Part shown: positions 1 to 61,306 of the stretch, in pieces
Layout: the number at the start of each line of letters is the position of its first letter
How positions within the stretch are numbered: position 1 is the first letter of the stretch
Origin: Acidobacteriaceae bacterium
GTDB taxonomy: Bacteria; Acidobacteriota; Terriglobia; Terriglobales; Acidobacteriaceae
Assembly (NCBI GenBank): GCA_025356095.1
Contig: JANXUR010000021.1
Span: 1-61,306, forward strand
DNA: 61,306 nt
Direction of reading: 5' to 3'
The notes under the pieces: generated by a model
What the model was told of the DNA's origin: nothing
Databases searched by the model: none
What the model saw: only the letters and a program-made list of their open reading frames with translations
Translations under genes and position numbers: made by a program

Positions 1-384
1 GAAATTAACATATATCTGGTGAAGCCACCACGACCAATGAAGTTCGCGCGTTTCTTGGTCTCGCGAACGTATAGTTCTCAATTTGCCGCCGTTTCCGACA
101 ACTGTGGTTCCGTAATAGCCGTAAAAAATACTACAAATCAAGCCTATAAAAACGTAAAGATGACGGGCCGACAAACACGGTTCCATCTAGCTTCTCCTAA
201 ACGGCTTTTTCCCAAATGATTATATGCGCACTGCAGCTGTTTAGTCGTATGATCACGCGGGACGTCCGCTGACATGCTTTAGCCGCCGAGGTAACCATTG
301 ACCCCAGTGGCTAAAGCCACCGCACTGTCGTAACCCTGACGCGGCGCTGAAGCGCCGCTCTACCGTTCGATCTTCACCACTCCC
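1..384. other. Gene-free left edge
   Basis: No convincing gene is seen. The first 220 bases are AT-richer than the rest of the window and contain only a 66-codon open frame of unremarkable composition with no recognisable family. The right half holds the first REP-like element, listed separately. An inverted half of the same repeat (GCTTTAGCCGC) sits near 275-286. Confidence 0.5.
304..366. repeat. REP-like element, copy 1
   Basis: Two consecutive hairpins are seen: GTGGCT/AGCCAC around an AA loop (307-320) and GCGGCGCT/AGCGCCGC around GA (341-358), followed by CTCTACCGTT. A second copy lies on the other side of msrB and differs by paired, compensatory changes in both stems, so the folded form appears to be what is conserved. 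Palindromic repeats of this kind are usually spread by RAYT transposases; none is encoded in the window. Confidence 0.75.
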
Positions 385-804
385 CTACTTCCCCGCCAGC
401 TCCACGCTGGCCGAGTTAATGCAGTACCGCAGCCCGGTGGGACCGGGACCGTCGTCGAAGACATGGCCCAGATGGCCGCCGCACTTAGCGCAGCGCACTT
501 CGGTCCTCAGCATCCCAAACTGGCGATCCTCAATCTCGACGATGCCTGCGGGGTTCAGTGCTTGGCTGAAGCTGGGCCAGCCACAGTGGGAATCAAACTT
601 TTCAGCGGAAGCGAACAGTTCCGCCCCGCAGCCAGCGCAGTGGTAGGTGCCGTCCTTGAATACGTCCCAGTACTTGCCGCTAAACGCGCGCTCGGTGCCT
701 GCCTCGCGCAGAACGTGGTATTGCTCGGGCGAAAGCTGGGTGCGCCATTCCGCTTCGCTCTTTACAACCTCTGGGGTATGTTTGCCGTGATTCATGGGTT
801 CCAT
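385..804 (-). CDS. msrB: Peptide-methionine (R)-S-oxide reductase MsrB
   Basis: This enzyme reduces the R epimer of methionine sulfoxide in oxidised proteins with thioredoxin as reductant. The 139 residues match a full-length cytoplasmic single-domain MsrB. Two CxxC zinc pairs are visible (CAGC near residue 56, CAKC near residue 105), as is the HCGWPSF signature near residues 73-79. The resolving or catalytic Cys sits in RYCINSASV near the C terminus. The ATG is preceded by GGGAG six bases upstream, which fixes the start. The gene is flanked on both sides by REP-like hairpins and seems to be transcribed alone. The thioredoxin reductase at 36.7 kb could feed electrons to it. Confidence 0.97.
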
Positions 805-892
805 GAAATTCTCCCTTTACCCGATTAGATGGATAGCGGGGGCGAAAGTTGCGCGGGGCGCTGGTTGTTGTTTGGCGGGGCTACGATTACCG

Positions 893-957
893 CAGCGGCT
901 AAAGCCGCAAGTTGGTTAGCGGGTTGACGCGGGGCTGGAAGCCCCGCTCTACCGTTT
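893..957. repeat. REP-like element, copy 2
   Basis: This has the same architecture as the copy at 304-366. GCGGCT/AGCCGC with an AA loop (895-908) is followed, after a spacer of similar length, by GCGGGGCT/AGCCCCGC (929-947) and CTCTACCGTT. Relative to copy 1, the second base pair of stem 1 is C-G instead of T-A, and stem 2 has G-C instead of C-G. These are compensated changes. Confidence 0.75.
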
Positions 958-1052
958 CTGCCTAACGAGTACCGCGGGCCGGCGGGGCCACCAAGGTAGC
1001 TGCGAGAATCACATTCTGACCATCGTCTGCGATGACTGCTCTCTGCCACTAT

Positions 1053-1667
1053 CTACCGCCGCGCCAGCTTCGCTTCGAGGTTTGCCTTTACTGCGGGCCA
1101 ATCTTCAACGGCGATGCGGTAATACACAGAATGCCGCAGGGTGCCATCGGGTTGAATGATGTGGTTGCGAAAGACTCCCTCGCGGATCGCACCCCATCGC
1201 TCCATTGCATTTTGCGACTTGAAGTTCTCGTGATGAGTCTTCAGTTCCACCCGGATGCAGCCGAGCGCTTCGAAGGCGTAGGTCAGCATCAGCAGCTTGG
1301 CTTCGGTGTTTGCGGCGGTGCGTTGCCACGCGGGTGCAATCCACGTCCAGCCGATTTCCACCCGGCGATGTTCCGGGGTTAGGTTGCCAAAGCGCGTGCT
1401 GCCAATGGCCTGCCCAGTGGCCTGCAAAACAGTAGCGAAAGGCAAGCTGACGCCGCGCGCCTGTTCGGCGAGTGCTGCTTGCACGTAGCCGCGCATCTCG
1501 GCCTCATTGGTGATGCGCACTGTTGTCCACTGCCAAATTTCGGGGACGAGGCCAATCTCCACCAACGCGGGAACATGAGCGAGCGATAACGGCTCCATGC
1601 GTACGGTCGCGCCTTCCAGCAGAGGAGGAGATGGTGGCCAATCGGCGGCCGGGAAGTAGCGGATCAT
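1053..1667 (-). CDS. GNAT family N-acetyltransferase (RimJ/RimL-like)
   Basis: This is probably an acetyl-CoA-dependent N-acetyltransferase of the RimJ/RimL class, which modifies protein N termini or small amines. The substrate cannot be read from sequence. Family hallmarks are seen: a start of the form 'LEGATVRMEPLSLAHV', the 'IGSTRFGNLTPEHRRVEIGWTWI' strand pair, the acetyl-CoA-binding 'AWQRTAANTEAKLLML' helix region, and 'CIRVELKTHHENFKSQ' followed by 'MERWGAIREGVFRNH'. I chose the ATG at 1667; an in-frame TTG seven codons upstream (1688) is possible. It lies just downstream of a hypothetical gene on the same strand, so the two may be cotranscribed. Confidence 0.88.
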   Translation of the reverse strand: MIRYFPAADWPPSPPLLEGATVRMEPLSLAHVPALVEIGLVPEIWQWTTVRITNEAEMRGYVQAALAEQARGVSLPFATVLQATGQAIGSTRFGNLTPEHRRVEIGWTWIAPAWQRTAANTEAKLLMLTYAFEALGCIRVELKTHHENFKSQNAMERWGAIREGVFRNHIIQPDGTLRHSVYYRIAVEDWPAVKANLEAKLARR

Positions 1668-1711
1668 TTGTTCTCGAGGGTTCTCCAACCGTTGTCTGTC
1701 CTTCCACGCCG

Positions 1712-2119
1712 CTACTCGCCGTTGAATTGCGTTGGCGGACGCTCCGGCTGGAGGCGTGGCCGCTCATCCTCCGACTCTCGTTCATCCAACGGCAGCATCA
1801 GATGGCCTCTAACCCTTGCCATCTCTGCCTCGAACTGCTTCTGGTCCACGGTGACGGACTGTCTGCCACACGAGATGACCAATCGTGTACAGCTGTGCTC
1901 CATCGTCAGACAACCCCGCTCGCCAGGTATGCTCACCACAGCACCCGCGCCATCGAGCTGACAGCTACTGTAGGCCCGGTTTAGCGCCATCAGAAACGGA
2001 GCAATGGTTACTAGCGGCGAACGCAGCGCCCAAGTGCCATCGCGAATCAGGACGAACCCTACCTCACCATCCTTGTCCGACTCGAACTCGAATGCAATCT
2101 CAGTCTTGTGCTGCTTCAT
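1712..2119 (-). CDS. Conserved-looking hypothetical protein
   Basis: I do not recognise this 135-residue protein. It is soluble, has no signal peptide, and ends in a charged, proline-rich tail (about residues 110-135). A beta-rich core with the phrase 'IPGERGCLTMEHSCTRLVISC' suggests a small compact domain. It is transcribed divergently from cofG and ends about 45 bases before the acetyltransferase start, so it may share that gene's transcript. It is supported by natural amino-acid composition and placement only; no function is inferred. Confidence 0.6.
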   Translation of the reverse strand: MKQHKTEIAFEFESDKDGEVGFVLIRDGTWALRSPLVTIAPFLMALNRAYSSCQLDGAGAVVSIPGERGCLTMEHSCTRLVISCGRQSVTVDQKQFEAEMARVRGHLMLPLDERESEDERPRLQPERPPTQFNGE

Positions 2120-2236
2120 AGCCCTGTCTCACCGGCCCACCGCATTACAATAGCGGACAGGCAGTCTTCACGCAAACGGCACCCGGTTCCAATGCCGAGG
2201 CCACACCGCACGATACTGAATGAGCGAGTTGGGTGG

Positions 2237-3469
2237 ATGAGCAGCAGCGCAGGAACGGCGGTTCACTATCATCAAGGACGAAAGGGCGGATACCTGCTCT
2301 CCCGCGAGGCTGCGCTGCGCCTGATGAATCCCGCACAAACACCGCTGGAAGATTTGCTTGCCGCCGCCCGCGCCGCTCGCGATGCCTTCCGCCCCGGCAT
2401 CATCACCTATTCGCGTAAAGTCTTTCTGCCGCTCACCAACCTTTGCCGCGACTACTGCGGCTATTGCACCTTTCGCCGCGACCCCGGCCAGCCCGGCGCA
2501 CACACCATGACGCCGGAGGAAGTGCTGGAAGTCGCGCGGCAAGGCGAAGCGATGGGTTGCACTGAGGCGCTGTTCAGCCTCGGCGACAAACCCGAAGCCC
2601 TGTTCCCTGAAATGCGCGAGACGCTGCGCAACCTCGGCTATCGTTCCACGCTGGAGTATCTCGAAGCCATGTGCGAGCTAGTGCTGCGCGAGACAACCCT
2701 GCTGCCGCATCCCAACCCCGGCCTGCTTAGCGCGGAGTGGATCGCCAGGCTAGCGCGCGTCTCGCCCAGCATGGGCTTGATGCTGGAGACAACCAGCAAC
2801 CGCTTGCTCGGCGCAGGCTCCGCGCATGACAACGCCCCTGACAAGGTTCCTGCGCTGCGGCTGAAAATGATCGAAGAAGCAGGCAAGCTCGGCGTACCAT
2901 TCACCACCGGGTTACTGATCGGTATTGGCGAATCTGTGGAGGAGCGAGTAGATACGCTCTTTGCCATCGCCCGCCTGCACGCCAGTTACGGCCACATTCA
3001 AGAGGTTATCGTGCAGAACTTTCGGGTCAAGCCCACAATCCCCATGTGCAACTGGCCCGAGCCAGACCAAGCCGACCATCTGCGCACCATCGCGGTGGCG
3101 CGGCTCCTACTACCCAGAGTGAATCTGCAAGCGCCGCCAAACCTGAGCGCCGCGCATTACGAAAGTCTGCTCGATGGCGGCATCAACGATTGGGGCGGTG
3201 TCTCGCCGCTCACCCCGGACTTCATCAATCCAGAAGCGCCGTGGCCGCACCTTGCCGAACTAGAGCGCCGCACCAATGCCCGCGGGTTTGTACTCCGCCA
3301 GCGTCTGCCGATTTATCCGGAATTCCTCGACTCGTACACCGCCGCACCCTGTGTACACCGAACCCTGTTGCGTGCACGCGTACTCTCCGCCTCTGACGAT
3401 CAGGGCTACGCTGCATCCATGGCGCTACCTCCCCACGCTGCATTTGCCGTGGCCGAGGCGCAACCATGA
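2237..3469 (+). CDS. cofG: FO synthase subunit 1 (CofG), radical SAM
   Basis: CofG works with CofH to build the deazaflavin 7,8-didemethyl-8-hydroxy-5-deazariboflavin (FO) from tyrosine and a ribityl pyrimidine. The radical-SAM CX3CX2C motif is visible in 'LTNLCRDYCGYCTFRRDPG'. The C-terminal half has the 'VIVQNFRVKP' and 'NDWGGVSPLTPDFINPEAPWPH' phrases typical of CofG. The ATG at 2237 (MSSSAGTAVHYH) fits the family N terminus; the open frame continues upstream to 2108 but with atypical residues. Here CofG and CofH are separate genes, as in archaea, rather than fused as in the FbiC of actinobacteria. The stop overlaps the cofD start (ATGA). Confidence 0.95.
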   Translation: MSSSAGTAVHYHQGRKGGYLLSREAALRLMNPAQTPLEDLLAAARAARDAFRPGIITYSRKVFLPLTNLCRDYCGYCTFRRDPGQPGAHTMTPEEVLEVARQGEAMGCTEALFSLGDKPEALFPEMRETLRNLGYRSTLEYLEAMCELVLRETTLLPHPNPGLLSAEWIARLARVSPSMGLMLETTSNRLLGAGSAHDNAPDKVPALRLKMIEEAGKLGVPFTTGLLIGIGESVEERVDTLFAIARLHASYGHIQEVIVQNFRVKPTIPMCNWPEPDQADHLRTIAVARLLLPRVNLQAPPNLSAAHYESLLDGGINDWGGVSPLTPDFINPEAPWPHLAELERRTNARGFVLRQRLPIYPEFLDSYTAAPCVHRTLLRARVLSASDDQGYAASMALPPHAAFAVAEAQP

Positions 3470-4473
3470 GCGCGTCTGGCAAGCCCATCGTCGTCCTTAC
3501 CGGAGGCACTGGCGGTGCCAAGTTTGTCGCTGGCCTCGCTGCCGCGATGCCGCCGAAAGAGATCACCTGCATTGTGAATACCGGCGACGACCTCGATTGG
3601 TGGGGTCTGCGGGTTTGCCCCGACCTCGACTCGATCACCTACGTGCTCTCCGGCCGCTTAAGCCGTGAGCGCGGATGGGGCGTGGAAGGCGACACGTTTC
3701 TGTGCCGCGACGCCATGAAGGCTTATGGCGCGCCCGCGTGGTTCAGCGTCGGCGACAAAGACGTCGCCCTGCATCTGCTGCGCACGCAACTGCTGCGAGG
3801 GGGCAAGTCGCTGAGCGAGGCCACCGCCGAGATCACGACTCGCCTCGGAGCCGACGCCTGCATCTTGCCGATGAGCAATAGCCCTGTAGAAACCCGCGTT
3901 GGCACGCCGGAAGGCGAACTTGGCTTCGAGGAATATTTTGTGGGCCGCCGCTTTCAGGTGCCGGTGGAATACGTCCGCTTTCAAGGCTCGGAGTCGGCGC
4001 GGCCCGCCCCCGGTGTTCTCGATGCCATCGCGTCCGCCGAAGCCATCGTCATCGCGCCCAGCAATCCAGTGACGAGCATTGGGCCTATTTTGGCGGTGCC
4101 GGGGATTCGCGAGGCGCTTGCGCACACCGGAGCACCCGTCATCGCGATCAGTCCGCTGGTGGGCAAAGCCGCAGTTAGCGGCCCGGCGGCCGCACTGATG
4201 GCTGCATCTGGCTTGCCAGTCTCGCTCTTTGGTATCGCCAAAGCGTACCATGAATTTATGGACGTTCTGATTGCAGATTATGCGGATGCAGCCGACGCCA
4301 GCGTTTTGGTGCAATCAGGCGTTCGCGTGCACACTACAGACATCATCATGCGAAATGACGAGGACAAAAAGCGCTTGGGCTTGCTCACCATTCTGATGGT
4401 GGAACAATACTCGCGCCTTCGCACGGCAGACGCCCGGCAAGCGACGGCTGTAACACAAGGTACGCAATCATGA
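3466..4473 (+). CDS. cofD: 2-phospho-L-lactate (or PEP-derived) transferase CofD
   Basis: CofD transfers the phospholactyl or phosphoenolpyruvyl group from its GDP-activated form onto FO, giving F420-0 or dehydro-F420-0. The N terminus carries the nucleotide-binding 'VLTGGTGGAKFVAGLA' motif and 'NTGDDLDWWGLRVCPDLDS', both diagnostic. 'LPMSNSPVETRV' and 'APSNPVTSIGPILAVPGIREAL' follow in family order. The length of 335 residues is normal. It overlaps cofG upstream and cofC downstream by 4 bp each, implying translational coupling. Whether the donor is phospholactate or phosphoenolpyruvate cannot be told from this gene alone. Confidence 0.97.
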   Translation: MSASGKPIVVLTGGTGGAKFVAGLAAAMPPKEITCIVNTGDDLDWWGLRVCPDLDSITYVLSGRLSRERGWGVEGDTFLCRDAMKAYGAPAWFSVGDKDVALHLLRTQLLRGGKSLSEATAEITTRLGADACILPMSNSPVETRVGTPEGELGFEEYFVGRRFQVPVEYVRFQGSESARPAPGVLDAIASAEAIVIAPSNPVTSIGPILAVPGIREALAHTGAPVIAISPLVGKAAVSGPAAALMAASGLPVSLFGIAKAYHEFMDVLIADYADAADASVLVQSGVRVHTTDIIMRNDEDKKRLGLLTILMVEQYSRLRTADARQATAVTQGTQS

Positions 4474-5180
4474 TTCTGGTTCCCGTCAAACACTTGAAGA
4501 ACGCAAAGCAGCGCCTCGCCGCTTTGCTGGATGACGAAGAGCGCCAGAGCTTCGCCGAAGCCATGCTCAATGACGTGCTGGATGCGCTCGCCCACTGGAG
4601 CCATCATCCCCCCGTCACCGTCGTTACCGGCGATGGCCATGTGCGGTCGCTCGCCCGCAGACATCACTTCGAGGTAATAGAAGATACGGACAACCGGGGC
4701 CAAACCGAGGCCATCGCTATGGCTACCAAGCAGTGCGCCAAGGCCGGTGCCAAGTTTACGCTGGTAATTCCGGGTGACGTGCCGCTGGTGCAAGGTTGGG
4801 AGCTGCAAAAGATTCTGGATGGTGCCCCCAAGCAAGGCTCAGTACTTGTGCCTTCCCATGACCATCGCGGTACCAACGCTGTCTGGCGCAAACCGGCAGG
4901 CCTCTTCCCGCTCAGTTTTGGCGATGACAGTTTTAGACCTCATCGAGCCGCCGCAGAAGCTACAGGTAAGCCAAGCATCATTCTGGAGCTGGCGGGGCTT
5001 GGTCTGGACGTAGACAATCCTGCTGACCTACGGCGCTTGCTGAGTTCGCCCGGCGACACCCGCGCGCAACGTCTGGGCCGTGCGTGGGGATTGCCGAGTC
5101 TGCTGGCCCAGCAAACCGAAAATGATACTGAGCCCAATGTTGAAACAGATGCTGAAGCGGAAGCCGATACCGGCACCTAG
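4470..5180 (+). CDS. cofC: 2-phospholactate/PEP guanylyltransferase CofC
   Basis: CofC (FbiD in mycobacteria) activates 2-phospholactate or phosphoenolpyruvate with GTP to give the substrate of CofD. The start 'MILVPVKHLKNAKQRLAALL' is the nucleotidyltransferase signature of the family. 'NRGQTEAIAMA' and 'TLVIPGDVPLV' (metal and nucleotide site) follow, then 'LVPSHDHRGTNAVWRKP'. The catalytic domain ends near residue 210; the last 25 residues are an acidic Glu/Asp/Thr-rich tail with no counterpart that I recall. It sits between cofD (4-bp overlap) and cofE (the next start is two bases after this stop). Confidence 0.93.
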   Translation: MILVPVKHLKNAKQRLAALLDDEERQSFAEAMLNDVLDALAHWSHHPPVTVVTGDGHVRSLARRHHFEVIEDTDNRGQTEAIAMATKQCAKAGAKFTLVIPGDVPLVQGWELQKILDGAPKQGSVLVPSHDHRGTNAVWRKPAGLFPLSFGDDSFRPHRAAAEATGKPSIILELAGLGLDVDNPADLRRLLSSPGDTRAQRLGRAWGLPSLLAQQTENDTEPNVETDAEAEADTGT

Positions 5181-5181
5181 T

Positions 5182-5985
5182 ATGACTCGCGTCAAGCACT
5201 CTCCACTGTCCCCTACAGCCCCTGCCTCCGCAGGTTCCCCTGCCTTGCAGTTATTTCCGCTGCCGTTTGCAGCGGAAGTCCGACCCGGCGATTCTCTGCC
5301 GGCGATTTTGCTTGACGCCGGTAAAGCGTGCGGCTTCACGTTCGCCGCTGGCGACATCCTTGTGGTCAAACACAAGATTGTTTCGAAAGCCGAGGGCTGC
5401 ATCGTGCGCCTAGCCGATGTAACGCCCTCCGCTGCCACTGTGCGCTGGGCCAAGGCGAACCAACTCGACCCGCGCACCATTGGACTCGCGCTGCGCGAAG
5501 CGAAGAAGGTGCTGCGGCGCAAGCACGTCCTCATCACCGAAACCAGGCATGGCTTTATCTGCGCCAACAGTGGCATTGACGTTTCCAACATGGATGGCGG
5601 CGAACACGCACTGCTGCTACCGCCGGACCCCGACCGCTCTGCCACGAAGTTGATGCGGGCACTGCAACGGACCATCGGGCTGCATATCCCCGTGATTATC
5701 AGCGACAGCTTTGGTCGGGCGTGGCGCGAAGGGCTGACCGAAGTCGCCATCGGCGTTGCGGGGATGAAGGCGCTCCATGACTATCGCGGGCGTCGCGATC
5801 CGCACGGCTATTTGCTGAGGGCGAGCGAAGAAGCCGTGGCCGATGAACTCGCCTGCGCCGCGGGGCTGGCGTGCGGCAAGCTGCAGCGCGCGCCCGCTTG
5901 CGTGATTCGCGGATTTGCCTACCAGCGCGCGCCCGGCAGCGCAAAGAGCCTGCTACGGCCAGCCAAGCGCGACCTGTTTCGGTAA
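5182..5985 (+). CDS. cofE: Coenzyme F420-0:L-glutamate ligase CofE
   Basis: CofE adds the glutamate tail of F420 with GTP. The ATG directly after the cofC stop was chosen; the open frame reaches further upstream inside cofC. Family phrases are seen: 'LPFAAEVRPGDSL', 'GDILVVKHKIVSKAEG', 'TRHGFICANSGIDVSNM', 'LLPPDPDRSATKLM', 'PVIISDSFGRAWREGLTEVAIGVAGM' and 'DPHGYLLRASEEAVADELACAAGL'. At 267 residues it is the single-domain form and lacks the FMN-binding C-terminal domain of actinobacterial FbiB. The step reducing dehydro-F420 would therefore need another enzyme if PEP is the precursor. Confidence 0.96.
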   Translation: MTRVKHSPLSPTAPASAGSPALQLFPLPFAAEVRPGDSLPAILLDAGKACGFTFAAGDILVVKHKIVSKAEGCIVRLADVTPSAATVRWAKANQLDPRTIGLALREAKKVLRRKHVLITETRHGFICANSGIDVSNMDGGEHALLLPPDPDRSATKLMRALQRTIGLHIPVIISDSFGRAWREGLTEVAIGVAGMKALHDYRGRRDPHGYLLRASEEAVADELACAAGLACGKLQRAPACVIRGFAYQRAPGSAKSLLRPAKRDLFR

Positions 5986-6092
5986 TGCAGTTGCAGGCTG
6001 ACGACACAAAGCGAGGACCAAGTGGACGATTCTGGCCCGAAGGCTGCGGCGGGTGAAGTGACGGTCTCGGGTGAGAACGCGAGTCGGGCCAG

Positions 6093-6149
6093 AAATTAAA
6101 TATAACTATAGTAATAATGTTCGTATACTTTTATTTCGGACTACGATTT
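6093..6149 (+). repeat. 57-bp dispersed intergenic element, copy A
   Basis: The block starts with AAATTAAA, continues with ACTATAGTAAT four bases later, then a 20-base block ending ACTTTTATTTCGG after another four bases, then CGATTT. The block at 40441-40497 has the same boxes at identical spacing, with 44 of 57 positions equal by my hand count. A partial third copy lies at 29908-29942. The ACTATAGT centre is palindromic. It could be an operator, a promoter region or a small mobile repeat; the function is not known. Confidence 0.7.
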
Positions 6150-6189
6150 CGAGCACCGATTTCGAGCACCGATTTCGAGCGCCGATTCC
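6144..6189 (+). repeat. 13-bp tandem repeat
   Basis: CGATTTCGAGCAC occurs twice exactly, then once as CGATTTCGAGCGC, then as a partial CGATT. It starts on the last box of the 57-bp element, so that box may have seeded the expansion. The copy of the element at 40.4 kb is also followed by a second CGATTTC about 13 bases on. Confidence 0.85.
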
Positions 6190-6230
6190 CTCCTCCAAGC
6201 CTCACCTCCTCTCCCACAACCCCCACAGCG

Positions 6231-6310
6231 GACGATGGCGCACAATGGCGGACAACTGCGTACGATTGCGTACAATTGCGTACAATTGCGTACGATTGCG
6301 GACGATGCCT
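6231..6310 (+). repeat. 10-bp tandem repeat upstream of cofH
   Basis: Eight consecutive 10-base units fit the pattern kACRAYTGCG (for example TACGATTGCG, TACAATTGCG). The central units TACGATTGCG and TACAATTGCG each occur twice exactly. The period equals about one DNA helical turn, so every unit faces the same side of the helix. The array ends 45 bases before the cofH ATG, in 5' UTR or promoter position. Confidence 0.85.
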
Positions 6311-6355
6311 GACGTTGTATGATGAGGAGTTTTCGGGAGTGCAAGGCCAGAGCTG

Positions 6356-7621
6356 ATGCCCGTCACCAAAACCATTGTGCGCGAGCTAACCCAGTTCCCA
6401 TACCTGAGCTGGGACGACGCAGCGCCCCGCGCCTCTGCACCCATCCGCGCCGCGCTTGAAATGGTGTTGGCTTCGTGCGACGGTGCGGTTCTGACTCCGC
6501 AACAGAATTTGCTGCTCGCGGAAGCGCAGGGCAGCGACTTGCTCGCCCTGCTGGTGGCCGCCAATCAACTGCGCCGCGCACTTTGCGGCGAAGTGGTCAC
6601 CTGGGTGCACAACCGCAACATCAACTTTACGAACGTGTGCTTTGTGGGCTGCAAGTTCTGCGCCTTCAGCGTCGCTCCCAAGAAGGAAGACGCCTACTTT
6701 CTCACGCTCGAACAAGTAGCGCACCGCGCGCAAGAAGCTTGGGATCGCGGCGCAACTGAAGTCTGCATTCAGGGCGGCCTGCCGCATGGCTTGCCCAAGT
6801 TTTACTATCGCGACATTCTGCGCGCGGTAAAGGCCGCAACGCCTAAGATGCACATCCACGCCTTTTCGCCAATGGAAGTCCTCTACGGCGTCGAACTCAC
6901 CAGCATGAGCACCGCCGACTACCTGACCATGCTGCGCGACAATGGGCTCGACACCATGCCCGGCACCGCCGCCGAAATTCTTGACGACGAGGTGCGCCAG
7001 AAAATATCGCGCAACAAGCTGAGCTCGAGCGAGTGGCAGCAGATTATCCGCACCGCGCACCGCGTCGGCCTTCGTACCACGTCCACCATGATGTACGGCC
7101 ACATGGAATCACCGCGCCACTGGGTCAACCAGTTACAACTCTTCCGCGACATGCAATCCGAAACCGGCGGCTTCACGGAATTCGTGCCGCTGGGCTTCAT
7201 CCACGACCACACGCTGATGTTTAAGCAGCAACTGGCGCGCGGCGGAGCTACACTCGCCGAGCACCTCAAAGTTCACGCACTCGCCCGCGTGATGCTCGCT
7301 GGTTCCATCCGCAACATCCAAGTGTCGTGGGTCAAGCTGAATCAGGAACTCTCGCAGCTCTGTTTGCAAGCCGGCGCCAACGACTATGGCGGCACATTGA
7401 TGGATGAGAATATCTCGCGCCTCGCCGGAGCCACTGCCGGCGAATACACTTCGCCGCAACAGTTTGCGCAGCTTATCCGCGCCATCGGCCGCACACCTGC
7501 CGAGCGCAATACTACTTACAGTAGAATCACGCTGATGCCAGAAATTCACCCGACCCATGCAGGTGCGCCTCATCCGGCGCTAGTAAAGATTCAGCCGGCG
7601 GTTACAGGGGGTGCGGCATGA
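6356..7621 (+). CDS. cofH: FO synthase subunit 2 (CofH), radical SAM
   Basis: CofH generates the tyrosine-derived radical adduct that CofG completes to FO. The CX3CX2C motif appears in 'NVCFVGCKFCAFSVAP' near residue 100. 'TEVCIQGGLPHGLPKFYY', 'IHAFSPMEVLYGVE', 'LDTMPGTAAEILDDEVR' and 'TTSTMMYGHMESPRHW' follow in the order known for CofH/MqnC-type radical SAM enzymes. The closing 'GANDYGGTLMDENISRLAGA' separates CofH from the menaquinone enzymes MqnE and MqnC. At 421 residues it is full length. The stop overlaps the npdG start (ATGA). A purine-rich GAGGAG lies about 30 bases before the ATG, so the ribosome-binding signal is not ideally placed. Confidence 0.95.
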   Translation: MPVTKTIVRELTQFPYLSWDDAAPRASAPIRAALEMVLASCDGAVLTPQQNLLLAEAQGSDLLALLVAANQLRRALCGEVVTWVHNRNINFTNVCFVGCKFCAFSVAPKKEDAYFLTLEQVAHRAQEAWDRGATEVCIQGGLPHGLPKFYYRDILRAVKAATPKMHIHAFSPMEVLYGVELTSMSTADYLTMLRDNGLDTMPGTAAEILDDEVRQKISRNKLSSSEWQQIIRTAHRVGLRTTSTMMYGHMESPRHWVNQLQLFRDMQSETGGFTEFVPLGFIHDHTLMFKQQLARGGATLAEHLKVHALARVMLAGSIRNIQVSWVKLNQELSQLCLQAGANDYGGTLMDENISRLAGATAGEYTSPQQFAQLIRAIGRTPAERNTTYSRITLMPEIHPTHAGAPHPALVKIQPAVTGGAA

Positions 7622-8349
7622 GTGCTCCGTTACGCGAAAATCGTGTCGTGGGAGTCCTCGGCGGAACCGGCCCGCTTGGCCTTGGCCTGGCGCTGCGTTG
7701 GACGCGCGCGGGAGAAACCGTGATGCTGGGTTCGCGCGATGGCAAACGCGCGCAAGAGGCAGCCGAAAAGCTCGCCGCACGCATTCGCAGCGAAAATCCA
7801 GAAGCCACACCCCACATCTGTGGCGCGGAAAACGCTGCTGTGTGCGCGGCCACCACGACGCTGGTGCTCGCCGTGCCCTTTGAAGGGCAGGCAGGCTTGC
7901 TCAAGGTGCTCAAGCCGGTGATTCAACTGGGCAGCATCGTAATGGACGCCACCGTGCCGCTCGCCGCCTCGGTGGGCGGACGCCCCACCCGCATTCTAGG
8001 CGTGTGGCAAGGCTCGGCTGCGCAGCAGACGGCTGAGTTACTCGGCCCCGGTGTGCAAGTGGCGGCGGCATTTCAAAACGTATCGGCGGAGATTCTCGCC
8101 AGCGCCGATCCGGCACACGAACAGATTGATTGCGACGTCATCGTCTGCAGCGACCATCCCACGGCCAGCCAAGTCGCCATGGACTTGGCCGAGCGCATCC
8201 CCGGCGTTCGCGCCGTGGATGGCGGCAAGCTGGAAAACGCCCGCATCGTCGAATCTATCACCGCCCTGCTCATCTCCATCAACATCCGCAACAAGGCGCA
8301 CGGCGCGGGCATACGGGTAACCAACTTACCCGAACGAACGACACGCTGA
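7618..8349 (+). CDS. npdG: NADPH:F420 oxidoreductase NpdG/Fno
   Basis: This enzyme exchanges hydride between NADP(H) and F420, supplying F420H2. The Rossmann motif 'VVGVLGGTGPLGLGLALRW' opens the protein, followed by 'VMLGSRDGKRAQEAAEKLA' (NADP phosphate contact). 'LVLAVPFEGQAGLLKVL', 'IVMDATVPLA', 'AAFQNVSAEIL', 'DVIVCSDHP' and the C-terminal 'LENARIVESITALLISINIRNKAHGAGIRVTNLP' are family hallmarks. Its coupling to cofH means the last cofactor-building gene and the first cofactor-using gene are made together. No other obvious F420-dependent enzyme was found in the window. Confidence 0.94.
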   Translation: MSAPLRENRVVGVLGGTGPLGLGLALRWTRAGETVMLGSRDGKRAQEAAEKLAARIRSENPEATPHICGAENAAVCAATTTLVLAVPFEGQAGLLKVLKPVIQLGSIVMDATVPLAASVGGRPTRILGVWQGSAAQQTAELLGPGVQVAAAFQNVSAEILASADPAHEQIDCDVIVCSDHPTASQVAMDLAERIPGVRAVDGGKLENARIVESITALLISINIRNKAHGAGIRVTNLPERTTR

Positions 8350-8574
8350 CGCAAATCGCCTGTCACGTAACCTTCCGGCTGCCGTCCACACCTGTGGAAT
8401 TCGTTTGCTCCTTCTGGTCATTCTGGTTCTTTGCAGCGTTCTTCAAGGGTTGTTCTCCAGTGGGGTTGCATGAGCGGTGTTTTAGATTGGACTTCCTGCG
8501 GAACGACCGGCGCAGTCCATGGATCTAGCTCCGAAGGAGGAAATCTATTCCAGCACCTTTCCCGCACCACACCC

Positions 8575-9921
8575 TTACAGCCCTTCCCGCTGCGCCCGGA
8601 TCAAGTCTCGCGCTTCGCTGCGGATGCCGTTCAGGTTGTAGAAGAAGACGGCTGCCGCGGCTACGCACCCCATCCCGCCCAGCAGCACGCTCAGCGGCGC
8701 GCCCCAACGATGTGCAATCGCGCCACCAATCAGCGCACCAAACGGCGGCATACCAATGAACATCATCGAGTACAGTGACACCGCGCGCCCGCGCAAGCTA
8801 TCGGGCACCATAGATTGAATCAGGGTGTTCGACGACGACGTCGCCAGCATCATGCAGTAGCCCACCGGCAACAGTAGCGCCACCGAAAGGTAGTAGTGCT
8901 GCGACTGCGAAAATGCCGCCAGCGTCACGCCAAATCCCAAGGCCGAAATTGCCACCCAACGGCCCAAACCCTTCGTGCTCGACCGCGCCGCCAGCGTCAT
9001 CGCCCCCGCAATCGCACCAATGCCGGTTGCACCCATCAGCACCCCCAACCCCGGTGCTCCGACGTGCAAGATTACATCCGCAAACAGCGGCATGAGCACG
9101 GTGAACGGCATCCCCACCAGACTCAACATACCCACCAGCAGCAACAACGCCCGCACCGGCTTGGTGCTCCACACCGCAACCATTCCATCCACCAGATTGC
9201 GCCATGCCGAACCCGTCTGCGGCGCTCCCAACCGGGGATGAATCTTCATCATCAGCAGGCCTGCCAGCACTGCCAAAAAGCTGAGGCCGTTTACAGCAAA
9301 ACACCAGCCCTCGCCAATCTTCACCAGCAGCAGCCCCGCAATCGCCGGGCCAACGATCCGCGCGCCATTGAACATGGATGAGTTCAGCGCGATGGCGTTC
9401 ATCAGATCGTCGCGACCTACCATCTCTACCAGAAAGCTTTGCCGCGCCGGTACATCGAAGGCACCCACAATTCCCAACAGCCCCGCCAGCGCAAAAACCT
9501 GCCAGATCTGCACCACACCGCTCAGCGTCAGCGCAGCCAGCAGCAGAGCCTGAGCCATGGCTACCGTTTGCGCAAAGACGACAATGCGGTGCCGGGAATA
9601 GCGGTCGGCAATGGCCCCGCCCAGCGGCGAGAGCAGGAATATGGGGAATTGGCTGGTAAAGGTGACCGCACCCAGCATCAGCGCAGAATGCGTCAAGCGA
9701 TAGACCAGCCACGCCTGCGCAATGGTTTGCATCCAACTTCCAATCAAAGAGACCAGTTGTCCAGCCACAAACAGGCGGAAGTTGCGGTGCCGCAGCGCTC
9801 GAAATGCGACCGGCCACGAACCCGGCTCATCATGCTCAGTCGGCGCAACCCGCTCGGGCGTCGCTTCACCCTCGGCGCTTGCGGAGCGCTCGGGAACCAA
9901 GTTTTCAGGGAAACGCGGCAT
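8575..9921 (-). CDS. MFS exporter of the EntS/DHA3 type
   Basis: A 448-residue major facilitator protein with about 12 hydrophobic segments. The N-terminal 'ALRHRNFRLFVAGQLVSLIGSWMQTIAQAWLVYRLT' and 'PIFLLSPLGGAIADRYSRHRIV' are typical of the enterobactin-exporter-like group (Pfam MFS_3). It is probably an inner-membrane efflux pump; the substrate is unknown. The ATG is three bases from a 7+7 dyad (9924-9942) that could be an operator or 5'-leader hairpin. It stands alone, convergent with npdG, separated by about 225 bases in which I see no gene. Confidence 0.9.
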   Translation of the reverse strand: MPRFPENLVPERSASAEGEATPERVAPTEHDEPGSWPVAFRALRHRNFRLFVAGQLVSLIGSWMQTIAQAWLVYRLTHSALMLGAVTFTSQFPIFLLSPLGGAIADRYSRHRIVVFAQTVAMAQALLLAALTLSGVVQIWQVFALAGLLGIVGAFDVPARQSFLVEMVGRDDLMNAIALNSSMFNGARIVGPAIAGLLLVKIGEGWCFAVNGLSFLAVLAGLLMMKIHPRLGAPQTGSAWRNLVDGMVAVWSTKPVRALLLLVGMLSLVGMPFTVLMPLFADVILHVGAPGLGVLMGATGIGAIAGAMTLAARSSTKGLGRWVAISALGFGVTLAAFSQSQHYYLSVALLLPVGYCMMLATSSSNTLIQSMVPDSLRGRAVSLYSMMFIGMPPFGALIGGAIAHRWGAPLSVLLGGMGCVAAAAVFFYNLNGIRSEARDLIRAQREGL

Positions 9922-9923
9922 AG

Positions 9924-9942
9924 GACTCTAGTCCTTAGAGTC
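9924..9942. promoter_or_regulatory. Dyad at the start of the MFS gene
   Basis: GACTCTA and TAGAGTC are separated by five bases, a perfect 7+7 inverted repeat ending three bases before the MFS start codon. This position suits a repressor operator or a hairpin hiding the ribosome-binding site. No regulator gene lies next to it. The arm resembles AGAGTC/GACTCT in the inverted-repeat cluster at 12995-13010. Confidence 0.45.
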
Positions 9943-10040
9943 TATCGCGAAGACAAAGGTCGCATCCGGAGGGGGCGCGGTGCTGCGCCGAACCGCAGGC
10001 TAACGAGTTACGAGGCAGGGTGCTAGCCGATTGCCGACCG

Positions 10041-10613
10041 CTAGAAGACGGAAAGCACCGCCGAAGCTCTTGCTGGCTCTTGCAGCCGTCCCAAACGCAT
10101 TGCCGATCCTGCTACCTGTTCGTAGCCTTCAGTCACGCCCGCCAACTCCAAGCTTGCCCCCGGCCACGCCCATGCAACGTGAATCTGCACCAGAGCCATC
10201 AGTGACTGGATGCGTAACTGCAATGCGTGTTCCGAGAGCGTCCGCCCGGCCAGCGCAATCGCCGCATCCGAACTATCGCGTGCGGCTTCACCCAGTCGCA
10301 GTAGAACCGCTGCATTGGCCGCCGCCCGGCGCAAATAGGCCGATGCCGCCATCAGTCGCGCCCTCTGCACCTGACGATAGTCGCCCGGCGGCAGGCTCCG
10401 CCGAAGATATGCCTCTTCCTGCACGTCCATCAGATTGCGAAAGGCCGCCAAGTCCAGCGCCTGCATACGGCCCATCAGGTCTGATGCGGTGCGCACACGC
10501 CCCGGCGTACCGCGCAGTGATAGCACTACCGTCGGCGTCAAAACCACGAAAAATCCCACAAGAATTGCGAGTGTAATCATCGGTTTAATATCCTGCCTAG
10601 TTCTTGATTCCAT
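10041..10613 (-). CDS. Hypothetical protein, N-terminal membrane anchor
   Basis: I do not recognise this 190-residue protein. Residues about 13-33 form one hydrophobic segment ('MITLAILVGFFVVLTPTVVLSL'). The rest is an alanine- and leucine-rich helical region facing, by inference, the periplasm. The start lies 37 bases inside the end of the upstream membrane-protein gene, so the two are translated as a pair. The gene for a small exported peptide lies just upstream in the same direction. Confidence 0.65.
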   Translation of the reverse strand: MESRTRQDIKPMITLAILVGFFVVLTPTVVLSLRGTPGRVRTASDLMGRMQALDLAAFRNLMDVQEEAYLRRSLPPGDYRQVQRARLMAASAYLRRAAANAAVLLRLGEAARDSSDAAIALAGRTLSEHALQLRIQSLMALVQIHVAWAWPGASLELAGVTEGYEQVAGSAMRLGRLQEPARASAVLSVF

Positions 10614-11335
10614 CGCTCCAGCGCGAACTCTGGAGGCAACTCTCTCACCACTACCGGTTCCCTAATCCACAGGAAGACCATCCACACCATCACCGCAACG
10701 GCATAGCCGCCCACTTCCATCCAGCTCTGCTGGACAGACGAGATGCTTAAACCCATCATATGAATGGTGAAGCCGGTCAGGGACGCAGCCGCATAAATGC
10801 CGAACCCAAAAGCAACCCCAAAAGAAAAGTTGCGCCACGGCAGCGAAAGAGCCGCCGCCATCACAAACAAAATCAACATCAGCCCAAACTGCAGACCGTT
10901 CAGCACCCGTGCACCCACAAACAGAGCAGTCATCAGCCGGGTATACTCCGCCCCCGGCCAAAGCCAAACCGAAAGCACGGCCGCCAACAATACGGCCGCC
11001 AACGTCCAGCGCCATCCAGTGGCCACCGCTGACTTTAGGCCCTCGTGGCGGGCAAAGACGCCTAGCAGGACTTCGCGGATGACCCCGGCACGAAGTACCG
11101 GCGCCAACCCCAGTGCTGTCCAATAAAAATAGAAATAGCGGGAATAGTTCGAGGAGCCGCCAAGCAAGAGGACTGAGCTCGCGGTGGCCGCGAGGACTTC
11201 AACACCCAGATAAGCAGCAAAGAACGGAAAGCGCCCCAAAAGACGGCGGTGGGCCAGCGTCGCCAGCAAGGCGAGCTGCAGCCCCACCCTCAGCCATAAC
11301 AACCCGTCAATCAAAGCGCCTTGAAACTCCATCAC
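10577..11335 (-). CDS. Multi-pass membrane protein of unknown function
   Basis: 252 residues with about six or seven hydrophobic segments: near the N terminus, near 40-60, and several between 105 and 225, the last being 'YAVAVMVWMVFLWI'. The C-terminal 25 residues are polar. No family is recognised. It overlaps the downstream anchored hypothetical by 37 bp and is preceded, 74 bases away, by a small secreted-peptide gene in the same orientation. The three may form one envelope-related unit. Confidence 0.75.
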   Translation of the reverse strand: MMEFQGALIDGLLWLRVGLQLALLATLAHRRLLGRFPFFAAYLGVEVLAATASSVLLLGGSSNYSRYFYFYWTALGLAPVLRAGVIREVLLGVFARHEGLKSAVATGWRWTLAAVLLAAVLSVWLWPGAEYTRLMTALFVGARVLNGLQFGLMLILFVMAAALSLPWRNFSFGVAFGFGIYAAASLTGFTIHMMGLSISSVQQSWMEVGGYAVAVMVWMVFLWIREPVVVRELPPEFALERWNQELGRILNR

Positions 11336-11408
11336 CGATATCCAGCCTGTACTCTATTGGCTGGATACGGCAAATCGCAACCCCTTGTTCCAATTACCGA
11401 ACAAGTCG

Positions 11409-11549
11409 CTAGAGTTTGATCGGCATGGGGCAGTTCTTGGTTACAGTAGGATCACAGCTGGGAACCGGCAAACCATCCGCCGTCGCCTGAATAGTGAGAG
11501 TTACCAGCACAAATGCAAGAACAACCAGCGCACGCAGTGACGATTTCAT
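11409..11549 (-). CDS. Small exported peptide (46 residues)
   Basis: This short gene reads 'MKSSLRALVVLAFVLVTLTI', then QATA, and a mature part of about 22 residues starting at DGLPVPSC and ending PMPIKL. A basic start, a 14-residue hydrophobic core and an Ala-x-Ala cleavage site form a classic signal peptide. The mature part has two Cys eight residues apart, which could form a disulfide, and is Pro-rich. GAGGG lies eight bases before the ATG. It precedes two membrane-associated hypothetical genes. A real gene seems likely; a signalling, structural or bacteriocin-like role cannot be decided. Confidence 0.6.
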   Translation of the reverse strand: MKSSLRALVVLAFVLVTLTIQATADGLPVPSCDPTVTKNCPMPIKL

Positions 11550-11664
11550 TGGAATATCCCTCAGTATTAAAGTTGCGCCTTGGCGCACTAGAACATTCTG
11601 CTACGGCGCGAGACGACTGCAACATGCACAAAAAAAATGATTTTGTTCCGAAAGTAGAACAAGG

Positions 11665-12084
11665 ATGACTTTTTATTCCGCTCTAGAGGATTTTGCGGGA
11701 CGAACGCTGGCTGCCCTGCCGAGCCGCTTTGTCCGTCTGCTTTATTTGGCTGGACTGCGTGATGCGCGGGGCGGCTATTCCCATTGGGGGCTGAACCGGA
11801 TTCATGGTGAGGCGGAAATGCAGAAGGCAGCTGCGGAGTCCCATCGGCACGTCTTTGCCGACCTGTTGCAAACCCCATTGCAGGATTTAGAATCTGACGC
11901 CGCTCACGCCAGCAGGCACCAAGGCTCCAGCCCAGAAAAATTGCTGTCCGCGCTGCAACAGCAAGAGCAGACTCTGCTCGCTCCCGATTTGGGACCGGAA
12001 AGCCGCAAACACTTTAGTTCAGTGCTGCTGGCCCTTGCCCGTTTGGCCCAGGCGAAGAGTGCTCCCACCCGCCGAGCCTCATAG
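11665..12084 (+). CDS. Hypothetical protein, 139 residues
   Basis: An unrecognised soluble, largely helical protein without signal peptide. Notable phrases are 'RFVRLLYLAGLRDARGGYSHWGLNRIHGEAEMQKAAAESHRHVFADLLQTPL' and a Gln/Leu-rich C-terminal third. Its last 71 bases overlap the 3' end of the convergent XRE regulator. This is unusual for two real genes, so one 3' end could be misjudged, but both proteins have coherent composition. Confidence 0.6.
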   Translation: MTFYSALEDFAGRTLAALPSRFVRLLYLAGLRDARGGYSHWGLNRIHGEAEMQKAAAESHRHVFADLLQTPLQDLESDAAHASRHQGSSPEKLLSALQQQEQTLLAPDLGPESRKHFSSVLLALARLAQAKSAPTRRAS

Positions 12085-12820
12085 CCAGTCCTACCACCTG
12101 CCCAAGTACCTCAGCATCCTGCGGATGCTTCAGGATGCGCACCGTCACTGGCGATAGCGGGTGTGGCTGCAAAACGATCGAATCCCCGCGCACGGCGCAC
12201 CAGCAACAGGTGTACCCCTGGCGCGTCTCTACAAAATAAACTGGCCGCTCGTATTCCGAGCGCCATGAGCCTTGCTCAATCTTGGTCTTCGACTCGTCAA
12301 TCTGCACAAATGCACCCGGCATCATCAGTGGATACATGCTGAAATCCTCACTGCCAATGTAGCCGTAAGAGTATTGGTGGTTGGCGAACTGCGAAAGATA
12401 AGAGAGCGGCACCAGCCCCCACTGCTCCACCATACGCCCTAGATTCGCGGTCTTGCGGGGGTCAAAGCTGGGATCCAGCCGCACGGGTATACGCACCGAA
12501 CTGGTTGGATCCATGACATTCAAAACATGGGTGCGCGGCGGCGACACTAGCGCAACGTCCGAAGCAGCCTCGTTCAAGTCCACGCCAAACCACGACATCA
12601 GTTCGCGAAAATCCTTACGGTACACCACCGCCAGCGCATAAAGCCGGTAAATACTAGGAACGATTCCTTTGGTCTCAATATCGGAAAGCCGACTCAACGC
12701 GATGCCAAAATCGTCATTCCCGTGACGCGCAGCGATCGCCATCGTCGCGCCTTCCACATCGCGCATGGTTAGCCCCAGTTGCTCCCGCAATGCCCTTAAG
12801 TGTTGCCCTGGTGTCAACAT
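12014..12820 (-). CDS. XRE-family transcriptional regulator
   Basis: The N terminus 'MLTPGQHLRALREQLGLTMRDVEGATMAIAARHG' followed by 'FGIALSRLSDIETKGIVPSIYRLYALAVVY' is a Cro/CI-type helix-turn-helix (about residues 5-70). The remaining 200 residues form an unrecognised effector-like domain that contains a Cys pair ('YTCCWCAVRGDSIVLQPHPLSPVTV') resembling a small beta domain. It probably controls transcription, perhaps its own. The gap upstream holds direct repeats (TGATTGCC twice, CGCCTAAGAT twice, near 12845-12878) and four perfect inverted repeats. The 3' end overlaps the convergent hypothetical gene by 71 bp. Confidence 0.85.
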   Translation of the reverse strand: MLTPGQHLRALREQLGLTMRDVEGATMAIAARHGNDDFGIALSRLSDIETKGIVPSIYRLYALAVVYRKDFRELMSWFGVDLNEAASDVALVSPPRTHVLNVMDPTSSVRIPVRLDPSFDPRKTANLGRMVEQWGLVPLSYLSQFANHQYSYGYIGSEDFSMYPLMMPGAFVQIDESKTKIEQGSWRSEYERPVYFVETRQGYTCCWCAVRGDSIVLQPHPLSPVTVRILKHPQDAEVLGQVVGLAMRLGGWEHSSPGPNGQGPAALN

Positions 12821-13254
12821 CTGCTCCCGACCAACCTTCCCGGTGATTGCCGTTGATTGCCTAAGATCGCCTAAGATGCAGCCAACGAATGTGCCGATTA
12901 ACCATCGCCGCTAAAATTCATCGAACGACAGAAAGTCCCTCTTGCTTTCCAGAGAAATACGAACTCTTCTGCAAAGTCTTGCGTCGCGAGCCGCAGAGTC
13001 TTTTGACTCTAACATTTTCAAAATGTAAACGGGGTCGCCGTACCGAGTGGGGGCACAGCGTGCATCAGACCATTTTCTGATCTGATGCTAGAAGTTTAAC
13101 CAATCCTGACCGACTTGGGTAACGTGAATGTTGGTTACCAAAGTAATTTACTTCCCCAGAAGTGGGAAATCGGTCGCCAACCGAGCCGTCCGAACCACGG
13201 CGGTGGCACGGCGGTGGCACGGCGCTTGAGCTTCCCTCCCCCCCCTGAATCGCC
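12821..13254. other. Gap with a cluster of inverted repeats
   Basis: No convincing gene is seen. Four perfect inverted repeats lie within 145 bases: AGAGTC/GACTCT (12995-13010), ACATTTT/AAAATGT (13012-13026), GCATCAGA/TCTGATGC (13062-13088) and GGTAAC/GTTACC (13118-13139). Nearer the XRE start are direct repeats of TGATTGCC and CGCCTAAGAT. Near 13199 the unit CGGCGGTGGCA occurs twice in tandem. The region could be the regulator's control region or relic mobile DNA. Confidence 0.55.
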
Positions 13255-13752
13255 CTAAAAACTGGGGAGCGGCGCCTCGACCCGGATATCGGGCTTCACT
13301 TCGACCTTGGCCTTGAGGGAGCGGGCGATCAAGCAGGCCTGCTCGGCCTTGTGCAGAATCCGCACCGCCTTGGCCTCGTCGGCAGCATCGGTCAGCGCCA
13401 GTTGCGCCCGCAACACAAAGTGGGTAAATTCCAATCCGCTGCCAACCCGCTCCAGACGGCCTTCCACTTCGGCTTCAATCCGCAGAAAGTGCAAGCTCGA
13501 CTTTTGCGCGATGCCGCGAAACGACGCCACAAAGCAGGAGGCCAGGGCCGCAGCCACCAAATGCTCAGGACTCCAAAAGCCCGCGTCGCCGCGAAACTCT
13601 GGCGGTTGGGAAAATGTCAGGCATTGACGAAAACCATCCGTCTCCACCGTGCCACGGTTGTACACTTCGCTCTGGTGGGCGCTCACTTTGTAGGTAAAAA
13701 CTTGTCCGTGCTGGCGTTCCTGATTTGGGTCTTGCGGCTGCGCCTGTGACAT
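13255..13752 (-). CDS. OsmC family protein
   Basis: A member of the OsmC/Ohr superfamily, thiol-dependent peroxidases of the cytoplasm; the plain OsmC-like subgroup is often of unknown substrate. The first conserved Cys is in 'PEHLVAAALASCFVASF' and the second in 'KAEQACLIARSLKAKVEV', the usual redox pair. The ATG of 'MSQAQPQDPNQ' at 13752 fits better than the upstream 13812 start. 165 residues is slightly longer than usual because of a Gln-rich N terminus. It appears monocistronic. Confidence 0.9.
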   Translation of the reverse strand: MSQAQPQDPNQERQHGQVFTYKVSAHQSEVYNRGTVETDGFRQCLTFSQPPEFRGDAGFWSPEHLVAAALASCFVASFRGIAQKSSLHFLRIEAEVEGRLERVGSGLEFTHFVLRAQLALTDAADEAKAVRILHKAEQACLIARSLKAKVEVKPDIRVEAPLPSF

Positions 13753-13881
13753 GGGGCCATCTCTCCCGCTTACATTGTGATTTGTAAGCAGTTTGCGACC
13801 GCGTCGGCACATGGCGCTGTGCTACATGGCACGCTGGCTGGTGACTTCGATCACGACCCCATTCCCAGAATGGGCCACAAC

Positions 13882-14427
13882 TCAACGCGCCGCCGCACCC
13901 CCGTTGGTCACATCGTCCGGAAAGCGCTTAAAAACGACATCGCGCTCCTTGCCCGCAGACTTGCCCGCCGCATCGTTGGCAAACTGCCTCAGCACCCCTC
14001 GCAGCACATAGTAGCCCTCATCGGAGCTTGCCTTAGCTGGCCCTCGCTCCACCTTACCTTTGAATTCATAAGAAACCGCATGAACCACCTGCGTGGTAAA
14101 GGTAAGCGTATCGCCTTCCAACTTGCCATCCTTAAAGAAGTGGTCCAGAAACTCGCCGCGATCACTGTCCGAGTCCCCGTAGCGCGACACAAAACCAGTG
14201 ACTTTCCCCAGCTCGCCCACGCTCACCTGCACAAATTCGCCCTCCGCCAGAAAGGTGTACATTCCCGAATACTCTTCGCCCGGCACCACCTGCTTGGTGG
14301 CGGGCTTGGCGGTGGGCGGGGCGGTGGGCGGCGCTTGCGCGGTCAACCCTCCGGAACTTAACAGCAGCGCCACCCCTCCGAGCGCGGCGGCGGCGACCCA
14401 GATTCGGTGGAGCAAATATCGCTTCAT
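13882..14427 (-). CDS. Secreted hypothetical protein
   Basis: The ATG at 14427 is supported by GGGAGAAG a few bases upstream and gives 'MKRYLLHRIWVAAAALGGVALLLSSGGLTAQA', a clear signal peptide. The mature part begins with a Pro/Thr/Ala-rich linker, then a beta-rich domain of about 130 residues ('YSGMYTFLAEGEFVQVSVGELGKVTGFVSRYGDSDSDRGEFLDHFFKDG'). The family is not recognised. The composition suggests a small periplasmic or outer-membrane-associated barrel or lipocalin-like domain; that is a guess from strand pattern only. Confidence 0.8.
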   Translation of the reverse strand: MKRYLLHRIWVAAAALGGVALLLSSGGLTAQAPPTAPPTAKPATKQVVPGEEYSGMYTFLAEGEFVQVSVGELGKVTGFVSRYGDSDSDRGEFLDHFFKDGKLEGDTLTFTTQVVHAVSYEFKGKVERGPAKASSDEGYYVLRGVLRQFANDAAGKSAGKERDVVFKRFPDDVTNGGAAAR

Positions 14428-14566
14428 GTTTCTTCTCCCATCACTGCGCGTACACCTGTTTCCTGGCTTCAGACCCATCCCCCCACAAAGCTGGCACCGC
14501 GCTTTGCAGAGTTCCCGGCAATCGGATGCAATGATGAGCGCGCAAGGCGACCCTCGTGAACAAAAA

Positions 14567-15745
14567 TCAGGCTTGCGTCTGGCCAAGCACCAGCTTCCGA
14601 AACAGAAAGCTCATTAGGATTTCGTGTACCGTGCCGTCTAAATTTTTCAGCAAGCGGTTCTTGAGTTCAAGATAAGGTTGAGTACCGGCAAACAGGTCCT
14701 GCATTACCTCGCAGAAGCGCGGACTGCGGCGCATAAACTCAACCACCCGGTTGGGCACAGCGCCAAAAAAGCGGATATCCGAAAACACGCGCTTGGCGAG
14801 CAGCGCGCCATACAGCAGATCGAAGCCAAAGTCGTGGTTGATCTGCTGGCGGTACAGTTCTTCCCGCCGCTGCGGCGCAAGGTCACTGAGCAGGGCTTGG
14901 CTGGCTAAATCGCCGGAGCGAACCGCGTAGTAAAGTCCTTCGCCAGTGATGGGATCCACTAAGCCGCCAGCATCGCCGACCGCCATCCAGCCCTCGCCAG
15001 CCAAACGATTGTTGCGCCAGCCGTTGTCTTCCAGCGCGGGCAACATATGTCCATAAAAGGTTGCGCCTTCGCGTGAGATGCCTTTCTGCTCCATGTAGGC
15101 TTCTAAGCGGACGCGCAGCGCGTGCGCCGCTTCCCCTTTGCCACAAATGCCGACGGATAGGTGATCCGCGCGCGGGAAGACCCAGATATAGCCTTCCAGC
15201 CCGCTCAGAAATTGGATGTCAATGTGCTGGCGCTGGCTTGGCACATAGTAACCCAGGGCATACATCGTATCTTGTGCTGTGTACTGGGTGCCCACCGAAC
15301 GCAGTGGGTTCCGCGCACCCGTGGCGACTACGCAATAGTCCGCGTCTATGCTGCCGTGGCGAGTGCGGATCTTCCAGCCCGCAGCTTGGCGATCAATCCC
15401 CAGTACGCGTTCTTGCTCAATCTGAACGCCAGCGCATTCCGCGCGCTCCAGCAACATGCGGTTCAAGACAATCCGCGAGTAAATCACCAGCGGATGGGTG
15501 AGACTCATCTTCACCGATCCCGAGGGGATGGCGGCAAGATAAGTATCACTCACTAGCCGCTTTGGCTTGTCGTTCTCCATCAAGTAGGGATATTGAGAAT
15601 AGGCCTTGTAAGTGATGCCGCCGCCGCAAGGCTTTTCCCATGCCAGCTTCTCATCCAGCAGAATGGTGCGCAGGCCTCCCCGCGCGAGCCGCTCCGCCGC
15701 CGACGAGCCCGCCGGACCTCCGCCCAGAATCGCGACCGTCTTCAT
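14567..15745 (-). CDS. Geranylgeranyl-reductase family flavoprotein
   Basis: An FAD-dependent oxidoreductase of the geranylgeranyl reductase/menaquinone reductase family, which saturates isoprenoid double bonds in lipids or quinone tails. The Rossmann motif 'VAILGGGPAGSSAAERLARGG' starts at residue 4, followed by 'KPCGGGITYKA' (the family's Cys-Gly-Gly-Gly flavin-side motif). 'VATGARNPLR', 'YIWVFPRADHLSVGICG' and 'AVGDAGGLVDPITGEGLYYAVRSG' close the FAD site. 392 residues is normal. The substrate is not set by context; MenJ-like menaquinone reduction is a reasonable candidate. Confidence 0.9.
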   Translation of the reverse strand: MKTVAILGGGPAGSSAAERLARGGLRTILLDEKLAWEKPCGGGITYKAYSQYPYLMENDKPKRLVSDTYLAAIPSGSVKMSLTHPLVIYSRIVLNRMLLERAECAGVQIEQERVLGIDRQAAGWKIRTRHGSIDADYCVVATGARNPLRSVGTQYTAQDTMYALGYYVPSQRQHIDIQFLSGLEGYIWVFPRADHLSVGICGKGEAAHALRVRLEAYMEQKGISREGATFYGHMLPALEDNGWRNNRLAGEGWMAVGDAGGLVDPITGEGLYYAVRSGDLASQALLSDLAPQRREELYRQQINHDFGFDLLYGALLAKRVFSDIRFFGAVPNRVVEFMRRSPRFCEVMQDLFAGTQPYLELKNRLLKNLDGTVHEILMSFLFRKLVLGQTQA

Positions 15746-15811
15746 GCTGGTACACCTCGGCGAATCTGGGTTCCTGCTCTTGACCTCATGCTCTTAACCC
15801 CATCTCCTGTT

Positions 15812-15882
15812 GCTCGCTTCTTTTTGACCGCGTCTTTTTTGCTCGCGTCTTTCTTGCGCCGCATCTTTCTTGCGCCGCATCC
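15812..15882. repeat. Degenerate 15-bp tandem repeat
   Basis: About four and a half units of roughly 15 bases (CGCCGCATCTTTCTTG and relatives such as CTCGCGTCTTTCTTG) stand in tandem, with purines on one strand and pyrimidines on the other. It lies between the divergent flavoprotein and TonB-like genes, so it sits in both leaders. Confidence 0.6.
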
Positions 15883-15942
15883 AACCTCTATAATCGCGCA
15901 AGCCCACCCGGCGATGCGCCGATTCCAGCACAATTGGATGCA

Positions 15943-17874
15943 ATGGTAACTCGCCCCGGCAATCCGCGTGAAGAAAATTCCTTGCCGCCCGGTCATTGGC
16001 AGTCACCGGATCAGTTCTGGGTGCCCACCTTTCTGGTTCCATGGACGCCATTCTGGCAATCTTTTTCCACTGGCATACGCGGTCTCGTCCGCAAGCCACC
16101 TCCGCCCGATGCCCTGCTCTACCCAGCCGCTGACTATTGGCGCGATGCGCTGGTTGCCGACTGGTTCCCCCGCATTGGATTGCTCCGTTCCGTCGCCAGC
16201 CACGTGCTGGTTATCGGTCTCGTCGTGCTGCTGCACTTGGTTGCGTTCCACGGGGTCCGTGGCCCGAGGCTGCGCGATCCTAACGATCTGAGCCACTACG
16301 AACTTTCGCCTTATCTCCCGCCGATTCGCTCGGCGAGCGCCAAAGCCAAACGCGCCCAGCAAGGCAAGCCCGCATTCGCACCCCAGACGATTACTTCCAC
16401 GCCGCCCGAGTCGGACAACACCGAACAAACTGTGGTGCTGCCGAACCATCTGCGCTCCACCCGTACGCTGCCGCTGCCCAATATGGTCGCACTGGATACA
16501 CCGGTGCCCGCCGCCCCCGATATGCCCAACGTGGGATCCTCCCGCAGCATGAATGCGCCCCGCGATCTGGTAGTGGCGCCGCCGCCAGAACTGGCGCAGT
16601 TGCAAGACCGGCGAACCGTTCCGGCGGTTGACTCACCTGCACCAGTGGCACCCGCGCCAGACCTAAAAGCGATCAGTCAGCGGCCCAAGCTGGCCTTGCC
16701 GTCGGACATTGTCGCCCCGCCACCAGAAGTAAAGACCCTGACTTCGCGGCAAACCCGCTCCCTGCCCAGTGAAAGCGTGGTGCCGCCGCCGCCCGATCCC
16801 ATCAAGCTGGCCCGCAGCAGCGCTGCGAATATCGCGCCGACTCTCACCGCAGATGCTCCTAAGCTCGCGGTTCAACCACAGCAGGCAGTGGCCGCACCAG
16901 CACCAGCTGCGCCAGCGGCGCCAACTGCGTCTGTAACCGCACAGACTGCCGCCACAAGTGGACCTGCCAAAGCTTCCGGCTCAGCCAGTGGCGCAGGTGC
17001 ACCTGCCCCGCCCGCTGGCAGCGCTCCGCCTGCAGGTGCACAGAACATGAGTGCACAGAACATGAGTGCACCTGTGGTAGCGCTTAGCCTTCATCCTGAC
17101 GCCAGCAGCAAGACCCCACCGGAAAGCAACCGGCGCGGCACCTTTTCGGCAACACCTTCTGGCAAGCCCGACGCACCCGGCATTCCCGACCTACATGCCT
17201 CCCCTGACGGCAAAGATGCCGGAGCTGGCACCGCTGGTAACGCCGCTGGAGCGGGTGATGGTGCCGCTGCGCGCAATCTGCCTCCCGGCATCAGTGTCGG
17301 CATTCCGCCCGCTGGTGCTGCAACCTCGCCAGTCGCAGGCGGCAACTCGAAGGCTGACTTTAAATCGCTTACACCATCGGTGCGACAGACCATTGCCGGC
17401 GCAGGTTTGACCCCGCTCCCTCCACCCGCGCCAGAGGCCACGCCAGATGATGATGCCAAGAAGAGCGAGCTGGAAAAGCGATTCTTTCCCGGTCGCCGCA
17501 CTTACACCATGGCCGTCAACACGCCCAACCTGAATTCCGCTGGGGGCAGTTGGGTCTTCCACTTTGCCGAGCTGAAAGGAGAGTCGGGTGGCGCCAAAGT
17601 GCTCGCGCCAGCAGTCCTCTCCAAGTCCGACCCCAAGTATCCATCGGAGTTGCAACGCCGCCGCATGGAAGGCTTGGTCACGCTATTCGCCACCATTCAC
17701 GCAGATGGGCACGTCAGCGACGTGCGCATTGTGGATGGAGTTTTCCCGGAGTTGGATGAGTTCGCAAAAGAAGCACTGGAGCGGTGGAAGTTCTTGCCCG
17801 CACAAAAAAACGGCACTCCCGTCGCAGTCGAAGCGCTGGTGACGGTTCCATTTAAAGCGCGCCGCGCGTTCTAG
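15943..17874 (+). CDS. TonB-family energy transducer with long Pro/Ala linker
   Basis: This should couple the proton motive force to outer-membrane receptors such as the large one at 45-48 kb. A single hydrophobic anchor 'VASHVLVIGLVVLLHLVAFHGV' lies near residues 85-106, preceded by a polar cytoplasmic part. Then come about 430 residues of Pro/Ala/Ser-rich periplasm-spanning linker with recurring APPPE and RSLP phrases. The C-terminal TonB domain (about residues 560-640) shows 'SDPKYPSELQRRRMEGLVTLFATIHADGHVSDVRIVDG' and 'FAKEALERWKFLPAQKNGTPV'. A 15-bp unit (GTGCACAGAACATGA) is duplicated at about 17035-17070. I chose the ATG at 15943; TTG at 15934 is possible. No ExbB/ExbD genes are nearby. 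Confidence 0.88.
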   Translation: MVTRPGNPREENSLPPGHWQSPDQFWVPTFLVPWTPFWQSFSTGIRGLVRKPPPPDALLYPAADYWRDALVADWFPRIGLLRSVASHVLVIGLVVLLHLVAFHGVRGPRLRDPNDLSHYELSPYLPPIRSASAKAKRAQQGKPAFAPQTITSTPPESDNTEQTVVLPNHLRSTRTLPLPNMVALDTPVPAAPDMPNVGSSRSMNAPRDLVVAPPPELAQLQDRRTVPAVDSPAPVAPAPDLKAISQRPKLALPSDIVAPPPEVKTLTSRQTRSLPSESVVPPPPDPIKLARSSAANIAPTLTADAPKLAVQPQQAVAAPAPAAPAAPTASVTAQTAATSGPAKASGSASGAGAPAPPAGSAPPAGAQNMSAQNMSAPVVALSLHPDASSKTPPESNRRGTFSATPSGKPDAPGIPDLHASPDGKDAGAGTAGNAAGAGDGAAARNLPPGISVGIPPAGAATSPVAGGNSKADFKSLTPSVRQTIAGAGLTPLPPPAPEATPDDDAKKSELEKRFFPGRRTYTMAVNTPNLNSAGGSWVFHFAELKGESGGAKVLAPAVLSKSDPKYPSELQRRRMEGLVTLFATIHADGHVSDVRIVDGVFPELDEFAKEALERWKFLPAQKNGTPVAVEALVTVPFKARRAF

Positions 17875-19124
17875 AGAGCAGGCTCAAGTGCCACGCCTGA
17901 TGCAGACCACTGCACCGGCTGTACCCGACCCACCACCACCAGCCAGAAAAACGCGCTCAGCAGCCCAATGCAGCCCGTCAACACAAACGCCCAATAGAAA
18001 TGCCCTGTACGTTGCACGATGACGCCGGTAATCCACGGCGCGACCATCCCTGCTATGTTGCCAAAGAAATTCTTGAAGCCGATCCAGCGCCCCACGGCGG
18101 CCGAGCCTGCCAGTGTCTGCGAGATCGCCCAAACCGTGGCGGACAACACTCCGTAGAACATCCCTCCCAAGATCAAGGCCCCGACGGCCCACTCCGCGCT
18201 CAGTACAACCGATGCGCTGACGCACAGCGACGATCCAAACACGCCGAAGGCCACAAACGACTTGCGCACTCGTGTGGGCGATGCACCACTTGCCAGCCAG
18301 CGGTCGGCGGTCCAGCCCGCCACCAGCGCGGAACATGCCATAGCCAGAAACGCCGACCCTGTCACTAGGCCCGTTTTCTGCAACGAAAAATTGCGCTCAC
18401 TGTTCAGGTAAGACGGAAGCCAGGTAATCATGAAATAAAGAATATAGTTTGAGCACATCAGGCCTAGAAATGTGCCCCAAGCCGAGCGCTGTCGAAAAAT
18501 CTCCCACAAGCTGGGGCTGCTCTGCTGTGCATACGCAGCCGTTGCCTCGCCGCGTGGACGCCAGCGCAGCCACGGCACCAGCCAGAGCAAGGTGGCAAGG
18601 CCCACCACCACGAAAAATGGTCGCCAGCCAAAGCTCGCCACCAGAATGCCGCCACCCAACGCACCAAAGGCCGAGCCAAAGCCCGAACCGGCGGCGATCA
18701 CCGAATTCGCACGTCCCTTTTGTGCTTCCGGAAAATAACGCTGAAAGAGTTTCGCGTACGAAGGGTAGGCCACCGATTCCCCCACGCCCAGCACCAGCCG
18801 CACCAGCAGCAGCACCGTAAAACCAGTTACCAAGCCCGTCGAGGCCGTCGCTAACGACCACAGTGCGAAGCCGCCAGCCAGCACCCAGCTTACGTCAAAA
18901 CGATCCACCAGCCAGCCCGCCAAAGGCTGGCACAGGGCATAGGTCCAGAAAAACGACGACAACAGCAAGCCCATTTGGTCAGGCCGCAGGTTTAGTTCGC
19001 TCTTCAGCAGCGGTGCTGCGATGGAGAGATTGCCTCGGTCAATGTAGTTGATGAGTACCGAAAGCCCAAGCAGCACCAGCAGGCGTATCTGTGCTTTCGT
19101 AAGTTGGGCGCGAGATTCGGTCAT
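17871..19124 (-). CDS. MFS transporter, anion:cation symporter type
   Basis: 417 residues with 12 predicted hydrophobic segments. 'SVLINYIDRGNLSIAAPLLKSEL' followed by 'LLLSSFFWTYALCQPLAGWLVDRF' is the signature of the ACS group (hexuronate, glucarate or phthalate importers). 'LLVRLVLGVGESVAYPSYAKLFQRYFPEAQKGRANSVIAAGSGFGSAFG' is also typical. It probably imports a sugar acid or similar organic anion. The ATG at 19124 was chosen over a start 19 codons upstream. Its stop overlaps the convergent TonB-like stop by 4 bp. Confidence 0.9.
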   Translation of the reverse strand: MTESRAQLTKAQIRLLVLLGLSVLINYIDRGNLSIAAPLLKSELNLRPDQMGLLLSSFFWTYALCQPLAGWLVDRFDVSWVLAGGFALWSLATASTGLVTGFTVLLLVRLVLGVGESVAYPSYAKLFQRYFPEAQKGRANSVIAAGSGFGSAFGALGGGILVASFGWRPFFVVVGLATLLWLVPWLRWRPRGEATAAYAQQSSPSLWEIFRQRSAWGTFLGLMCSNYILYFMITWLPSYLNSERNFSLQKTGLVTGSAFLAMACSALVAGWTADRWLASGASPTRVRKSFVAFGVFGSSLCVSASVVLSAEWAVGALILGGMFYGVLSATVWAISQTLAGSAAVGRWIGFKNFFGNIAGMVAPWITGVIVQRTGHFYWAFVLTGCIGLLSAFFWLVVVGRVQPVQWSASGVALEPAL

Positions 19125-19194
19125 AAAAACACAAGGCGCGCCACGGATTCGGGTTCCGGAGCGCGCTACAGATACTAACACCGTGCGTCAGCCC

Positions 19195-20853
19195 TTACTT
19201 GATGCGCGCCTTCTCAAACTCGTCACCGGGCTGCCAGCCTTGCACGGCGGGCGCATTCGCGGCCTGCCAGCCGAGCGCGAAGCCAAACCGCCCCATAAGC
19301 GCATTGCCCGCAAAGTCCCACTCCGCTTTGTACTCGTCACTCGGCTGATGGTAGCGGTGCTCAGTGTAGTCCTTGGCCTCCGCCATGCCCCACTCCACTG
19401 GATGCCCCCTATACTTCATTCCCTCATTCACGGAGAACGAAGGGATCCCTACCCGCGCCAAGCTAAAGTGGTCTGAGCGATAGTAGTGCCCGGCTTCAGG
19501 CCGCGCGTCAGGACGAATCGTCAACCCGAAAACCTTGGCCGTGGCTACGACCGTAGGGTAGAAAGTGGTGCGTTCCGAGCCAGAAACTTCCACCTCTTCG
19601 GGAATCCCCAGCGCCGGAATATCGTCGTAGTTCAAGTCGAGCGCGATGTTGCCCGCTGTAACCGGAGGGTGCTTGCCCAAGTACTCAGACCCGAGCAGGC
19701 CCTGCTCTTCCGCCGTCACCGACGCAAAGATCATCGAGCGCCTGGGCCGCTCTGGCGCCGCCGCAAAAGCGCGGGCAAGCTCCAGTACCACGCCACAACC
19801 GGTAGCGTTGTCTTCCGCGCCGTTGTAGATATTGTCGCCGGGGTCACCAGCGCGAATACCAAAGTGGTCATAGTGCGCGGTGTAAAGCACGGCTTCGTCG
19901 CGCAATTTAGCATCGCTGCCCGGCAGAATGCCGATCACATTGTTCGAATCAAAAGGACGCACCGTGCTTTCCAAATGTGCTTGCAGACGCACGCCCAGCG
20001 GCACTGGCTTGAACTCGCGACTGCGCGCCGCCGCCATCAGCCCGTCGAGATCTTGCCCCGCCATGCCCATCAACTTGCGCGCTGCCTCCAGCTGAATCCA
20101 GCCAGCACTTTGCAGGTTGCCCTGGCGGTCCCGCAGGTAGGAGCTTTCTCCCGACCACGAGTTGCGCACCACTTCCCACGGGTAGCTGGCCATCTCCGTC
20201 TTATGAATCAACACCACGGCGACCGCGCCCATGCGCGCGCCTTGCTCGTATTTATACATCCATCGTCCGTAGTAGGTGAGCGCTTTGCCCTTGAAGAATT
20301 TCACATCGTCCGAGGGTGGCTCGTTCACCAGCATCACCAGCACCTTGCCCTTCACGTCCACACCCTTGTAGTCGTCCCACTGATACTCCGGTGCCTGAAT
20401 GCCGTAGCCGACAAACACCATTTGAGCGTCAATATCGGTCGCGGTTTGCTTGGTCTGGTCGCTGGCGACGTAGTCATCTTTGAACGTCAGTACCCATGGC
20501 TTGCCCGCGTCCGAACCATGCTCGGGCACAAACGCAAACTTGCTGCTCGCACCCTTCAACTGAATTCCTACCATTGGTACCTTTTGCAGATAGCTGCCGT
20601 TGTCACCGCCGGGATTCAGGCCCGCCAAGGCAAATTGCGTGCCAATGTACTCCGCTGCCACGTCGCCGCCGCGCTGGCCGGTGCCGCGACCTTCCAGCAA
20701 GTCATGCGACAGATACCGCACATGCCACCGCATATGCTCACCATCCACCGATTGCATCGCAGCCTGCGCCGCCGGGCTCAACCCCGGCACAGTTTGCGCG
20801 GAAGCGCTGGCCATCGAACAAACCAATACTGCCAAAACCATAGTCTTGTTCAT
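19195..20853 (-). CDS. Secreted M28 family metallopeptidase
   Basis: A zinc aminopeptidase-like enzyme exported by 'MNKTMVLAVLVCSMASASAQ'. A PA-type insert (about residues 130-260) interrupts the M28 domain. Zinc ligands are seen in 'YTAHYDHFGI' (His), 'YNGAEDNATGCGVVLELARAF' (Asp), 'ASVTAEEQGLLGSEYL' (Glu-Glu), 'NLDYDD'-like 'LDLNYDDIP' (Asp) and 'YYRSDHFSLARVGIPSF' (final His). 552 residues matches family size. A purine-rich GGGAGAG precedes the two adjacent ATGs. It probably degrades peptides in the periplasm or outside the cell. Confidence 0.93.
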   Translation of the reverse strand: MNKTMVLAVLVCSMASASAQTVPGLSPAAQAAMQSVDGEHMRWHVRYLSHDLLEGRGTGQRGGDVAAEYIGTQFALAGLNPGGDNGSYLQKVPMVGIQLKGASSKFAFVPEHGSDAGKPWVLTFKDDYVASDQTKQTATDIDAQMVFVGYGIQAPEYQWDDYKGVDVKGKVLVMLVNEPPSDDVKFFKGKALTYYGRWMYKYEQGARMGAVAVVLIHKTEMASYPWEVVRNSWSGESSYLRDRQGNLQSAGWIQLEAARKLMGMAGQDLDGLMAAARSREFKPVPLGVRLQAHLESTVRPFDSNNVIGILPGSDAKLRDEAVLYTAHYDHFGIRAGDPGDNIYNGAEDNATGCGVVLELARAFAAAPERPRRSMIFASVTAEEQGLLGSEYLGKHPPVTAGNIALDLNYDDIPALGIPEEVEVSGSERTTFYPTVVATAKVFGLTIRPDARPEAGHYYRSDHFSLARVGIPSFSVNEGMKYRGHPVEWGMAEAKDYTEHRYHQPSDEYKAEWDFAGNALMGRFGFALGWQAANAPAVQGWQPGDEFEKARIK

Positions 20854-20959
20854 CATCTCTCCCAAGGGAACAGAACCACCCAATGCAAAAACTCGAAATT
20901 AGAGAACCTGCAACCACTCGCCTCAAGCGACCCGCGACCGCAGGTCAGTTCTTTGAGCC

Positions 20960-21517
20960 TCAACCGGGGCGGAAGGCTGGCACCGGTTCACCCGGGCGGA
21001 ACATGGAAATGCCCGGCACGTGCGCGCCCGCGGACATCCGCTCCGCGATCAGCTCAAACTCACCCTTATCCCACGAAACACTACTGATCTCGATGCTGCC
21101 ATCGGGCGAAATCCAAAACACTGTTGGCACATTGGTCAGCCCATAAGCGTTCGAGACCGGATATTTCGCCGCTACGTCGTCCAACGCAATCGGTAATGTC
21201 ACACCAAATCGCTCGGTGAACTTTGGCGTGTTTTCGGCGGAGTCTTGCGAAATGCCAACCAGTGTCGCGCCCGCGCCATAGGCCAGAAACACGCGCTCAT
21301 AGAACGGCAGCGCCATTTGGCACACGGGACATCCAATCTTAAAAAACACCAGCACCACCGGCCCCTGTGCCAGCGCGGCATTCAAATCAAACTCGCCACC
21401 GAACAGCAACGGCAGCTTGAACAAAGGTGCCTTGGTGCCTTTTCCTAATGCAGCCACGTTCTTGCGGCCTCCGAATATTGCTTTAAAAATGTGCAGCAAG
21501 AGCATCCGATTCACCAT
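20960..21517 (-). CDS. Redoxin/AhpC-TSA family protein
   Basis: A thioredoxin-fold peroxiredoxin-like protein. The active site reads 'VVLVFFKIGCPVCQMALPFYERVF', a CPVC motif more like TlpA/thioredoxin than classical peroxiredoxins. 'VPTVFWISPDGSI' contains the expected cis-Pro. No signal peptide is evident. The start is uncertain: TTG at 21553, ATG at 21517 (chosen, next to GGAG) or ATG at 21505. It lies downstream of the hydrolase remnant and upstream of the M28 gene on the same strand. Confidence 0.85.
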   Translation of the reverse strand: MVNRMLLLHIFKAIFGGRKNVAALGKGTKAPLFKLPLLFGGEFDLNAALAQGPVVLVFFKIGCPVCQMALPFYERVFLAYGAGATLVGISQDSAENTPKFTERFGVTLPIALDDVAAKYPVSNAYGLTNVPTVFWISPDGSIEISSVSWDKGEFELIAERMSAGAHVPGISMFRPGEPVPAFRPG

Positions 21518-21534
21518 CTCCGGCGTGACGCGCG

Positions 21535-21789
21535 TTAGTGTGACGCGGAACAAAAAGCCGCATCCAGCAAATCATACGAAAAACCACTGCCCTGCCATAT
21601 CTCGCCAAAATCCACCGCGGCCGAGTTAGTAAAGACGATCAGCACCCGGCCCAGCGCAGGTGCCATAATATTGCGCACCTGCACTCCTCCGATGTCGCCC
21701 CGGCGTTCCACCAGCGCGATTTTTTGCGCGCAATGCTTAAGCGCAGCGGGAAAAACCCCTGCCAACCGCCGCATCCACCACTTGGTCAA
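21535..21789 (-). pseudogene. C-terminal remnant of a serine hydrolase (probable)
   Basis: The 84-codon frame reads 'GDIGGVQVRNIMAPALGRVLIVFTNSAAVDFGEIWQGSGFSYDLLDAAF'. This resembles the last strand and helix of class-C beta-lactamase-type serine hydrolases, in which a phrase such as 'vvvlTNS' precedes a C-terminal helix. No SxxK or YxN catalytic motifs are present and no start region fits. It overlaps the redoxin frame by a few bases. I read it as a degraded tail; the resemblance is from memory and not a computed match. Just upstream (about 21813-21847) a 15-base unit ATGGTTCGCGAAATC is duplicated. Confidence 0.35.
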
Positions 21790-21884
21790 GCGACTGGCGG
21801 GCTGGAATCTGAATGGTTCGCGAAATCGAAATGGTTCGCGAAATCACGCTGCCTTACCAGTTTACGGGATTTGGCTCAAACCTA

Positions 21885-22907
21885 TCAGTACGCGGTCAGC
21901 ACTCCTAAGCGCCGCAGAATCTTGCGAGCCAGCCCGGTAAAAGGAAGCGACTGCAATTCTCTTACCGACACCCAAGACCCCTGACCGCGTGAGCGAGTGC
22001 CCGCAATCACTCTCACCTCGTAGTCGGTCACCGTGATGGAGTGCTTGAGCTGCAGCAGGGGAACACTCGCTGCGTCTGCTTCTGCGCTTTCTGCAGTTGG
22101 CAGCTCCCACATACCAGCCATCAGGCGCTCTTCCTCACCGCGTTGTACCAGCAGCAGCGCTTTACTACCCTTCGTATTCTTGCTTGCCAGCAGATACGTG
22201 ACCGTGTGTTTGTGTCGGCTGTCTGCTCTCTTTTCTGCCGAAAGCTGCCCTTGCGTCACGCACCAACGTCGCGCCGGGCATACTCCACACTTCGGCTTAC
22301 CCGGCAGGCAAATCGTGGCACCCAGCTCCATCATCGCCTGATTCCAGTCTCCGGGACGCTTGCGATCGAGCCACTCGCTTGCCTGCTGCCAATACTCGTC
22401 CTTAGAGTTCGGCGGCGCGCCTCTCATGCGTGAACTAACTCGCTCCACATTGCTATCCACCACGGCGGTAGCTTCGCCGAACGCAATGCTGGCGATGGCC
22501 GCCGCTGTGTACCGTCCAATGCCGGGCAGGTGCCGCAAGGCGGCTTCGGAGGTTGGCACCTCGCCTGAATATTCCTCTACTACGAGCTTCGCCGCTGCAT
22601 GCAACATGCGCGCCCGCCGGTAATAGCCGAGGCCGCTCCACTGGGCCAGCACGTCAGCTTCGCTTGCCCGAGCCAATGCCCGGACCGTGGCAAAGCGTGC
22701 AGTGAAACGCTGGTAGTATTCGGTGGCAGCCGCAACCCGGGTCTGCTGCAACATTACCTCCGAGACCCAGATTTTGTAAGGATCGCTCGTTTGCCGCCAC
22801 GGCAGAACGCGCCCATGCGCGTCATACCACGCCAGCAATGCCCGGCGCAGCGCAGGCAAACGACGCGGACTGATCCCAATTCCAAGCATGCAATTCTTGC
22901 GCTTCAT
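21885..22907 (-). CDS. mutY: A/G-specific adenine DNA glycosylase MutY
   Basis: MutY removes adenine mispaired with 8-oxoguanine. 'WYDAHGRVLPWRQTSDPYKIWVSEVMLQQTRVAAATEYYQRF' is the diagnostic N terminus with the catalytic Glu. The helix-hairpin-helix 'LRHLPGIGRYTAAAIASIAFGEATAVVDSNVERV' carries the catalytic Asp. The [4Fe-4S] loop is CLPGKPKCGVCPARRWC near residues 193-209. The C-terminal NUDIX-like 8-oxoG recognition domain ('LVQRGEEERLMAGMWELPTAE') is complete. 340 residues is normal and the ATG is clear. Confidence 0.97.
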   Translation of the reverse strand: MKRKNCMLGIGISPRRLPALRRALLAWYDAHGRVLPWRQTSDPYKIWVSEVMLQQTRVAAATEYYQRFTARFATVRALARASEADVLAQWSGLGYYRRARMLHAAAKLVVEEYSGEVPTSEAALRHLPGIGRYTAAAIASIAFGEATAVVDSNVERVSSRMRGAPPNSKDEYWQQASEWLDRKRPGDWNQAMMELGATICLPGKPKCGVCPARRWCVTQGQLSAEKRADSRHKHTVTYLLASKNTKGSKALLLVQRGEEERLMAGMWELPTAESAEADAASVPLLQLKHSITVTDYEVRVIAGTRSRGQGSWVSVRELQSLPFTGLARKILRRLGVLTAY

Positions 22908-23196
22908 GTCTGCCGCAGTCTATCAAGCGCGGAGCCCTTGGGCTGAGTACCGGGACATCCTTTACGTTTTAGACTGCGGTCATGGTTTACAAGCCCCTTG
23001 TGTTGAGAGTGGGTCTGATTGAGGGTTTTCGGCGGGCTTTACCGATCTTCTGATACATCATGGCCGTCGCCGCAGCCGTGGTAATGTGGGAAGCCCCGCA
23101 GGGATTTCCAAGAGGTGTGTTCCATGGCTTGCTTTTGCCGGCACTGAATGTTAACTACCAAGCCAGGTTAGGGTTTGAGACTACAATCGTTCTTCC

Positions 23197-23619
23197 ATGC
23201 GAAAGAGACGCTGGGTTCTCCTGATCGTAGTGGCCATCTTCCTCATCGTTTCTGCGTTCGGAGTGAAAGGTGTGATAGACAAGCGAGCGGAGCAGAAGCG
23301 CCAAATCGAATACCAGTCGGTGCTCATGGAGTACTCTGGCGTGCTGAAACCTGGCATGACACGGCATGATGTCGAGTCTTACTTACACTCCAAAGGACTC
23401 TCGTTTCAGCAGATGTGCTGTGTTGGCGTAAGACGAAGTGCATGGGCTGACCTCGTGCGAATCGGTAAAGAGAAAGCTCCCTGGCCTTGCAGCCAGCTCA
23501 ACGTCTACGTAGCTCTTGAATTTGAGATGGCTGAGCCGCATGGCATCATTCATGACGCTCGCGATTCTGACAGGCTCGAAGATGTAAAGCTGTTTCCACA
23601 GCTGCAAGGGTGTCTCTAA
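23197..23619 (+). CDS. Hypothetical membrane-anchored protein inside the IS remnant
   Basis: 140 residues with one N-terminal hydrophobic segment ('WVLLIVVAIFLIVSAFGV'), so anchored or secreted. The phrase 'SGVLKPGMTRHDVESYLHSKGLSFQQM' resembles the short BamE/SmpA-like 'LxxGMTxxxVxxxL' helix motif. Cys residues are frequent (Cys-Cys near residue 73). The family is not identified. It lies between the left IS end and the transposase remnant on the opposite strand, so it may be a passenger gene or host DNA captured by rearrangement. Confidence 0.6.
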   Translation: MRKRRWVLLIVVAIFLIVSAFGVKGVIDKRAEQKRQIEYQSVLMEYSGVLKPGMTRHDVESYLHSKGLSFQQMCCVGVRRSAWADLVRIGKEKAPWPCSQLNVYVALEFEMAEPHGIIHDARDSDRLEDVKLFPQLQGCL

Positions 23620-23640
23620 CAAGATCAAGTTGACTTATGC

Positions 23641-23946
23641 TCAGAGTGCTGGACGAAACCGCAATTCGGAACTTTTGAACTCACCCAGCTCGGTGTTATG
23701 GAAGTAAACCCGGTGCACGTCCTCATGGCTTTCTGCCGATGTTGCGAATGGGGAATTGTGCGGCGTGCGTGTCAGATCGAGCAGGCCCTCAGGCCCAACT
23801 TCGTCGCAGCGCTTGATCCACTTATAAGCAGTTGGACGCGAGATGCCGTACTCGTGACACAAGTCGGTCACGGACATTTCTCCCTTCTGATAGCTCAATA
23901 AGCACTGTAGGCGTTGGTCCACGGTTCCAGTCACTTTCCAAGGCAT
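23641..23946 (-). pseudogene. Internally deleted IS481-type transposase
   Basis: The frame begins 'MPWKVTGTVDQRLQCLLSYQ', then 'VTDLCHEYGISRPTAYKWIKRCDEVGPEGLLDLTRTPHNSP'. This is the N-terminal helix-turn-helix of IS481 transposases, including the MPWKV start. After 'FAT' it jumps to 'VHRVYFHNTELGEFKSSELRFRPAL', which looks like the extreme C terminus of the same family. The DDE catalytic core (about 200 residues) is missing, so the protein cannot transpose. Confidence 0.75.
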
Positions 23947-24182
23947 AAACGCATCTTCTTGCGCCAAGCCAAAGCTGGGAAAGCCAGTCTGTTCTCCGCC
24001 ATGGTGTAAACCATGTCTCCGGTCTGTTTTGTAAAGCATCTCCCCGGTATGCTCATTGGACGCGCCCCATCGCGGCCTTTTCTAACCTTTAGCCTTCAAC
24101 CTCGTCTAAGCGGGGGTGCCAAGGAGTATCTGGCTGAACATTGACCGGCCCCTCGCCGCATCTAATAATCGAGAGTGAAGTC

Positions 24183-24449
24183 ATGCTGGCAGGAGTGTGC
24201 ACCTTGGACGATTTGAAGGGCAAGTTTGAAGAGACGATGAACAAGGCGGGCGAGCGGGTTCGCGCAGGCATGGAAGAACTCAACAAGAGTTTCAGTCAGG
24301 CCGCGCCGCAGCTTCAACACGATGCCGACGAGATCATCCAATACCTCAACGACGAAGTGGTGCCTGCGGTACGCACTCGTTCGGCGGAAGCAATGCGGCT
24401 GGCATCGGAAAAACTGCGCCAACTGGCCGAACAATTTGACCGCAAGTAG
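24183..24449 (+). CDS. Small helical protein (88 residues)
   Basis: A short soluble protein dominated by amphipathic helices: 'LDDLKGKFEETMNKAGERVRAGMEELNKSFSQAAPQLQHDADEIIQYLNDEVVPAVRTRSAEAMRLASEKLRQLAEQFD'. No signal peptide or known domain is seen. The pattern suggests a coiled coil or apolipoprotein-like helix bundle. ATG at 24183 is preferred over TTG at 24141. It ends ten bases before rlpA, so the two are probably cotranscribed, which hints at an envelope or division role; that is inference only. Confidence 0.7.
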   Translation: MLAGVCTLDDLKGKFEETMNKAGERVRAGMEELNKSFSQAAPQLQHDADEIIQYLNDEVVPAVRTRSAEAMRLASEKLRQLAEQFDRK

Positions 24450-24459
24450 CAGCATCCCC

Positions 24460-25278
24460 ATGCGCCTGACGACCCTATCGTCGCCACCACAGCTCGCCCC
24501 GTTGGCGCTGCTTGCCGCGCTGTGCCTGCTGGCCTCAGCTTGCGGACACAGGAAGCCACACGTCAGCGTGCCGCCGCCGCCCGAGCCACCTGAGCAAAAC
24601 GCGCCAGCGGGGTCCGGTAAACCGGCCAACAAACCCGCCAACAATGCCACCAATGCCACCAAGAAGTCCACACACAGTGGTGGCGGCGATGCGGCACAAC
24701 AGGTTGTAATCCCCCCGCCAGCCAGCGACGTCCTGTTCTCCGAGACCGGACTTGCTTCGTGGTACGGCGCAGCCTATCACCGGCAAAAAGCCTCCAATGG
24801 CGAAATTTTTGACATGAATGGCCTCACCGCTGCTCACCGTACCTTGCCGCTGAACTCCGTGGCCCGCGTCACCAACCTGAAGACTGGAGCGAGCGCCACA
24901 GTCCGCATCACCGACCGCGGGCCGTTCGTCACCGGTCGCGTGCTTGACCTTTCTCAGGGTGCCGCCAAAGCGGTAGGCGTGTACTTGCCGGGCGTGGCGC
25001 AAGTGCGTGTGGACGTACTTTCTTCGCCCGCCCCCCTGGGCAGCGGAGGCCGCTGGTGCGTACAGATTGGCGGCTTTACAGAAGAAAGCAACGCCGCCTC
25101 ACTCAAGGATGAACTCAGCGCCCACTACCCGCAAGCCACCGTACAGCAATTCCGAAGCGTCGTCGGTTCGTGGTGGCTGCGCATCCGCCTGCCCAAGGAC
25201 GACAAGGCACTCTCCGAGCGCATCGTCCGTGACACCACTCCATCCCAAGGTGCGGTCTTTCTCGTCCGGCTCGATTAA
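24460..25278 (+). CDS. rlpA: Septal ring lipoprotein RlpA with SPOR domain
   Basis: RlpA-type lytic transglycosylase that cleaves denuded glycan strands at division sites. The N terminus 'LALLAALCLLASACGHRK' has a lipobox ending at Cys. A Pro/Ala/Asn-rich linker follows to about residue 85. The double-psi beta-barrel domain starts 'ETGLASWYGAAYHRQKASNGEIFDMNGLTAAHRTLPLNSVARVTNL' with the catalytic 'VRITDRGPFVTGRVLDLSQGAAKAVG'. The C-terminal SPOR domain begins 'RWCVQIGGFTEESNAASLKDEL' and would bind septal peptidoglycan. 272 residues is normal. Confidence 0.95.
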   Translation: MRLTTLSSPPQLAPLALLAALCLLASACGHRKPHVSVPPPPEPPEQNAPAGSGKPANKPANNATNATKKSTHSGGGDAAQQVVIPPPASDVLFSETGLASWYGAAYHRQKASNGEIFDMNGLTAAHRTLPLNSVARVTNLKTGASATVRITDRGPFVTGRVLDLSQGAAKAVGVYLPGVAQVRVDVLSSPAPLGSGGRWCVQIGGFTEESNAASLKDELSAHYPQATVQQFRSVVGSWWLRIRLPKDDKALSERIVRDTTPSQGAVFLVRLD

Positions 25279-25303
25279 GTCCGGCCCGATTCAGTCCGGC
25301 TTC

Positions 25304-27061
25304 TTACTGCGCGGGCCCAATCACGTGCAGCCCGCACTCGGTTTTTTCCAGATGCGGCCAACGCCCGGCTCGTTCGTCTTCTCCCGGCAGAATTGCACGA
25401 GTGCAATTCGTGCAGCCAATGCTTGGATAATTCCGGTCGTGCAGCACGTTATAAGGCACGTGGTTGGCGCGGATGTACTCCCACACCCGCTCCTTGGTCC
25501 AGTCGGCCAGCGGATTGATCTTCACCAACCCGTACTTGGCGTCCCATGAAATTTTCTTGGCCGTCGCGCGACTGGCGGTCTGGTCGCGGCGCACGTTGGT
25601 GACCCACGCATCGAGTTCGCCCAGCTTGCGGCGTAGCGGCTCTACCTTGCGCAGCTCACAGCAACGGTCAGCATCCCGCATCCACAGCGCTGCACCGTAG
25701 GCATCTTCTTGGGCCTGCGGACTCTGCTCGGGCATGGCGCGCTCCACCTTCACGCCGTAGCGCTGCTCAATGCGGTCCATCAGTTCATAGGTTTCTGGGA
25801 ACAAGAATTCCGTGTCTATGGTAAAGAGGCGGAAGAATCGCGGCCGCAGCCGCGCCGCCAGATCAATTGTCACCATACCTTCTGCGCCAAATGCTGTGGA
25901 GATCGCCACCCGCTCGCCAAAGCGGGCGAATGCCCACTCCAGCACCTGCTCTGCGTCCCACCTTTCAGCGTCGGCTGGAGGAATAAACGTGAAGTCGCCT
26001 AGCTCCCACCCCGGACCGACCGAAGCCCCCGCGCCACCGATGGGCGTGGCCTCGCTCCAAACCGCATCGCCGACGGCAGCGCCCGCCGCATCCCCCGTTT
26101 GCTCATTCCAGAAGTTCACCCGGCTGGGGTCAAAGGTCTGGTAGCCACCGAGCACGGTCGAAAAGAAAATATCCGAGGGCAGCGCCAACGCCTGTCCTTG
26201 CGGTGACTTCGTGATGTCTGCCATCGGTTCTGCTGCTTCCGCTGCCCCATCCCACCAGCCTTGCGCCTCGGCCACCTCAGGCAGATACGATTCCACATTG
26301 CCAAGTGTCACGACTTCACCAATCACCAGCAGCGTGGGTGCAGGCAGATCCGGCGCGCGGTGCAGACCAGCCAGCGTAGTGGCATACACTCGCTGCTGCG
26401 GCGTGGTCGCTTGCGAAATCATCGCACACGGCGTGTGCAGCGGATTACCCGCCGCAATCAGCCGTTGCGCAATGCCAGCGCGGTCGCGCCCCGGCATGTA
26501 GACCACCACCGTAGTGTCTGCCCCGGCAAAGCGAGTCCAATCCGCACCCTCACGGCCTTGCGCGGTTTGCGCCGTCACAAACACCACTGCCGACGACGCT
26601 CGCCGATGCGTCATGGGGATCTGCGCTGCCGCCGCCGCGCCAAAAGCCGACGTCACGCCCGGCACAATTTCAAAGGCCACGCCCGCCTCTCGCAACGCTT
26701 CCATCTCTTCCGCCAACCGCCCAAACACCAGGGGATCGCCACTTTTCAGCCGCACCACCTGCTTGCCAGCCTTCGCGTGTTCCACCAGCAGAAAGTTGAT
26801 CTCCTCCTGACGCACCGCGATGTCACGGCCTTTCTCGTGGTCGGCGCTGCGCTTGCCCACGTAGCGCACTTCGGCCGTGGCCGGCACCAGCGCCAGCACT
26901 TCGGCGGAAACCAGATCATCGTGCAGCACCACATCAGCCGCTTGCAGCGCCCGCTGCGCCTTGATGGTCAACAGCTCAGGATCGCCCGGCCCGGCGCCCA
27001 CCAGCCAGACTTTGCCCGGTTTGCTTCCGGCCCCATGCAGCTTTCGTTGTGCTTCGCTCAA
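25304..27061 (-). CDS. cysH: Fusion: uroporphyrinogen-III methyltransferase (CobA) + APS/PAPS reductase (CysH)
   Basis: Two enzymes in one 585-residue chain. Residues about 17-260 are SUMT/CobA, which methylates uroporphyrinogen III twice to precorrin-2: 'KVWLVGAGPGDPELLTIKAQRAL', 'VRLKSGDPLVFGRLAEEMEAL', 'VPGVTSAFGAAAAAQIPMTHR'. A poorly conserved linker of about 100 residues follows. Residues about 365-580 are CysH: 'AISTAFGAEGM', 'FTIDTEFLFPETY', Cys-Cys at 467-468, CTNC at 550-553 and the catalytic KTECGLH near 576. The two Cys pairs indicate a [4Fe-4S] APS-reductase-type enzyme. It is the last gene of the sulfite-reductase operon, overlapping the one before by 4 bp. The fusion ties siroheme synthesis to sulfate reduction. 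Confidence 0.93.
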   Translation of the reverse strand: MSEAQRKLHGAGSKPGKVWLVGAGPGDPELLTIKAQRALQAADVVLHDDLVSAEVLALVPATAEVRYVGKRSADHEKGRDIAVRQEEINFLLVEHAKAGKQVVRLKSGDPLVFGRLAEEMEALREAGVAFEIVPGVTSAFGAAAAAQIPMTHRRASSAVVFVTAQTAQGREGADWTRFAGADTTVVVYMPGRDRAGIAQRLIAAGNPLHTPCAMISQATTPQQRVYATTLAGLHRAPDLPAPTLLVIGEVVTLGNVESYLPEVAEAQGWWDGAAEAAEPMADITKSPQGQALALPSDIFFSTVLGGYQTFDPSRVNFWNEQTGDAAGAAVGDAVWSEATPIGGAGASVGPGWELGDFTFIPPADAERWDAEQVLEWAFARFGERVAISTAFGAEGMVTIDLAARLRPRFFRLFTIDTEFLFPETYELMDRIEQRYGVKVERAMPEQSPQAQEDAYGAALWMRDADRCCELRKVEPLRRKLGELDAWVTNVRRDQTASRATAKKISWDAKYGLVKINPLADWTKERVWEYIRANHVPYNVLHDRNYPSIGCTNCTRAILPGEDERAGRWPHLEKTECGLHVIGPAQ

Positions 27062-27738
27062 TCCGCCACCCCCACCGCATTCGCCGTGCTAGCCACGCCC
27101 GCCACGGCCGCCACGGCCGCCAACGCCGCATCCACTGCCTCACGCCGGGCCAAGCCAAACAGCAATTCTCTTTTTGCTTCCGCAGAGAGCGCACTGGCGC
27201 GAATGCGCTGACGATTTTCGCCTAACTCCGCCACCAGATCGCCATACTCCGGGCCGTACTGCTGCTCCAAGTCTTTGCGCAACTTCTGCGCCAGAGCCGG
27301 ACTGTGCCCCGCCGTCGAGATCGCGATTTGCAGTTCGCCGCGCCGCACCAGCGCACCGTAGTAGAAGTCGCAGAGCGGCGGCACGTCCACAACGTTGCAC
27401 CAAATGCCACGCCGCTGCGATTCGCCAAACACCTGCTCATTCACCGCAGGCTCAGAGGTAGCTGCAATCACCAACTGCGCGCCCTCAAGGTCACTCAGCG
27501 CAAACTCACGCGGCGCAAACTGAACGCGGCCCGCGTTCGCCCACGCTTGCACCGTGTCAGTCGCCCACGTGGCCACCACGCGAATCCTCGCGCCTGTGCC
27601 CAGCAGGCTGGCGATTTTCTGTTCGCCAATCAATCCCGCGCCCACCACCAGTACCTCGCGGCCAGAAAGCTTCAAGAAGACCGGAAACAAGCTCTCTACT
27701 TGATGGAGCGGTGCTTGAGCCGAAACGTCAGTGCTCAT
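27058..27738 (-). CDS. Precorrin-2 dehydrogenase (siroheme synthase, Met8/CysG-N type)
   Basis: This oxidises precorrin-2 to sirohydrochlorin with NAD and, in Met8-type enzymes, may also insert iron. The N terminus 'FPVFLKLSGREVLVVGAGLIGEQKIASLLGTGARIRVVA' is the NAD-binding Rossmann start of the family. 'LEGAQLVIAATSEPAVNEQVF' and 'IWCNVVDVPPLCDFYYGALVRRGELQIAISTAGHSPALAQKLRKDLE' follow. 226 residues is the single-domain form. It lies between sulfite reductase and the CobA-CysH fusion with 4-bp overlaps at both ends, so the operon holds both dedicated siroheme steps up to sirohydrochlorin. Confidence 0.93.
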   Translation of the reverse strand: MSTDVSAQAPLHQVESLFPVFLKLSGREVLVVGAGLIGEQKIASLLGTGARIRVVATWATDTVQAWANAGRVQFAPREFALSDLEGAQLVIAATSEPAVNEQVFGESQRRGIWCNVVDVPPLCDFYYGALVRRGELQIAISTAGHSPALAQKLRKDLEQQYGPEYGDLVAELGENRQRIRASALSAEAKRELLFGLARREAVDAALAAVAAVAGVASTANAVGVAD

Positions 27739-29510
27739 GCGCCCACCCCGCCCGGCACTGTGCCAGAAGGTAAGTCACGGGCCGCGGCTTCCGCCGTCGT
27801 TCCCGCCAAAAGCCCCCGCAACTCTTCGTCTTGATGCCGTGCCAAAAAGCCCCGCAGCGGCTCGCTGCCAGCGCGCTGCGTTTGATACGCATTCAGCAGG
27901 CGTTCAATCGCGTCCGGAACCTCCGTCGCCAAACAGCGATAGCCCACAGGCCGCGCCGTAGCCTCATGGAATCCCAAAGCACCGCCTACGCAGAAGTAGT
28001 ACGCATCCTTCAGACCTTCCGGCGTCTTAATTTTCTTACCCTCGATGCCAATATCTGCAATCCAGTGCTGGCCACAGCTATTCGGACAACCGGTCACATG
28101 CAGCTTCAAATGCTGGTCAAAGCCCGGCAGCCGGTCTTCCAGTTCGCCGGTCAGCCAGCGGGCAAAGCCTTTGGTCTCAGTGAGCGCGAGTTTGCAGAAT
28201 TCGCTGCCAGTGCACGCTACCGTGCCCCTCGCAAACGCCGAGCCACCTACCGTCAGCCCAATCTTTTCCAGCTCGGCGGCCAATTCCGCCGCGGTTTCGC
28301 TGGGCACGTTGACGATCAAAACATTCTGCATCAGCGTCGTGCGGATATCGCCCGTGCCGAAGCGTTCGGCCAACTCGGCTACCGCAAAAAGTTGCTCGGC
28401 GCTCATTCGACCGCGCAGCACGGTAGCACCTACATACGAAAGTCCCGGCTGCCGCTGCGGATAAATCCCCACATGGTCGCGGTACACACTCTCGGGTCGC
28501 GCTTCCTCCACCGCCGGTTCCAGCGCAAAGCCCAGCCGTCGCTCCAATTCAGCCAAAAAGCTCTCTGCCGTCCAGCCATGCTTCAGAAACAAGTACTTGA
28601 GCCGCGCGCGGTCGCGATGTTCGCGTAAACCATCTACTTCGCGAAACAGCTCAGCCACCGCTTTGGTTACCGCCACCGCCTGCTCCGGATGCACAAAGCA
28701 GTTCAGCTTCGCCGCCAGATGCGGCTCGGTGGAAAGCCCACCCCCCACACGCAACGAAAATCCCACCACGCCATCGCGGCGGCGCACTGCCGTAAGGCCC
28801 ACATCGTTGATCTCAGGATGCGCGCACCACTCGGAGCAGCCACTGATAGAAATTTTGAACTTGCGCGGAAGGTTATAGAACTCAGCATTCACCGAGAGGG
28901 TGCGGGCCACCTCGCGTGCTATCGGCGACGCATCGTAGATCTCATTCGCGTCGAGTCCTGCCACCGGACATCCCGTAACGTTACGCACCACATCGCCACA
29001 GGCACCTTTGGGGTCAAGGCCCGCCGCCCACAGTGTTTCTAGAACTTCGGGTAAAGACTCGATCGTCACCCAGTGCAGTTGGAAGTTCTGCCGCACGGTA
29101 ATGTCTGCAATGCCCCGCCCATGCTTCGCAGAAACGGTGGCAATCGTGCGCAGTTGATGCGCGGTCAGAATGCCGTTGGGTGCCTGAATTCGCAGCATCA
29201 GGAAGGGCAGCGCTTTGCCTTCGCCGCCTGTACCACCGGTCACGCCCGCGCCGTCGCCCTGGGTGTAGATGCCCCACCACTTAAAGTAGATATTCAGCCA
29301 CGGTGGCGGAATCGCGGCGAAGCCTTCGCGAGCAAACCGCCGCAACTCCTCGAGTGCGTCCCACGGGTTCAACTCGCGCTTTAGGCGTTCCACGCGCTGC
29401 GCTTTGGTCTCTGGGGGCGGAGCGGCCACCGAGGCTGCGCTTGGCATTTCGCTCGCGTTTCCCACTCCTGCCGTGCCGGACGTGCTAGACGTGCTTGCTG
29501 TACTCGACAT
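27735..29510 (-). CDS. sir: Ferredoxin-type sulfite (or nitrite) reductase
   Basis: A siroheme-[4Fe-4S] enzyme carrying out the six-electron reduction of sulfite to sulfide. Two tandem half-domains are visible. The cluster-siroheme Cys residues are in 'TVACTGSEFCKLALTE' and 'LHVTGCPNSCGQHWIADIG'. 'VRQNFQLHWVTIESLPEVLETL' and 'RNVTGCPVAGLDANEIYD' are substrate-face motifs. The ATG at 29510 has GAGGAG ten bases upstream; a TTG at 29528 lies too close to it. 591 residues is normal. Sequence alone cannot exclude nitrite reductase, but the CysH partner and the cysteine-containing leader point to sulfite. Confidence 0.92.
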   Translation of the reverse strand: MSSTASTSSTSGTAGVGNASEMPSAASVAAPPPETKAQRVERLKRELNPWDALEELRRFAREGFAAIPPPWLNIYFKWWGIYTQGDGAGVTGGTGGEGKALPFLMLRIQAPNGILTAHQLRTIATVSAKHGRGIADITVRQNFQLHWVTIESLPEVLETLWAAGLDPKGACGDVVRNVTGCPVAGLDANEIYDASPIAREVARTLSVNAEFYNLPRKFKISISGCSEWCAHPEINDVGLTAVRRRDGVVGFSLRVGGGLSTEPHLAAKLNCFVHPEQAVAVTKAVAELFREVDGLREHRDRARLKYLFLKHGWTAESFLAELERRLGFALEPAVEEARPESVYRDHVGIYPQRQPGLSYVGATVLRGRMSAEQLFAVAELAERFGTGDIRTTLMQNVLIVNVPSETAAELAAELEKIGLTVGGSAFARGTVACTGSEFCKLALTETKGFARWLTGELEDRLPGFDQHLKLHVTGCPNSCGQHWIADIGIEGKKIKTPEGLKDAYYFCVGGALGFHEATARPVGYRCLATEVPDAIERLLNAYQTQRAGSEPLRGFLARHQDEELRGLLAGTTAEAAARDLPSGTVPGGVGA

Positions 29511-29530
29511 GCGGTTGAATCTCCTCAAAG

Positions 29531-29586
29531 CTAACTAGACTGATCTAACTAGACTGACCTAACAGAACTGGCCTAACGGGACTGAC
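29531..29586 (-). repeat. 14-bp tandem repeat in the sulfite-reductase leader
   Basis: Four consecutive 14-base units occur, on the minus strand of the form GTTAGRTCAGTCTA (best two units) with two diverged ones, followed upstream by a partial unit. They fill the space between the attenuator hairpin and the ribosome-binding site of sir, so they would lie in the mRNA leader. Confidence 0.85.
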
Positions 29587-29618
29587 CTTACTGGAGCGTG
29601 CCCACTGCATAAAGCAAA

Positions 29619-29648
29619 ACCCACCGCCAGTTGCGTCTGGCGGTGGGT
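29619..29648 (-). terminator. Leader terminator hairpin upstream of sir (attenuator)
   Basis: A perfect 12-bp stem ACCCACCGCCAG/CTGGCGGTGGGT with a six-base loop, read on the minus strand and followed at once by TTTGCTTT. This is an intrinsic-terminator shape, but it lies before the operon it would stop, 28 bases after the stop of a short cysteine-containing ORF. That is the arrangement of a transcription attenuator. Confidence 0.75.
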
Positions 29649-29660
29649 GGATGAGTGCTC

Positions 29661-29690
29661 GTTTGCTGTAGAAATTCTAGGTCAGCAAAC
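29661..29690 (-). promoter_or_regulatory. Hairpin overlapping the end of the leader ORF
   Basis: GTTTGCTG (codons 16-18 of the leader ORF) pairs perfectly with CAGCAAAC just after its stop. Inside the loop TAGAA/TTCTA can pair as well. In an attenuator this would be the first stem, disrupted by a ribosome that reaches the stop codon. Confidence 0.55.
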
Positions 29691-29736
29691 CTCCATCGCC
29701 CAAACGCACAGACGCACAACAGGCGTGGGTACACAT
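29677..29736 (-). CDS. Cysteine-containing leader peptide of the sulfur operon
   Basis: The 19-codon ORF reads MCTHACCASVRLGDGGLLT, with Cys at positions 2, 6 and 7. GAGG lies eight bases before this ATG; another ATG two codons upstream is too close to it. A ribosome slowed at Cys6/Cys7 would leave GGCGATGG (29693-29700) free, which can pair 7 of 8 positions with CCACCGCC in the 5' arm of the terminator stem, an antiterminator. With ample cysteine the ribosome would run to the stop and the terminator would form. The operon downstream makes sulfide for cysteine, so the logic fits. Coding is seen; the mechanism is inferred. Confidence 0.6.
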   Translation of the reverse strand: MCTHACCASVRLGDGGLLT

Positions 29737-29907
29737 GGCCATGGCCTCGGCAACAGAAATAAAGTACATAGGCGATAGATTAGCCATCAGAAGAAAAAGC
29801 TGCATAATATTTCGCAGAATCCGCAATTGAAATTTTGCATGGAGTGAATTCAAGTTTTGCGCGGTCAGAAGATTCACGAAAGGCGTTCGTGCGTCAGCGT
29901 AATGCCT

Positions 29908-29942
29908 ACTATAGTAATATAATTAGCTTACATTCATTTTTG
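29908..29942 (+). repeat. Dispersed intergenic element, partial copy B
   Basis: It contains ACTATAGTAAT, identical to copy A at 6105-6115. After the same four-base gap comes a 20-base block starting TTAGCTTAC that matches copy C at 14 of 20 positions. The upstream AAATTAAA box is not preserved. It lies in the divergent region between the sulfur-operon leader and the HIT gene, with the perfect palindrome TACTATAGTA at its start. Confidence 0.55.
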
Positions 29943-30038
29943 ACACACGTTCCAAATCTCCGCAACCCACGGCTCACCCCCACCCTCCCCCTAGGTTTGA
30001 TATCCTGCACCCGCCGGGATACCCCCGCCGAGGTCATC

Positions 30039-30380
30039 ATGCTTAACTGCCTGTTCTGCCGCATTATCGCCGGGGAGATTCCCGCCAACAAGGTGTACGA
30101 AGACGCCGACACCTTTGCTTTTGAGGACCTGCACCCACAGGCTCCGACTCACGTCCTGGTCGTGCCCAAAAAGCACATTGCTGACTTGGCTGAAGCCGCC
30201 GCGACCGATGCGAATGTGGTGGGATTGTGTCAGTTGGCCGCAGCCGAAATCGCCCGCCAGCGCGGGTTGAGCAAAGGCTATCGCACCGTCGTAAACGTCG
30301 GCCCGGATGCGGGCCAGACGGTTTTTCACCTGCACGTACATCTGCTGGGAGGCAGAAGCCTAAGCTGGCCGCCGGGCTAG
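30039..30380 (+). CDS. HIT family protein (Hint-like purine nucleoside phosphoramidase)
   Basis: 113 residues starting 'MLNCLFCRIIAGEIPANKVYEDADTFAFEDLHPQAPTHVLVVPKKHI', the standard Hint/HinT opening with a Cys pair (CLFC) that can bind zinc. The active site 'GQTVFHLHVHLLGGR' gives the HxHxHxx triad. It hydrolyses AMP-lysine-type phosphoramidates in the family; the physiological role is usually unclear. The ATG at 30039 matches the family start, and the open frame upstream is non-coding. Confidence 0.95.
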   Translation: MLNCLFCRIIAGEIPANKVYEDADTFAFEDLHPQAPTHVLVVPKKHIADLAEAAATDANVVGLCQLAAAEIARQRGLSKGYRTVVNVGPDAGQTVFHLHVHLLGGRSLSWPPG

Positions 30381-30458
30381 CCGAGACGCCAGAGACAGCC
30401 GGCGACAGCGCCATGCTGTCCCCAGTTCCAACACCCAGAACCTAGGCTAGTGGCAACT

Positions 30459-31178
30459 CTAGACCACGGCACGGGAAGCAGGCTCAGGCATTTCCTGCGT
30501 AGCATTATCTGGTGTGGCATGGCGGCGCAGTAACTGTGGCAGGTTCTGCGAAAACGCCGAACGCGGCAACACCATATCGCATCCCGCCTCGGACGCGGCC
30601 ACTTTTAACTCTCCCTGCACGTGGCTCACAAATCCCACAATACTCGTGGCTTTTTTCAGCTTTGAGCGCAGTTTGGTGATGAGTGGCAGCGGCTTGGTAC
30701 CGTTGTTGTTCAAATCCACAATCACCAGCGCGATCCGCTCGCCTTCTGGCATATGCAGATGCTCCAGCAGGTCTTTATCCGTCTTCTGGAAGTCAACCTT
30801 AATGCCAAGCTTGCGGGCGGTTTCCTGAATCTTTGCGCTGAAGAACAGATCCTCTACAAACGCGAAAATATGAGGCTGGGGCCCGTCAAAGATGGGCAAG
30901 GGATCCAGATCGGTCGGCAAGCCGCTGTGGCTTCGGCCGCCACGATTGCTTGCATCGCCCCCACCGGTGTTGTAGTTGTGATCCATGGGCGCGGTGTAGA
31001 TGCCGCCGGGATTATTCCGCGATCCCGGGCTCTTCCGCTGCTGCTGCGACCGGGACTTGGACTGTGACTGGGGCTGGGATTGGGACTGGCCGTTCTGTCC
31101 GCTTTTGGCGGGACGCCGGCCCCGGCGTTTCCTCCCCCGGCCACGTGGCCCGGGGGGATTCTCTGGTGCAATCATCAT
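30459..31178 (-). CDS. Receiver-like protein with basic, Ser/Gln-rich N-terminal tail
   Basis: The first 65 residues are highly basic and low complexity ('RGRGRKRRGRRPAKSGQ' then repeating SQSQPQSQSKSRS), which suggests nucleic-acid or ribosome binding. After a Gly/Asn-rich linker, residues about 105-225 look like a response-regulator receiver fold. Strand 3 is 'RIALVIVDLNNNG' with an Asp at the phosphoacceptor place, then 'ATSIVGFVSHVQ', and 'DMVLPRSAF' has Arg where the conserved Lys usually is. No histidine kinase is nearby. It may be an unphosphorylated pseudo-receiver. The start is uncertain (ATG at 31178 or 31175). Confidence 0.6.
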   Translation of the reverse strand: MMIAPENPPGPRGRGRKRRGRRPAKSGQNGQSQSQPQSQSKSRSQQQRKSPGSRNNPGGIYTAPMDHNYNTGGGDASNRGGRSHSGLPTDLDPLPIFDGPQPHIFAFVEDLFFSAKIQETARKLGIKVDFQKTDKDLLEHLHMPEGERIALVIVDLNNNGTKPLPLITKLRSKLKKATSIVGFVSHVQGELKVAASEAGCDMVLPRSAFSQNLPQLLRRHATPDNATQEMPEPASRAVV

Positions 31179-31534
31179 GCGGTTTTTCTCATGGCGCGTT
31201 ATGGCTGAATGATTTCCAGAATGACATCCAGAAAAGTGGTGGTTCTGGGATTTCCCCATGTGGCCGGTCGTGGCATAAGCCACACACCTCAGAAAGCACC
31301 CGTCCACCGGGGAATTGTCTCGCTTGAAGATTCAGCTTTTGCGTTCGTTCAAAATTGCGTCAATCGCGAGTCGCGCGACGCTCGATCACATCAGAAGGTG
31401 CGATCTACTCGGGAACAAATAGATGGTAACCCCCTGCGCCCAATCAACGCAAGTCAAAAAACTTGCGCGCTGCACCAACAGTCACCAAACCAATCCCAGT
31501 TTGGAACCAGTGTTGTCTTTCTTTGGGGAGTCTT
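31179..31534. other. Gap without a visible gene
   Basis: Between the receiver-like gene and the tRNA I see no coding frame with family resemblance and no strong hairpin or repeat. It probably contains the promoter of the receiver-like gene. Confidence 0.4.
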
Positions 31535-31611
31535 TGGTGGGCACAGCAGGACTCGAACCTGCGACCTCACGCGTGTGAAGCGTGCGCTCTAACCAACTGA
31601 GCTATGCGCCC
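31535..31611 (-). tRNA. tRNA-Val (anticodon CAC)
   Basis: The minus strand begins GGGCGCATAGCTCAGTTGG. The acceptor stem GGGCGCA pairs with TGTGCCC (one G-U). The D stem is GCTC/GAGC, the anticodon stem CACGC/GCGTG with loop TTCACAC, and the T stem GCAGG/CCTGC with loop TTCGAGT. The anticodon is CAC, reading GTG valine codons. The 3' CCA is encoded (31535-31537). Confidence 0.97.
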
Positions 31612-31771
31612 AAACACGGCACCGCGCTATGGCAACCGTCTTAAAAATAATAGCAGAGTTACCCCTCCCCATGCGTCCGTGCTGCCGCAGGCGCCAAACA
31701 CCAAGGCCCAGGGGGAGGTACCGCCAACAGCGCCAACAGCTTTACGGTGCTGTAGCGCCACCGAACCACCT

Positions 31772-31810
31772 GTAGCGCCGTGTGGCGGTGCTTCCGCACC
31801 AAAGCGCTAC
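31772..31810. repeat. Nested palindrome (REP-like)
   Basis: GTAGCGC (31772-31778) pairs with GCGCTAC (31804-31810). Inside, GGTGC/GCACC pair around TTCC. A further TGTAGCGCC lies 20 bases upstream (31751-31759). The Y-shaped fold resembles bacterial REP elements but is a different sequence type from the GGCTAAAGCC copies at the left edge. Confidence 0.55.
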
Positions 31811-31842
31811 TTTTCAAGAAGTATGCCAAGCAGTATTCTAAG

Positions 31843-31874
31843 AGGCCCGCCGGAGCAGATGCTCCGGCGGGCCT
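31843..31874. terminator. Strong hairpin, probable bidirectional terminator
   Basis: A perfect 15-bp arm pair AGGCCCGCCGGAGCA/TGCTCCGGCGGGCCT around GA. The flanks hold only short T tracts (CACTTTTGG on the plus side), so termination efficiency is uncertain. It separates the tRNA from the sigma-factor gene. Confidence 0.55.
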
Positions 31875-32035
31875 TCACTTTTGGGGCCAATCACCAAAGT
31901 GCACATCAATATTGTGGGCACTTCTGCGTCAATTCTTTACAAACCCATGATACGATTGCACATAAAGCTGTCGCGCCGTGTGGGATATTTGGTGCGGAAG
32001 CGCAACTTTCCGTTCCGAATTGGGTTAGCTAAGTT

Positions 32036-32713
32036 GTGAGCAGCGTTACCATTCGCCGGATGCCTCCAATCATGGGAATCATGCCTGAGCGTAACGCCCA
32101 GCCACTACCGGAGCTTGCGCGGATGACTGGGCTAGCCTTGGAAGAGACCGACGACGCCGCATACATGCTGCGGGTGAAGGCTGGCGACGAGGCTGCATTT
32201 GGTTACCTGGTGCAGAAATACCGCCGCGCCATGGTGGGGTTCATGTATCGCAGTTCCCACAATCAGGCGGCGGCTGAAGACTTGGCGCAGGAAGTTTTTC
32301 TCCGGGTCTACCGCTCGCGCGAAAGCTACGAGCCGACGGCCAAGTTCACCACCTGGTTGTACCGGATCGCCACCAACCTGGCGGCGAACCATGCACGGGA
32401 TCATAAAAACGAGCGCCCCGAAAAACAGGTGCTGCTCGATGAACCCAGCGGGGAAAATGGTCAGACGTTCGACCTGCCAGATCCGTCTTTATCCGCTGAG
32501 CAGCATCTGCTGCGGCGGGAGCGCATGGCGGGCATTCGGCGCTGTGTGGAAGCACTGCCCGAAAGGCAGCGCAATGCCGTGCTGATGCACAAGTTTCAGG
32601 GACTCGATTACAAAGAAATTGGCGGCGTGCTGAGTCTGAGTGAGTCGGCTACCAAGTCATTGTTGTTTCGCGCGTACCAGAGTTTGCGCGAGCAGTTGAA
32701 AGAGTATGTTTAG
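32036..32713 (+). CDS. ECF-type RNA polymerase sigma factor
   Basis: 225 residues. Sigma region 2 is 'AYMLRVKAGDEAAFGYLVQKYRRAMVGFMYRSSHNQAAAEDLAQEVFLRVYRSRESYEPTAKFTTWLYRIATNLAANHARDHKN'. Region 4 is 'CVEALPERQRNAVLMHKFQGLDYKEIGGVLSLSESATKSLLFRAYQSLREQL'. No region 3 is present, as expected for group 4. GTG at 32036 is the longest start; ATGs at 32060, 32072 or 32081 are alternatives. The gene for a zinc-type anti-sigma factor follows 11 bases after the stop, so the pair is probably an envelope-stress or extracytoplasmic switch. Confidence 0.93.
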   Translation: MSSVTIRRMPPIMGIMPERNAQPLPELARMTGLALEETDDAAYMLRVKAGDEAAFGYLVQKYRRAMVGFMYRSSHNQAAAEDLAQEVFLRVYRSRESYEPTAKFTTWLYRIATNLAANHARDHKNERPEKQVLLDEPSGENGQTFDLPDPSLSAEQHLLRRERMAGIRRCVEALPERQRNAVLMHKFQGLDYKEIGGVLSLSESATKSLLFRAYQSLREQLKEYV

Positions 32714-32723
32714 GAGTCGCACC

Positions 32724-33251
32724 ATGAATTTCAACGAGATTCCCGGCCAAGTGAACTGTAGTGAAATTCGCGAGAGCATGCTGGAAGTGGCTTCCGGCAC
32801 CAAGCCCTCCCCCGCGATGGCAGATCACCTGCTAGCTTGCAGTGTGTGCGCCACAGAACTGGCTGAGTTCCGCCAGACCATGGCCATGCTCGATGAGTGG
32901 CAAGTCCCCGAGCCATCACCGTACTTTGATACTCGCCTGATGGCGCGAGTGCGCGAACAACAAACCTTGGCCGCCACCCGTAAGGGTTGGCTAGGCTGGA
33001 TGTGGAAACCGGTTCTGGGCGCTGCCATGGCCACCGCGATGTTGGCGGGCGTAGCCGTCTATCGCCAGAGCACAACCCCACCGCCTCAGCAAGCCGCGAT
33101 CAAGCCAGTGGTTTCCGTACCCGCAGACCGGGGCACAGCAGTGGCCGACCTCCAAGCTTTAGACGAGAGCCGCCAGTCTTACTCGGATTTTGAAGTACTG
33201 GATGAGCTACAGCCCGATGGAACACAAGCTTCAGCGAATCAGACGAATTAG
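32724..33251 (+). CDS. Zinc-binding anti-sigma factor, membrane-anchored
   Basis: Residues about 30-45 hold the ZAS motif H-x3-C-x2-C ('MADHLLACSVCATEL'), the sigma-binding domain. A transmembrane segment 'VLGAAMATAMLAGVAVY' lies near residues 97-113, placing the last 60 residues in the periplasm. GGAG lies shortly before the ATG at 32724. It should hold the upstream sigma factor inactive until a signal is sensed. Confidence 0.88.
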   Translation: MNFNEIPGQVNCSEIRESMLEVASGTKPSPAMADHLLACSVCATELAEFRQTMAMLDEWQVPEPSPYFDTRLMARVREQQTLAATRKGWLGWMWKPVLGAAMATAMLAGVAVYRQSTTPPPQQAAIKPVVSVPADRGTAVADLQALDESRQSYSDFEVLDELQPDGTQASANQTN

Positions 33252-33323
33252 TAGTCACCAAATGGCAGTAGATTCACCTTCCACTGCGAGTGGCGTGCGA
33301 GTGAAATTGAAATCGAAATTGAG

Positions 33324-33941
33324 ATGAACCCGAAACTCTACATCCCGGCGCTGTTCCTGAGTCTGCTGGCTGCACTGCCGGCATCGGCCCAGCGCGCGCA
33401 ACCGTTGCGACCGCAGCAGCACCCCCAGCAACAGCAACATCCCAACGCCCGGGGAGGAGGACAACATCCCGCAGCGCACGTGGGAGACTGGCTACGCCAG
33501 TATCGCAGTCTGCCAGCAGGTGAACAGGAAAAGGCTCTGCAAAATGACGGCCAGTTCCGCCAGTTGCCGCCTGCTATGCAGCAGCGTCTAAAAGAGCGTC
33601 TAAATACCTTCAGCAAACTGAGTCCCGAGCAGCAAGACCAGATGCTGAAGCGTATGGAGGTTTGGGAGCATTTGACCCCCGACCAGCGGCAGAGCGTCAC
33701 CAACATGCAAGGGCGAATCCGTCAGATGCCGCAGCAGCGCCAGCAACTGATAGTGAGTACCATCCGCCATATGCGCCAGATGTCGCCCGAAGAACGGCAG
33801 AAGCTCATGGCTTCAGAGAGCTATCTAAGCAACTTTTCGCCAGAAGAGCGGCAGACGCTGAGTCAGGCCATGCAACTGCCCTTTGCCCCCCCAGGAACGG
33901 AAAGCGACCAGGGTGCAGGTGCCGCCCCCGACGAACAGTAA
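33324..33941 (+). CDS. Secreted DUF3106 protein
   Basis: A signal peptide 'MNPKLYIPALFLSLLAALPASAQ' is followed by a Gln/His/Pro-rich stretch and then repeated helical units containing 'LSPEQQDQMLKRMEVWEHLTPDQRQSVTNMQGRIRQMPQQRQQ' and 'MSPEERQKLMASESYLSNFSPEERQTL'. This matches the DUF3106 repeat style. It shares orientation with the sigma/anti-sigma pair and probably its transcript. It may be the periplasmic sensor or a regulon member, as small heat-shock-like or CpxP-like helical proteins are; this is inference. Confidence 0.85.
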   Translation: MNPKLYIPALFLSLLAALPASAQRAQPLRPQQHPQQQQHPNARGGGQHPAAHVGDWLRQYRSLPAGEQEKALQNDGQFRQLPPAMQQRLKERLNTFSKLSPEQQDQMLKRMEVWEHLTPDQRQSVTNMQGRIRQMPQQRQQLIVSTIRHMRQMSPEERQKLMASESYLSNFSPEERQTLSQAMQLPFAPPGTESDQGAGAAPDEQ

Positions 33942-33970
33942 ACGACAGTAGGCAAGAGTAAACGCACAGT

Positions 33971-34003
33971 CTTCACCTAGCCTTCACCTAGCCTTCACCT
34001 AGC
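33971..34003. repeat. 11-bp tandem repeat
   Basis: CTTCACCTAGC occurs three times head to tail in the gap after the DUF3106 gene. It is not part of the hairpin that follows. Confidence 0.9.
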
Positions 34004-34024
34004 CTCTCGATAAGCCCACCCCGA

Positions 34025-34046
34025 CGCCCTCCCCCTGCGGAGGGCG
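34025..34046 (+). terminator. Probable terminator after the sigma operon
   Basis: CGCCCTCC pairs with GGAGGGCG around a six-base loop, followed by GCCGCTTTTGGG. The T run is short and slightly distant, so this is a moderate candidate. Confidence 0.5.
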
Positions 34047-34155
34047 GCCGCTTTTGGGCCCTCCTTACTGCGCTGATTCTCCTTATTGGTTCTAGGTGGC
34101 GGCTCTGCGTGGTAGCATCGTCCGCAGATTCGCCTGATTCATCACGAGGTGGCTG

Positions 34156-35622
34156 ATGCACTCACACTATTTTTCTTGTTCGTTGCTTCGCCCGATTCGA
34201 ATCGCGATGATGGCTGCGGTTCTGGCCAGTCTTGCTCCACTCGTGGCCGCCTCAAGTGCCCTTGCCGCTCCGCCGCCGACGCGCAAGGTTGCGGCTCAAG
34301 CGAATCATCCTCTTGCCGACCCGAGCATTGCCGCAGCATTGCAGCAGGTTTCCTCATCACGCATTCAAGCCACCATCGCCAAGCTGGTGAGCTTTGGCAC
34401 GCGGCAGACGATCTCCGCACAAGACGCTGACTCCATTGCCGCTGGACGCGGCATCGGGGCTGCCCGCGAGTGGATCCGAGCGGAGTTCGAGCGCTACGCA
34501 AAGGATTGCGATGGGTGCCTTGAAGTGAAGACCGACAGCTTCTTACAACCCGCCGCAGACCGCATTCCCGCCCCAATTCAGTTGACGAATGTTTATGCGG
34601 TGCTGAAGGGGGCTGACCCGGCGAATGCGGATCGGGTAGTACTGGTCACCGGCCACTATGACTCGCGTAACAGTGACACGCTCGATGCCAAGGGTGGCGC
34701 TCCCGGTGCCAACGATGACGCCAGCGGCACTGCCGTGAGCCTCGAATGCGCCCGTGTGCTAAGCCAGTTGAGCCTGAAATACAAATTTCCCGCGACCATA
34801 ATCTTCCTTACCGTCGCAGGCGAAGAGCAAGGATTGAATGGCAGCGGCCACTTCGCCAAATTCATGCGTGAACAGCAAGAGGCTGCGGGATGGAAGCTCG
34901 AAGCAGTGCTGAACAACGACATCGTGGGCGGCGACAAAAGCCCGGGGCAAGATGCTGCCGTGGTGCGCGTGTTTAGTGAAGGCCTGCCCGCTGCGGCGGA
35001 TGAAAAGCAGATCGCCCGCATTCGTGGCCTGGGCGGTGAGAGCGATTCTCCATCGCGCGAACTGGCGCGCTATGTCGCTGAAACCGGACGCAACTACAAC
35101 ACCGGCCTCAAACCCGTGCTGACCTTTCGGCTCGACCGCTATCTGCGCGGCGGCGACCACTACTCGTTCAACAAAGAAGGCTTTGCCGCCGTTCGCTTCA
35201 CCGAACTGCAGGAGAACTACACGCGCCAGCACCAGAATGTGCGCTCGGAAAACGGCATCGCCTACGGCGATACGCCCGATCATGTGGACTACAACTATGT
35301 GGCTCGAGTGGCGCGGCTCAATGCCGCAACGCTGGCATCGCTCGCCTCGGCACCCGCGCCTCCAGCGAACGTGAAGCTGCTGGCCAAGGACTTGGAGAAT
35401 GTCTCCACGCTAACGTGGGATGCCTCACCCGGCGCCTTGGCGACGAGCTACGAAGTAGTGTGGCGGACAACTTCCAGCCCGGATTGGGAACATAGCAATA
35501 GCGCCGGAAGCAAGACCACAATCACCCTGCCGATTTCAAAAGACAACGTGATTTTCGCCGTGCGCTCCGTCGGCAAAGACGGGCACAAGAGTCTGCCAGT
35601 CGTGCCCGCGCCGGAGCGGTAG
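34156..35622 (+). CDS. Secreted M28 family peptidase with C-terminal beta domain
   Basis: A signal peptide lies in the first 38 residues ('IAMMAAVLASLAPLVAASSALA'). M28 zinc ligands are seen: 'LVTGHYDSRN' (His), 'APGANDDASGTAVSLECARVL' (Asp), 'LTVAGEEQGLNGSGHFAKF' (Glu-Glu) and 'LNNDIVGG' (Asp). 'RYLRGGDHYSFNKEGFAAVRF' carries the last His. Residues about 395-488 form a fibronectin-III-like domain ('PPANVKLLAKDLENVSTLTWDASPGALATSYEVVWRTT'), perhaps for substrate or cell-surface binding. The gene appears to be monocistronic. Confidence 0.93.
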   Translation: MHSHYFSCSLLRPIRIAMMAAVLASLAPLVAASSALAAPPPTRKVAAQANHPLADPSIAAALQQVSSSRIQATIAKLVSFGTRQTISAQDADSIAAGRGIGAAREWIRAEFERYAKDCDGCLEVKTDSFLQPAADRIPAPIQLTNVYAVLKGADPANADRVVLVTGHYDSRNSDTLDAKGGAPGANDDASGTAVSLECARVLSQLSLKYKFPATIIFLTVAGEEQGLNGSGHFAKFMREQQEAAGWKLEAVLNNDIVGGDKSPGQDAAVVRVFSEGLPAAADEKQIARIRGLGGESDSPSRELARYVAETGRNYNTGLKPVLTFRLDRYLRGGDHYSFNKEGFAAVRFTELQENYTRQHQNVRSENGIAYGDTPDHVDYNYVARVARLNAATLASLASAPAPPANVKLLAKDLENVSTLTWDASPGALATSYEVVWRTTSSPDWEHSNSAGSKTTITLPISKDNVIFAVRSVGKDGHKSLPVVPAPER

Positions 35623-35671
35623 GGACCAATCTTTCCTTTTAACTTAAGCGCGTTGAAGCGGTAAGCGACAT

Positions 35672-36589
35672 TTATCGCATCAAGTTCTTCGCCACGAACA
35701 CCGCATTCGCCGGGCGTTCCGCCAATCGCCGCATGAAGTAGGGATACCACTCCGTCCCGAAGGGAATGTAAACCCGCATCCGCCAGCCCTCTTTCACCAG
35801 CTTTACCTGCAGGTCGCGACGAACCCCGTACAGCATCTGGAACTCGAATTGTTCGGGCGCGATTTTCTCGGCTCGGGCAAAGCGCGTCGCCTCCTCGATC
35901 ATCACCGGATCATGCGTCGCCAGCCCATGATAGATGCCGCTCTTCATCATCATCTTCATTAGCTTGCCGTAGTTCGCGTCCACATCTTGCTTTTCTGGAA
36001 AGGCAATGTCCGCAGGCTCTTTATATGCGCCCTTGCACAAGCGGATGCGGATGCGGTCGCCCAGCAAATCTTCTACATCTTTCTGCGAGCGATGCAGATA
36101 CGCCTGAATCACCGCGCCGATGTGACCCGCGTGGCCGGGGCGACGGTGCAGTTCGCGAACAAAATCCACCGTGCGCTGGGTGTAAGGTGAGCCTTCCATA
36201 TCAATGCGAACAAAGCTGCCCATGGCCGCCGCGTGCGCCACCAGATTGCTCACCATTTCAATCGCAGCCGTCGGGTCCACGTCGAGACCCATGTGCGTCA
36301 ACTTCAGGCTGACATTGGCGTTCAGGTCGCGCAGCGCGATTTGCTCCAGCAAATCTACATACAGCGCGACGCTATGCCGCGCCTCATCGAGGTTCGTCAC
36401 GTTTTCGCCCAGGTTGTCGAGCGTCGCGCTCATCCCGATTCGGTTCATCTCCTCGGTGGCGCGGAGGGCATCGTCAATGAAATTACCTGCCACAAAGCGC
36501 TGGGCAAAGCGGCTGCCAAAGGCGGAATCCTCCGCAAACGAGCGAATGCGCTTGCTCTCGGACATGTAGAGAAAGAGCTGCTTCAACAA
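35672..36589 (-). CDS. Proline dehydrogenase
   Basis: A monofunctional FAD-dependent enzyme oxidising proline to pyrroline-5-carboxylate and passing electrons to quinones. Barrel motifs are seen: 'VSLKLTHMGLDVD', 'FVRIDMEGSPYTQRTVDFV', 'GAVIQAYLHRSQKD', 'IRIRLCKGAYKEPADIAFPEKQDVDANY', 'GLATHDPVMIEEA' and 'FEFQMLYGVRRDLQ'. The start is probably TTG at 36589, because GGAGG stands seven bases before it and it yields 'MLKQLFLYMSES'. A GTG at 36610 is the longer option. 305 residues is normal. The partner P5C dehydrogenase is not in the window. Confidence 0.94.
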   Translation of the reverse strand: MLKQLFLYMSESKRIRSFAEDSAFGSRFAQRFVAGNFIDDALRATEEMNRIGMSATLDNLGENVTNLDEARHSVALYVDLLEQIALRDLNANVSLKLTHMGLDVDPTAAIEMVSNLVAHAAAMGSFVRIDMEGSPYTQRTVDFVRELHRRPGHAGHIGAVIQAYLHRSQKDVEDLLGDRIRIRLCKGAYKEPADIAFPEKQDVDANYGKLMKMMMKSGIYHGLATHDPVMIEEATRFARAEKIAPEQFEFQMLYGVRRDLQVKLVKEGWRMRVYIPFGTEWYPYFMRRLAERPANAVFVAKNLMR

Positions 36590-36681
36590 GATGAGGCCTC
36601 CGGCAAACACAGGCAGGAATGGTCAGGGATGTTTTATCACAGCCGGAGGCAAGGTAGGGTGAGCGGTGGCACACGGACCCC

Positions 36682-37620
36682 TTAGAGCCGGTGGTGGTGC
36701 TCCAGGAACTTCTCAACCTCCAGCGCGGCCATGCAGCCGGTGCCAGCCGCGGTAATCGCCTGGCGATAGCGGCGATCCGAAACGTCTCCGCTGGCAAACA
36801 CGCCGGGGACCTTGGTGAACACGTAGTCGGTCGTCTTCAGGTAGCCATCCATGTCGGCATCAAGCTGGCCGGCGAAAGCGCCTGCGTTGGGCACGTGGCC
36901 TATGCCCAAAAACAGCGCGCTGGTGGGGAAGTCCCAAACCACGTCGGTCTTCAAATTCCGCAGCTTCAGGCCGGTCACTTCTTTCGCCGAAACGTCGTAC
37001 ACATCCTCCACCACCGTATCGGTGAGGAAGGCAATCTTCGGATTCGTGCGGGCGCGCTCTAACATGATCGCCGACGCGCGAAACTCCTCGCGGCGGTGAA
37101 TGATGGTGACTTTGCTGGCAAAGCGAGTAAGGAATGTGGCTTCTTCCATCGCGGTATCGCCGCCGCCAATCACTACTACTTCTTTGCCGGAAAAGAAAAA
37201 TCCATCGCAGGTGGCGCACGAAGAGACGCCATGGCCAATCAGGGCCTGCTCATGCGGCAGCCCCAGCCAGCGCGCCGAAGCACCACTGGCGATGATGAGC
37301 GTATGGGTCTGAAGCGTGTCTTTGCCCACCGTCAGCTTGAACGGACGCTGGCTCAGGTCGGCCGCCGTCAAGTGCCCCACACGATATTCTGCGCCAAACT
37401 TCTGCGCCTGCTTTTTGATGTTTTCCACCAATTCGGGCCCTTGAATACCGTCTGGAAAGCCGGGAAAGTTTTCTACCAGCGTGGTGATAGAAAGCTGCCC
37501 GCCGGGCTCATGCCCTTCGATCACCAGCGGCTTTAGGTTGGCGCGCGCGGCGTACAACGCAGCAGTATTGCCGGAACAGCCAGAGCCAAGGATCACAACA
37601 TTGCGAATCGTATCGGTCAT
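36682..37620 (-). CDS. trxB: Thioredoxin reductase TrxB
   Basis: An NADPH-dependent flavoenzyme reducing thioredoxin. The FAD motif 'NVVILGSGCSGNTAALYAARANLKPLVIEG' opens the protein. The redox disulfide is in 'VSSCATCDGFFFSGKEVVVIGGGDTAMEEATFL', which also carries the NADPH-binding GGGDTA. 'GVFASGDVSDRRYRQAITAAGTGCMAALEVEKFL' closes the FAD site. The ATG at 37620 gives the usual length of 312; the open frame upstream is not coding. A nine-base unit GTCGGTGCA-like is repeated three times just upstream (about 37626-37652). Confidence 0.96.
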   Translation of the reverse strand: MTDTIRNVVILGSGCSGNTAALYAARANLKPLVIEGHEPGGQLSITTLVENFPGFPDGIQGPELVENIKKQAQKFGAEYRVGHLTAADLSQRPFKLTVGKDTLQTHTLIIASGASARWLGLPHEQALIGHGVSSCATCDGFFFSGKEVVVIGGGDTAMEEATFLTRFASKVTIIHRREEFRASAIMLERARTNPKIAFLTDTVVEDVYDVSAKEVTGLKLRNLKTDVVWDFPTSALFLGIGHVPNAGAFAGQLDADMDGYLKTTDYVFTKVPGVFASGDVSDRRYRQAITAAGTGCMAALEVEKFLEHHHRL

Positions 37621-37697
37621 AAGTAGTCGGTGCAGTCGGTGTAGTCGGTTCAAGCGCGAAATCAGTCCAACAGGTCTTACCCGTTTAGATGGCGGAA

Positions 37698-37715
37698 GGC
37701 GCATTTCGATGCGCC
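37698..37715. other. TTCG-tetraloop hairpin upstream of trxB
   Basis: GGCGCAT and ATGCGCC form a perfect 7-bp stem around the extra-stable TTCG loop, 78 bases upstream of the trxB start. It could be an mRNA leader structure or a REP fragment. Confidence 0.4.
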
Positions 37716-37831
37716 GGTACCACCCTGCGACGGCTAACGCCCTGAGCTTATTGCCTTTTGCAGTCTTTTGGAGTGCTTGCCTGCGATTGTAAATCAGCCG
37801 CACCGGCGGCGAAGGTTGTTAAAATCCAGAG

Positions 37832-38032
37832 ATGGCAAACCTGTGTCTAGTCTATGGAATGCGCCTGCTGCCAGCGGACGATATCGCTGAACTCGGCGAG
37901 GCGACGATTAAGCTAAAGAACGGTCGCGAAGCCCACGTCACTCTCCACGTGCTGGAGGGCGGCAAAGAAGAGATTGAAAAACAACTGAAGATCAGCGTGG
38001 ACTCATTCTTCGACTTCTACCCCGAAATATAG
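37832..38032 (+). CDS. Small hypothetical protein (66 residues)
   Basis: 'MANLCLVYGMRLLPADDIAEL' followed by 'GEATIKLKNGREAHVTLHVLEGGKEEIEKQLKISVDSFFDFYPEI' looks like a compact alpha/beta protein with no signal peptide. The start is clear (ATG with AGAG upstream) and the composition is natural. No function is recognised. It lies between divergent trxB and the SpoIIE phosphatase gene. Confidence 0.65.
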   Translation: MANLCLVYGMRLLPADDIAELGEATIKLKNGREAHVTLHVLEGGKEEIEKQLKISVDSFFDFYPEI

Positions 38033-38153
38033 CCGCGCCGCGGCCTACTCCGCATGGTCCGGGGGGCATACCCGGCGGTCATCGTGGCGAAGTGCCATAC
38101 ACCTTCGGCTCAGATTTCTCGTCCAACTGCCTATAATCATCGGAGAGGTGTTC

Positions 38154-40322
38154 GTGGTCTCCCGCTGGCTGCATGAAATGCAAATCGGTCTAAAACTCCG
38201 GGGCTGGTACCCGCAGAGCCGAATCGCGCGCCTGACGGTTTACACGCTTGCCGCGCTGCTCGGCTCAGAAGCGCTGGTGGTACTGTTTGGCCTGCTCGGC
38301 TGGACCACGCCAGCCACCTGGCTGAGTAGCCTTGGCATTTTTCTTCTGCCGCTGCTGGTCGTTCTGCTGGCCATCCTTGCCTTCCGCTGGCTCAAGCAGA
38401 ATCTGATGTGGCGACTGCGCAACCGGCTGATCGTCACCTACGTCTTTATTGGCGTCATTCCCCTGGTGCTGCTGGCCACCATGGCGGGCGTAGCCTTCTA
38501 CCTTTTTGCTGGCCAGTTCGCCAACTTTCTGGTCACCAGTTCCCTGGATGAACAACTGGAAGGTTTGCGCTCGGCGGGCGTGGTGGTCGCGCATGAAATC
38601 TCCGCCCACGGCGTGCCCAGCCAGAAGCTCGCCCCTTACCTTACGCAACTGGAAAGCACACACCCGGAGTGGGCGGGCCGCGTGATTGAGGTGTGGCGCG
38701 ATGGCAGGCAGGTGTATCCGGAAGGCACCGCTGTGATTGATCTGCCCGACTTTATTCGGCAACCCGCCAACGCCAAAAAAAAAGACTTTAGCAGTCTTGC
38801 CGATGATCACGGTGCCCTGTTCCTGCGGGCCGCCGTTTCCATTCCTGACCGCAACTCACGCCTTACCGTGGTGGTGAGTGAAGCCTTTAACAAAGCGCTG
38901 CTCGCTCGCATTGCTGACGGATTAGGGCAACTTACGCTTTTCACGGTAGACATGGACGCAGCGCCGGCGGTGAACGATACCACGTCTACCGGCGCCAAGC
39001 TGGATCTGAAACGCTCCGGCAGCAGCTCCGGACCCGTTTCCATGAACGGAAAAGCACCCAGACTGGCTCTTTCTGCGGGCGACCTGCCCCCGGCGGCCCG
39101 GTTTTTAGATCTTGAAATCCCCTTCGGCACACCGCTTGCCGTCTCCAATTGGACTTCTGGCGAGCGCAGCGTCAGCGCCCTGATGCAGGTACGCACCCGG
39201 CCTTCCCTGCTCTACGGGCGCCTCTTCGGAGCCCTTGGGCAGTTTTCTTCGGCCGTGGAATACGCCTTGTTCGCCATCGCAGCCGTCTTCGCTTTGATCG
39301 AACTCTTTGCACTGCTGGTTGGTTTGCGGCTCTCTCGCACCATCACCGGATCGGTGGCCAACCTCTATGACGCCACCGGACACATCAATGCCGGAGACTT
39401 CAGCCACCGCATCTCCGTGCAATCGCGCGATCAGCTCGCCGAGCTGCAAATATCGTTCAATGCTATGACGCAATCCATTGAACGGCTGATTGTGGAGCAG
39501 AAGGAAAAACAGCGGCTGGAAAATGAGCTTAGCATTGCGCAGGAGGTACAGGCGCAGCTCTTCCCTAAACAGGTCTCCGCGCTGGAGTCACTGGAGGTTT
39601 TTGGCTTCTGCCGTCCCGCGCGCACGGTGAGTGGTGACTATTATGACTTCCTGACGCTCAACGCCGACCGTATGTGCCTCGCCGTCGGCGACATCAGCGG
39701 CAAAGGCATTTCGGCCGCCTTGCTGATGGCAACCATTCACTCCGCAGTTCGCGCCTACTCGCTAGAAGGTGTGCCGCAACTTGCCGGTCACGTTGCTGCC
39801 GGCAGCCAAAGCTCCGGCACTGTGATGATGGCGCACACTGCTGGCGCGGGAGGCTCCGCAGGACAACTGCTTACCCTGCTGAATCATCAGCTCTACCACA
39901 GCACACCCACGGAAAAATATGCCACCATGTTTGTCGGCTTTTACGACGGAACTACCCGGCAGCTTACCTACTCCAATGGCGGCCACTTGCCGCCAGCGGT
40001 AATGGCTAGTGACGGCTCGGCACGCATGCTCACCACCGGCGGAACGGTGGTCGGGCTCTTTCCCGACTGCTACTACCCCGAAGCGACTGTAGAGTTGCAG
40101 CCCGGGGATCTCTTTATCGCATGGAGCGACGGCGTAACCGAGCCGGAAAACGATTTTGGCGAGTTTGGCGAGAACCGCCTGCTGGCACTGGTACGCGAGC
40201 ATCGCAATGAGCCGCTGCAGCGCATCTGCGAAATCGTTACTGCATCCGTAGATGACTGGATCGGTGCCAATGAGCAGCCCGACGATGTGACGCTGGTGCT
40301 GGCGCGGGCGCGACGAAACTAG
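38154..40322 (+). CDS. Membrane-bound SpoIIE/RsbU-type PP2C phosphatase with HAMP domain
   Basis: A sensor phosphatase of the partner-switching type that should dephosphorylate an anti-anti-sigma (STAS) protein. Two or three N-terminal hydrophobic segments (about residues 25-50, 55-80, 95-125) precede an extracytoplasmic sensory region. Another membrane segment (about 370-395, 'ALFAIAAVFALIELFALLVGLRLSR') leads into HAMP ('SVANLYDATGHINAGDFSHRISVQSRDQLAELQISFNAM'). The coiled linker 'RLENELSIAQEVQAQLFP' comes next. The phosphatase shows 'GDYYDFLTLNADRMCLAVGDISGKGISAALLMA', 'FVGFYDGTTRQLTYSNGGHLPP' and 'FIAWSDGVTEPEN' (metal Asp residues). GTG at 38154 has GGAGAG six bases before; GTG at 38148 abuts it. 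No STAS or anti-sigma kinase gene is adjacent. Confidence 0.93.
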   Translation: MVSRWLHEMQIGLKLRGWYPQSRIARLTVYTLAALLGSEALVVLFGLLGWTTPATWLSSLGIFLLPLLVVLLAILAFRWLKQNLMWRLRNRLIVTYVFIGVIPLVLLATMAGVAFYLFAGQFANFLVTSSLDEQLEGLRSAGVVVAHEISAHGVPSQKLAPYLTQLESTHPEWAGRVIEVWRDGRQVYPEGTAVIDLPDFIRQPANAKKKDFSSLADDHGALFLRAAVSIPDRNSRLTVVVSEAFNKALLARIADGLGQLTLFTVDMDAAPAVNDTTSTGAKLDLKRSGSSSGPVSMNGKAPRLALSAGDLPPAARFLDLEIPFGTPLAVSNWTSGERSVSALMQVRTRPSLLYGRLFGALGQFSSAVEYALFAIAAVFALIELFALLVGLRLSRTITGSVANLYDATGHINAGDFSHRISVQSRDQLAELQISFNAMTQSIERLIVEQKEKQRLENELSIAQEVQAQLFPKQVSALESLEVFGFCRPARTVSGDYYDFLTLNADRMCLAVGDISGKGISAALLMATIHSAVRAYSLEGVPQLAGHVAAGSQSSGTVMMAHTAGAGGSAGQLLTLLNHQLYHSTPTEKYATMFVGFYDGTTRQLTYSNGGHLPPAVMASDGSARMLTTGGTVVGLFPDCYYPEATVELQPGDLFIAWSDGVTEPENDFGEFGENRLLALVREHRNEPLQRICEIVTASVDDWIGANEQPDDVTLVLARARRN

Positions 40323-40440
40323 CTCAGTCGGTGCGAGGAGGCGCGTAATTGCGGCGCACGGTTGAACAAGACACTGGCGAGCCTTACCGGGGAAACTGGT
40401 TGCAACGGTATCAGATTGTGAAGAAATCTGGTCTGCTGCG

Positions 40441-40497
40441 AAATTAAACCTTACTACAGTAATTTAGTTAGCATACTTTTATTCCGGGCCGCGATTT
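40441..40497 (+). repeat. 57-bp dispersed intergenic element, copy C
   Basis: It has the same box order and spacing as copy A at 6093-6149: AAATTAAA, ACTACAGTAAT, a 20-base block ending TTTTATTCCGG, then CGATTT. Here the centre TTACTACAGTAA is a 12-base palindrome. This copy sits between two convergent genes, so it cannot be a simple upstream operator for either. Confidence 0.7.
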
Positions 40498-40595
40498 TGC
40501 TTTACGATTTCTGTTTCCCCGCCGCTCACGGTCCCCCCTGCCAGCACTCCCGGTCCTGCCAACCCTTCCAGCAGCGTCGTCGCCCGAATGCACAA

Positions 40596-40631
40596 AGCCG
40601 CGCCGACGGCGGTTACCGTCATGGCGCGGCT
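40596..40631 (-). terminator. Terminator of the heptad-rich gene
   Basis: AGCCGCGCC (40596-40604) pairs with GGCGCGGCT (40623-40631). Within it GACGG pairs with CCGTC around a six-base loop, with a two-base bulge. On the minus strand it is followed by TTTGTG, 40 bases after the stop of the gene ending at 40671. Confidence 0.65.
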
Positions 40632-40670
40632 GGTTGCAACTGCAAAACAGCAAAGCGGAAACGTGGCTGG

Positions 40671-41144
40671 CTACGCGTTCACGCTCACCGGCGGCACCGG
40701 AGCTGCCCCGCCTGCATCATCACCCGGCTTGATGGTCGGCGGACCCGCCGGGCCTCCCGGGTTGTTGGACTGGTAGAACGCCGCAAAATCAGACCGCAAC
40801 TGCTTGCGATCTGAGGTCACCTGATCCAGCGCAGCCTTTGCAGCCGTAGCGTCGCCTGCCTGCACCGCCTGCTTATACGAAGCAACATCGGTCTGATAGC
40901 CCTTGACCTCGGTGCGCAAGGAACCCACCGCCGTGCGGTCGGTTTGAATGGTCGTTGTGAGCTGCTTGGCCGCGTCAAAAGCCTGCTGCGCTCCCGCTTG
41001 GTCGCCCGCTTGAATGTCCTGCCGAGCCTGCTGCACGTCTTGGTTTCGCTGCTTTACATCATTACGAACGGCACCCACATCGCTCTTGAACTGGTTGCGC
41101 AGGTCAGAGGAGAAGGCGGAGAAGTTGGAAATTGCTGAACTCAT
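40671..41144 (-). CDS. Heptad-rich hypothetical protein
   Basis: 157 residues starting 'MSSAISNFSAFSSDLRNQFKSDVGAVRNDVKQRNQDVQQARQDIQAGDQAGAQQAFDAAKQ'. Two to three near-repeats of about 55 residues rich in Gln, Asp and Ala suggest a long coiled coil. The last 35 residues are Pro/Gly/Ala-rich and disordered. GGAG lies a few bases before the ATG at 41144. No signal peptide is evident. It resembles small structural or stress proteins; no family is claimed. Confidence 0.75.
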   Translation of the reverse strand: MSSAISNFSAFSSDLRNQFKSDVGAVRNDVKQRNQDVQQARQDIQAGDQAGAQQAFDAAKQLTTTIQTDRTAVGSLRTEVKGYQTDVASYKQAVQAGDATAAKAALDQVTSDRKQLRSDFAAFYQSNNPGGPAGPPTIKPGDDAGGAAPVPPVSVNA

Positions 41145-41362
41145 GTCTGTTGTCTCCTTGAGGAATTTGCGGAAATGCACCGTGCGCAGGATTCCGCCTT
41201 ACTTCTATTCTGTCGGCAACTCCAGGGCCAGACTTAATGGGGAAGCCACTTTTCCTTTTGCCACTTGGCTACTCCCCTTGGTCTTATCACAGATTCGTCG
41301 TTGCATTGCCCGTCGTTGCATTGCCCCTCGCCTCGCGTCTAGGATTCCAATAGCACCCCTTC

Positions 41363-42502
41363 ATGCCTCGTTCTGTCCCCCAATTCGGTGCGCTCTCATG
41401 GTCGCAGCAGCTGCCCCAAGCCGCTGTGCTACGTTTCTTGTTACGTTTTTTTTCCCGTTTCTTGCCTCTGCTTCTCTGGCTCAGCACCGCTTTACTACCG
41501 TGTTTATCCTCCGCTCAGTCGGCCAGCAGCCCCGCTGCTGCCGCGTTGCGCCGCGGGCAAGCCGCTCTGGACTCCCGCGACCTGCGCAGCGCCGAACAAG
41601 CCTTCTTGCAGGTTCGTCAAGACGCGCCCAACCGCGCCGAGGCTAAAGAAGCCTCTATCGGCCTGATGCTCGTTTACCTGCAGAGCCACCGCGCCACTTC
41701 CGCCGTACTCGAGGGCAGTGACGCCGTGAAGCAATGGCCGCAAGACGCCGACCTGCATCACTATCTGGGCCTGGCTTATTTTCAGCAGGAGCGGCTCGCC
41801 GATGCCGATGCCGAATTGAAGCGCGCCGCCGAATTGAATGCACACGATGCCGCGATTCCCTTCGATCTGGCTCTGGTACGGTTGCAGGCACAGCGCTACA
41901 GCGACGCTGCTTCGTCGCTAGCAACTTCATTACATCTGCGTCCCAATCAAGCCATGGCCCACTTGCTGCTGGGCCGCGCCTACCAGAACACCAATCGCAC
42001 CGAAGAGGCACTCCAGCAATTTGAGATGGCACTGCGCCAGGACCCAAATATTCCGCTGGGCCACTACCATCTCGGCTATGCCTATGCCAGCTTGGGCCGC
42101 AATACCGAAGCCATCGTCGAATACGAAGAAGAGATCGCCCACGGCAATGCCAACGCCGAGGCCTTCTACCAAGCCGGTCGCTGCCTCAGTGAACTCGGCA
42201 ACGCCGCCAAGGCCGTGCCCTATCTGCGCCGCGCTACGGAGCTCACCCCTGAGGATGGCAATGCTTGGTACGAACTCGGCAAGGCTCTCGCTACCACGGG
42301 TGACGGCTCTGCCGCCGACCAAGCATTACGGAAGGCCATCGCCTTCAATCCTGAGAACCCCAGTCCCCACTATCAGTTGGCTCGCGTGCTGGAAAAGCTA
42401 GGCCGCGGGGAGGAAGCTCGTGCCGAGCGGGCAAAATTTGCCGAGTTGAAGAAGCGCACCCAGCCTATGACCGGCGGCATGGCATCAGGAAGGGATCAGT
42501 GA
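41363..42502 (+). CDS. Secreted TPR-repeat protein
   Basis: 379 residues. A hydrophobic segment near residues 22-50 ('AVLRFLLRFFSRFLPLLLWLSTALLPCLSSAQ') acts as a signal peptide or anchor. About eight TPR-like motifs follow ('ADLHHYLGLAYFQQERLADADAELKRAAELN', 'AMAHLLLGRAYQNTNRTEEALQQFEMALRQDP', 'PLGHYHLGYAYASLGRNTEAIVEYEEE', 'GNAWYELGKALATTGDGSAADQALRKAIAFNP'). It is a scaffold rather than an enzyme. The stop overlaps the start of the CRTAC1 gene (GTGA), so the two proteins are made together and probably interact. Confidence 0.92.
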   Translation: MPRSVPQFGALSWSQQLPQAAVLRFLLRFFSRFLPLLLWLSTALLPCLSSAQSASSPAAAALRRGQAALDSRDLRSAEQAFLQVRQDAPNRAEAKEASIGLMLVYLQSHRATSAVLEGSDAVKQWPQDADLHHYLGLAYFQQERLADADAELKRAAELNAHDAAIPFDLALVRLQAQRYSDAASSLATSLHLRPNQAMAHLLLGRAYQNTNRTEEALQQFEMALRQDPNIPLGHYHLGYAYASLGRNTEAIVEYEEEIAHGNANAEAFYQAGRCLSELGNAAKAVPYLRRATELTPEDGNAWYELGKALATTGDGSAADQALRKAIAFNPENPSPHYQLARVLEKLGRGEEARAERAKFAELKKRTQPMTGGMASGRDQ

Positions 42503-44451
42503 CCACTTTGCATCGCATCACCTTGCATCGCATGACTTTACATAGCATCACTTTACATAGCATGACCGTGAGATTTGTATTTCTCTCGACGCTTTCCGCG
42601 CTTACAGCACTCGCAGCACTAGCCCCATTCACTGCCGCGCAGACGCGCCCGCAGCCCGCAGCCACGCACAAAGCCGCTGGTGCCGCTCACCCCGCCGCCA
42701 GCGTCAAGGTCTCCCCTTCACCCCTGCATTTCGACGACGTTACCCATGCCGCTGGTATTGACTTCCACCTAACCTGCGGCAGCACACCCCAAGGCAAGGA
42801 GGGCAAGCAGTACATCATGGACTCCATGTGCGGTGGCGTCGCCGTCTTCGACTACGATCACGACGGCTGGATGGACATCTTTCTAGTGAACGGCTCCACG
42901 CTGGCGGATATGCGCGCTCACAAGTGCAATCCCAGCAAGCTCTACCGTAACAATCACGATGGCTCCTTCACCGACGTCACCAAGAAAGCGGGCCTTGAGC
43001 ACTGCCGCTGGGGCTTTGGCGTTGCCATCGGCGACTACGACAATGATGGCTGGGACGACCTGTACATCACCAACCTCGATGGCGGCACCCTCTACCGCAA
43101 CAACGGCAACGGCACCTTTAGCGATGTCACCGCGAAAGCGCAGGTAGACGATGCCGGTAGTTGGGGCACCAGCGTTTCGTTCGGCGACTACGACAATGAC
43201 GGCTTCCTCGACCTGTACGTCACCAACTACGTTGACCTCGACCTTAACCACCTGCCCCCGTTTGGCCAGGGCAAGTTTTGCAGCTACCGCGGCATTCCAG
43301 TTTCGTGCGGGCCGCGGGGATTGAAGGGATCACGCGACCGGCTATACCACAACAACGGCGACGGCACCTTCTCTGATGTCACCGAAAAACTGGGTATTGA
43401 CCCCGACGGCTATTTCGGACTCGGCATGATATGGCTCGACTACGACAACGATGGCTGCCTTGACCTCTACGTCGCCGACGACTCCTCGCCCAGTCAGCTT
43501 TACCACAACAAGTGCAAGGATGGATTTCACGGGTTTGAAGAAGTTGGCGTGGAGACAGGCCTTGCCTACTCCGCCGACGGCCGCGAGCAGGCGGGCATGG
43601 GCGTGGACTCCGCAGACTTTGACCACGATGGCTGGCTTGACATCGCCAAAATCAACTTTTCAGACGACACCAACAACCTTTACCGCAACGATGGTCACGG
43701 CGGCTTTGAGGATGTAGCCGGTGCCACCGCCTTCGGCCCGGTCAGCGCGCCGTTTCTTGGCTTTGGCGTGAAGTTCGCCGATTTCGACAATGATGGCTGG
43801 GACGATGTTTTTGTCGCCAACGGCCACGTGAACCCCCAAGTGGATCACTACTCCTTTGGCGTCAGCTACGCCGAGCGCCCACTCGTCTTCCACTCGCTCG
43901 GACGCCCTGCGGGTGCGGCTGGCGGCCACGCCTCCCAATCGTCCGGCACCCTGCCCGTTTTTGAAGAAGTTGGCCTCGCGGCTGGCCCCGCCGTCGCGGC
44001 CAAACACGTGGCTCGAGGGCTTGCCTCTGCTGACTTCTGGAATCGCGGCGAAACCGACCTGCTGATGACGGTACTCGATGGCTCCCCCATTCTGCTGCGC
44101 AATGGCACCCTCGGCCGCAGGACCGCCAGCCAACCCGAACACCATTGGGTCAGCATTCAAGCGGTGGGCACCAAGTCCAATCGCAATGGGTATGGTGCGC
44201 GGGTGGACCTCTTGGCTGGTGGCGAGCACCGCATCGGCGAAATTCGTGGCGGCAGCAGCTTTCTATCTTCCAGCGACCCTCGCCTTCACTTTGGCCTTGG
44301 CAACATCGCAAAAGTGGAGCGCGTCACCATCCGCTGGCCTTCGGGCCGCTCCGAGTCATGGTCAGGGATTGCCGCCGATCAAGTCGTCTTGCTACGCGAA
44401 GGCACCGGCCATCCTGTGGCCGCCACAACTGCGCCGGTTGCCTCGCACTAG
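42499..44451 (+). CDS. CRTAC1 family protein (FG-GAP/VCBS propeller + ASPIC/UnbV)
   Basis: An exported beta-propeller. Repeated calcium-binding DxDxDG loops are visible ('FDYDHDGWMDIFLVNG', 'GDYDNDGWDDLYITN', 'GDYDNDGFLDLYVTNY', 'LDYDNDGCLDLYVADD', 'FDHDGWLDIAKIN', 'FDNDGWDDVFVANGH'). The C-terminal ASPIC/UnbV domain has 'NRNGYGARVDLLAGGEHRIGEIRGGSSFLSSSDPRLHFGLG'. The start is GTG at 42499, supported by AGGAAGG five bases upstream and overlap with the TPR stop. The first 22 codons are then a translated 15-bp repeat before a standard signal peptide ending 'FTAAQ'. ATG at 42562 is an alternative without a ribosome-binding site. Such proteins bind surface ligands; the role is unproven. Confidence 0.93.
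   Translation: MTTLHRITLHRMTLHSITLHSMTVRFVFLSTLSALTALAALAPFTAAQTRPQPAATHKAAGAAHPAASVKVSPSPLHFDDVTHAAGIDFHLTCGSTPQGKEGKQYIMDSMCGGVAVFDYDHDGWMDIFLVNGSTLADMRAHKCNPSKLYRNNHDGSFTDVTKKAGLEHCRWGFGVAIGDYDNDGWDDLYITNLDGGTLYRNNGNGTFSDVTAKAQVDDAGSWGTSVSFGDYDNDGFLDLYVTNYVDLDLNHLPPFGQGKFCSYRGIPVSCGPRGLKGSRDRLYHNNGDGTFSDVTEKLGIDPDGYFGLGMIWLDYDNDGCLDLYVADDSSPSQLYHNKCKDGFHGFEEVGVETGLAYSADGREQAGMGVDSADFDHDGWLDIAKINFSDDTNNLYRNDGHGGFEDVAGATAFGPVSAPFLGFGVKFADFDNDGWDDVFVANGHVNPQVDHYSFGVSYAERPLVFHSLGRPAGAAGGHASQSSGTLPVFEEVGLAAGPAVAAKHVARGLASADFWNRGETDLLMTVLDGSPILLRNGTLGRRTASQPEHHWVSIQAVGTKSNRNGYGARVDLLAGGEHRIGEIRGGSSFLSSSDPRLHFGLGNIAKVERVTIRWPSGRSESWSGIAADQVVLLREGTGHPVAATTAPVASH
42506..42565 (+). repeat. 15-bp tandem repeat at the CRTAC1 start
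   Basis: Four units (CTTTGCATCGCATCA, CCTTGCATCGCATGA, CTTTACATAGCATCA, CTTTACATAGCATGA) form an alternating pattern, as if a 30-bp pair had been duplicated. In frame they encode the five-residue unit TLHR/S-I/M. Being 15 bp, copy-number change would keep the reading frame. Confidence 0.9.
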
Positions 44452-44896
44452 CACTCGCTCGCACCACAGGGCAAGGCTGCAAAATTTTGCTTGCTTGCAT
44501 CGCAAATCATACGGAGTCGTGCGCCGCACCCTGCCTAATCTACCGATTTTGGAATACCGATTCCAGCGTTCTCTACTATTCGTCATAGCGAATAAGCATT
44601 CACTCGCTCTATCTAATTGAAAAATATAAGGCCCCACTTGGCCGTGCGAGTGCAACTCTCCCCGGCGCACAAACAGCAACACCAAGTCGCCCCGAGACCA
44701 GCCATCCCCCGGAGCGCCTTGCAAATCAAGAGGATAGCTTGACATCCAGCGGGTGGCGGATGAAAATGCTAGGCCTCAGCCAAAGCGGTGTTTTCCGGTG
44801 AGCCAGAATTTTCGGTATCACCCGCTTTTGCTAGACCTGTGGCCGAATTTGCAGTCTTTTGTGAACCGTTGCGATTGGAACTTAGGGGGTAATTTT
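44452..44896. other. Long leader upstream of the TonB-dependent receptor
   Basis: No gene is seen in these 445 bases. A possible sigma-70-like promoter is TTGACA (44739-44744), then 17 bases, then GAAAAT (44762-44767), about 130 bases before the receptor start. The match in the -10 box is poor. The rest is unremarkable AT-richer DNA. Confidence 0.35.
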
Positions 44897-47800
44897 ATGA
44901 AGAAGTGGCAACTGCTACTCGCCGTAGTAACCGCATTTGTGCTGCTACTGCCTGCCGCTGCGCAGGTGGAAAACGGGCAAATCGTCGGCACCGTGCTCGA
45001 TCCAACTGGTGCAGCCATCCCAAACGCCAAAGTCACTGTGACCAACACCGCCACCAATTTGGTGCTCAACACGACCAGCAACGCGACTGGCGGATATTCG
45101 GTCACCTTGCTGCCACCCGGAACGTATAAAGTGACCGCCGAAGCCGTCGGTTTTAAGACCAAAACCAACTCCGGCCTCACCGTAAACGCTGGCTCCACCT
45201 TGCGTGCCGACATGAAAATGATTCTTGGCGAGCAGCGCGAAGTAGTGGAAGTCAGTGGCGAAGCTGCCCAGGTGAACACGGACGACTCCAAGCTAGCCGG
45301 AACGGTCAGCGAAAAGCAGATTGCCAGCCTCCCCCTGAATGGCCGCAACGTGTACGACCTGATTCAGCTTTCCCCCGGCGCCGTCAACGTAGCCGGTGTG
45401 GACTTTGAAAACGGACACAACACTGTGGTCAACGGCCTCCGGGAAAACTTCAACGGCTTCCTGATTAACGGTGTCTCGAACAAAGGGTTAAGCGGCGGCA
45501 ACGTCACTACCCCGATTCAAGATTCAGTACAGGAATTCCAGGTGTTGACTCTTAACATGTCCGCCCAATACGGCAACAGCGCCGGGTCGGTCACCAACCT
45601 TGTCACCAAAGGCGGCACCAACTCCTTCCACGGCACCGGCTGGGAGTACTTCCGCAACGATAAGCTGGACGCCAACAACTTCTTCAGCAATCAGCAACAC
45701 ATCGGCAAGTTGCCGCTGCGCTTTAACCAGTTTGGCTTCTCGCTGGGCGGGCCCATCCTTAAGGACAAGCTGTTTTTCTTTACGTCCTATCAGGGCGACC
45801 GCTTCCGCCAGACCGCACCGCCGTCGAACATCCTTCTGGAATCGCCAGAATGGCGTGCTGCGGTGAGTGCCGCCGCTCCAAATTCGGTGGCAAATCTGCT
45901 TTACACCACCTTCCAACCGAAGGCCAACGGCACTCCGATTTCGTCGCTAAATAAATACTTCTCCGACAACGGAACTTCAGCAGGAAATTATCTTTGCGCA
46001 GCCAACTACACGGCTGACCCGCGCGGATCGGCTTACCTGCCGGCTAAATTTGCTTCTATCATCGGTTACTCCGCTGCGGATGACGCAGGTTGTGGCACCA
46101 CGGCAAACTCCGTTGGCGTTCCTTATCAGGCTGGTACCTTCAGCCGCGACAGCAATTTCCTGAATGGCGGCATTGCGCTGTTTAACCAGCAGACTCAGTC
46201 ACTCGGCAACCTGACCAATGGCAACGAGTATGTTGGCCGCATTGACTACAACTTGAACACCAACAATCGCTTCTACCTCAGCGTGAACTATCAGAAGCTG
46301 ACGGATAGCTTTGGGCCTTGCAACGCGGCTTGTACCCGTGGCTTCAACAATCCGTCGCGGAGCATCTTCCCCAACGGGCAGTTCAACTTCGTCCACACCT
46401 TCTCACCTCGGGTGTTGAACGAGTTCCGCGCTGGCTATGCGCAGAACAACACCGCGATCAACGCCACCAACCCCGGCGTGCCGCAGGTTAGTTTCGATGA
46501 CGCAACTGCCGGTTTTGGCTCCTACTCCGGCTATCCCCAGTTCTTCAAAGAGCACATCTACACCTACTCAGACCTGGTTTCGATCAGCAAGGGGAACCAT
46601 AGCTTTAAGATTGGCGGCGAGATGCGCCGCAACATCGAAAATAGCGAATTCAACGTGGCGCGTCCTTCGTACTACTTCCAGGATTCGCTCTTCTTTGCTG
46701 CTGATCAGCCCTACACCTATGCGGCTGGTGTTGACCCCGGTATCACCTCAGGTCAGCCCGCACAATTGGCCACCAACGTCCGCCACTGGCGCAACCGCGA
46801 ATACGGTTTCTTCTTCCAGGATGATTGGAAGGCCAGCAAGAAGCTGACCCTAAACCTGGGTATTCGCTATGACCTTTATCAGCGCCACAACGAAGAGAAC
46901 AATCTGGCCACCACCTTCATCAAGGGTTCGAATCAGCCGTTGATCTCCAACATCTCCACCGGTGCTGGTTGGTTGGCCAGCGCGAACATTTTGGCGGGCA
47001 ATGCTGGCTGCGACAGCGCTACGCAGATTGCTCAGGCGCAGTTGGCGGGCGTCTGCGGCGCGGGCGGCTTCGCCGCTTCCAAAACACTGGGCAAGGGTGA
47101 CTACAACAACTTTGGCCCACGCGTTGGCTTTGCCTACGACGTTCACGGCAACGGCAAGACGGCCATTCGCGGCGGCTTCGGCGTAGCCTACGAGGGCACT
47201 CTCTACAACCCGCTCTCGAACTCGCGCTGGAACCTGCCCTACTACTCGTTCGACTCCGCAACGAATTTCTTGCAGGGTCAAACCGATACCGTGGTGTATG
47301 GTCCCACCAACCCCGACTTCACAGCGAGCGGTGCTGCTCCGACGTTCCTCGGCGCGGGCACTAACCCCGGCCAAGGCGTCGGCGCACAATCGGCGGGCAA
47401 CCTGACCGGCTGGAATCCAGCCAACCCCAACACCGCAATCCTGACGGGCATCATCTTCCCCGAAGGCATCCGCGACCCGTACGTGTACAACGACTACTTC
47501 GGCATTCAGCATGAGTTGGCTCCCAAGCTAGTGCTCGAAGTCAACTACGTCGGCACCATCGGCCACAAACTGTTCCGCTCCGAAGATATCAACCGCATCC
47601 CCGGCGGGCGGCTGCCCACCGGGGAATGCGCCGTCGATAACATCGGTCGCACCGTTTGCGGACGTGGCGGCTCTGGCCGCATCAACCAGAACTATGGCCG
47701 CCTCCGGGTTTGGGAGAACGTGGTCAACTCCAACTACCATTCGCTGCAGGTAGCGTTGAAAAAGCAGGCCACCCGTGGCTTGACCTTCAACGTGGACTAC

Positions 47801-48580
47801 ACCTGGAGCCACTCCATTGACAATGGTTCTACCTGGCACAGCGGTGCCACCACGGCGAACGGCGCGGCCGGCGGTGAAGGCTTCAACACCGACGTTACTC
47901 AGCCTCGCCTTGACCGCAGCAACTCGCTGTTTGATATCCGCCAGCGCCTTGTATTCAACTACGTCTATGAGCTCCCCTTCTACCGCAACCAGCAAGGTTT
48001 TGTTGGCAAGGTGTTGGGCGGCTGGAACTGGAGCGGTATCATCTCCGCGCAGAGTGGCGCGCACTGGAGTCCGTATGACTCCCGCAGCCGTAAGCTCACC
48101 GGCGACTGCTCCCAAGCGGGGTTGGACGCAGGCGCCTGCATCAATACGGGTGGCGACTATAACTTGGATGCCATTAAGAATGACCGCCCGAGTTCTGACC
48201 TCAGAAACTACTCTGGCGCCAGCCACAGCGACTGGGCGAATGGCTTTGGCGTGAGCGCAAACGGCGACAACCTTCACGCCTTCCAGCAAGCTCACTTCTT
48301 CGCTCCCACCCCGGGCAGCAACGGCAACTTGGGACGCAATGTATTTGTCGGCCCCGGTGCCTTCGTGGTGGATACCACCTTCGGCAAGACGTTTAAGATC
48401 ACCGAGCGCTTCAACATGCAGTTCCGCGGTGACCTGTTTAACATCTTCAACCACACGAACTTCCTGCTGGCAACTGCGGGCGGCGGTGCCAACAACAAGA
48501 TCCAGACCGCGAACTTTGGTCAGGCGGGTGGCACCCTCAACCCGCGTCAGGTGCAGTTGGGCCTGAAGCTGACCTTCTAA
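44897..48580 (+). CDS. Large TonB-dependent receptor with N-terminal carboxypeptidase-regulatory domain
   Basis: A 1227-residue outer-membrane receptor of the Oar-like type abundant in Acidobacteriota. Signal peptide: 'KWQLLLAVVTAFVLLLPAAAQ'. Residues about 25-110 are a CarboxypepD_reg domain ('GQIVGTVLDPTGAAIPNAKVTVTNTATNLV'). The plug (about 120-240) holds 'IASLPLNGRNVYDLIQLSPGAVNVAG' and 'PIQDSVQEFQVLTLNMSAQYGNSAGSVTNLVTKGGTN'. The beta-barrel fills the rest and ends in an aromatic 'NPRQVQLGLKLTF', as expected for barrel insertion. The ATG is preceded by AGGGGGT. The ligand is unknown; neighbouring propeller, TPR and phosphatase/sulfatase-fold genes suggest polymers or phosphate/sulfate esters. 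The TonB-like protein at 16-18 kb could energise it. Confidence 0.95.
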   Translation: MKKWQLLLAVVTAFVLLLPAAAQVENGQIVGTVLDPTGAAIPNAKVTVTNTATNLVLNTTSNATGGYSVTLLPPGTYKVTAEAVGFKTKTNSGLTVNAGSTLRADMKMILGEQREVVEVSGEAAQVNTDDSKLAGTVSEKQIASLPLNGRNVYDLIQLSPGAVNVAGVDFENGHNTVVNGLRENFNGFLINGVSNKGLSGGNVTTPIQDSVQEFQVLTLNMSAQYGNSAGSVTNLVTKGGTNSFHGTGWEYFRNDKLDANNFFSNQQHIGKLPLRFNQFGFSLGGPILKDKLFFFTSYQGDRFRQTAPPSNILLESPEWRAAVSAAAPNSVANLLYTTFQPKANGTPISSLNKYFSDNGTSAGNYLCAANYTADPRGSAYLPAKFASIIGYSAADDAGCGTTANSVGVPYQAGTFSRDSNFLNGGIALFNQQTQSLGNLTNGNEYVGRIDYNLNTNNRFYLSVNYQKLTDSFGPCNAACTRGFNNPSRSIFPNGQFNFVHTFSPRVLNEFRAGYAQNNTAINATNPGVPQVSFDDATAGFGSYSGYPQFFKEHIYTYSDLVSISKGNHSFKIGGEMRRNIENSEFNVARPSYYFQDSLFFAADQPYTYAAGVDPGITSGQPAQLATNVRHWRNREYGFFFQDDWKASKKLTLNLGIRYDLYQRHNEENNLATTFIKGSNQPLISNISTGAGWLASANILAGNAGCDSATQIAQAQLAGVCGAGGFAASKTLGKGDYNNFGPRVGFAYDVHGNGKTAIRGGFGVAYEGTLYNPLSNSRWNLPYYSFDSATNFLQGQTDTVVYGPTNPDFTASGAAPTFLGAGTNPGQGVGAQSAGNLTGWNPANPNTAILTGIIFPEGIRDPYVYNDYFGIQHELAPKLVLEVNYVGTIGHKLFRSEDINRIPGGRLPTGECAVDNIGRTVCGRGGSGRINQNYGRLRVWENVVNSNYHSLQVALKKQATRGLTFNVDYTWSHSIDNGSTWHSGATTANGAAGGEGFNTDVTQPRLDRSNSLFDIRQRLVFNYVYELPFYRNQQGFVGKVLGGWNWSGIISAQSGAHWSPYDSRSRKLTGDCSQAGLDAGACINTGGDYNLDAIKNDRPSSDLRNYSGASHSDWANGFGVSANGDNLHAFQQAHFFAPTPGSNGNLGRNVFVGPGAFVVDTTFGKTFKITERFNMQFRGDLFNIFNHTNFLLATAGGGANNKIQTANFGQAGGTLNPRQVQLGLKLTF

Positions 48581-48607
48581 CCAGAACCGCGCGCGCGGTA
48601 TAAATCT

Positions 48608-48636
48608 GGGGCTTGTTCCTAACCGGAACAAGCCCC
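48608..48636 (+). terminator. Hairpin after the TonB-dependent receptor
   Basis: A perfect 12-bp stem GGGGCTTGTTCC/GGAACAAGCCCC with a TAACC loop, 28 bases after the receptor stop. Only a weak T-rich tract (ATACTTCTT) follows. It probably limits read-through into the TPR gene that starts 26 bases later. Confidence 0.6.
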
Positions 48637-48661
48637 ATACTTCTTGGCGAAGGCTCCTGCT

Positions 48662-49684
48662 ATGGAATGGATACGATTGCCGTATCGCAGCACACCATGC
48701 CTGCTCGCAGCGGCACTGCTACTGTCGGCGCTTCTGCTTCCGCACACCTGCGCCGCCCAGCAGGAGACGGGCAAGATCATCGGACATCTGCGCATTGAGC
48801 GCGGCACCGAACCCGACCACCGCATTCTGGTCACGCTAAAGACACGCGGCCTTACTTTGCAGACTGCCTACGCCGATAGTTCCGGTGCCTTCGGCTTCTA
48901 CAATCTGCCCAACAATGCCTACCACGTGTTGATTGATGACCCTGCATTTCAGCCAGTGGAAGAAACCACCATCATTGACGTACCCCACGAGACCACAGCG
49001 ATCATCAACATTGTGCTGGTGGCGCGCGATAAAGACACCCGAAAGGACGTCGGTGGCCTGACGGGCGGCAATCCTGGCATGGTGGGCCTGAAGCAACTGG
49101 ATAGCGCTTTTCCCCCAGCCGCGACCAAGCAATTTGAAAAGGGCCTGGAGCTGGAGCAGAAGAAAAAACCCGACGGCGCCATTGCTGCCTATCGCAAGGC
49201 AATCGAGATTGCACCCGGCTTCTATCCCGCGCGGAACAACTTGGGCTCCGCGCTGATGGCACGCGGCGACCTCGCCGGCGCCGAAGAGCAATTCAGCAAA
49301 GTGATAGAACTGAGCCAGAATGATGCCGCACCTTACTTCAATCTAGGCAACGTGCAACTGGCCACTGGGCGCACCCCGCTCGCGCTAGAAACCATCAGCG
49401 CGGGGTTGCGTAAAGAGCCGCAGTCCGGCCTCGGACATTTTCTGCTCGGCAGCGTCTACCAGAAGCAAGGCAAAGCGCGAGACGCAGAAATTGAAATAAA
49501 GCGCAGTCTCGAACTCAATCCCAGCCTATCGCGCGCGCATCTGGCTCTGGTGAATTTGTATATGCAGGCACAGCGCAATGACTTGGCTACCGAAGAACTG
49601 CGTCACTTCCTAAAGCTGGCACCCGATGATCCGCTCGCTCCCAAGGCGCGTGAAGTGCTTGCGCGGCTGGAAAAGACCAAGTAA
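48662..49684 (+). CDS. Secreted protein: carboxypeptidase-regulatory-like domain + TPR repeats
   Basis: 340 residues. Signal peptide 'STPCLLAAALLLSALLLPHTCAAQ'. Residues about 30-120 resemble the beta-sandwich CarboxypepD_reg fold ('TGKIIGHLRIERGTEPDHRILVTLKTRGLTLQTAYADSSGAFGFYNLPNNAYHVLIDD'). Residues about 155-335 hold five TPRs ('QFEKGLELEQKKKPDGAIAAYRKAIEIAPGFYPARNNLGSALMARGDLAGAEEQFSKVIEL'). ATG at 48662 is chosen over an upstream TTG. The domain pair echoes the receptor before it and the TPR fusions after it, which hints at a shared assembly. Confidence 0.9.
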   Translation: MEWIRLPYRSTPCLLAAALLLSALLLPHTCAAQQETGKIIGHLRIERGTEPDHRILVTLKTRGLTLQTAYADSSGAFGFYNLPNNAYHVLIDDPAFQPVEETTIIDVPHETTAIINIVLVARDKDTRKDVGGLTGGNPGMVGLKQLDSAFPPAATKQFEKGLELEQKKKPDGAIAAYRKAIEIAPGFYPARNNLGSALMARGDLAGAEEQFSKVIELSQNDAAPYFNLGNVQLATGRTPLALETISAGLRKEPQSGLGHFLLGSVYQKQGKARDAEIEIKRSLELNPSLSRAHLALVNLYMQAQRNDLATEELRHFLKLAPDDPLAPKAREVLARLEKTK

Positions 49685-49693
49685 CGGTTAGCC

Positions 49694-51955
49694 CTACTTC
49701 CCCCGGCACAGCTTGGCGTCCAGCCCACACGCATTGGTGTACTCTGCCTGCGCTTCGGCGGCTTTGCCGAGGCGCTCCAAGGCAAAGCCCAGATTGGCAT
49801 GACCTTCAGCAAGTTTCGGCTCCAGCCGCAGCGCTTCGCGATAACTCGCCACCGCCTCCGCGAGCCGGTTCGCACGGCTGTAGCAGATTCCCAAAAAGTT
49901 ATGCAGCTTGGCCTCCGCCAAGCCGGAAGCAATCGCTCGCTCTAGATGCGGCAAAGCATCTGCGTAGTCTCTTTGCCGGAAGTACAACATGCCGAGGTCG
50001 CGTTGCGCCAGCCCAAAATTCGGCTGTATCTCCAGCGTCTTCTGATACGCCTCAATCGCCGCCTTCGCCGTTGCCAGATCCGCTGGGCCTGCTCCATCCG
50101 CTTGCGCTTCCAGCGAGGCCAGCGCGTACCACGCCCGATAGTTCTGCGGATTGATGGCAATCGCCTTCCGCAACCATTCGCGTGCGCCAACAAAATCACT
50201 TTGCGCCTGCAATGCGCGTGCGAGCGCCGTCATGGCTTGATCAAAATTCGGATTCAGTTGCAAACAGCTCTTCAACTCCGCAGCAGCGTCGGCCCACTTC
50301 TGCTGACGCAGCGCCGCTTCCCCCAGCATGAACGACACCAGATACATACTGGAATCTTTCTGCGAAACCTCGCGCAATAAATCTTCGCCCGTCGCAAAGT
50401 CCTTCGCCTGAAACGCATCGGCCGCACGCAGAATCGAGTTGAACTCCCATAGCTTGGTCTTGGGGTCGGCAAGATTCGCCAACTGTTGCGCCGAGACTGG
50501 GGAGCGATACGCTACGTAGCCCAGCGCGCGCAACTTCTCCGTCGCCTCGGGACTCACGCCTGCATTCGACGCATTTGCCTGCGCCTCGAACGGCTTCTGC
50601 CGCAGCAGTGCATGCAGCTTGTCGCGCATCACTGACACAATTGCTGCCTTGTCTTCGGCCAGGTTGTGCGCCTCATTCGGATCTTCCACCACGTCATATA
50701 GCTCCGGCACCGGCGCATCAATCAAGCGATAGCGACCTTGCTCCAGCGCATGCAGCGGGCTCCATCCAAACGAGCTGAAGGGATAAAAAGTTTCTGAGTA
50801 GGCTGCCAGTTCGCTGTTGCCAAACAGTGGCTGGCCGCCAACTCCGGGCAGCACTTTGCCAGACAATTGCGCCGAGATCGCGTCCGAGATGCCCGCCAAA
50901 CTCAACAACGTCGGTGCAATCGCGATTGTCTCCACGGGGTCGCTGGCGCGCTTGGCGTTCGCCGGACGTGCCTCGGCATTGTCTTCTTCGGTTTTCGCGG
51001 CAACGCCAGCCTTCGTCGCGTTTGCCGCCTTCGCAGGCTTCACAATCAGCGGAATATGCGTCGTAGCGTGATACAGAAAAAATCCGTGCTCCGATTCGCC
51101 GTGCTCACCCAGCGATTCGCCGTGGTCACTCACAAATACTATGGCCGTATGGTCATATAGGCCGGACTTCTTCAGCCAATCGAACACCCGGCCAATCTGG
51201 CTATCGGCATACGCAATTTCGCCATCGTAAAGGTCATCGGCAAAGTCTGTCTTATACGGCTCTGGCGGATCGTACGGACTGTGCGGATCGTATAAATGCA
51301 GCCAGAAGAAGAACGGTCGCTTCGCGCCTCGTAGCCAGGTCAGCGCGTGGTCTACACTCTCTTCCGCGCGACGATCCACCAGCGCAATGTCGCGATTCAG
51401 AAATTTGTTACCCGCAAACGCATCGTCGTAAGCGTCAAACCCGCGCGACAGCCCCCAACTCCGGTCCAGCACAAACGAACTAACCACCGCGCCGGTCGCA
51501 TATCCGTGAGCGCGGAAGGCTTCCGCAACGTTGCGGAACTTGGGCAACATCGGCGGGCCGGTAAAGTCTTGTACCCCATTTTGAAAAGGGTAGGTACCCG
51601 TGAGAATCGCCGCGTGCGAAGGCCACGTCAGCGGCACCTGCGAAAATGCACGCGTGTATGCGATGCCGTCATAGCAAAGTGAATCGAGAGCCGGAGTAAA
51701 TGACGGCACTCGATTGGCATGGGCTCCATAGCAACCCACGCGGTCGTAGCGTACGGTGTCCAGCGTAATCAGCAGCACATTCGCAGGCCCAGCTGCTGCC
51801 AGCGCCTTCGTTGGCCCCGGCATCAGGCGCTTGCCGGAGGGCGCGTTCTGCGCCACTGCCGATATCAGCAAGGCCGATGCAACCAGGCACGCCCGCACCA
51901 CGCCAGCGATTCGCCGCTTCCGCAGCGCGCTATTGCCGCCGTAGTCGTTGGGCAC
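49694..51955 (-). CDS. Sulfatase-fold hydrolase fused to TPR repeats (1)
   Basis: 753 residues, exported ('ACLVASALLISAVAQNA'). Residues about 55-450 are the alkaline-phosphatase/sulfatase fold: metal site 'NVLLITLDTVRYDRVGCYG', nucleophile region 'VPLTWPSHAAILTGTYP', and 'IVFVSDHGESLGEHGESEHGFFLYHATTHIPLIV'. The position of the formylglycine Cys/Ser is Thr, so classical sulfatase maturation cannot apply; phosphoesterase or transferase activity is possible. Residues about 510-750 are TPRs. GTG at 51955 has AGGAG seven bases upstream and overlaps the end of the second fusion gene, so the two are coupled. Confidence 0.92.
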   Translation of the reverse strand: MPNDYGGNSALRKRRIAGVVRACLVASALLISAVAQNAPSGKRLMPGPTKALAAAGPANVLLITLDTVRYDRVGCYGAHANRVPSFTPALDSLCYDGIAYTRAFSQVPLTWPSHAAILTGTYPFQNGVQDFTGPPMLPKFRNVAEAFRAHGYATGAVVSSFVLDRSWGLSRGFDAYDDAFAGNKFLNRDIALVDRRAEESVDHALTWLRGAKRPFFFWLHLYDPHSPYDPPEPYKTDFADDLYDGEIAYADSQIGRVFDWLKKSGLYDHTAIVFVSDHGESLGEHGESEHGFFLYHATTHIPLIVKPAKAANATKAGVAAKTEEDNAEARPANAKRASDPVETIAIAPTLLSLAGISDAISAQLSGKVLPGVGGQPLFGNSELAAYSETFYPFSSFGWSPLHALEQGRYRLIDAPVPELYDVVEDPNEAHNLAEDKAAIVSVMRDKLHALLRQKPFEAQANASNAGVSPEATEKLRALGYVAYRSPVSAQQLANLADPKTKLWEFNSILRAADAFQAKDFATGEDLLREVSQKDSSMYLVSFMLGEAALRQQKWADAAAELKSCLQLNPNFDQAMTALARALQAQSDFVGAREWLRKAIAINPQNYRAWYALASLEAQADGAGPADLATAKAAIEAYQKTLEIQPNFGLAQRDLGMLYFRQRDYADALPHLERAIASGLAEAKLHNFLGICYSRANRLAEAVASYREALRLEPKLAEGHANLGFALERLGKAAEAQAEYTNACGLDAKLCRGK

Positions 51956-53984
51956 GCTGCATCTCCTGTTCCGCTTCTACATTCTCACCGCTTGCCGCCA
52001 GCACCTTGGCCAGTGACGCATGATTCGCCCCATCTTCCGGTGCCAACTCTACGGCGCGCCTCAACTCGGCCAGTGCTTCCGCAACTTTCTGTTGATAAAG
52101 AAATATCTCACCCAACGCGCGATGCCCCGCAGCGTAGCCGGGATAGACCTCCACCGACTGCCGAAACGCTGCTTCCGCTTCTGCCACTTGATGCAACTGC
52201 AAATACGCCGCACCCAGATTGTAGGCAGCAGAAAAATTCGTGGCATCCACTGCCAGCGCGCGCTTCAGCGTGGTCACTGCATCTTCCAAATGTCCGCTGC
52301 GCGCCTGCGCCAGCCCTAAGTTGTAAACCGCAAGGGCGTAATCGGGACTCAGTTTGAGCACATGCTGAAAGCGCGTAGTCGCGCTTTCAAAATCGCGCAA
52401 CCGGTAGTAGTTCAGCCCCAGCAAATAGTTTGCGGGCACCGAATCCGGCTCTGCCGCCAGCGCCTCTTGCAGCTTGCTCGCCGCCGGCTCGTAGCGGGCA
52501 TGCTGGCTGTCATCCATCGCGCTTGAAACCAAATCATAGACCCGCAGCCGATCCTTCGGATCCGGCAAGTCGCTGGCCTTGGCATTGGCATCGCCGCCCC
52601 CGGAAAACGCCGCGTACCCTAGCGACTTCAACCGCTCGGCTAGCGCTGGATCAAGCCCCACCTTCTGCGCCAGATCCTGACCCGGCGTGTAGTCGTGAAT
52701 CACCTTCTGCAGTTGCACCCGCAGCTCGCCGCCCACCGCTTTCTTCTCCCCAAATAAATTGTGCAACTCGCCGGGGTCGGCAGCAATGTCATATAGTTCG
52801 GGCTTCGGCGCTTCGATAAAGTGGAATCTGCCTTGCTGCAGCCCGCGCAGCTCGCTCCAGTTAAAGTGCAGACGCGGCAGAAAGGTCTCGGCATACAAGC
52901 TGCTGGTCGTTGTTGCAGCCGTGGGATTTGCACCCTTTGCTTCGTGCGCTACCAACAGCGGCAACAGGCTGTGGCCCTGCACTTGCCCCGGTATCGGCAA
53001 AGCCAGCGCCCCCAGTATAGTTGGCATCAAATCCACTGTACTGACGCTGGTCTCCACCACCTCTGGCTTCTCGTTGTTCTTCGCCGCACCAGCCCCCGGC
53101 AACTTCATTATCAGCGGCACATGCAGCGTACTGCGATAGATGAAGAATCCGTGCGTCTGCTCTCCGTGGTCTCCCAGCCCCTCGCCATGGTCGCCGCTCA
53201 GCACGATCAGCGTGTTGTCGTAAAGCTTGTGCTGCTTCAGCCACGCGATCACGCGCCCCACTTGCGCGTCGGCAAAAGCGATCTCGCCATCGTAAAGGGC
53301 ATTCTTGAACTGGCTGGCATACGGCTCTGGCGGACGATACGGCGCGTGCGGGTCATACAAGTGCATCCAGAAAAAGAACGGCTTGGCGGGCCTTTTGCGA
53401 GCGTCCAGAGCGGCGTTTGCAGCCAGCCACTCCAGCGTGCGGTCAGCCACCAGATTCCCCGGCCGCTCCATCTCATCCAAGTTCGATTCCTGCAAGCGGC
53501 TAAAGTCGAAGTGGTCGTAATAAAAATCAAATCCGCGATTCAGCCCAAACCGCGAATCCAGCACCGCCGCTGCTACTACCGCACCGGTGGCATAATCATG
53601 GTCCTTCAGCACGCTAGCCAGCGTGGGCTGCTCCGCATTCAGCACATTCGCGCTAAAGTCGTGCATCCCGCTATACATCGGAAACGTCCCAGTAAACATC
53701 ACCGTATGCGACGGCAGCGTGATCGGCACCGGCGTCACCGCATCGGCGAAGCGAAAACCATCGGCGGCGAGCGCGTCCATGGCCGGGGTACGCCCGCCCT
53801 TATACCCGTAGCAGCCCACATGGTCAGCACGCAGCGTGTCTATCGTAAGGAACAATACATTCGGCTGCTGCGCGCGTGGTTCTGCCAACAGCGTGGGTGC
53901 AGCCGCAGCGGCGCTCGCCGCAAGCGCAATCATGGCAGTGCAAATCAGCAAGCTTTGCCCGGAAAAGGTGGACAACCAGCGCAC
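51930..53984 (-). CDS. Sulfatase-fold hydrolase fused to TPR repeats (2)
   Basis: About 684 residues. GTG at 53984 is preferred: GGGAG stands just upstream and it yields a good signal peptide ('RWLSTFSGQSLLICTAMIALAASAAAAA'). The open frame upstream of it is antisense to the third fusion gene and is not coding. Metal site 'NVLFLTIDTLRADHVGCYGYKGGRTPAMDALAADG', nucleophile region 'TPVPITLPSHTVMFTGTFP' (Thr at the Cys/Ser position), and 'IVLSGDHGEGLGDHGEQTHGFFIYRSTLHVPLIMKLPG'. C-terminal TPRs (about residues 430-680) include 'ANYLLGLNYYRLRDFESATTRFQHVLKLSPDYALAVYNLGLAQARSG'. Confidence 0.92.
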   Translation of the reverse strand: MRWLSTFSGQSLLICTAMIALAASAAAAAPTLLAEPRAQQPNVLFLTIDTLRADHVGCYGYKGGRTPAMDALAADGFRFADAVTPVPITLPSHTVMFTGTFPMYSGMHDFSANVLNAEQPTLASVLKDHDYATGAVVAAAVLDSRFGLNRGFDFYYDHFDFSRLQESNLDEMERPGNLVADRTLEWLAANAALDARKRPAKPFFFWMHLYDPHAPYRPPEPYASQFKNALYDGEIAFADAQVGRVIAWLKQHKLYDNTLIVLSGDHGEGLGDHGEQTHGFFIYRSTLHVPLIMKLPGAGAAKNNEKPEVVETSVSTVDLMPTILGALALPIPGQVQGHSLLPLLVAHEAKGANPTAATTTSSLYAETFLPRLHFNWSELRGLQQGRFHFIEAPKPELYDIAADPGELHNLFGEKKAVGGELRVQLQKVIHDYTPGQDLAQKVGLDPALAERLKSLGYAAFSGGGDANAKASDLPDPKDRLRVYDLVSSAMDDSQHARYEPAASKLQEALAAEPDSVPANYLLGLNYYRLRDFESATTRFQHVLKLSPDYALAVYNLGLAQARSGHLEDAVTTLKRALAVDATNFSAAYNLGAAYLQLHQVAEAEAAFRQSVEVYPGYAAGHRALGEIFLYQQKVAEALAELRRAVELAPEDGANHASLAKVLAASGENVEAEQEMQRAQRLRRQ

Positions 53985-54050
53985 ACGACTCCCAACTAAG
54001 TATAGAAAATGGCCTAGAATGATGCCTTGACTACAGCGATTATAGCTTTG

Positions 54051-55886
54051 ATGCCAACCCGCCCGTTCGATTTGCCCGCCAACCTGCGCCGCAGGATTGC
54101 GCTCGTCATTTTGTGTCTGCTGGCGCATCCGGCGAGTGCCGCCCCCCCAGCCCTCGCAGTCAAACAACCCCTTCAGCCCGCTAGGCCTGACGTCATCCTC
54201 ATCACTGTAGACACCCTGCGCGCCGATCACGTCGGCTGCTACGGCTACGCGCTGGCCAAGACCCCCGCGCTCGACGCGCTCAACGCCGACGGCATCCGTT
54301 TTACCCAAGCCTTCACCCCCAGCCCCATCACCAACACTTCGCATGCCAGCATCCTCACCGGACTGCTGCCTAGCTCGCACGGCGTTACCGACTTCGGCAT
54401 TCCGCTTGCTGGCCACGCCACACTGGCTGAGTTGCTCAAGGCGCAGGGGTACCAGACTGCCGCCTTCATAGGCGCCGTGATTCTCGACAGTGCCACGCTT
54501 TCCCCCGGCTTCGATCGCGGCTTCGACTTTTACGACAACTTTCCCGCAGACGCCCCGGCGATCGCCAAAAACGGCAAACCCACCTCGCGCTTTGGCCGCG
54601 TGGAACGCCGCGCCGATGAAGTGGTCGCCCACGCTGAAGCATGGCTCGCTGCGCATCCCGCCACCAAATCCAGCGGTCCGCGCTTCCTCTGGGTGCATTT
54701 GTATGACCCGCACGATCCCTACGAACCACCCGAGCCTTTCGCCTCGCAGTTCCAGAATCATCCCTACGATGGCGAAATCGCCTACGCCGATTCCGCAATC
54801 GCGCACTTGCTCGACTTCATCAAGAAGCACAACGACTATGACCGCTCGCTCATCGTGGTGACAGGCGACCACGGCGAGGGCCTTGGTGAACACAAAGAGG
54901 AGACCCACGGCATCTTCTTGTACGACTCGACCCTGCACGTACCGCTGATCTTCAAAGTGCCGTTCGCAACGGGCGAGAAGCCGCCGCCAGTATCGCATTG
55001 GCGCGACCCACATTCTCAGGTGCAGACCATTGACATTACACCCACCATCCTCGACTGGCTGAACATCCATGCAGAAACGCAGTTCGACGGCGAATCGCTG
55101 AAGCAGGAAATGCTCACCGGCGACTTCTTAGGCCGCGCATTGCTGGCAGAGACGGATTATCCGCTGCGCTTTGGTTGGGCACCGCTGCGCGCCGTGCGCT
55201 TTCTGGACAAGAAGTTCATCCAAGCGCCGAGGCCTGAGCTATACGATTACGGGTCGGATGCGGGCGAGCAGCACAACATCCTTGGTGCGGGATATGGGCT
55301 ATTGGATGTGCTGAATCGGCTGCGTGCCAAGCAAGTCGCGCCCCAGCCCGCCGAACCCAACCCCCTATACGCTGCCCTACCCGACCCCAAAGACAAAATC
55401 GAAGAGCAGAACCTGCTACACCGCGCCATGATGGCCGGGGCCGACAATCGCACCAACGACGCCCGCCAGTCACTCGAACAGGCTCTCGCGCTCGACGCAA
55501 AATCACCCACCGCACTGCTCCAACTCGGCCAACTCGAACTCGTCACCGACAACTTCCGCAAGGCAGCCGACTACCTTGCCCGCGCCCGCGCCATTCGCCC
55601 TGACGACGCAGCCGCCGCACTGGCGCAAGGCCGCGCACTCGCCAGTCTCGGCGACAACGCCGCCGCCAAAGATGCCCTCGAAGCTACGCTCACGCTGCGC
55701 CCCGGCCAGCTCGACGCCCGCCTGCTGCTCGGCGAAACCTACCTCAAACTCGGCAACGCACCAGCCGCGCTCGACCAATTCGAAGCCGCTGGCCTCCTCG
55801 ACCCTGGCAGCGAAGCCGCGAATAACGGCGCCGCCCGCGCCGCAGCCCTGGCGAAGGCCGCACCACCTGCCACTCCGAAGAGGTAG
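54051..55886 (+). CDS. Sulfatase-fold hydrolase fused to TPR repeats (3)
   Basis: 611 residues, divergent from the second fusion with about 66 bases between starts, so the promoters share that space. Signal peptide 'RRRIALVILCLLAHPASAA'. Metal site 'DVILITVDTLRADHVGCYGYALAKTPALDALNADG'. The nucleophile region is 'TPSPITNTSHASILTGLLP', where the usual Pro is also lost (Thr-Asn-Thr-Ser-His). 'LIVVTGDHGEGLGEHKEETHGIFLYDSTLHVPLIF' completes the site. The TPR part (about 455-600) is shorter than in the other two. Near the C terminus Ala content is high. ATG at 54051 is chosen; a TTG at 54027 is possible. Confidence 0.92.
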   Translation: MPTRPFDLPANLRRRIALVILCLLAHPASAAPPALAVKQPLQPARPDVILITVDTLRADHVGCYGYALAKTPALDALNADGIRFTQAFTPSPITNTSHASILTGLLPSSHGVTDFGIPLAGHATLAELLKAQGYQTAAFIGAVILDSATLSPGFDRGFDFYDNFPADAPAIAKNGKPTSRFGRVERRADEVVAHAEAWLAAHPATKSSGPRFLWVHLYDPHDPYEPPEPFASQFQNHPYDGEIAYADSAIAHLLDFIKKHNDYDRSLIVVTGDHGEGLGEHKEETHGIFLYDSTLHVPLIFKVPFATGEKPPPVSHWRDPHSQVQTIDITPTILDWLNIHAETQFDGESLKQEMLTGDFLGRALLAETDYPLRFGWAPLRAVRFLDKKFIQAPRPELYDYGSDAGEQHNILGAGYGLLDVLNRLRAKQVAPQPAEPNPLYAALPDPKDKIEEQNLLHRAMMAGADNRTNDARQSLEQALALDAKSPTALLQLGQLELVTDNFRKAADYLARARAIRPDDAAAALAQGRALASLGDNAAAKDALEATLTLRPGQLDARLLLGETYLKLGNAPAALDQFEAAGLLDPGSEAANNGAARAAALAKAAPPATPKR

Positions 55887-55953
55887 CCGCATTTCCGACT
55901 CCTCAAAGCGGTGTCATTCTCAGCGCAGCAGTCGAAGAACCCCTACACTCTTG

Positions 55954-55985
55954 AATATTCTTGACACTCTTGACACTCCTGATAC
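55954..55985. repeat. 9-bp tandem repeat
   Basis: CTTGACACT occurs twice, followed by CCTGATACT and a partial CCTGAC. It lies between the third sulfatase-fold gene and the acyltransferase-like gene. The TTGACA strings it contains are probably incidental, but could act as -35-like boxes. Confidence 0.7.
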
Positions 55986-56106
55986 TCCTGACCCATCCGC
56001 CGCGCGCGCTTGAAGCACAATTCTTGCTGCGAACGCCACCCCTGCCATTTATACTCGCCAGTCAGCGAGAATCAGCACCACGCGACGCCGAAATCATCCA
56101 ACCCTC

Positions 56107-57354
56107 ATGGCCCTTACTAAGCCCTCACGCCTCGCCTACATTGACTGGATGCGCGGCTTCGCCTGCATCTTCATGTTCCAAACTCACTGCTACGACGCGT
56201 GGCTCGGCGGCGATGCGCGCCATTCGCAACTCATAGAGTGGTCGCAGCGCGGCGGCACTCTGCCCGCGCCGCTCTTTCTGTCGCTCGCGGGCGTTGGCTT
56301 CGCCTTCATCACCAGCAAACTGCGCGCCGAAGGCTTGAGCGCCGCGCAAACCTTCCGCTTCACCCTGAAGCGGGGCGCGGAAATCTTCGCCATCGGCCTC
56401 AGCTTCCGCTTATTCGAATTTGCCCTCGGCCTCGGCTGGGCTCCGTGGACCGACCTGTTCCGCGTGGATGTTTTGAACATGATTGGCCTTTCTATGATGG
56501 CGATGGCGGTGATGAATTTCGCCGCAGCGAAAATCGCCAACCTCATCCGCGGATGGGCGCCCTCTGCTAACCGCCCGCAGTCGGCGGTTGGGGTGGGGAG
56601 CGACGCACAACTCTCGCGCCTGCGCACCGTCAGCGCGTGGATGGCACTCGCCACCGCACTATCCATTTCCGCACTCGCTCCGATGATGTGGACGCTATGG
56701 CGCCCCCGCTGGCTACCCTGGGAGCTAGAGACCTACATCAACGGTGTGCATATCTACGACAAACCCCAGCCTTGGCTCTTCCCTATGTTTCCGTGGATGG
56801 GCCTCGCGTTCATCGGTTTGGCCGGTGGCTTCGTCATCGGCAGCGATTGGGCCAAGAGGAATGAAGTGCGCCTGGCAAACATCGCGGGCGCGCTCGGCGT
56901 CGCACTGTTCTTCGGCACCGAGTATCTCGTCCGCGGACTCAGCGCGCTCGGCTTCCAAGTCTATCCCACTGAAAGCTACGATTTTTGGCACACCAGCGTT
57001 GACTTCTTTGTGATTCGAGTAGGCCTGTTACTCATGGTGTTGTGGATCGGATTCGCCTGGTGCCGCTGGGGTTGGGGCGCACGGCCGTTGTTACCCGGTA
57101 AGTTGGGCGAACGTCTCGCGGTCCGGCCGCTCATCTCGCTCGGCCAAAACTCGCTGATGGTCTATTGGGTCCACATAGAAATGGTCTACGGACTGTTCAC
57201 CATTCTTAAACCACGCGCTGCGACCATCAGCCAAGCTACCATGGGCCTGTTCGTCATCTTCGTCGCCATGTTAGTAATGACCAAAGCCCGCTTCGCCATG
57301 CGCGGCCGGTGGAAAGAAGTACCGACCTGGGTGGGGCTGGGCATTACGGCTTAG
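56107..57354 (+). CDS. DUF1624/heparan-acetyltransferase-like membrane protein
   Basis: 415 residues with about ten hydrophobic segments. The start 'RLAYIDWMRGFACIFMFQTHCYDAWLG' is the hallmark of the DUF1624/HGSNAT-catalytic and related acyltransferase families, in which a membrane His/Asp site moves acetyl groups to cell-surface sugars. 'LPAPLFLSLAGVGFAFI' and 'FRVDVLNMIGLSMMAMAV' follow in order, and 'LISLGQNSLMVYWVHIEMVYG' near the end is typical. It probably O- or N-acetylates an envelope glycan; the substrate is unknown. Confidence 0.82.
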   Translation: MALTKPSRLAYIDWMRGFACIFMFQTHCYDAWLGGDARHSQLIEWSQRGGTLPAPLFLSLAGVGFAFITSKLRAEGLSAAQTFRFTLKRGAEIFAIGLSFRLFEFALGLGWAPWTDLFRVDVLNMIGLSMMAMAVMNFAAAKIANLIRGWAPSANRPQSAVGVGSDAQLSRLRTVSAWMALATALSISALAPMMWTLWRPRWLPWELETYINGVHIYDKPQPWLFPMFPWMGLAFIGLAGGFVIGSDWAKRNEVRLANIAGALGVALFFGTEYLVRGLSALGFQVYPTESYDFWHTSVDFFVIRVGLLLMVLWIGFAWCRWGWGARPLLPGKLGERLAVRPLISLGQNSLMVYWVHIEMVYGLFTILKPRAATISQATMGLFVIFVAMLVMTKARFAMRGRWKEVPTWVGLGITA

Positions 57355-57470
57355 GCCTGCTGGCGTGACCCAACCCGGAAACTCAAGACTGGTCTTCGCG
57401 ACTCCGTCGTTCATCGGCTTTGCCCCCCCTTATAGCCCCGCCCTTACAGCCCCGCCCTTACAATAGATCT

Positions 57471-58586
57471 GTGCCCTCCCCCGAACTTATTCACGCTCCC
57501 AATCTCGTACGCCTGCGCTGGCTCGTCCACGGATTCAGCACCCGCACCGGCGGCTTTTCCACCGTGTACGCGCCTGCGGAAGTACCCGCTGACACACCCG
57601 CTGACGTACCCGCTGACGCACCGCAGGACGGCCCCCAAACTGCCGACTCCCAAAAGCGGATCGCCAACGAACACGCCCACCGGGGTTCAGACCGGGTGCC
57701 CCGTCCAATCTCCGCTTGGGCGGGGTCTCCTCCACAAGTCGCCCCTCAAGGCCCCGAAAAGCCCAGCGACCTCAACCTCGGCTTCACCGACCACGACCGC
57801 CCGGCCACCGTCCGCCGCAACCGCGAAGCATTCCTCACCTCTCTCGGTGCGACTCGCCCAGCGACTCTCTCAGCCACTCGCGGCAAGCCGTCTCAGCCTT
57901 GGCCGCTCATCACCCTTCGTCAGGTGCACTCTGACCTCATCCACACCATTGACCGCAAGACCGCCAAGCAGTTCGCCGAATCCGCCACCGCAACCCGAAA
58001 ATCGCCACGCTTGGTTGGCGACGGCCTGATCACCAACGTCCCCGGTATCGTGCTGGCGGTGCAGGCGGCGGATTGCCTGCCCATCATCCTCGTGGACCCC
58101 AAGCACCACGCCATCGGCGTCTTCCACGCCGGTTGGCGCGGCACTCTTAAGCGGATCGCGGCCAAGGGTGCAGGCCGCATGATGGCCGCCTATGGCACTC
58201 GTTTCAACGACTTGCGCGTAGTCATCGGTCCAGGAATTGGCTCCTGTTGTTACAACGTGGGCGAAGAAGTTCAGGAAAAATTTGAGTCGCAATTCCCTTG
58301 GGCCGGGCAGGTGATTCAAGAGGTCGAAGACGAGGAGGGCTTACACCACAAATATCCCATGCTCTTCCTCAACCAGCGCGCCCCCGGCCACGCCCCCATG
58401 ATCACCAAGCTGATGCTGAACCTAGCAGAGGCTAACCGATTGCAATTATTGGACTTAGGGGTTAATCCATCGGATATTTATGTGGTCCCGAATTGCACCT
58501 CCTGCAATCCATCTCGATTCTTTTCGCATCGCGCCGCGTTTGGCCGCACCGGTCGCCTGATGGGAGCTGTCGCCCTGCGGCCCTAG
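57471..58586 (+). CDS. pgeF: Peptidoglycan editing factor PgeF (YfiH/laccase-domain)
   Basis: PgeF removes wrongly incorporated amino acids from muropeptide precursors and has multicopper-oxidase-like chemistry. Metal and catalytic residues are seen: His in 'TLRQVHSDLIH', Cys in 'VQAADCLPIILVD' and His in 'IGVFHAGWRGTLKRIAAKG'. 'IGPGIGSCCYNVGEEV' and the C-terminal 'CTSCNPSRFFSHRA' are conserved. An unusual insertion of about 65 residues sits between 'GGFSTVY' and 'SDLNLGFTDHDRP', beginning with PAD-type repeats encoded by a 12-bp tandem array. The start is uncertain: GTG at 57471 (chosen) or TTG at 57420, neither with a good ribosome-binding site. Confidence 0.92.
   Translation: MPSPELIHAPNLVRLRWLVHGFSTRTGGFSTVYAPAEVPADTPADVPADAPQDGPQTADSQKRIANEHAHRGSDRVPRPISAWAGSPPQVAPQGPEKPSDLNLGFTDHDRPATVRRNREAFLTSLGATRPATLSATRGKPSQPWPLITLRQVHSDLIHTIDRKTAKQFAESATATRKSPRLVGDGLITNVPGIVLAVQAADCLPIILVDPKHHAIGVFHAGWRGTLKRIAAKGAGRMMAAYGTRFNDLRVVIGPGIGSCCYNVGEEVQEKFESQFPWAGQVIQEVEDEEGLHHKYPMLFLNQRAPGHAPMITKLMLNLAEANRLQLLDLGVNPSDIYVVPNCTSCNPSRFFSHRAAFGRTGRLMGAVALRP
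57582..57629 (+). repeat. 12-bp tandem repeat inside pgeF
   Basis: Four units (GTACCCGCTGAC, ACACCCGCTGAC, GTACCCGCTGAC, GCACCGCAGGAC) encode VPAD, TPAD, VPAD and APQD. The length is a multiple of three, so changes in copy number keep the frame. Just upstream of the gene (57431-57463) the string CAGCCCCGCCCTTA is also duplicated. Confidence 0.9.
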
Positions 58587-58597
58587 CAATTTCGCTA

Positions 58598-58627
58598 CCC
58601 TTGGGGGCCCGGCCAGGCCCCCAAGGG
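58598..58627 (+). terminator. Terminator of pgeF
   Basis: A perfect 12-bp stem CCCTTGGGGGCC/GGCCCCCAAGGG with a six-base loop starts 11 bases after the pgeF stop and is followed by TTACCTTTTCC. Confidence 0.8.
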
Positions 58628-58680
58628 TTACCTTTTCCGTCACTTTTTCAGGCCCTCCCCTTGCGCGAAGTGCCTCAAAA

Positions 58681-58738
58681 ATGAGAACTTATCTCATATT
58701 CACCGGAGCATCCGCTGGCTCCGGCTGTCCTATTTTTT
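58681..58738 (+). promoter_or_regulatory. Structured leader of the HU gene
   Basis: Two hairpins stand in a row before the HU start: ATGAGA/TCTCAT (58681-58697) and CCGGAGC/GCTCCGG (58703-58724). The second is followed nine bases later by a run of six T. This order resembles an attenuator or a protein-binding leader, but could also be the tail of the pgeF terminator region. Confidence 0.4.
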
Positions 58739-58753
58739 ACGGAGCCAATGACA

Positions 58754-59107
58754 ATGACCAAGGCCGATTTAATCGAAGAAGTTTCCCGCCTCGCCGAACT
58801 CACGCGCAAGGACTCGGAAGTCATCGTCGAAACTATTTTTGATAGCGTTGTTCGCTCACTTCGTTTGGGCGAAAAGATTGAAATCAGAGGCTTTGGCAGT
58901 TTTCGCACCCGCCAGCGAAAACCCAGAGTCGGCCGCAATCCCAAAACCGGAGATCGCGTCGAGGTGCCCGCTAAGCGGATTCCTTTTTTCAAGCCCAGCA
59001 AAGAGCTTAAGGATCTGGTGAACGGCGAAGCTGTGGCCGCAGCTGCTGCTGCAGCCGCCGTTGCAGCCGCCGCCCCGGCTCCTGTTGCCGAACCGCCGCA
59101 GGCGTAA
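58754..59107 (+). CDS. hup: HU/IHF-like DNA-binding protein with Ala/Pro tail
   Basis: A histone-like DNA-bending protein of the nucleoid. 'TKADLIEEVSRLAELTRKDSEVIVETIFDSVVRSLRLGEKIEIRGFGSFRTRQRKPRVGRNPKTGDRVEVPAKRIPFFKPSKELKDLVN' is a complete HU/IHF domain with the intercalating RNPKTG arm tip. The last 27 residues are an Ala-rich tail with Pro and Glu ('AAAAPAPVAEPPQA'), unlike the Lys/Ala tails of actinobacterial HU. Two ATGs lie at 58748 and 58754; GGAG is nine bases from the second. Confidence 0.95.
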   Translation: MTKADLIEEVSRLAELTRKDSEVIVETIFDSVVRSLRLGEKIEIRGFGSFRTRQRKPRVGRNPKTGDRVEVPAKRIPFFKPSKELKDLVNGEAVAAAAAAAAVAAAAPAPVAEPPQA

Positions 59108-59142
59108 GCGGCCAAGCAGTAATTCGCAAGCGATCGCAGAAA

Positions 59143-59176
59143 AAAGAGCGCCTACCCAGAAGGGTCGGCGCTCTTT
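59143..59176 (+). terminator. Terminator of the HU gene
   Basis: AGAGCGCC pairs with GGCGCTCT, and ACCC with GGGT inside it, followed by TTGCTTTTTGG. It stands about 35 bases after the HU stop and also separates HU from the convergent protease gene. Confidence 0.85.
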
Positions 59177-59218
59177 GCTTTTTGGATCAAACTACTCAAA
59201 TCAAACTACGCGCACACG

Positions 59219-61306
59219 CTAGTTCACCATCAAAGCGAAGGTTACCGTGTGAGAAGTCGTGCCCGAGGTTCCCGTAGCCGTGATGGTGTAGGGGCCTTTC
59301 GGCGTGCCGAGCGAACCGCCGCCACTGGAGGAACCACCGCCACAGGCGGGAAGAATCAGCAGCAGCAAGAGCCCCAGCATGCCAGTCAGCACCAGTAGAG
59401 CGCGGCGACGGCGGCGCCCGCCCACGCCCAGCAGGAACATACCCGCCAAGCCAAGCCCCCCGCCAAATGTGCTGGCAAAGTAAACACCCGAGTTGGAGCG
59501 TTCACTGGGTGTGAGCGACGCACTTGCAGCCGTGGTGGTGATGGTTAGGGTGGAGTTGCCGGTACCGCCGGTAACCGCTGGCGCTGTGCACGAGATCAAA
59601 CTCGTCCCCAGGTCAGGCGAACCGATGCAGGAGAAGGTCACGGTGCCCGTAAAACCGCTCACCGGTGCCACTGTGATCGTGCTACTGGTTGAGCCGCCCG
59701 CCGTTACCGATCCACTTGTCGGGCTGTTCGTGAGGGTAAAGGTCGGCGCAGCCGTGATGGTAGCGTTCGCTGCGGCGGAAACACTGGCGCCGAAGCTGGC
59801 GTCACCTGAGTAGCTGGCAGTAACGGCGTGAGTGCCCACCGCGAACGAACTGGTACCCACCAGCACATTGCCGGTACTGTTCAGCGCCTGCGTGGTCACA
59901 GTGGCACCGTTATCGAACACCGTCAGGCTGCCGGTCGGCACACCTGCACCGGATCCGCCGCCTACCGCCACGTTGAAGTACACCACTGACCCCACCGGGC
60001 CCGAACTAAACGGGATCAGGAAGCCCTTCATATCCACCGTCTGCAGAATCAGGCTGACGCCACTGGTTTCTGGCGTCACCGTTACCGGCACTGGCGTCGA
60101 ATCGCTGGCGCCAAATGTGGAGTCGCCCGCGTAATGCGCCACAATGCTGTTGGTGCCGCCGGGCAACAGGCTTGTGTTAATAGACATTGTGCCGCCAGAC
60201 AAGGGGAAGCCATCTACGCCCTGCACAACCTGACCACTGGAAAGCAGCGAGATGTCACCAGTAGGTGTACCAGCACCCCCCGTGGGCACCACGGTCACCA
60301 GCACCGGTACCGACGTCCCGTGAACCACATTCACCGCAGTGCCGCCATTCAGGCTCAGGGTAGTCGTGGTGGGCGTGTAGGTAACGCTGCTCCACTGATT
60401 CACTAAATTGGTAACGTTCACCGAACCAAGGCCAGTGGCCTCGTCATAAGCCACGCCCGCGTTATACACGCCAGCCGGCATGCTGCCCGGGACTGCGTTT
60501 GTACCCACGGTAGTGTCTAGAAAGACGCAGGTGCTGCCCGGCCCGGCCGAGGTGCTGGAGCCGTTGCAGTTGGCGTAGGTCTCACTGGCTGCGAGTTTGT
60601 AGAGCGTGTAGTTGGCCAAGCCAACGCGGCCACCCTGCTTCTGCACTACCAGTGCCATGATGCCGGCAAACGACGGAGTGGAGGCCGAGGTGCCACCAAT
60701 TCCGGCGAAGCCGACGTTGCCTTGAGCATCCGGGACGCACGAACCGGTAATGCAAATCAGATAAGGATCATGCCCTGCCGCGCTGAGGGAAACATCCGGC
60801 AAAGTGCGGAAGTTCGCCGAAGGGATGCCGGCGACACCAGACTGCCATGCTGGTTTGGTAAAGACGCTACTAGCGCCGCCGCTGCTGGCAAAAAGGTTGG
60901 CATTGTTGCCGCAGGCTGCCGTTGAGCAGCTTTCGTTCCACACATCTTCGGGGATGTACGAGATGGCCGAAGAGAGGGTCGAGGGATCGTTCGCGGCGTT
61001 CCAGTACTTGGCGTCATTGCCGTTTTCGGTAAACATCGTGCCGCCCACAGCGGTGTTAAACGGGGTGGAGGCTAGAATATTCACGGAATTGGTGCTCTGT
61101 GCCAGGCTGCTGCTGGGGTTATCGCAACCGGCTGCCCCGCTGTCGCCGGTGGAAACAAAATAGCTGATACCCTGCGCTGCTGCCTGCTCGGCGTTGGCTG
61201 CAGTGGCATTAATCTGCGAATTACTCGCGAAAGCTTCACAGGTTCCAAAGCTTTCGGTCATGATGTCGGCAAGGTTGTTGTTGATGATGTAGAACTCGCT
61301 CAGATC
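59219..61306 (-). CDS. S53 (sedolisin/kumamolisin-type) protease with Ig-like repeats, N terminus cut by the window edge
   Basis: The frame is open to the right edge; upstream of the first in-window ATG it reads 'DLSEFYIINNNLADI', which is still S53 sequence. So the pro-domain and the catalytic Glu/Asp part lie outside. Visible motifs are 'SFGTCEAFASNSQ', 'GISYFVSTGDSGAAGCD' (oxyanion Asp region) and the catalytic 'AGIGGTSASTPSFAGIMALVVQ'. The calcium-site 'YDEATGLGSVNVTNLVNQW' follows. Then come two Ig-like bacterial repeats (about 100 residues each, 'VPTGDISLLSSGQVVQG', 'VPTGSLTVFDNGATV') and a further Ser/Thr-rich beta domain. Near the C terminus a hydrophobic segment is flanked by Arg ('GGRRRRRALLVLTGMLGLLLLLILPACGGG'). 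It is an acid-type secreted protease by family; cell-surface anchoring is likely. Confidence 0.93.
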   Translation of the reverse strand, partial: DLSEFYIINNNLADIMTESFGTCEAFASNSQINATAANAEQAAAQGISYFVSTGDSGAAGCDNPSSSLAQSTNSVNILASTPFNTAVGGTMFTENGNDAKYWNAANDPSTLSSAISYIPEDVWNESCSTAACGNNANLFASSGGASSVFTKPAWQSGVAGIPSANFRTLPDVSLSAAGHDPYLICITGSCVPDAQGNVGFAGIGGTSASTPSFAGIMALVVQKQGGRVGLANYTLYKLAASETYANCNGSSTSAGPGSTCVFLDTTVGTNAVPGSMPAGVYNAGVAYDEATGLGSVNVTNLVNQWSSVTYTPTTTTLSLNGGTAVNVVHGTSVPVLVTVVPTGGAGTPTGDISLLSSGQVVQGVDGFPLSGGTMSINTSLLPGGTNSIVAHYAGDSTFGASDSTPVPVTVTPETSGVSLILQTVDMKGFLIPFSSGPVGSVVYFNVAVGGGSGAGVPTGSLTVFDNGATVTTQALNSTGNVLVGTSSFAVGTHAVTASYSGDASFGASVSAAANATITAAPTFTLTNSPTSGSVTAGGSTSSTITVAPVSGFTGTVTFSCIGSPDLGTSLISCTAPAVTGGTGNSTLTITTTAASASLTPSERSNSGVYFASTFGGGLGLAGMFLLGVGGRRRRRALLVLTGMLGLLLLLILPACGGGSSSGGGSLGTPKGPYTITATGTSGTTSHTVTFALMVN

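Follow-up and report, generated by a model that had tools for sequence, protein, structure and literature searches.

A Probable Cysteine-Codon Transcription Attenuator Upstream of the Sulfite Reductase Gene in Acidobacteriaceae

A short ORF containing Cys codons, followed by an intrinsic terminator, precedes the sulfite reductase gene sir in the window (the whole 61,306-nucleotide stretch of Acidobacteriaceae DNA analyzed here), and 119 of the 135 regions examined upstream of sir in the family share this arrangement. The parts of this device, their conservation, and the frame of the start codon in relatives can be read from the sequences, and a folding switch between two RNA structures emerges by computation. 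We consider it highly likely that the device is a Cys-specific leader-peptide transcription attenuator, and the earlier note on this DNA, which proposed a cysteine-responsive attenuator, was thus largely right, although the start of the leader had probably been misplaced.

The Leader and Its Operon

The genome that contains the window measures 3.53 Mb, and the best 80 matches of its Sir protein in named genomes are mostly MAGs of Terriglobales/Acidobacteriaceae, many of them labelled Candidatus Sulfotelmatobacter, with single records from Acidipila, Edaphobacter, and Terracidiphilus. On the minus strand, sir (27738-29510), which encodes a NirA/sulfite reductase family protein, is the first gene of the operon presumed to be controlled. 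It is followed by a gene for a protein with a siroheme synthase N-terminal domain of the precorrin-2 dehydrogenase type (27058-27738) and by a cobA-cysH fusion (uroporphyrinogen-III methyltransferase and PAPS reductase; 25304-27061), so that gene identification bears out the operon previously assigned to the leader. These genes act in the reduction of sulfite and, for cysteine, of sulfate. On the other side of the leader lies a divergent ORF (29835-30380, plus strand; likely start 30039), which we take to be HIT-like from a motif.

Read base by base, the minus strand features ATG TGT at 29736 and, from there, an ORF of 19 codons that ends at a TAG (29679-29677), has Cys at codons 2, 6, and 7, and is preceded by a GAGG (29748-29745), all as the earlier note described. 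These 19 codons (29677-29736) form the 3′ part of a leader ORF of 30 codons (MYFISVAEAMAMCTHACCASVRLGDGGLLT; 29677-29769, minus strand), which was obtained by direct reading and by matching its start with those of relatives. The start at 29769 is probably the one used, rather than 29736, because the start codons of relatives mostly lie 6-8 nt past a -10 box and in the Cys frame. Since the GAGG falls inside this longer in-frame ORF, with its start position matching the relatives, it is probably not a ribosome-binding site; initiation at 29736 driven by the GAGG, as proposed before, is probably wrong, and the leader of the window is probably leaderless or nearly so. A candidate -10 box, TAATCT (29777-29782, minus strand), was placed by the family spacing; it stands 7 nt ahead of the 29769 start codon and lacks a good -35, while an alternative promoter-like pair, TTCAAT-16-TATTAT (29804-29831, minus strand), scores 8.6, below the 95% null threshold of 9.0. 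As the promoter-like site in the window is weak, we can only infer a leaderless start there.

In the numbering of the longer ORF, folding with different ribosome positions points to Cys13 (29733-29731) and the Cys17-Cys18 pair (29721-29716) as the regulatory codons (29716-29733, minus strand). Three Cys codons place the window at the low end of the family leaders, and three by themselves carry no significance, as three Cys in 12 codons are also reached in 451 of 2700 shuffled family regions. A second three-Cys ORF is present in the same region, and the window by itself would not be singled out as Cys-enriched. The case therefore rests on the relatives.

Three RNA elements occupy the remainder of the leader, all on the minus strand. 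The putative antiterminator segment (segment 2; GGGCGATGG, 29693-29701) lies in the ORF tail and is suggested by duplex calculation, alignment, and folding. Nested inside the antiterminator is an inner 8-bp hairpin (GTTTGCTG/CAGCAAAC; 29690-29683 and 29668-29661), which spans the stop codon. The terminator hairpin, a perfect 12 bp formed by segments 3 and 4 (29648-29637 and 29630-29619), is supported by direct reading, folding, and compensated pairs in the clade, and runs into a U-rich tract (TTTTGCTTTAT, 29609-29619) whose first T closes the hairpin. Both the hairpin over the end of the ORF (29661-29690) and the perfect 12-bp hairpin (29619-29648) had been noticed before and were recovered here, as was the pairing at seven of eight positions between GGCGATGG (codons 13-15 of the 19-codon ORF) and CCACCGCC (terminator 5′ arm). 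The 211-nt leader folds with a z of -3.16 (none of 200 shuffles is equally good), and the duplex between the ORF tail and the terminator 5′ arm has a z of -3.57 (none of 100 shuffles). The terminator ends about 90 nt ahead of the GAGGAG and start codon of sir, and a 14-base tandem repeat of 4.4 copies (29531-29592, minus strand) lies between terminator and gene.

Conservation Upstream of sir

Searches for Sir gave a match in 46 of 297 genomes of the phylum and in 173 of 250 genomes of the family, from which 135 family sir upstream regions were taken (27 from the phylum search, and 28 plus 80 from the family search). Three loci of other families (L029-L031) were excluded before the counts and have no Cys cluster directly before sir. 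A joint criterion, which relies on a folding-based terminator finder, detects a Cys-rich short ORF and then a terminator in 119/135 regions, compared to 4/135 on the reverse strand and 0/30 in recA upstream regions used as a control. The conservation of Cys codons and terminator in relatives, on which the earlier note had staked its reading in advance, was thus observed. Short ORFs with at least three Cys in 12 codons occur in 124/135 regions (reverse strand 11/135; shuffles as given above), and those with at least four in 102/135 (reverse strand 2/135; shuffles 52/2700). A simpler finder used earlier, which missed or mis-framed hairpins, had returned a terminator-like hairpin in 109/135 regions and in 35/135 on the reverse strand. 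As a side observation from the recA control, recA was matched in 35/41 family genomes, and genome G000 gave no match at 1e-60 though it is listed as 100% complete.

The position of the leader ahead of sir is conserved in the family, and the leader peptides of different clades diverge widely apart from their Cys content. A degenerate pattern representing the Cys segment of the window was confined to its own genome (1/396) in a search for exact matches in relatives, and nucleotide conservation is therefore the wrong test for this element.

The 16 regions missed by the joint criterion comprise 11 without a Cys ORF (at least three in 12 codons) and 5 without a detected terminator; all were read by eye and are still counted as misses. 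At eight of them (L019, L023, L066, L070, L076, L116, L118, and L123), another apparent coding sequence extends close up to sir, presumably phoU-, cysH-, or exporter-like. By eye, a two-Cys leader and a hairpin were made out at L103, a Cys leader at L027 and L068, and a short three-Cys ORF at L119. L075 and L098 are ambiguous, and no leader could be seen by eye at L139 and L140.

Promoter-Like Sites and Start Codons in Relatives

Upstream of the Cys cluster, a TTGAC/TANNNT-like pair scores above the 95% level of base-shuffled sequence at 105 of the 119 loci. Transcription usually begins 6-8 nt after a -10 box, and at 68 of these 105 loci the start codon itself is 6-8 nt past the -10 box, too close for a Shine-Dalgarno site to fit. 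Where an ATG follows the -10 box within 4-14 nt, the first one is in the Cys frame in 96/96 cases (the other 9 of the 105 loci have no ATG there), and this supports translation of the Cys frame. Cys accounts for 21.9% of the residues in the 96 predicted leader peptides. The distance from -10 box to ATG implies that the mRNA of most of the relatives' leaders is leaderless, a prediction that may be set beside an estimated average of 13.3% leaderless genes in three Acidobacteria genomes, as given in an available excerpt of one study (PMC3160421).

Predicted Switch Between Antiterminator and Terminator

From these parts we infer a course of events that runs from the start of transcription through translation and stalling to termination, with a response to cysteine. 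Transcription would begin at or just before the leader AUG, and a ribosome would load at this leaderless or nearly leaderless end, trailing the polymerase. With ample Cys-tRNA, the ribosome would clear the Cys codons and move to the stop codon, covering segment 2 and the inner hairpin, and with segment 2 covered, segments 3 and 4 would form the terminator. With scarce Cys-tRNA, the ribosome would stall at Cys13, Cys17, or Cys18, leaving segment 2 and its nested inner hairpin to pair with the terminator 5′ arm while the 3′ arm has yet to be transcribed. The terminator would then be blocked, and the polymerase would read into sir, the siroheme synthase gene, and cobA-cysH.

Folding of the window's transcription intermediate gives values that agree with the earlier idea that a stall at Cys frees the antiterminator. 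Sequestration of the terminator 5′ arm is 0.82 with the ribosome up to codon 15 and 0.76 at Cys17 (0.82-0.76 over Cys13-Cys17), 0.53 at Cys18, and 0.51 at codon 19, and then drops to 0.05 at codon 20, stays at or below 0.10 beyond, and is 0.04 at the stop codon. In this model, the switch falls right after the Cys-Cys pair. A separate fold with a stalled ribosome gives 0.81 for the window, compared to 0.01 at the stop codon, and none of 40 shuffles is as high. In the full-length RNA at equilibrium, the terminator is favored at 0.96-0.97 even with a ribosome at the Cys codons. Once the 3′ arm is present the terminator thus wins, and read-through would therefore have to be kinetic, which is a feature of classical attenuation.

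Across the 119 loci, placing the ribosome on the cluster's first Cys gives a sequestration above the shuffle mean at 104 of them, and the medians are 0.68 when stalled, 0.54 for shuffles, and 0.20 with the ribosome at the stop codon (Wilcoxon p 2e-16 for stalled versus shuffles, uncorrected for relatedness). At the level of single loci, just 17/119 have a stalled-state value with a rank of no more than 1 of 30, and just 38/101 have a duplex of tail and arm that no more than 5 of 100 shuffles equal. The separate stalled-ribosome fold, applied to 101 loci, yields a rank of at most 2 of 40 for 5/38 members of the clade that includes the window and for 15/63 others.

This clade of 38 sir loci was aligned (alignment A1). 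Its ORF tail, with a sequence similar to TCTGGCGCGGGGAGG, nearly copies the 3′ arm of the terminator and should therefore be able to take the terminator 5′ arm; the helix over the stop codon is nested within the antiterminator. Four pairs of the terminator have changed on both sides, a number reached by 0/500 shuffles. Paired cells make up 92.9% in the antiterminator helix and 81.1% in the inner helix, and neither helix shows covariation above shuffles within the clade. Of the covarying stems that the earlier note had suggested looking for in relatives, the terminator thus qualifies through its compensated pairs and the antiterminator does not. When tails and arms were swapped across clades, defined as arm clusters, native pairs were no better than swapped ones (median p 0.94), and a repeat of this test again found no advantage for native pairs (0.55, 0.44, and 0.44). 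The proposed antiterminator is accordingly one supported by folding and conservation, not by covariation.

Alternative Explanations

A Cys leader could also act at the level of translation or through Rho, as reported or suggested for mycobacteria, with the hairpin in a minor role. Mycobacterial polycysteine leaderless ORFs, including the Cys leader system of M. smegmatis, are cited as translation attenuators in the portions available of two papers (PMC13236596; PMC9031893), and Rho was proposed earlier in a study whose accessible text describes Cys leader peptides of Actinobacteria “without obvious terminators” (PMC1262725). Half of the leaders before inferred cysD genes discussed below (5/10) have no detected terminator either, as such control would allow. 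At sir, however, 119/135 loci have an intrinsic terminator behind the Cys ORF, and the one in the window ends about 90 nt short of the gene's GAGGAG and start codon, which makes this explanation unlikely there.

Still less probable is that the ORFs encode functional small metal- or thiol-binding proteins and that the hairpin is an ordinary terminator between a small gene and sir. Cys-rich small proteins do exist, and translation of the ORF is suggested by the promoter-like sites and by starts in frame, but the peptides differ widely across clades outside their Cys content, and the position ahead of sir is conserved. In the clade closest to the window, moreover, the tail copies a terminator arm and is conserved as RNA: at L052 the conserved tail is read in another frame, and at L033 (outside A1) the peptide stops before it, so that segment 2 is kept as RNA and not as peptide. 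Sulfur genes are under riboswitch or T-box control in other phyla, but it is very improbable that a metabolite-binding riboswitch or T-box drives this terminator with the ORF incidental, because what stays constant is the Cys frame with its start, and because Rfam gave no gathering-threshold match in the window leader or 12 relatives (with E allowed to 5, the sole match in the leader has an E of 2.4, far below the threshold of its family).

Relation to Known Systems

Cys-specific transcription attenuation, the reading we prefer, resembles the trp and his attenuators, in which a short ORF rich in the amino acid of the pathway, alternative antiterminator and terminator pairing, and an intrinsic terminator precede the operon. 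Here, too, the ORF is rich in codons for the end product (Cys 21.9%, with the leader in 119/135 loci) and presumably translated, alternative pairing is predicted by folding, with the mixed results in relatives given above, and an intrinsic terminator stands between the leader ORF and the structural genes of a biosynthetic pathway. The Acidobacteriota leaders differ in that the regulatory codon is Cys, the leader is predicted to be mostly leaderless, the inner hairpin over the stop codon is nested in the antiterminator, and the phylum is another one.

The original work on the polycysteine leaderless short ORFs of M. smegmatis is reportedly that of Canestrari in 2020. Conserved Cys-rich leaderless small ORFs of mycobacteria were proposed as first candidates for cysteine-directed attenuation, according to the text available from one report (PMC4633059). 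The leaders described here share with them the Cys-rich ORF, the leaderless start (predicted in relatives), and the position upstream of sulfur or cysteine genes. Unlike the mycobacterial ORFs, which in the excerpts at hand have no obvious terminator, they feature a terminator after the Cys ORF in 119/135 sir loci, and for this reason we do not file them as members of the mycobacterial type. The earlier note's statement that Cys leaders are known in mycobacteria holds in that they are cited there, as translation attenuation, but they are not found only there: the uORFC-8-2 motif of Rhodobacterales, as described in the part of its source available to us, places a Cys-codon uORF and a terminator before cysS, with predicted ribosome-mediated attenuation (PMC8632094). 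Compared by description, uORFC-8-2 and the Acidobacteriota leaders both combine tandem Cys codons in a short uORF with an intrinsic terminator, whereas sir is the downstream gene here and the phylum differs. A leaderless start, predicted for the Acidobacteriota leaders, is unmentioned for uORFC-8-2 in that excerpt.

For the Acidobacteria, the available text of one survey reports almost no attenuators with an associated function (PMC2965389), and the word cysteine is absent from what is accessible of a leader-gene survey that covers the phylum (PMC4833913). Among the matches listed from the open-licence literature, which were available in part, we found neither Cys attenuation in Acidobacteriota nor a description of Cys leaders, intrinsic terminators, and predicted leaderless starts in combination.

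Similar Leaders Upstream of Other Genes

A covariance model built from A1 gave matches in 24/199 genomes of the phylum; 12/31 matches are confined to the 3′ part, and the model fails to find many sir leaders from other clades. Beyond sir, ten loci matched by this model and twelve larger stretches were read, and the identities of downstream genes were scanned for one example of each kind. In the window's own genome, the model found no convincing leader besides that of sir, and the peroxiredoxin gene there is without a Cys leader. Upstream of this peroxiredoxin gene (L344), direct repeats of CCCGAAGTTTGAC-like units occur within 400 nt.

In the family, 1-Cys peroxiredoxin genes are preceded by a Cys leader and terminator at 22/30 loci (L314-L343, family f1), compared to 4/30 with at least three Cys in 12 codons in the reverse-strand control. 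These leaders lie within about 335 nt of the gene on its upstream side and often end in PVCG or similar. Of the 30 loci, 14 have the first ATG past a strong promoter in the Cys frame and 3 have it out of frame; the remainder lack such an ATG (4), show a weak promoter (4), or carry no Cys ORF (5).

Within 1.5 kb upstream of PF01507 genes, similar leaders were found at 12/30 loci in the forward direction versus 5/30 in reverse. At 10 of the 11 PF01507 loci of the family, which are putatively cysD, a Cys-rich ORF is present, at 5 of them along with a terminator, and the promoter-like sites are only weak in 6/10. The Cys-rich leaders in which no terminator was detected (L263, L271, L272, L275, and L277) perhaps use another output mechanism. 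In family f18, where cysH precedes sir, a Cys leader is present in 3/3 cysH loci examined; at L259, L264, and L266, the leader before cysH has six or seven Cys codons in a row and is followed by a terminator. Genome G009 (family f10) features a Cys leader and terminator about 1 kb upstream of a cysH that also precedes sir.

A Cys leader and terminator are also found before genes for a rhodanese, a family 2A encapsulin (SrpI), and its cargo cysteine desulfurase (L236 and L237, from G084 and G130); these are 2 of 6 SrpI loci, and the promoter-like sites of both are weak. At L238 (G139), a Cys leader and terminator lie before a gene for a 422-aa protein. A short Trp-containing ORF (WYWW) was seen before a DAHP synthase gene (L229:1472-1567, plus strand; G197, family f21), with a terminator from about 1597, and is likely the leader of an aromatic amino acid attenuator.

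We judge the chances to be evenly balanced that Cys-codon attenuation, mostly leaderless, extends regulon-wide in Acidobacteriota, from sir, cysD, and cysH to 1-Cys peroxiredoxin and, in a few genomes, to an encapsulated cysteine desulfurase, with charged tRNA-Cys as a joint read-out of sulfur supply and thiol oxidation. At sir, the attenuator reading gives an Acidobacteriota attenuator a specific signal, mechanism, and targets. The leaders before peroxiredoxin genes suggest that charged tRNA-Cys may report thiol stress in these bacteria in addition to sulfur supply.
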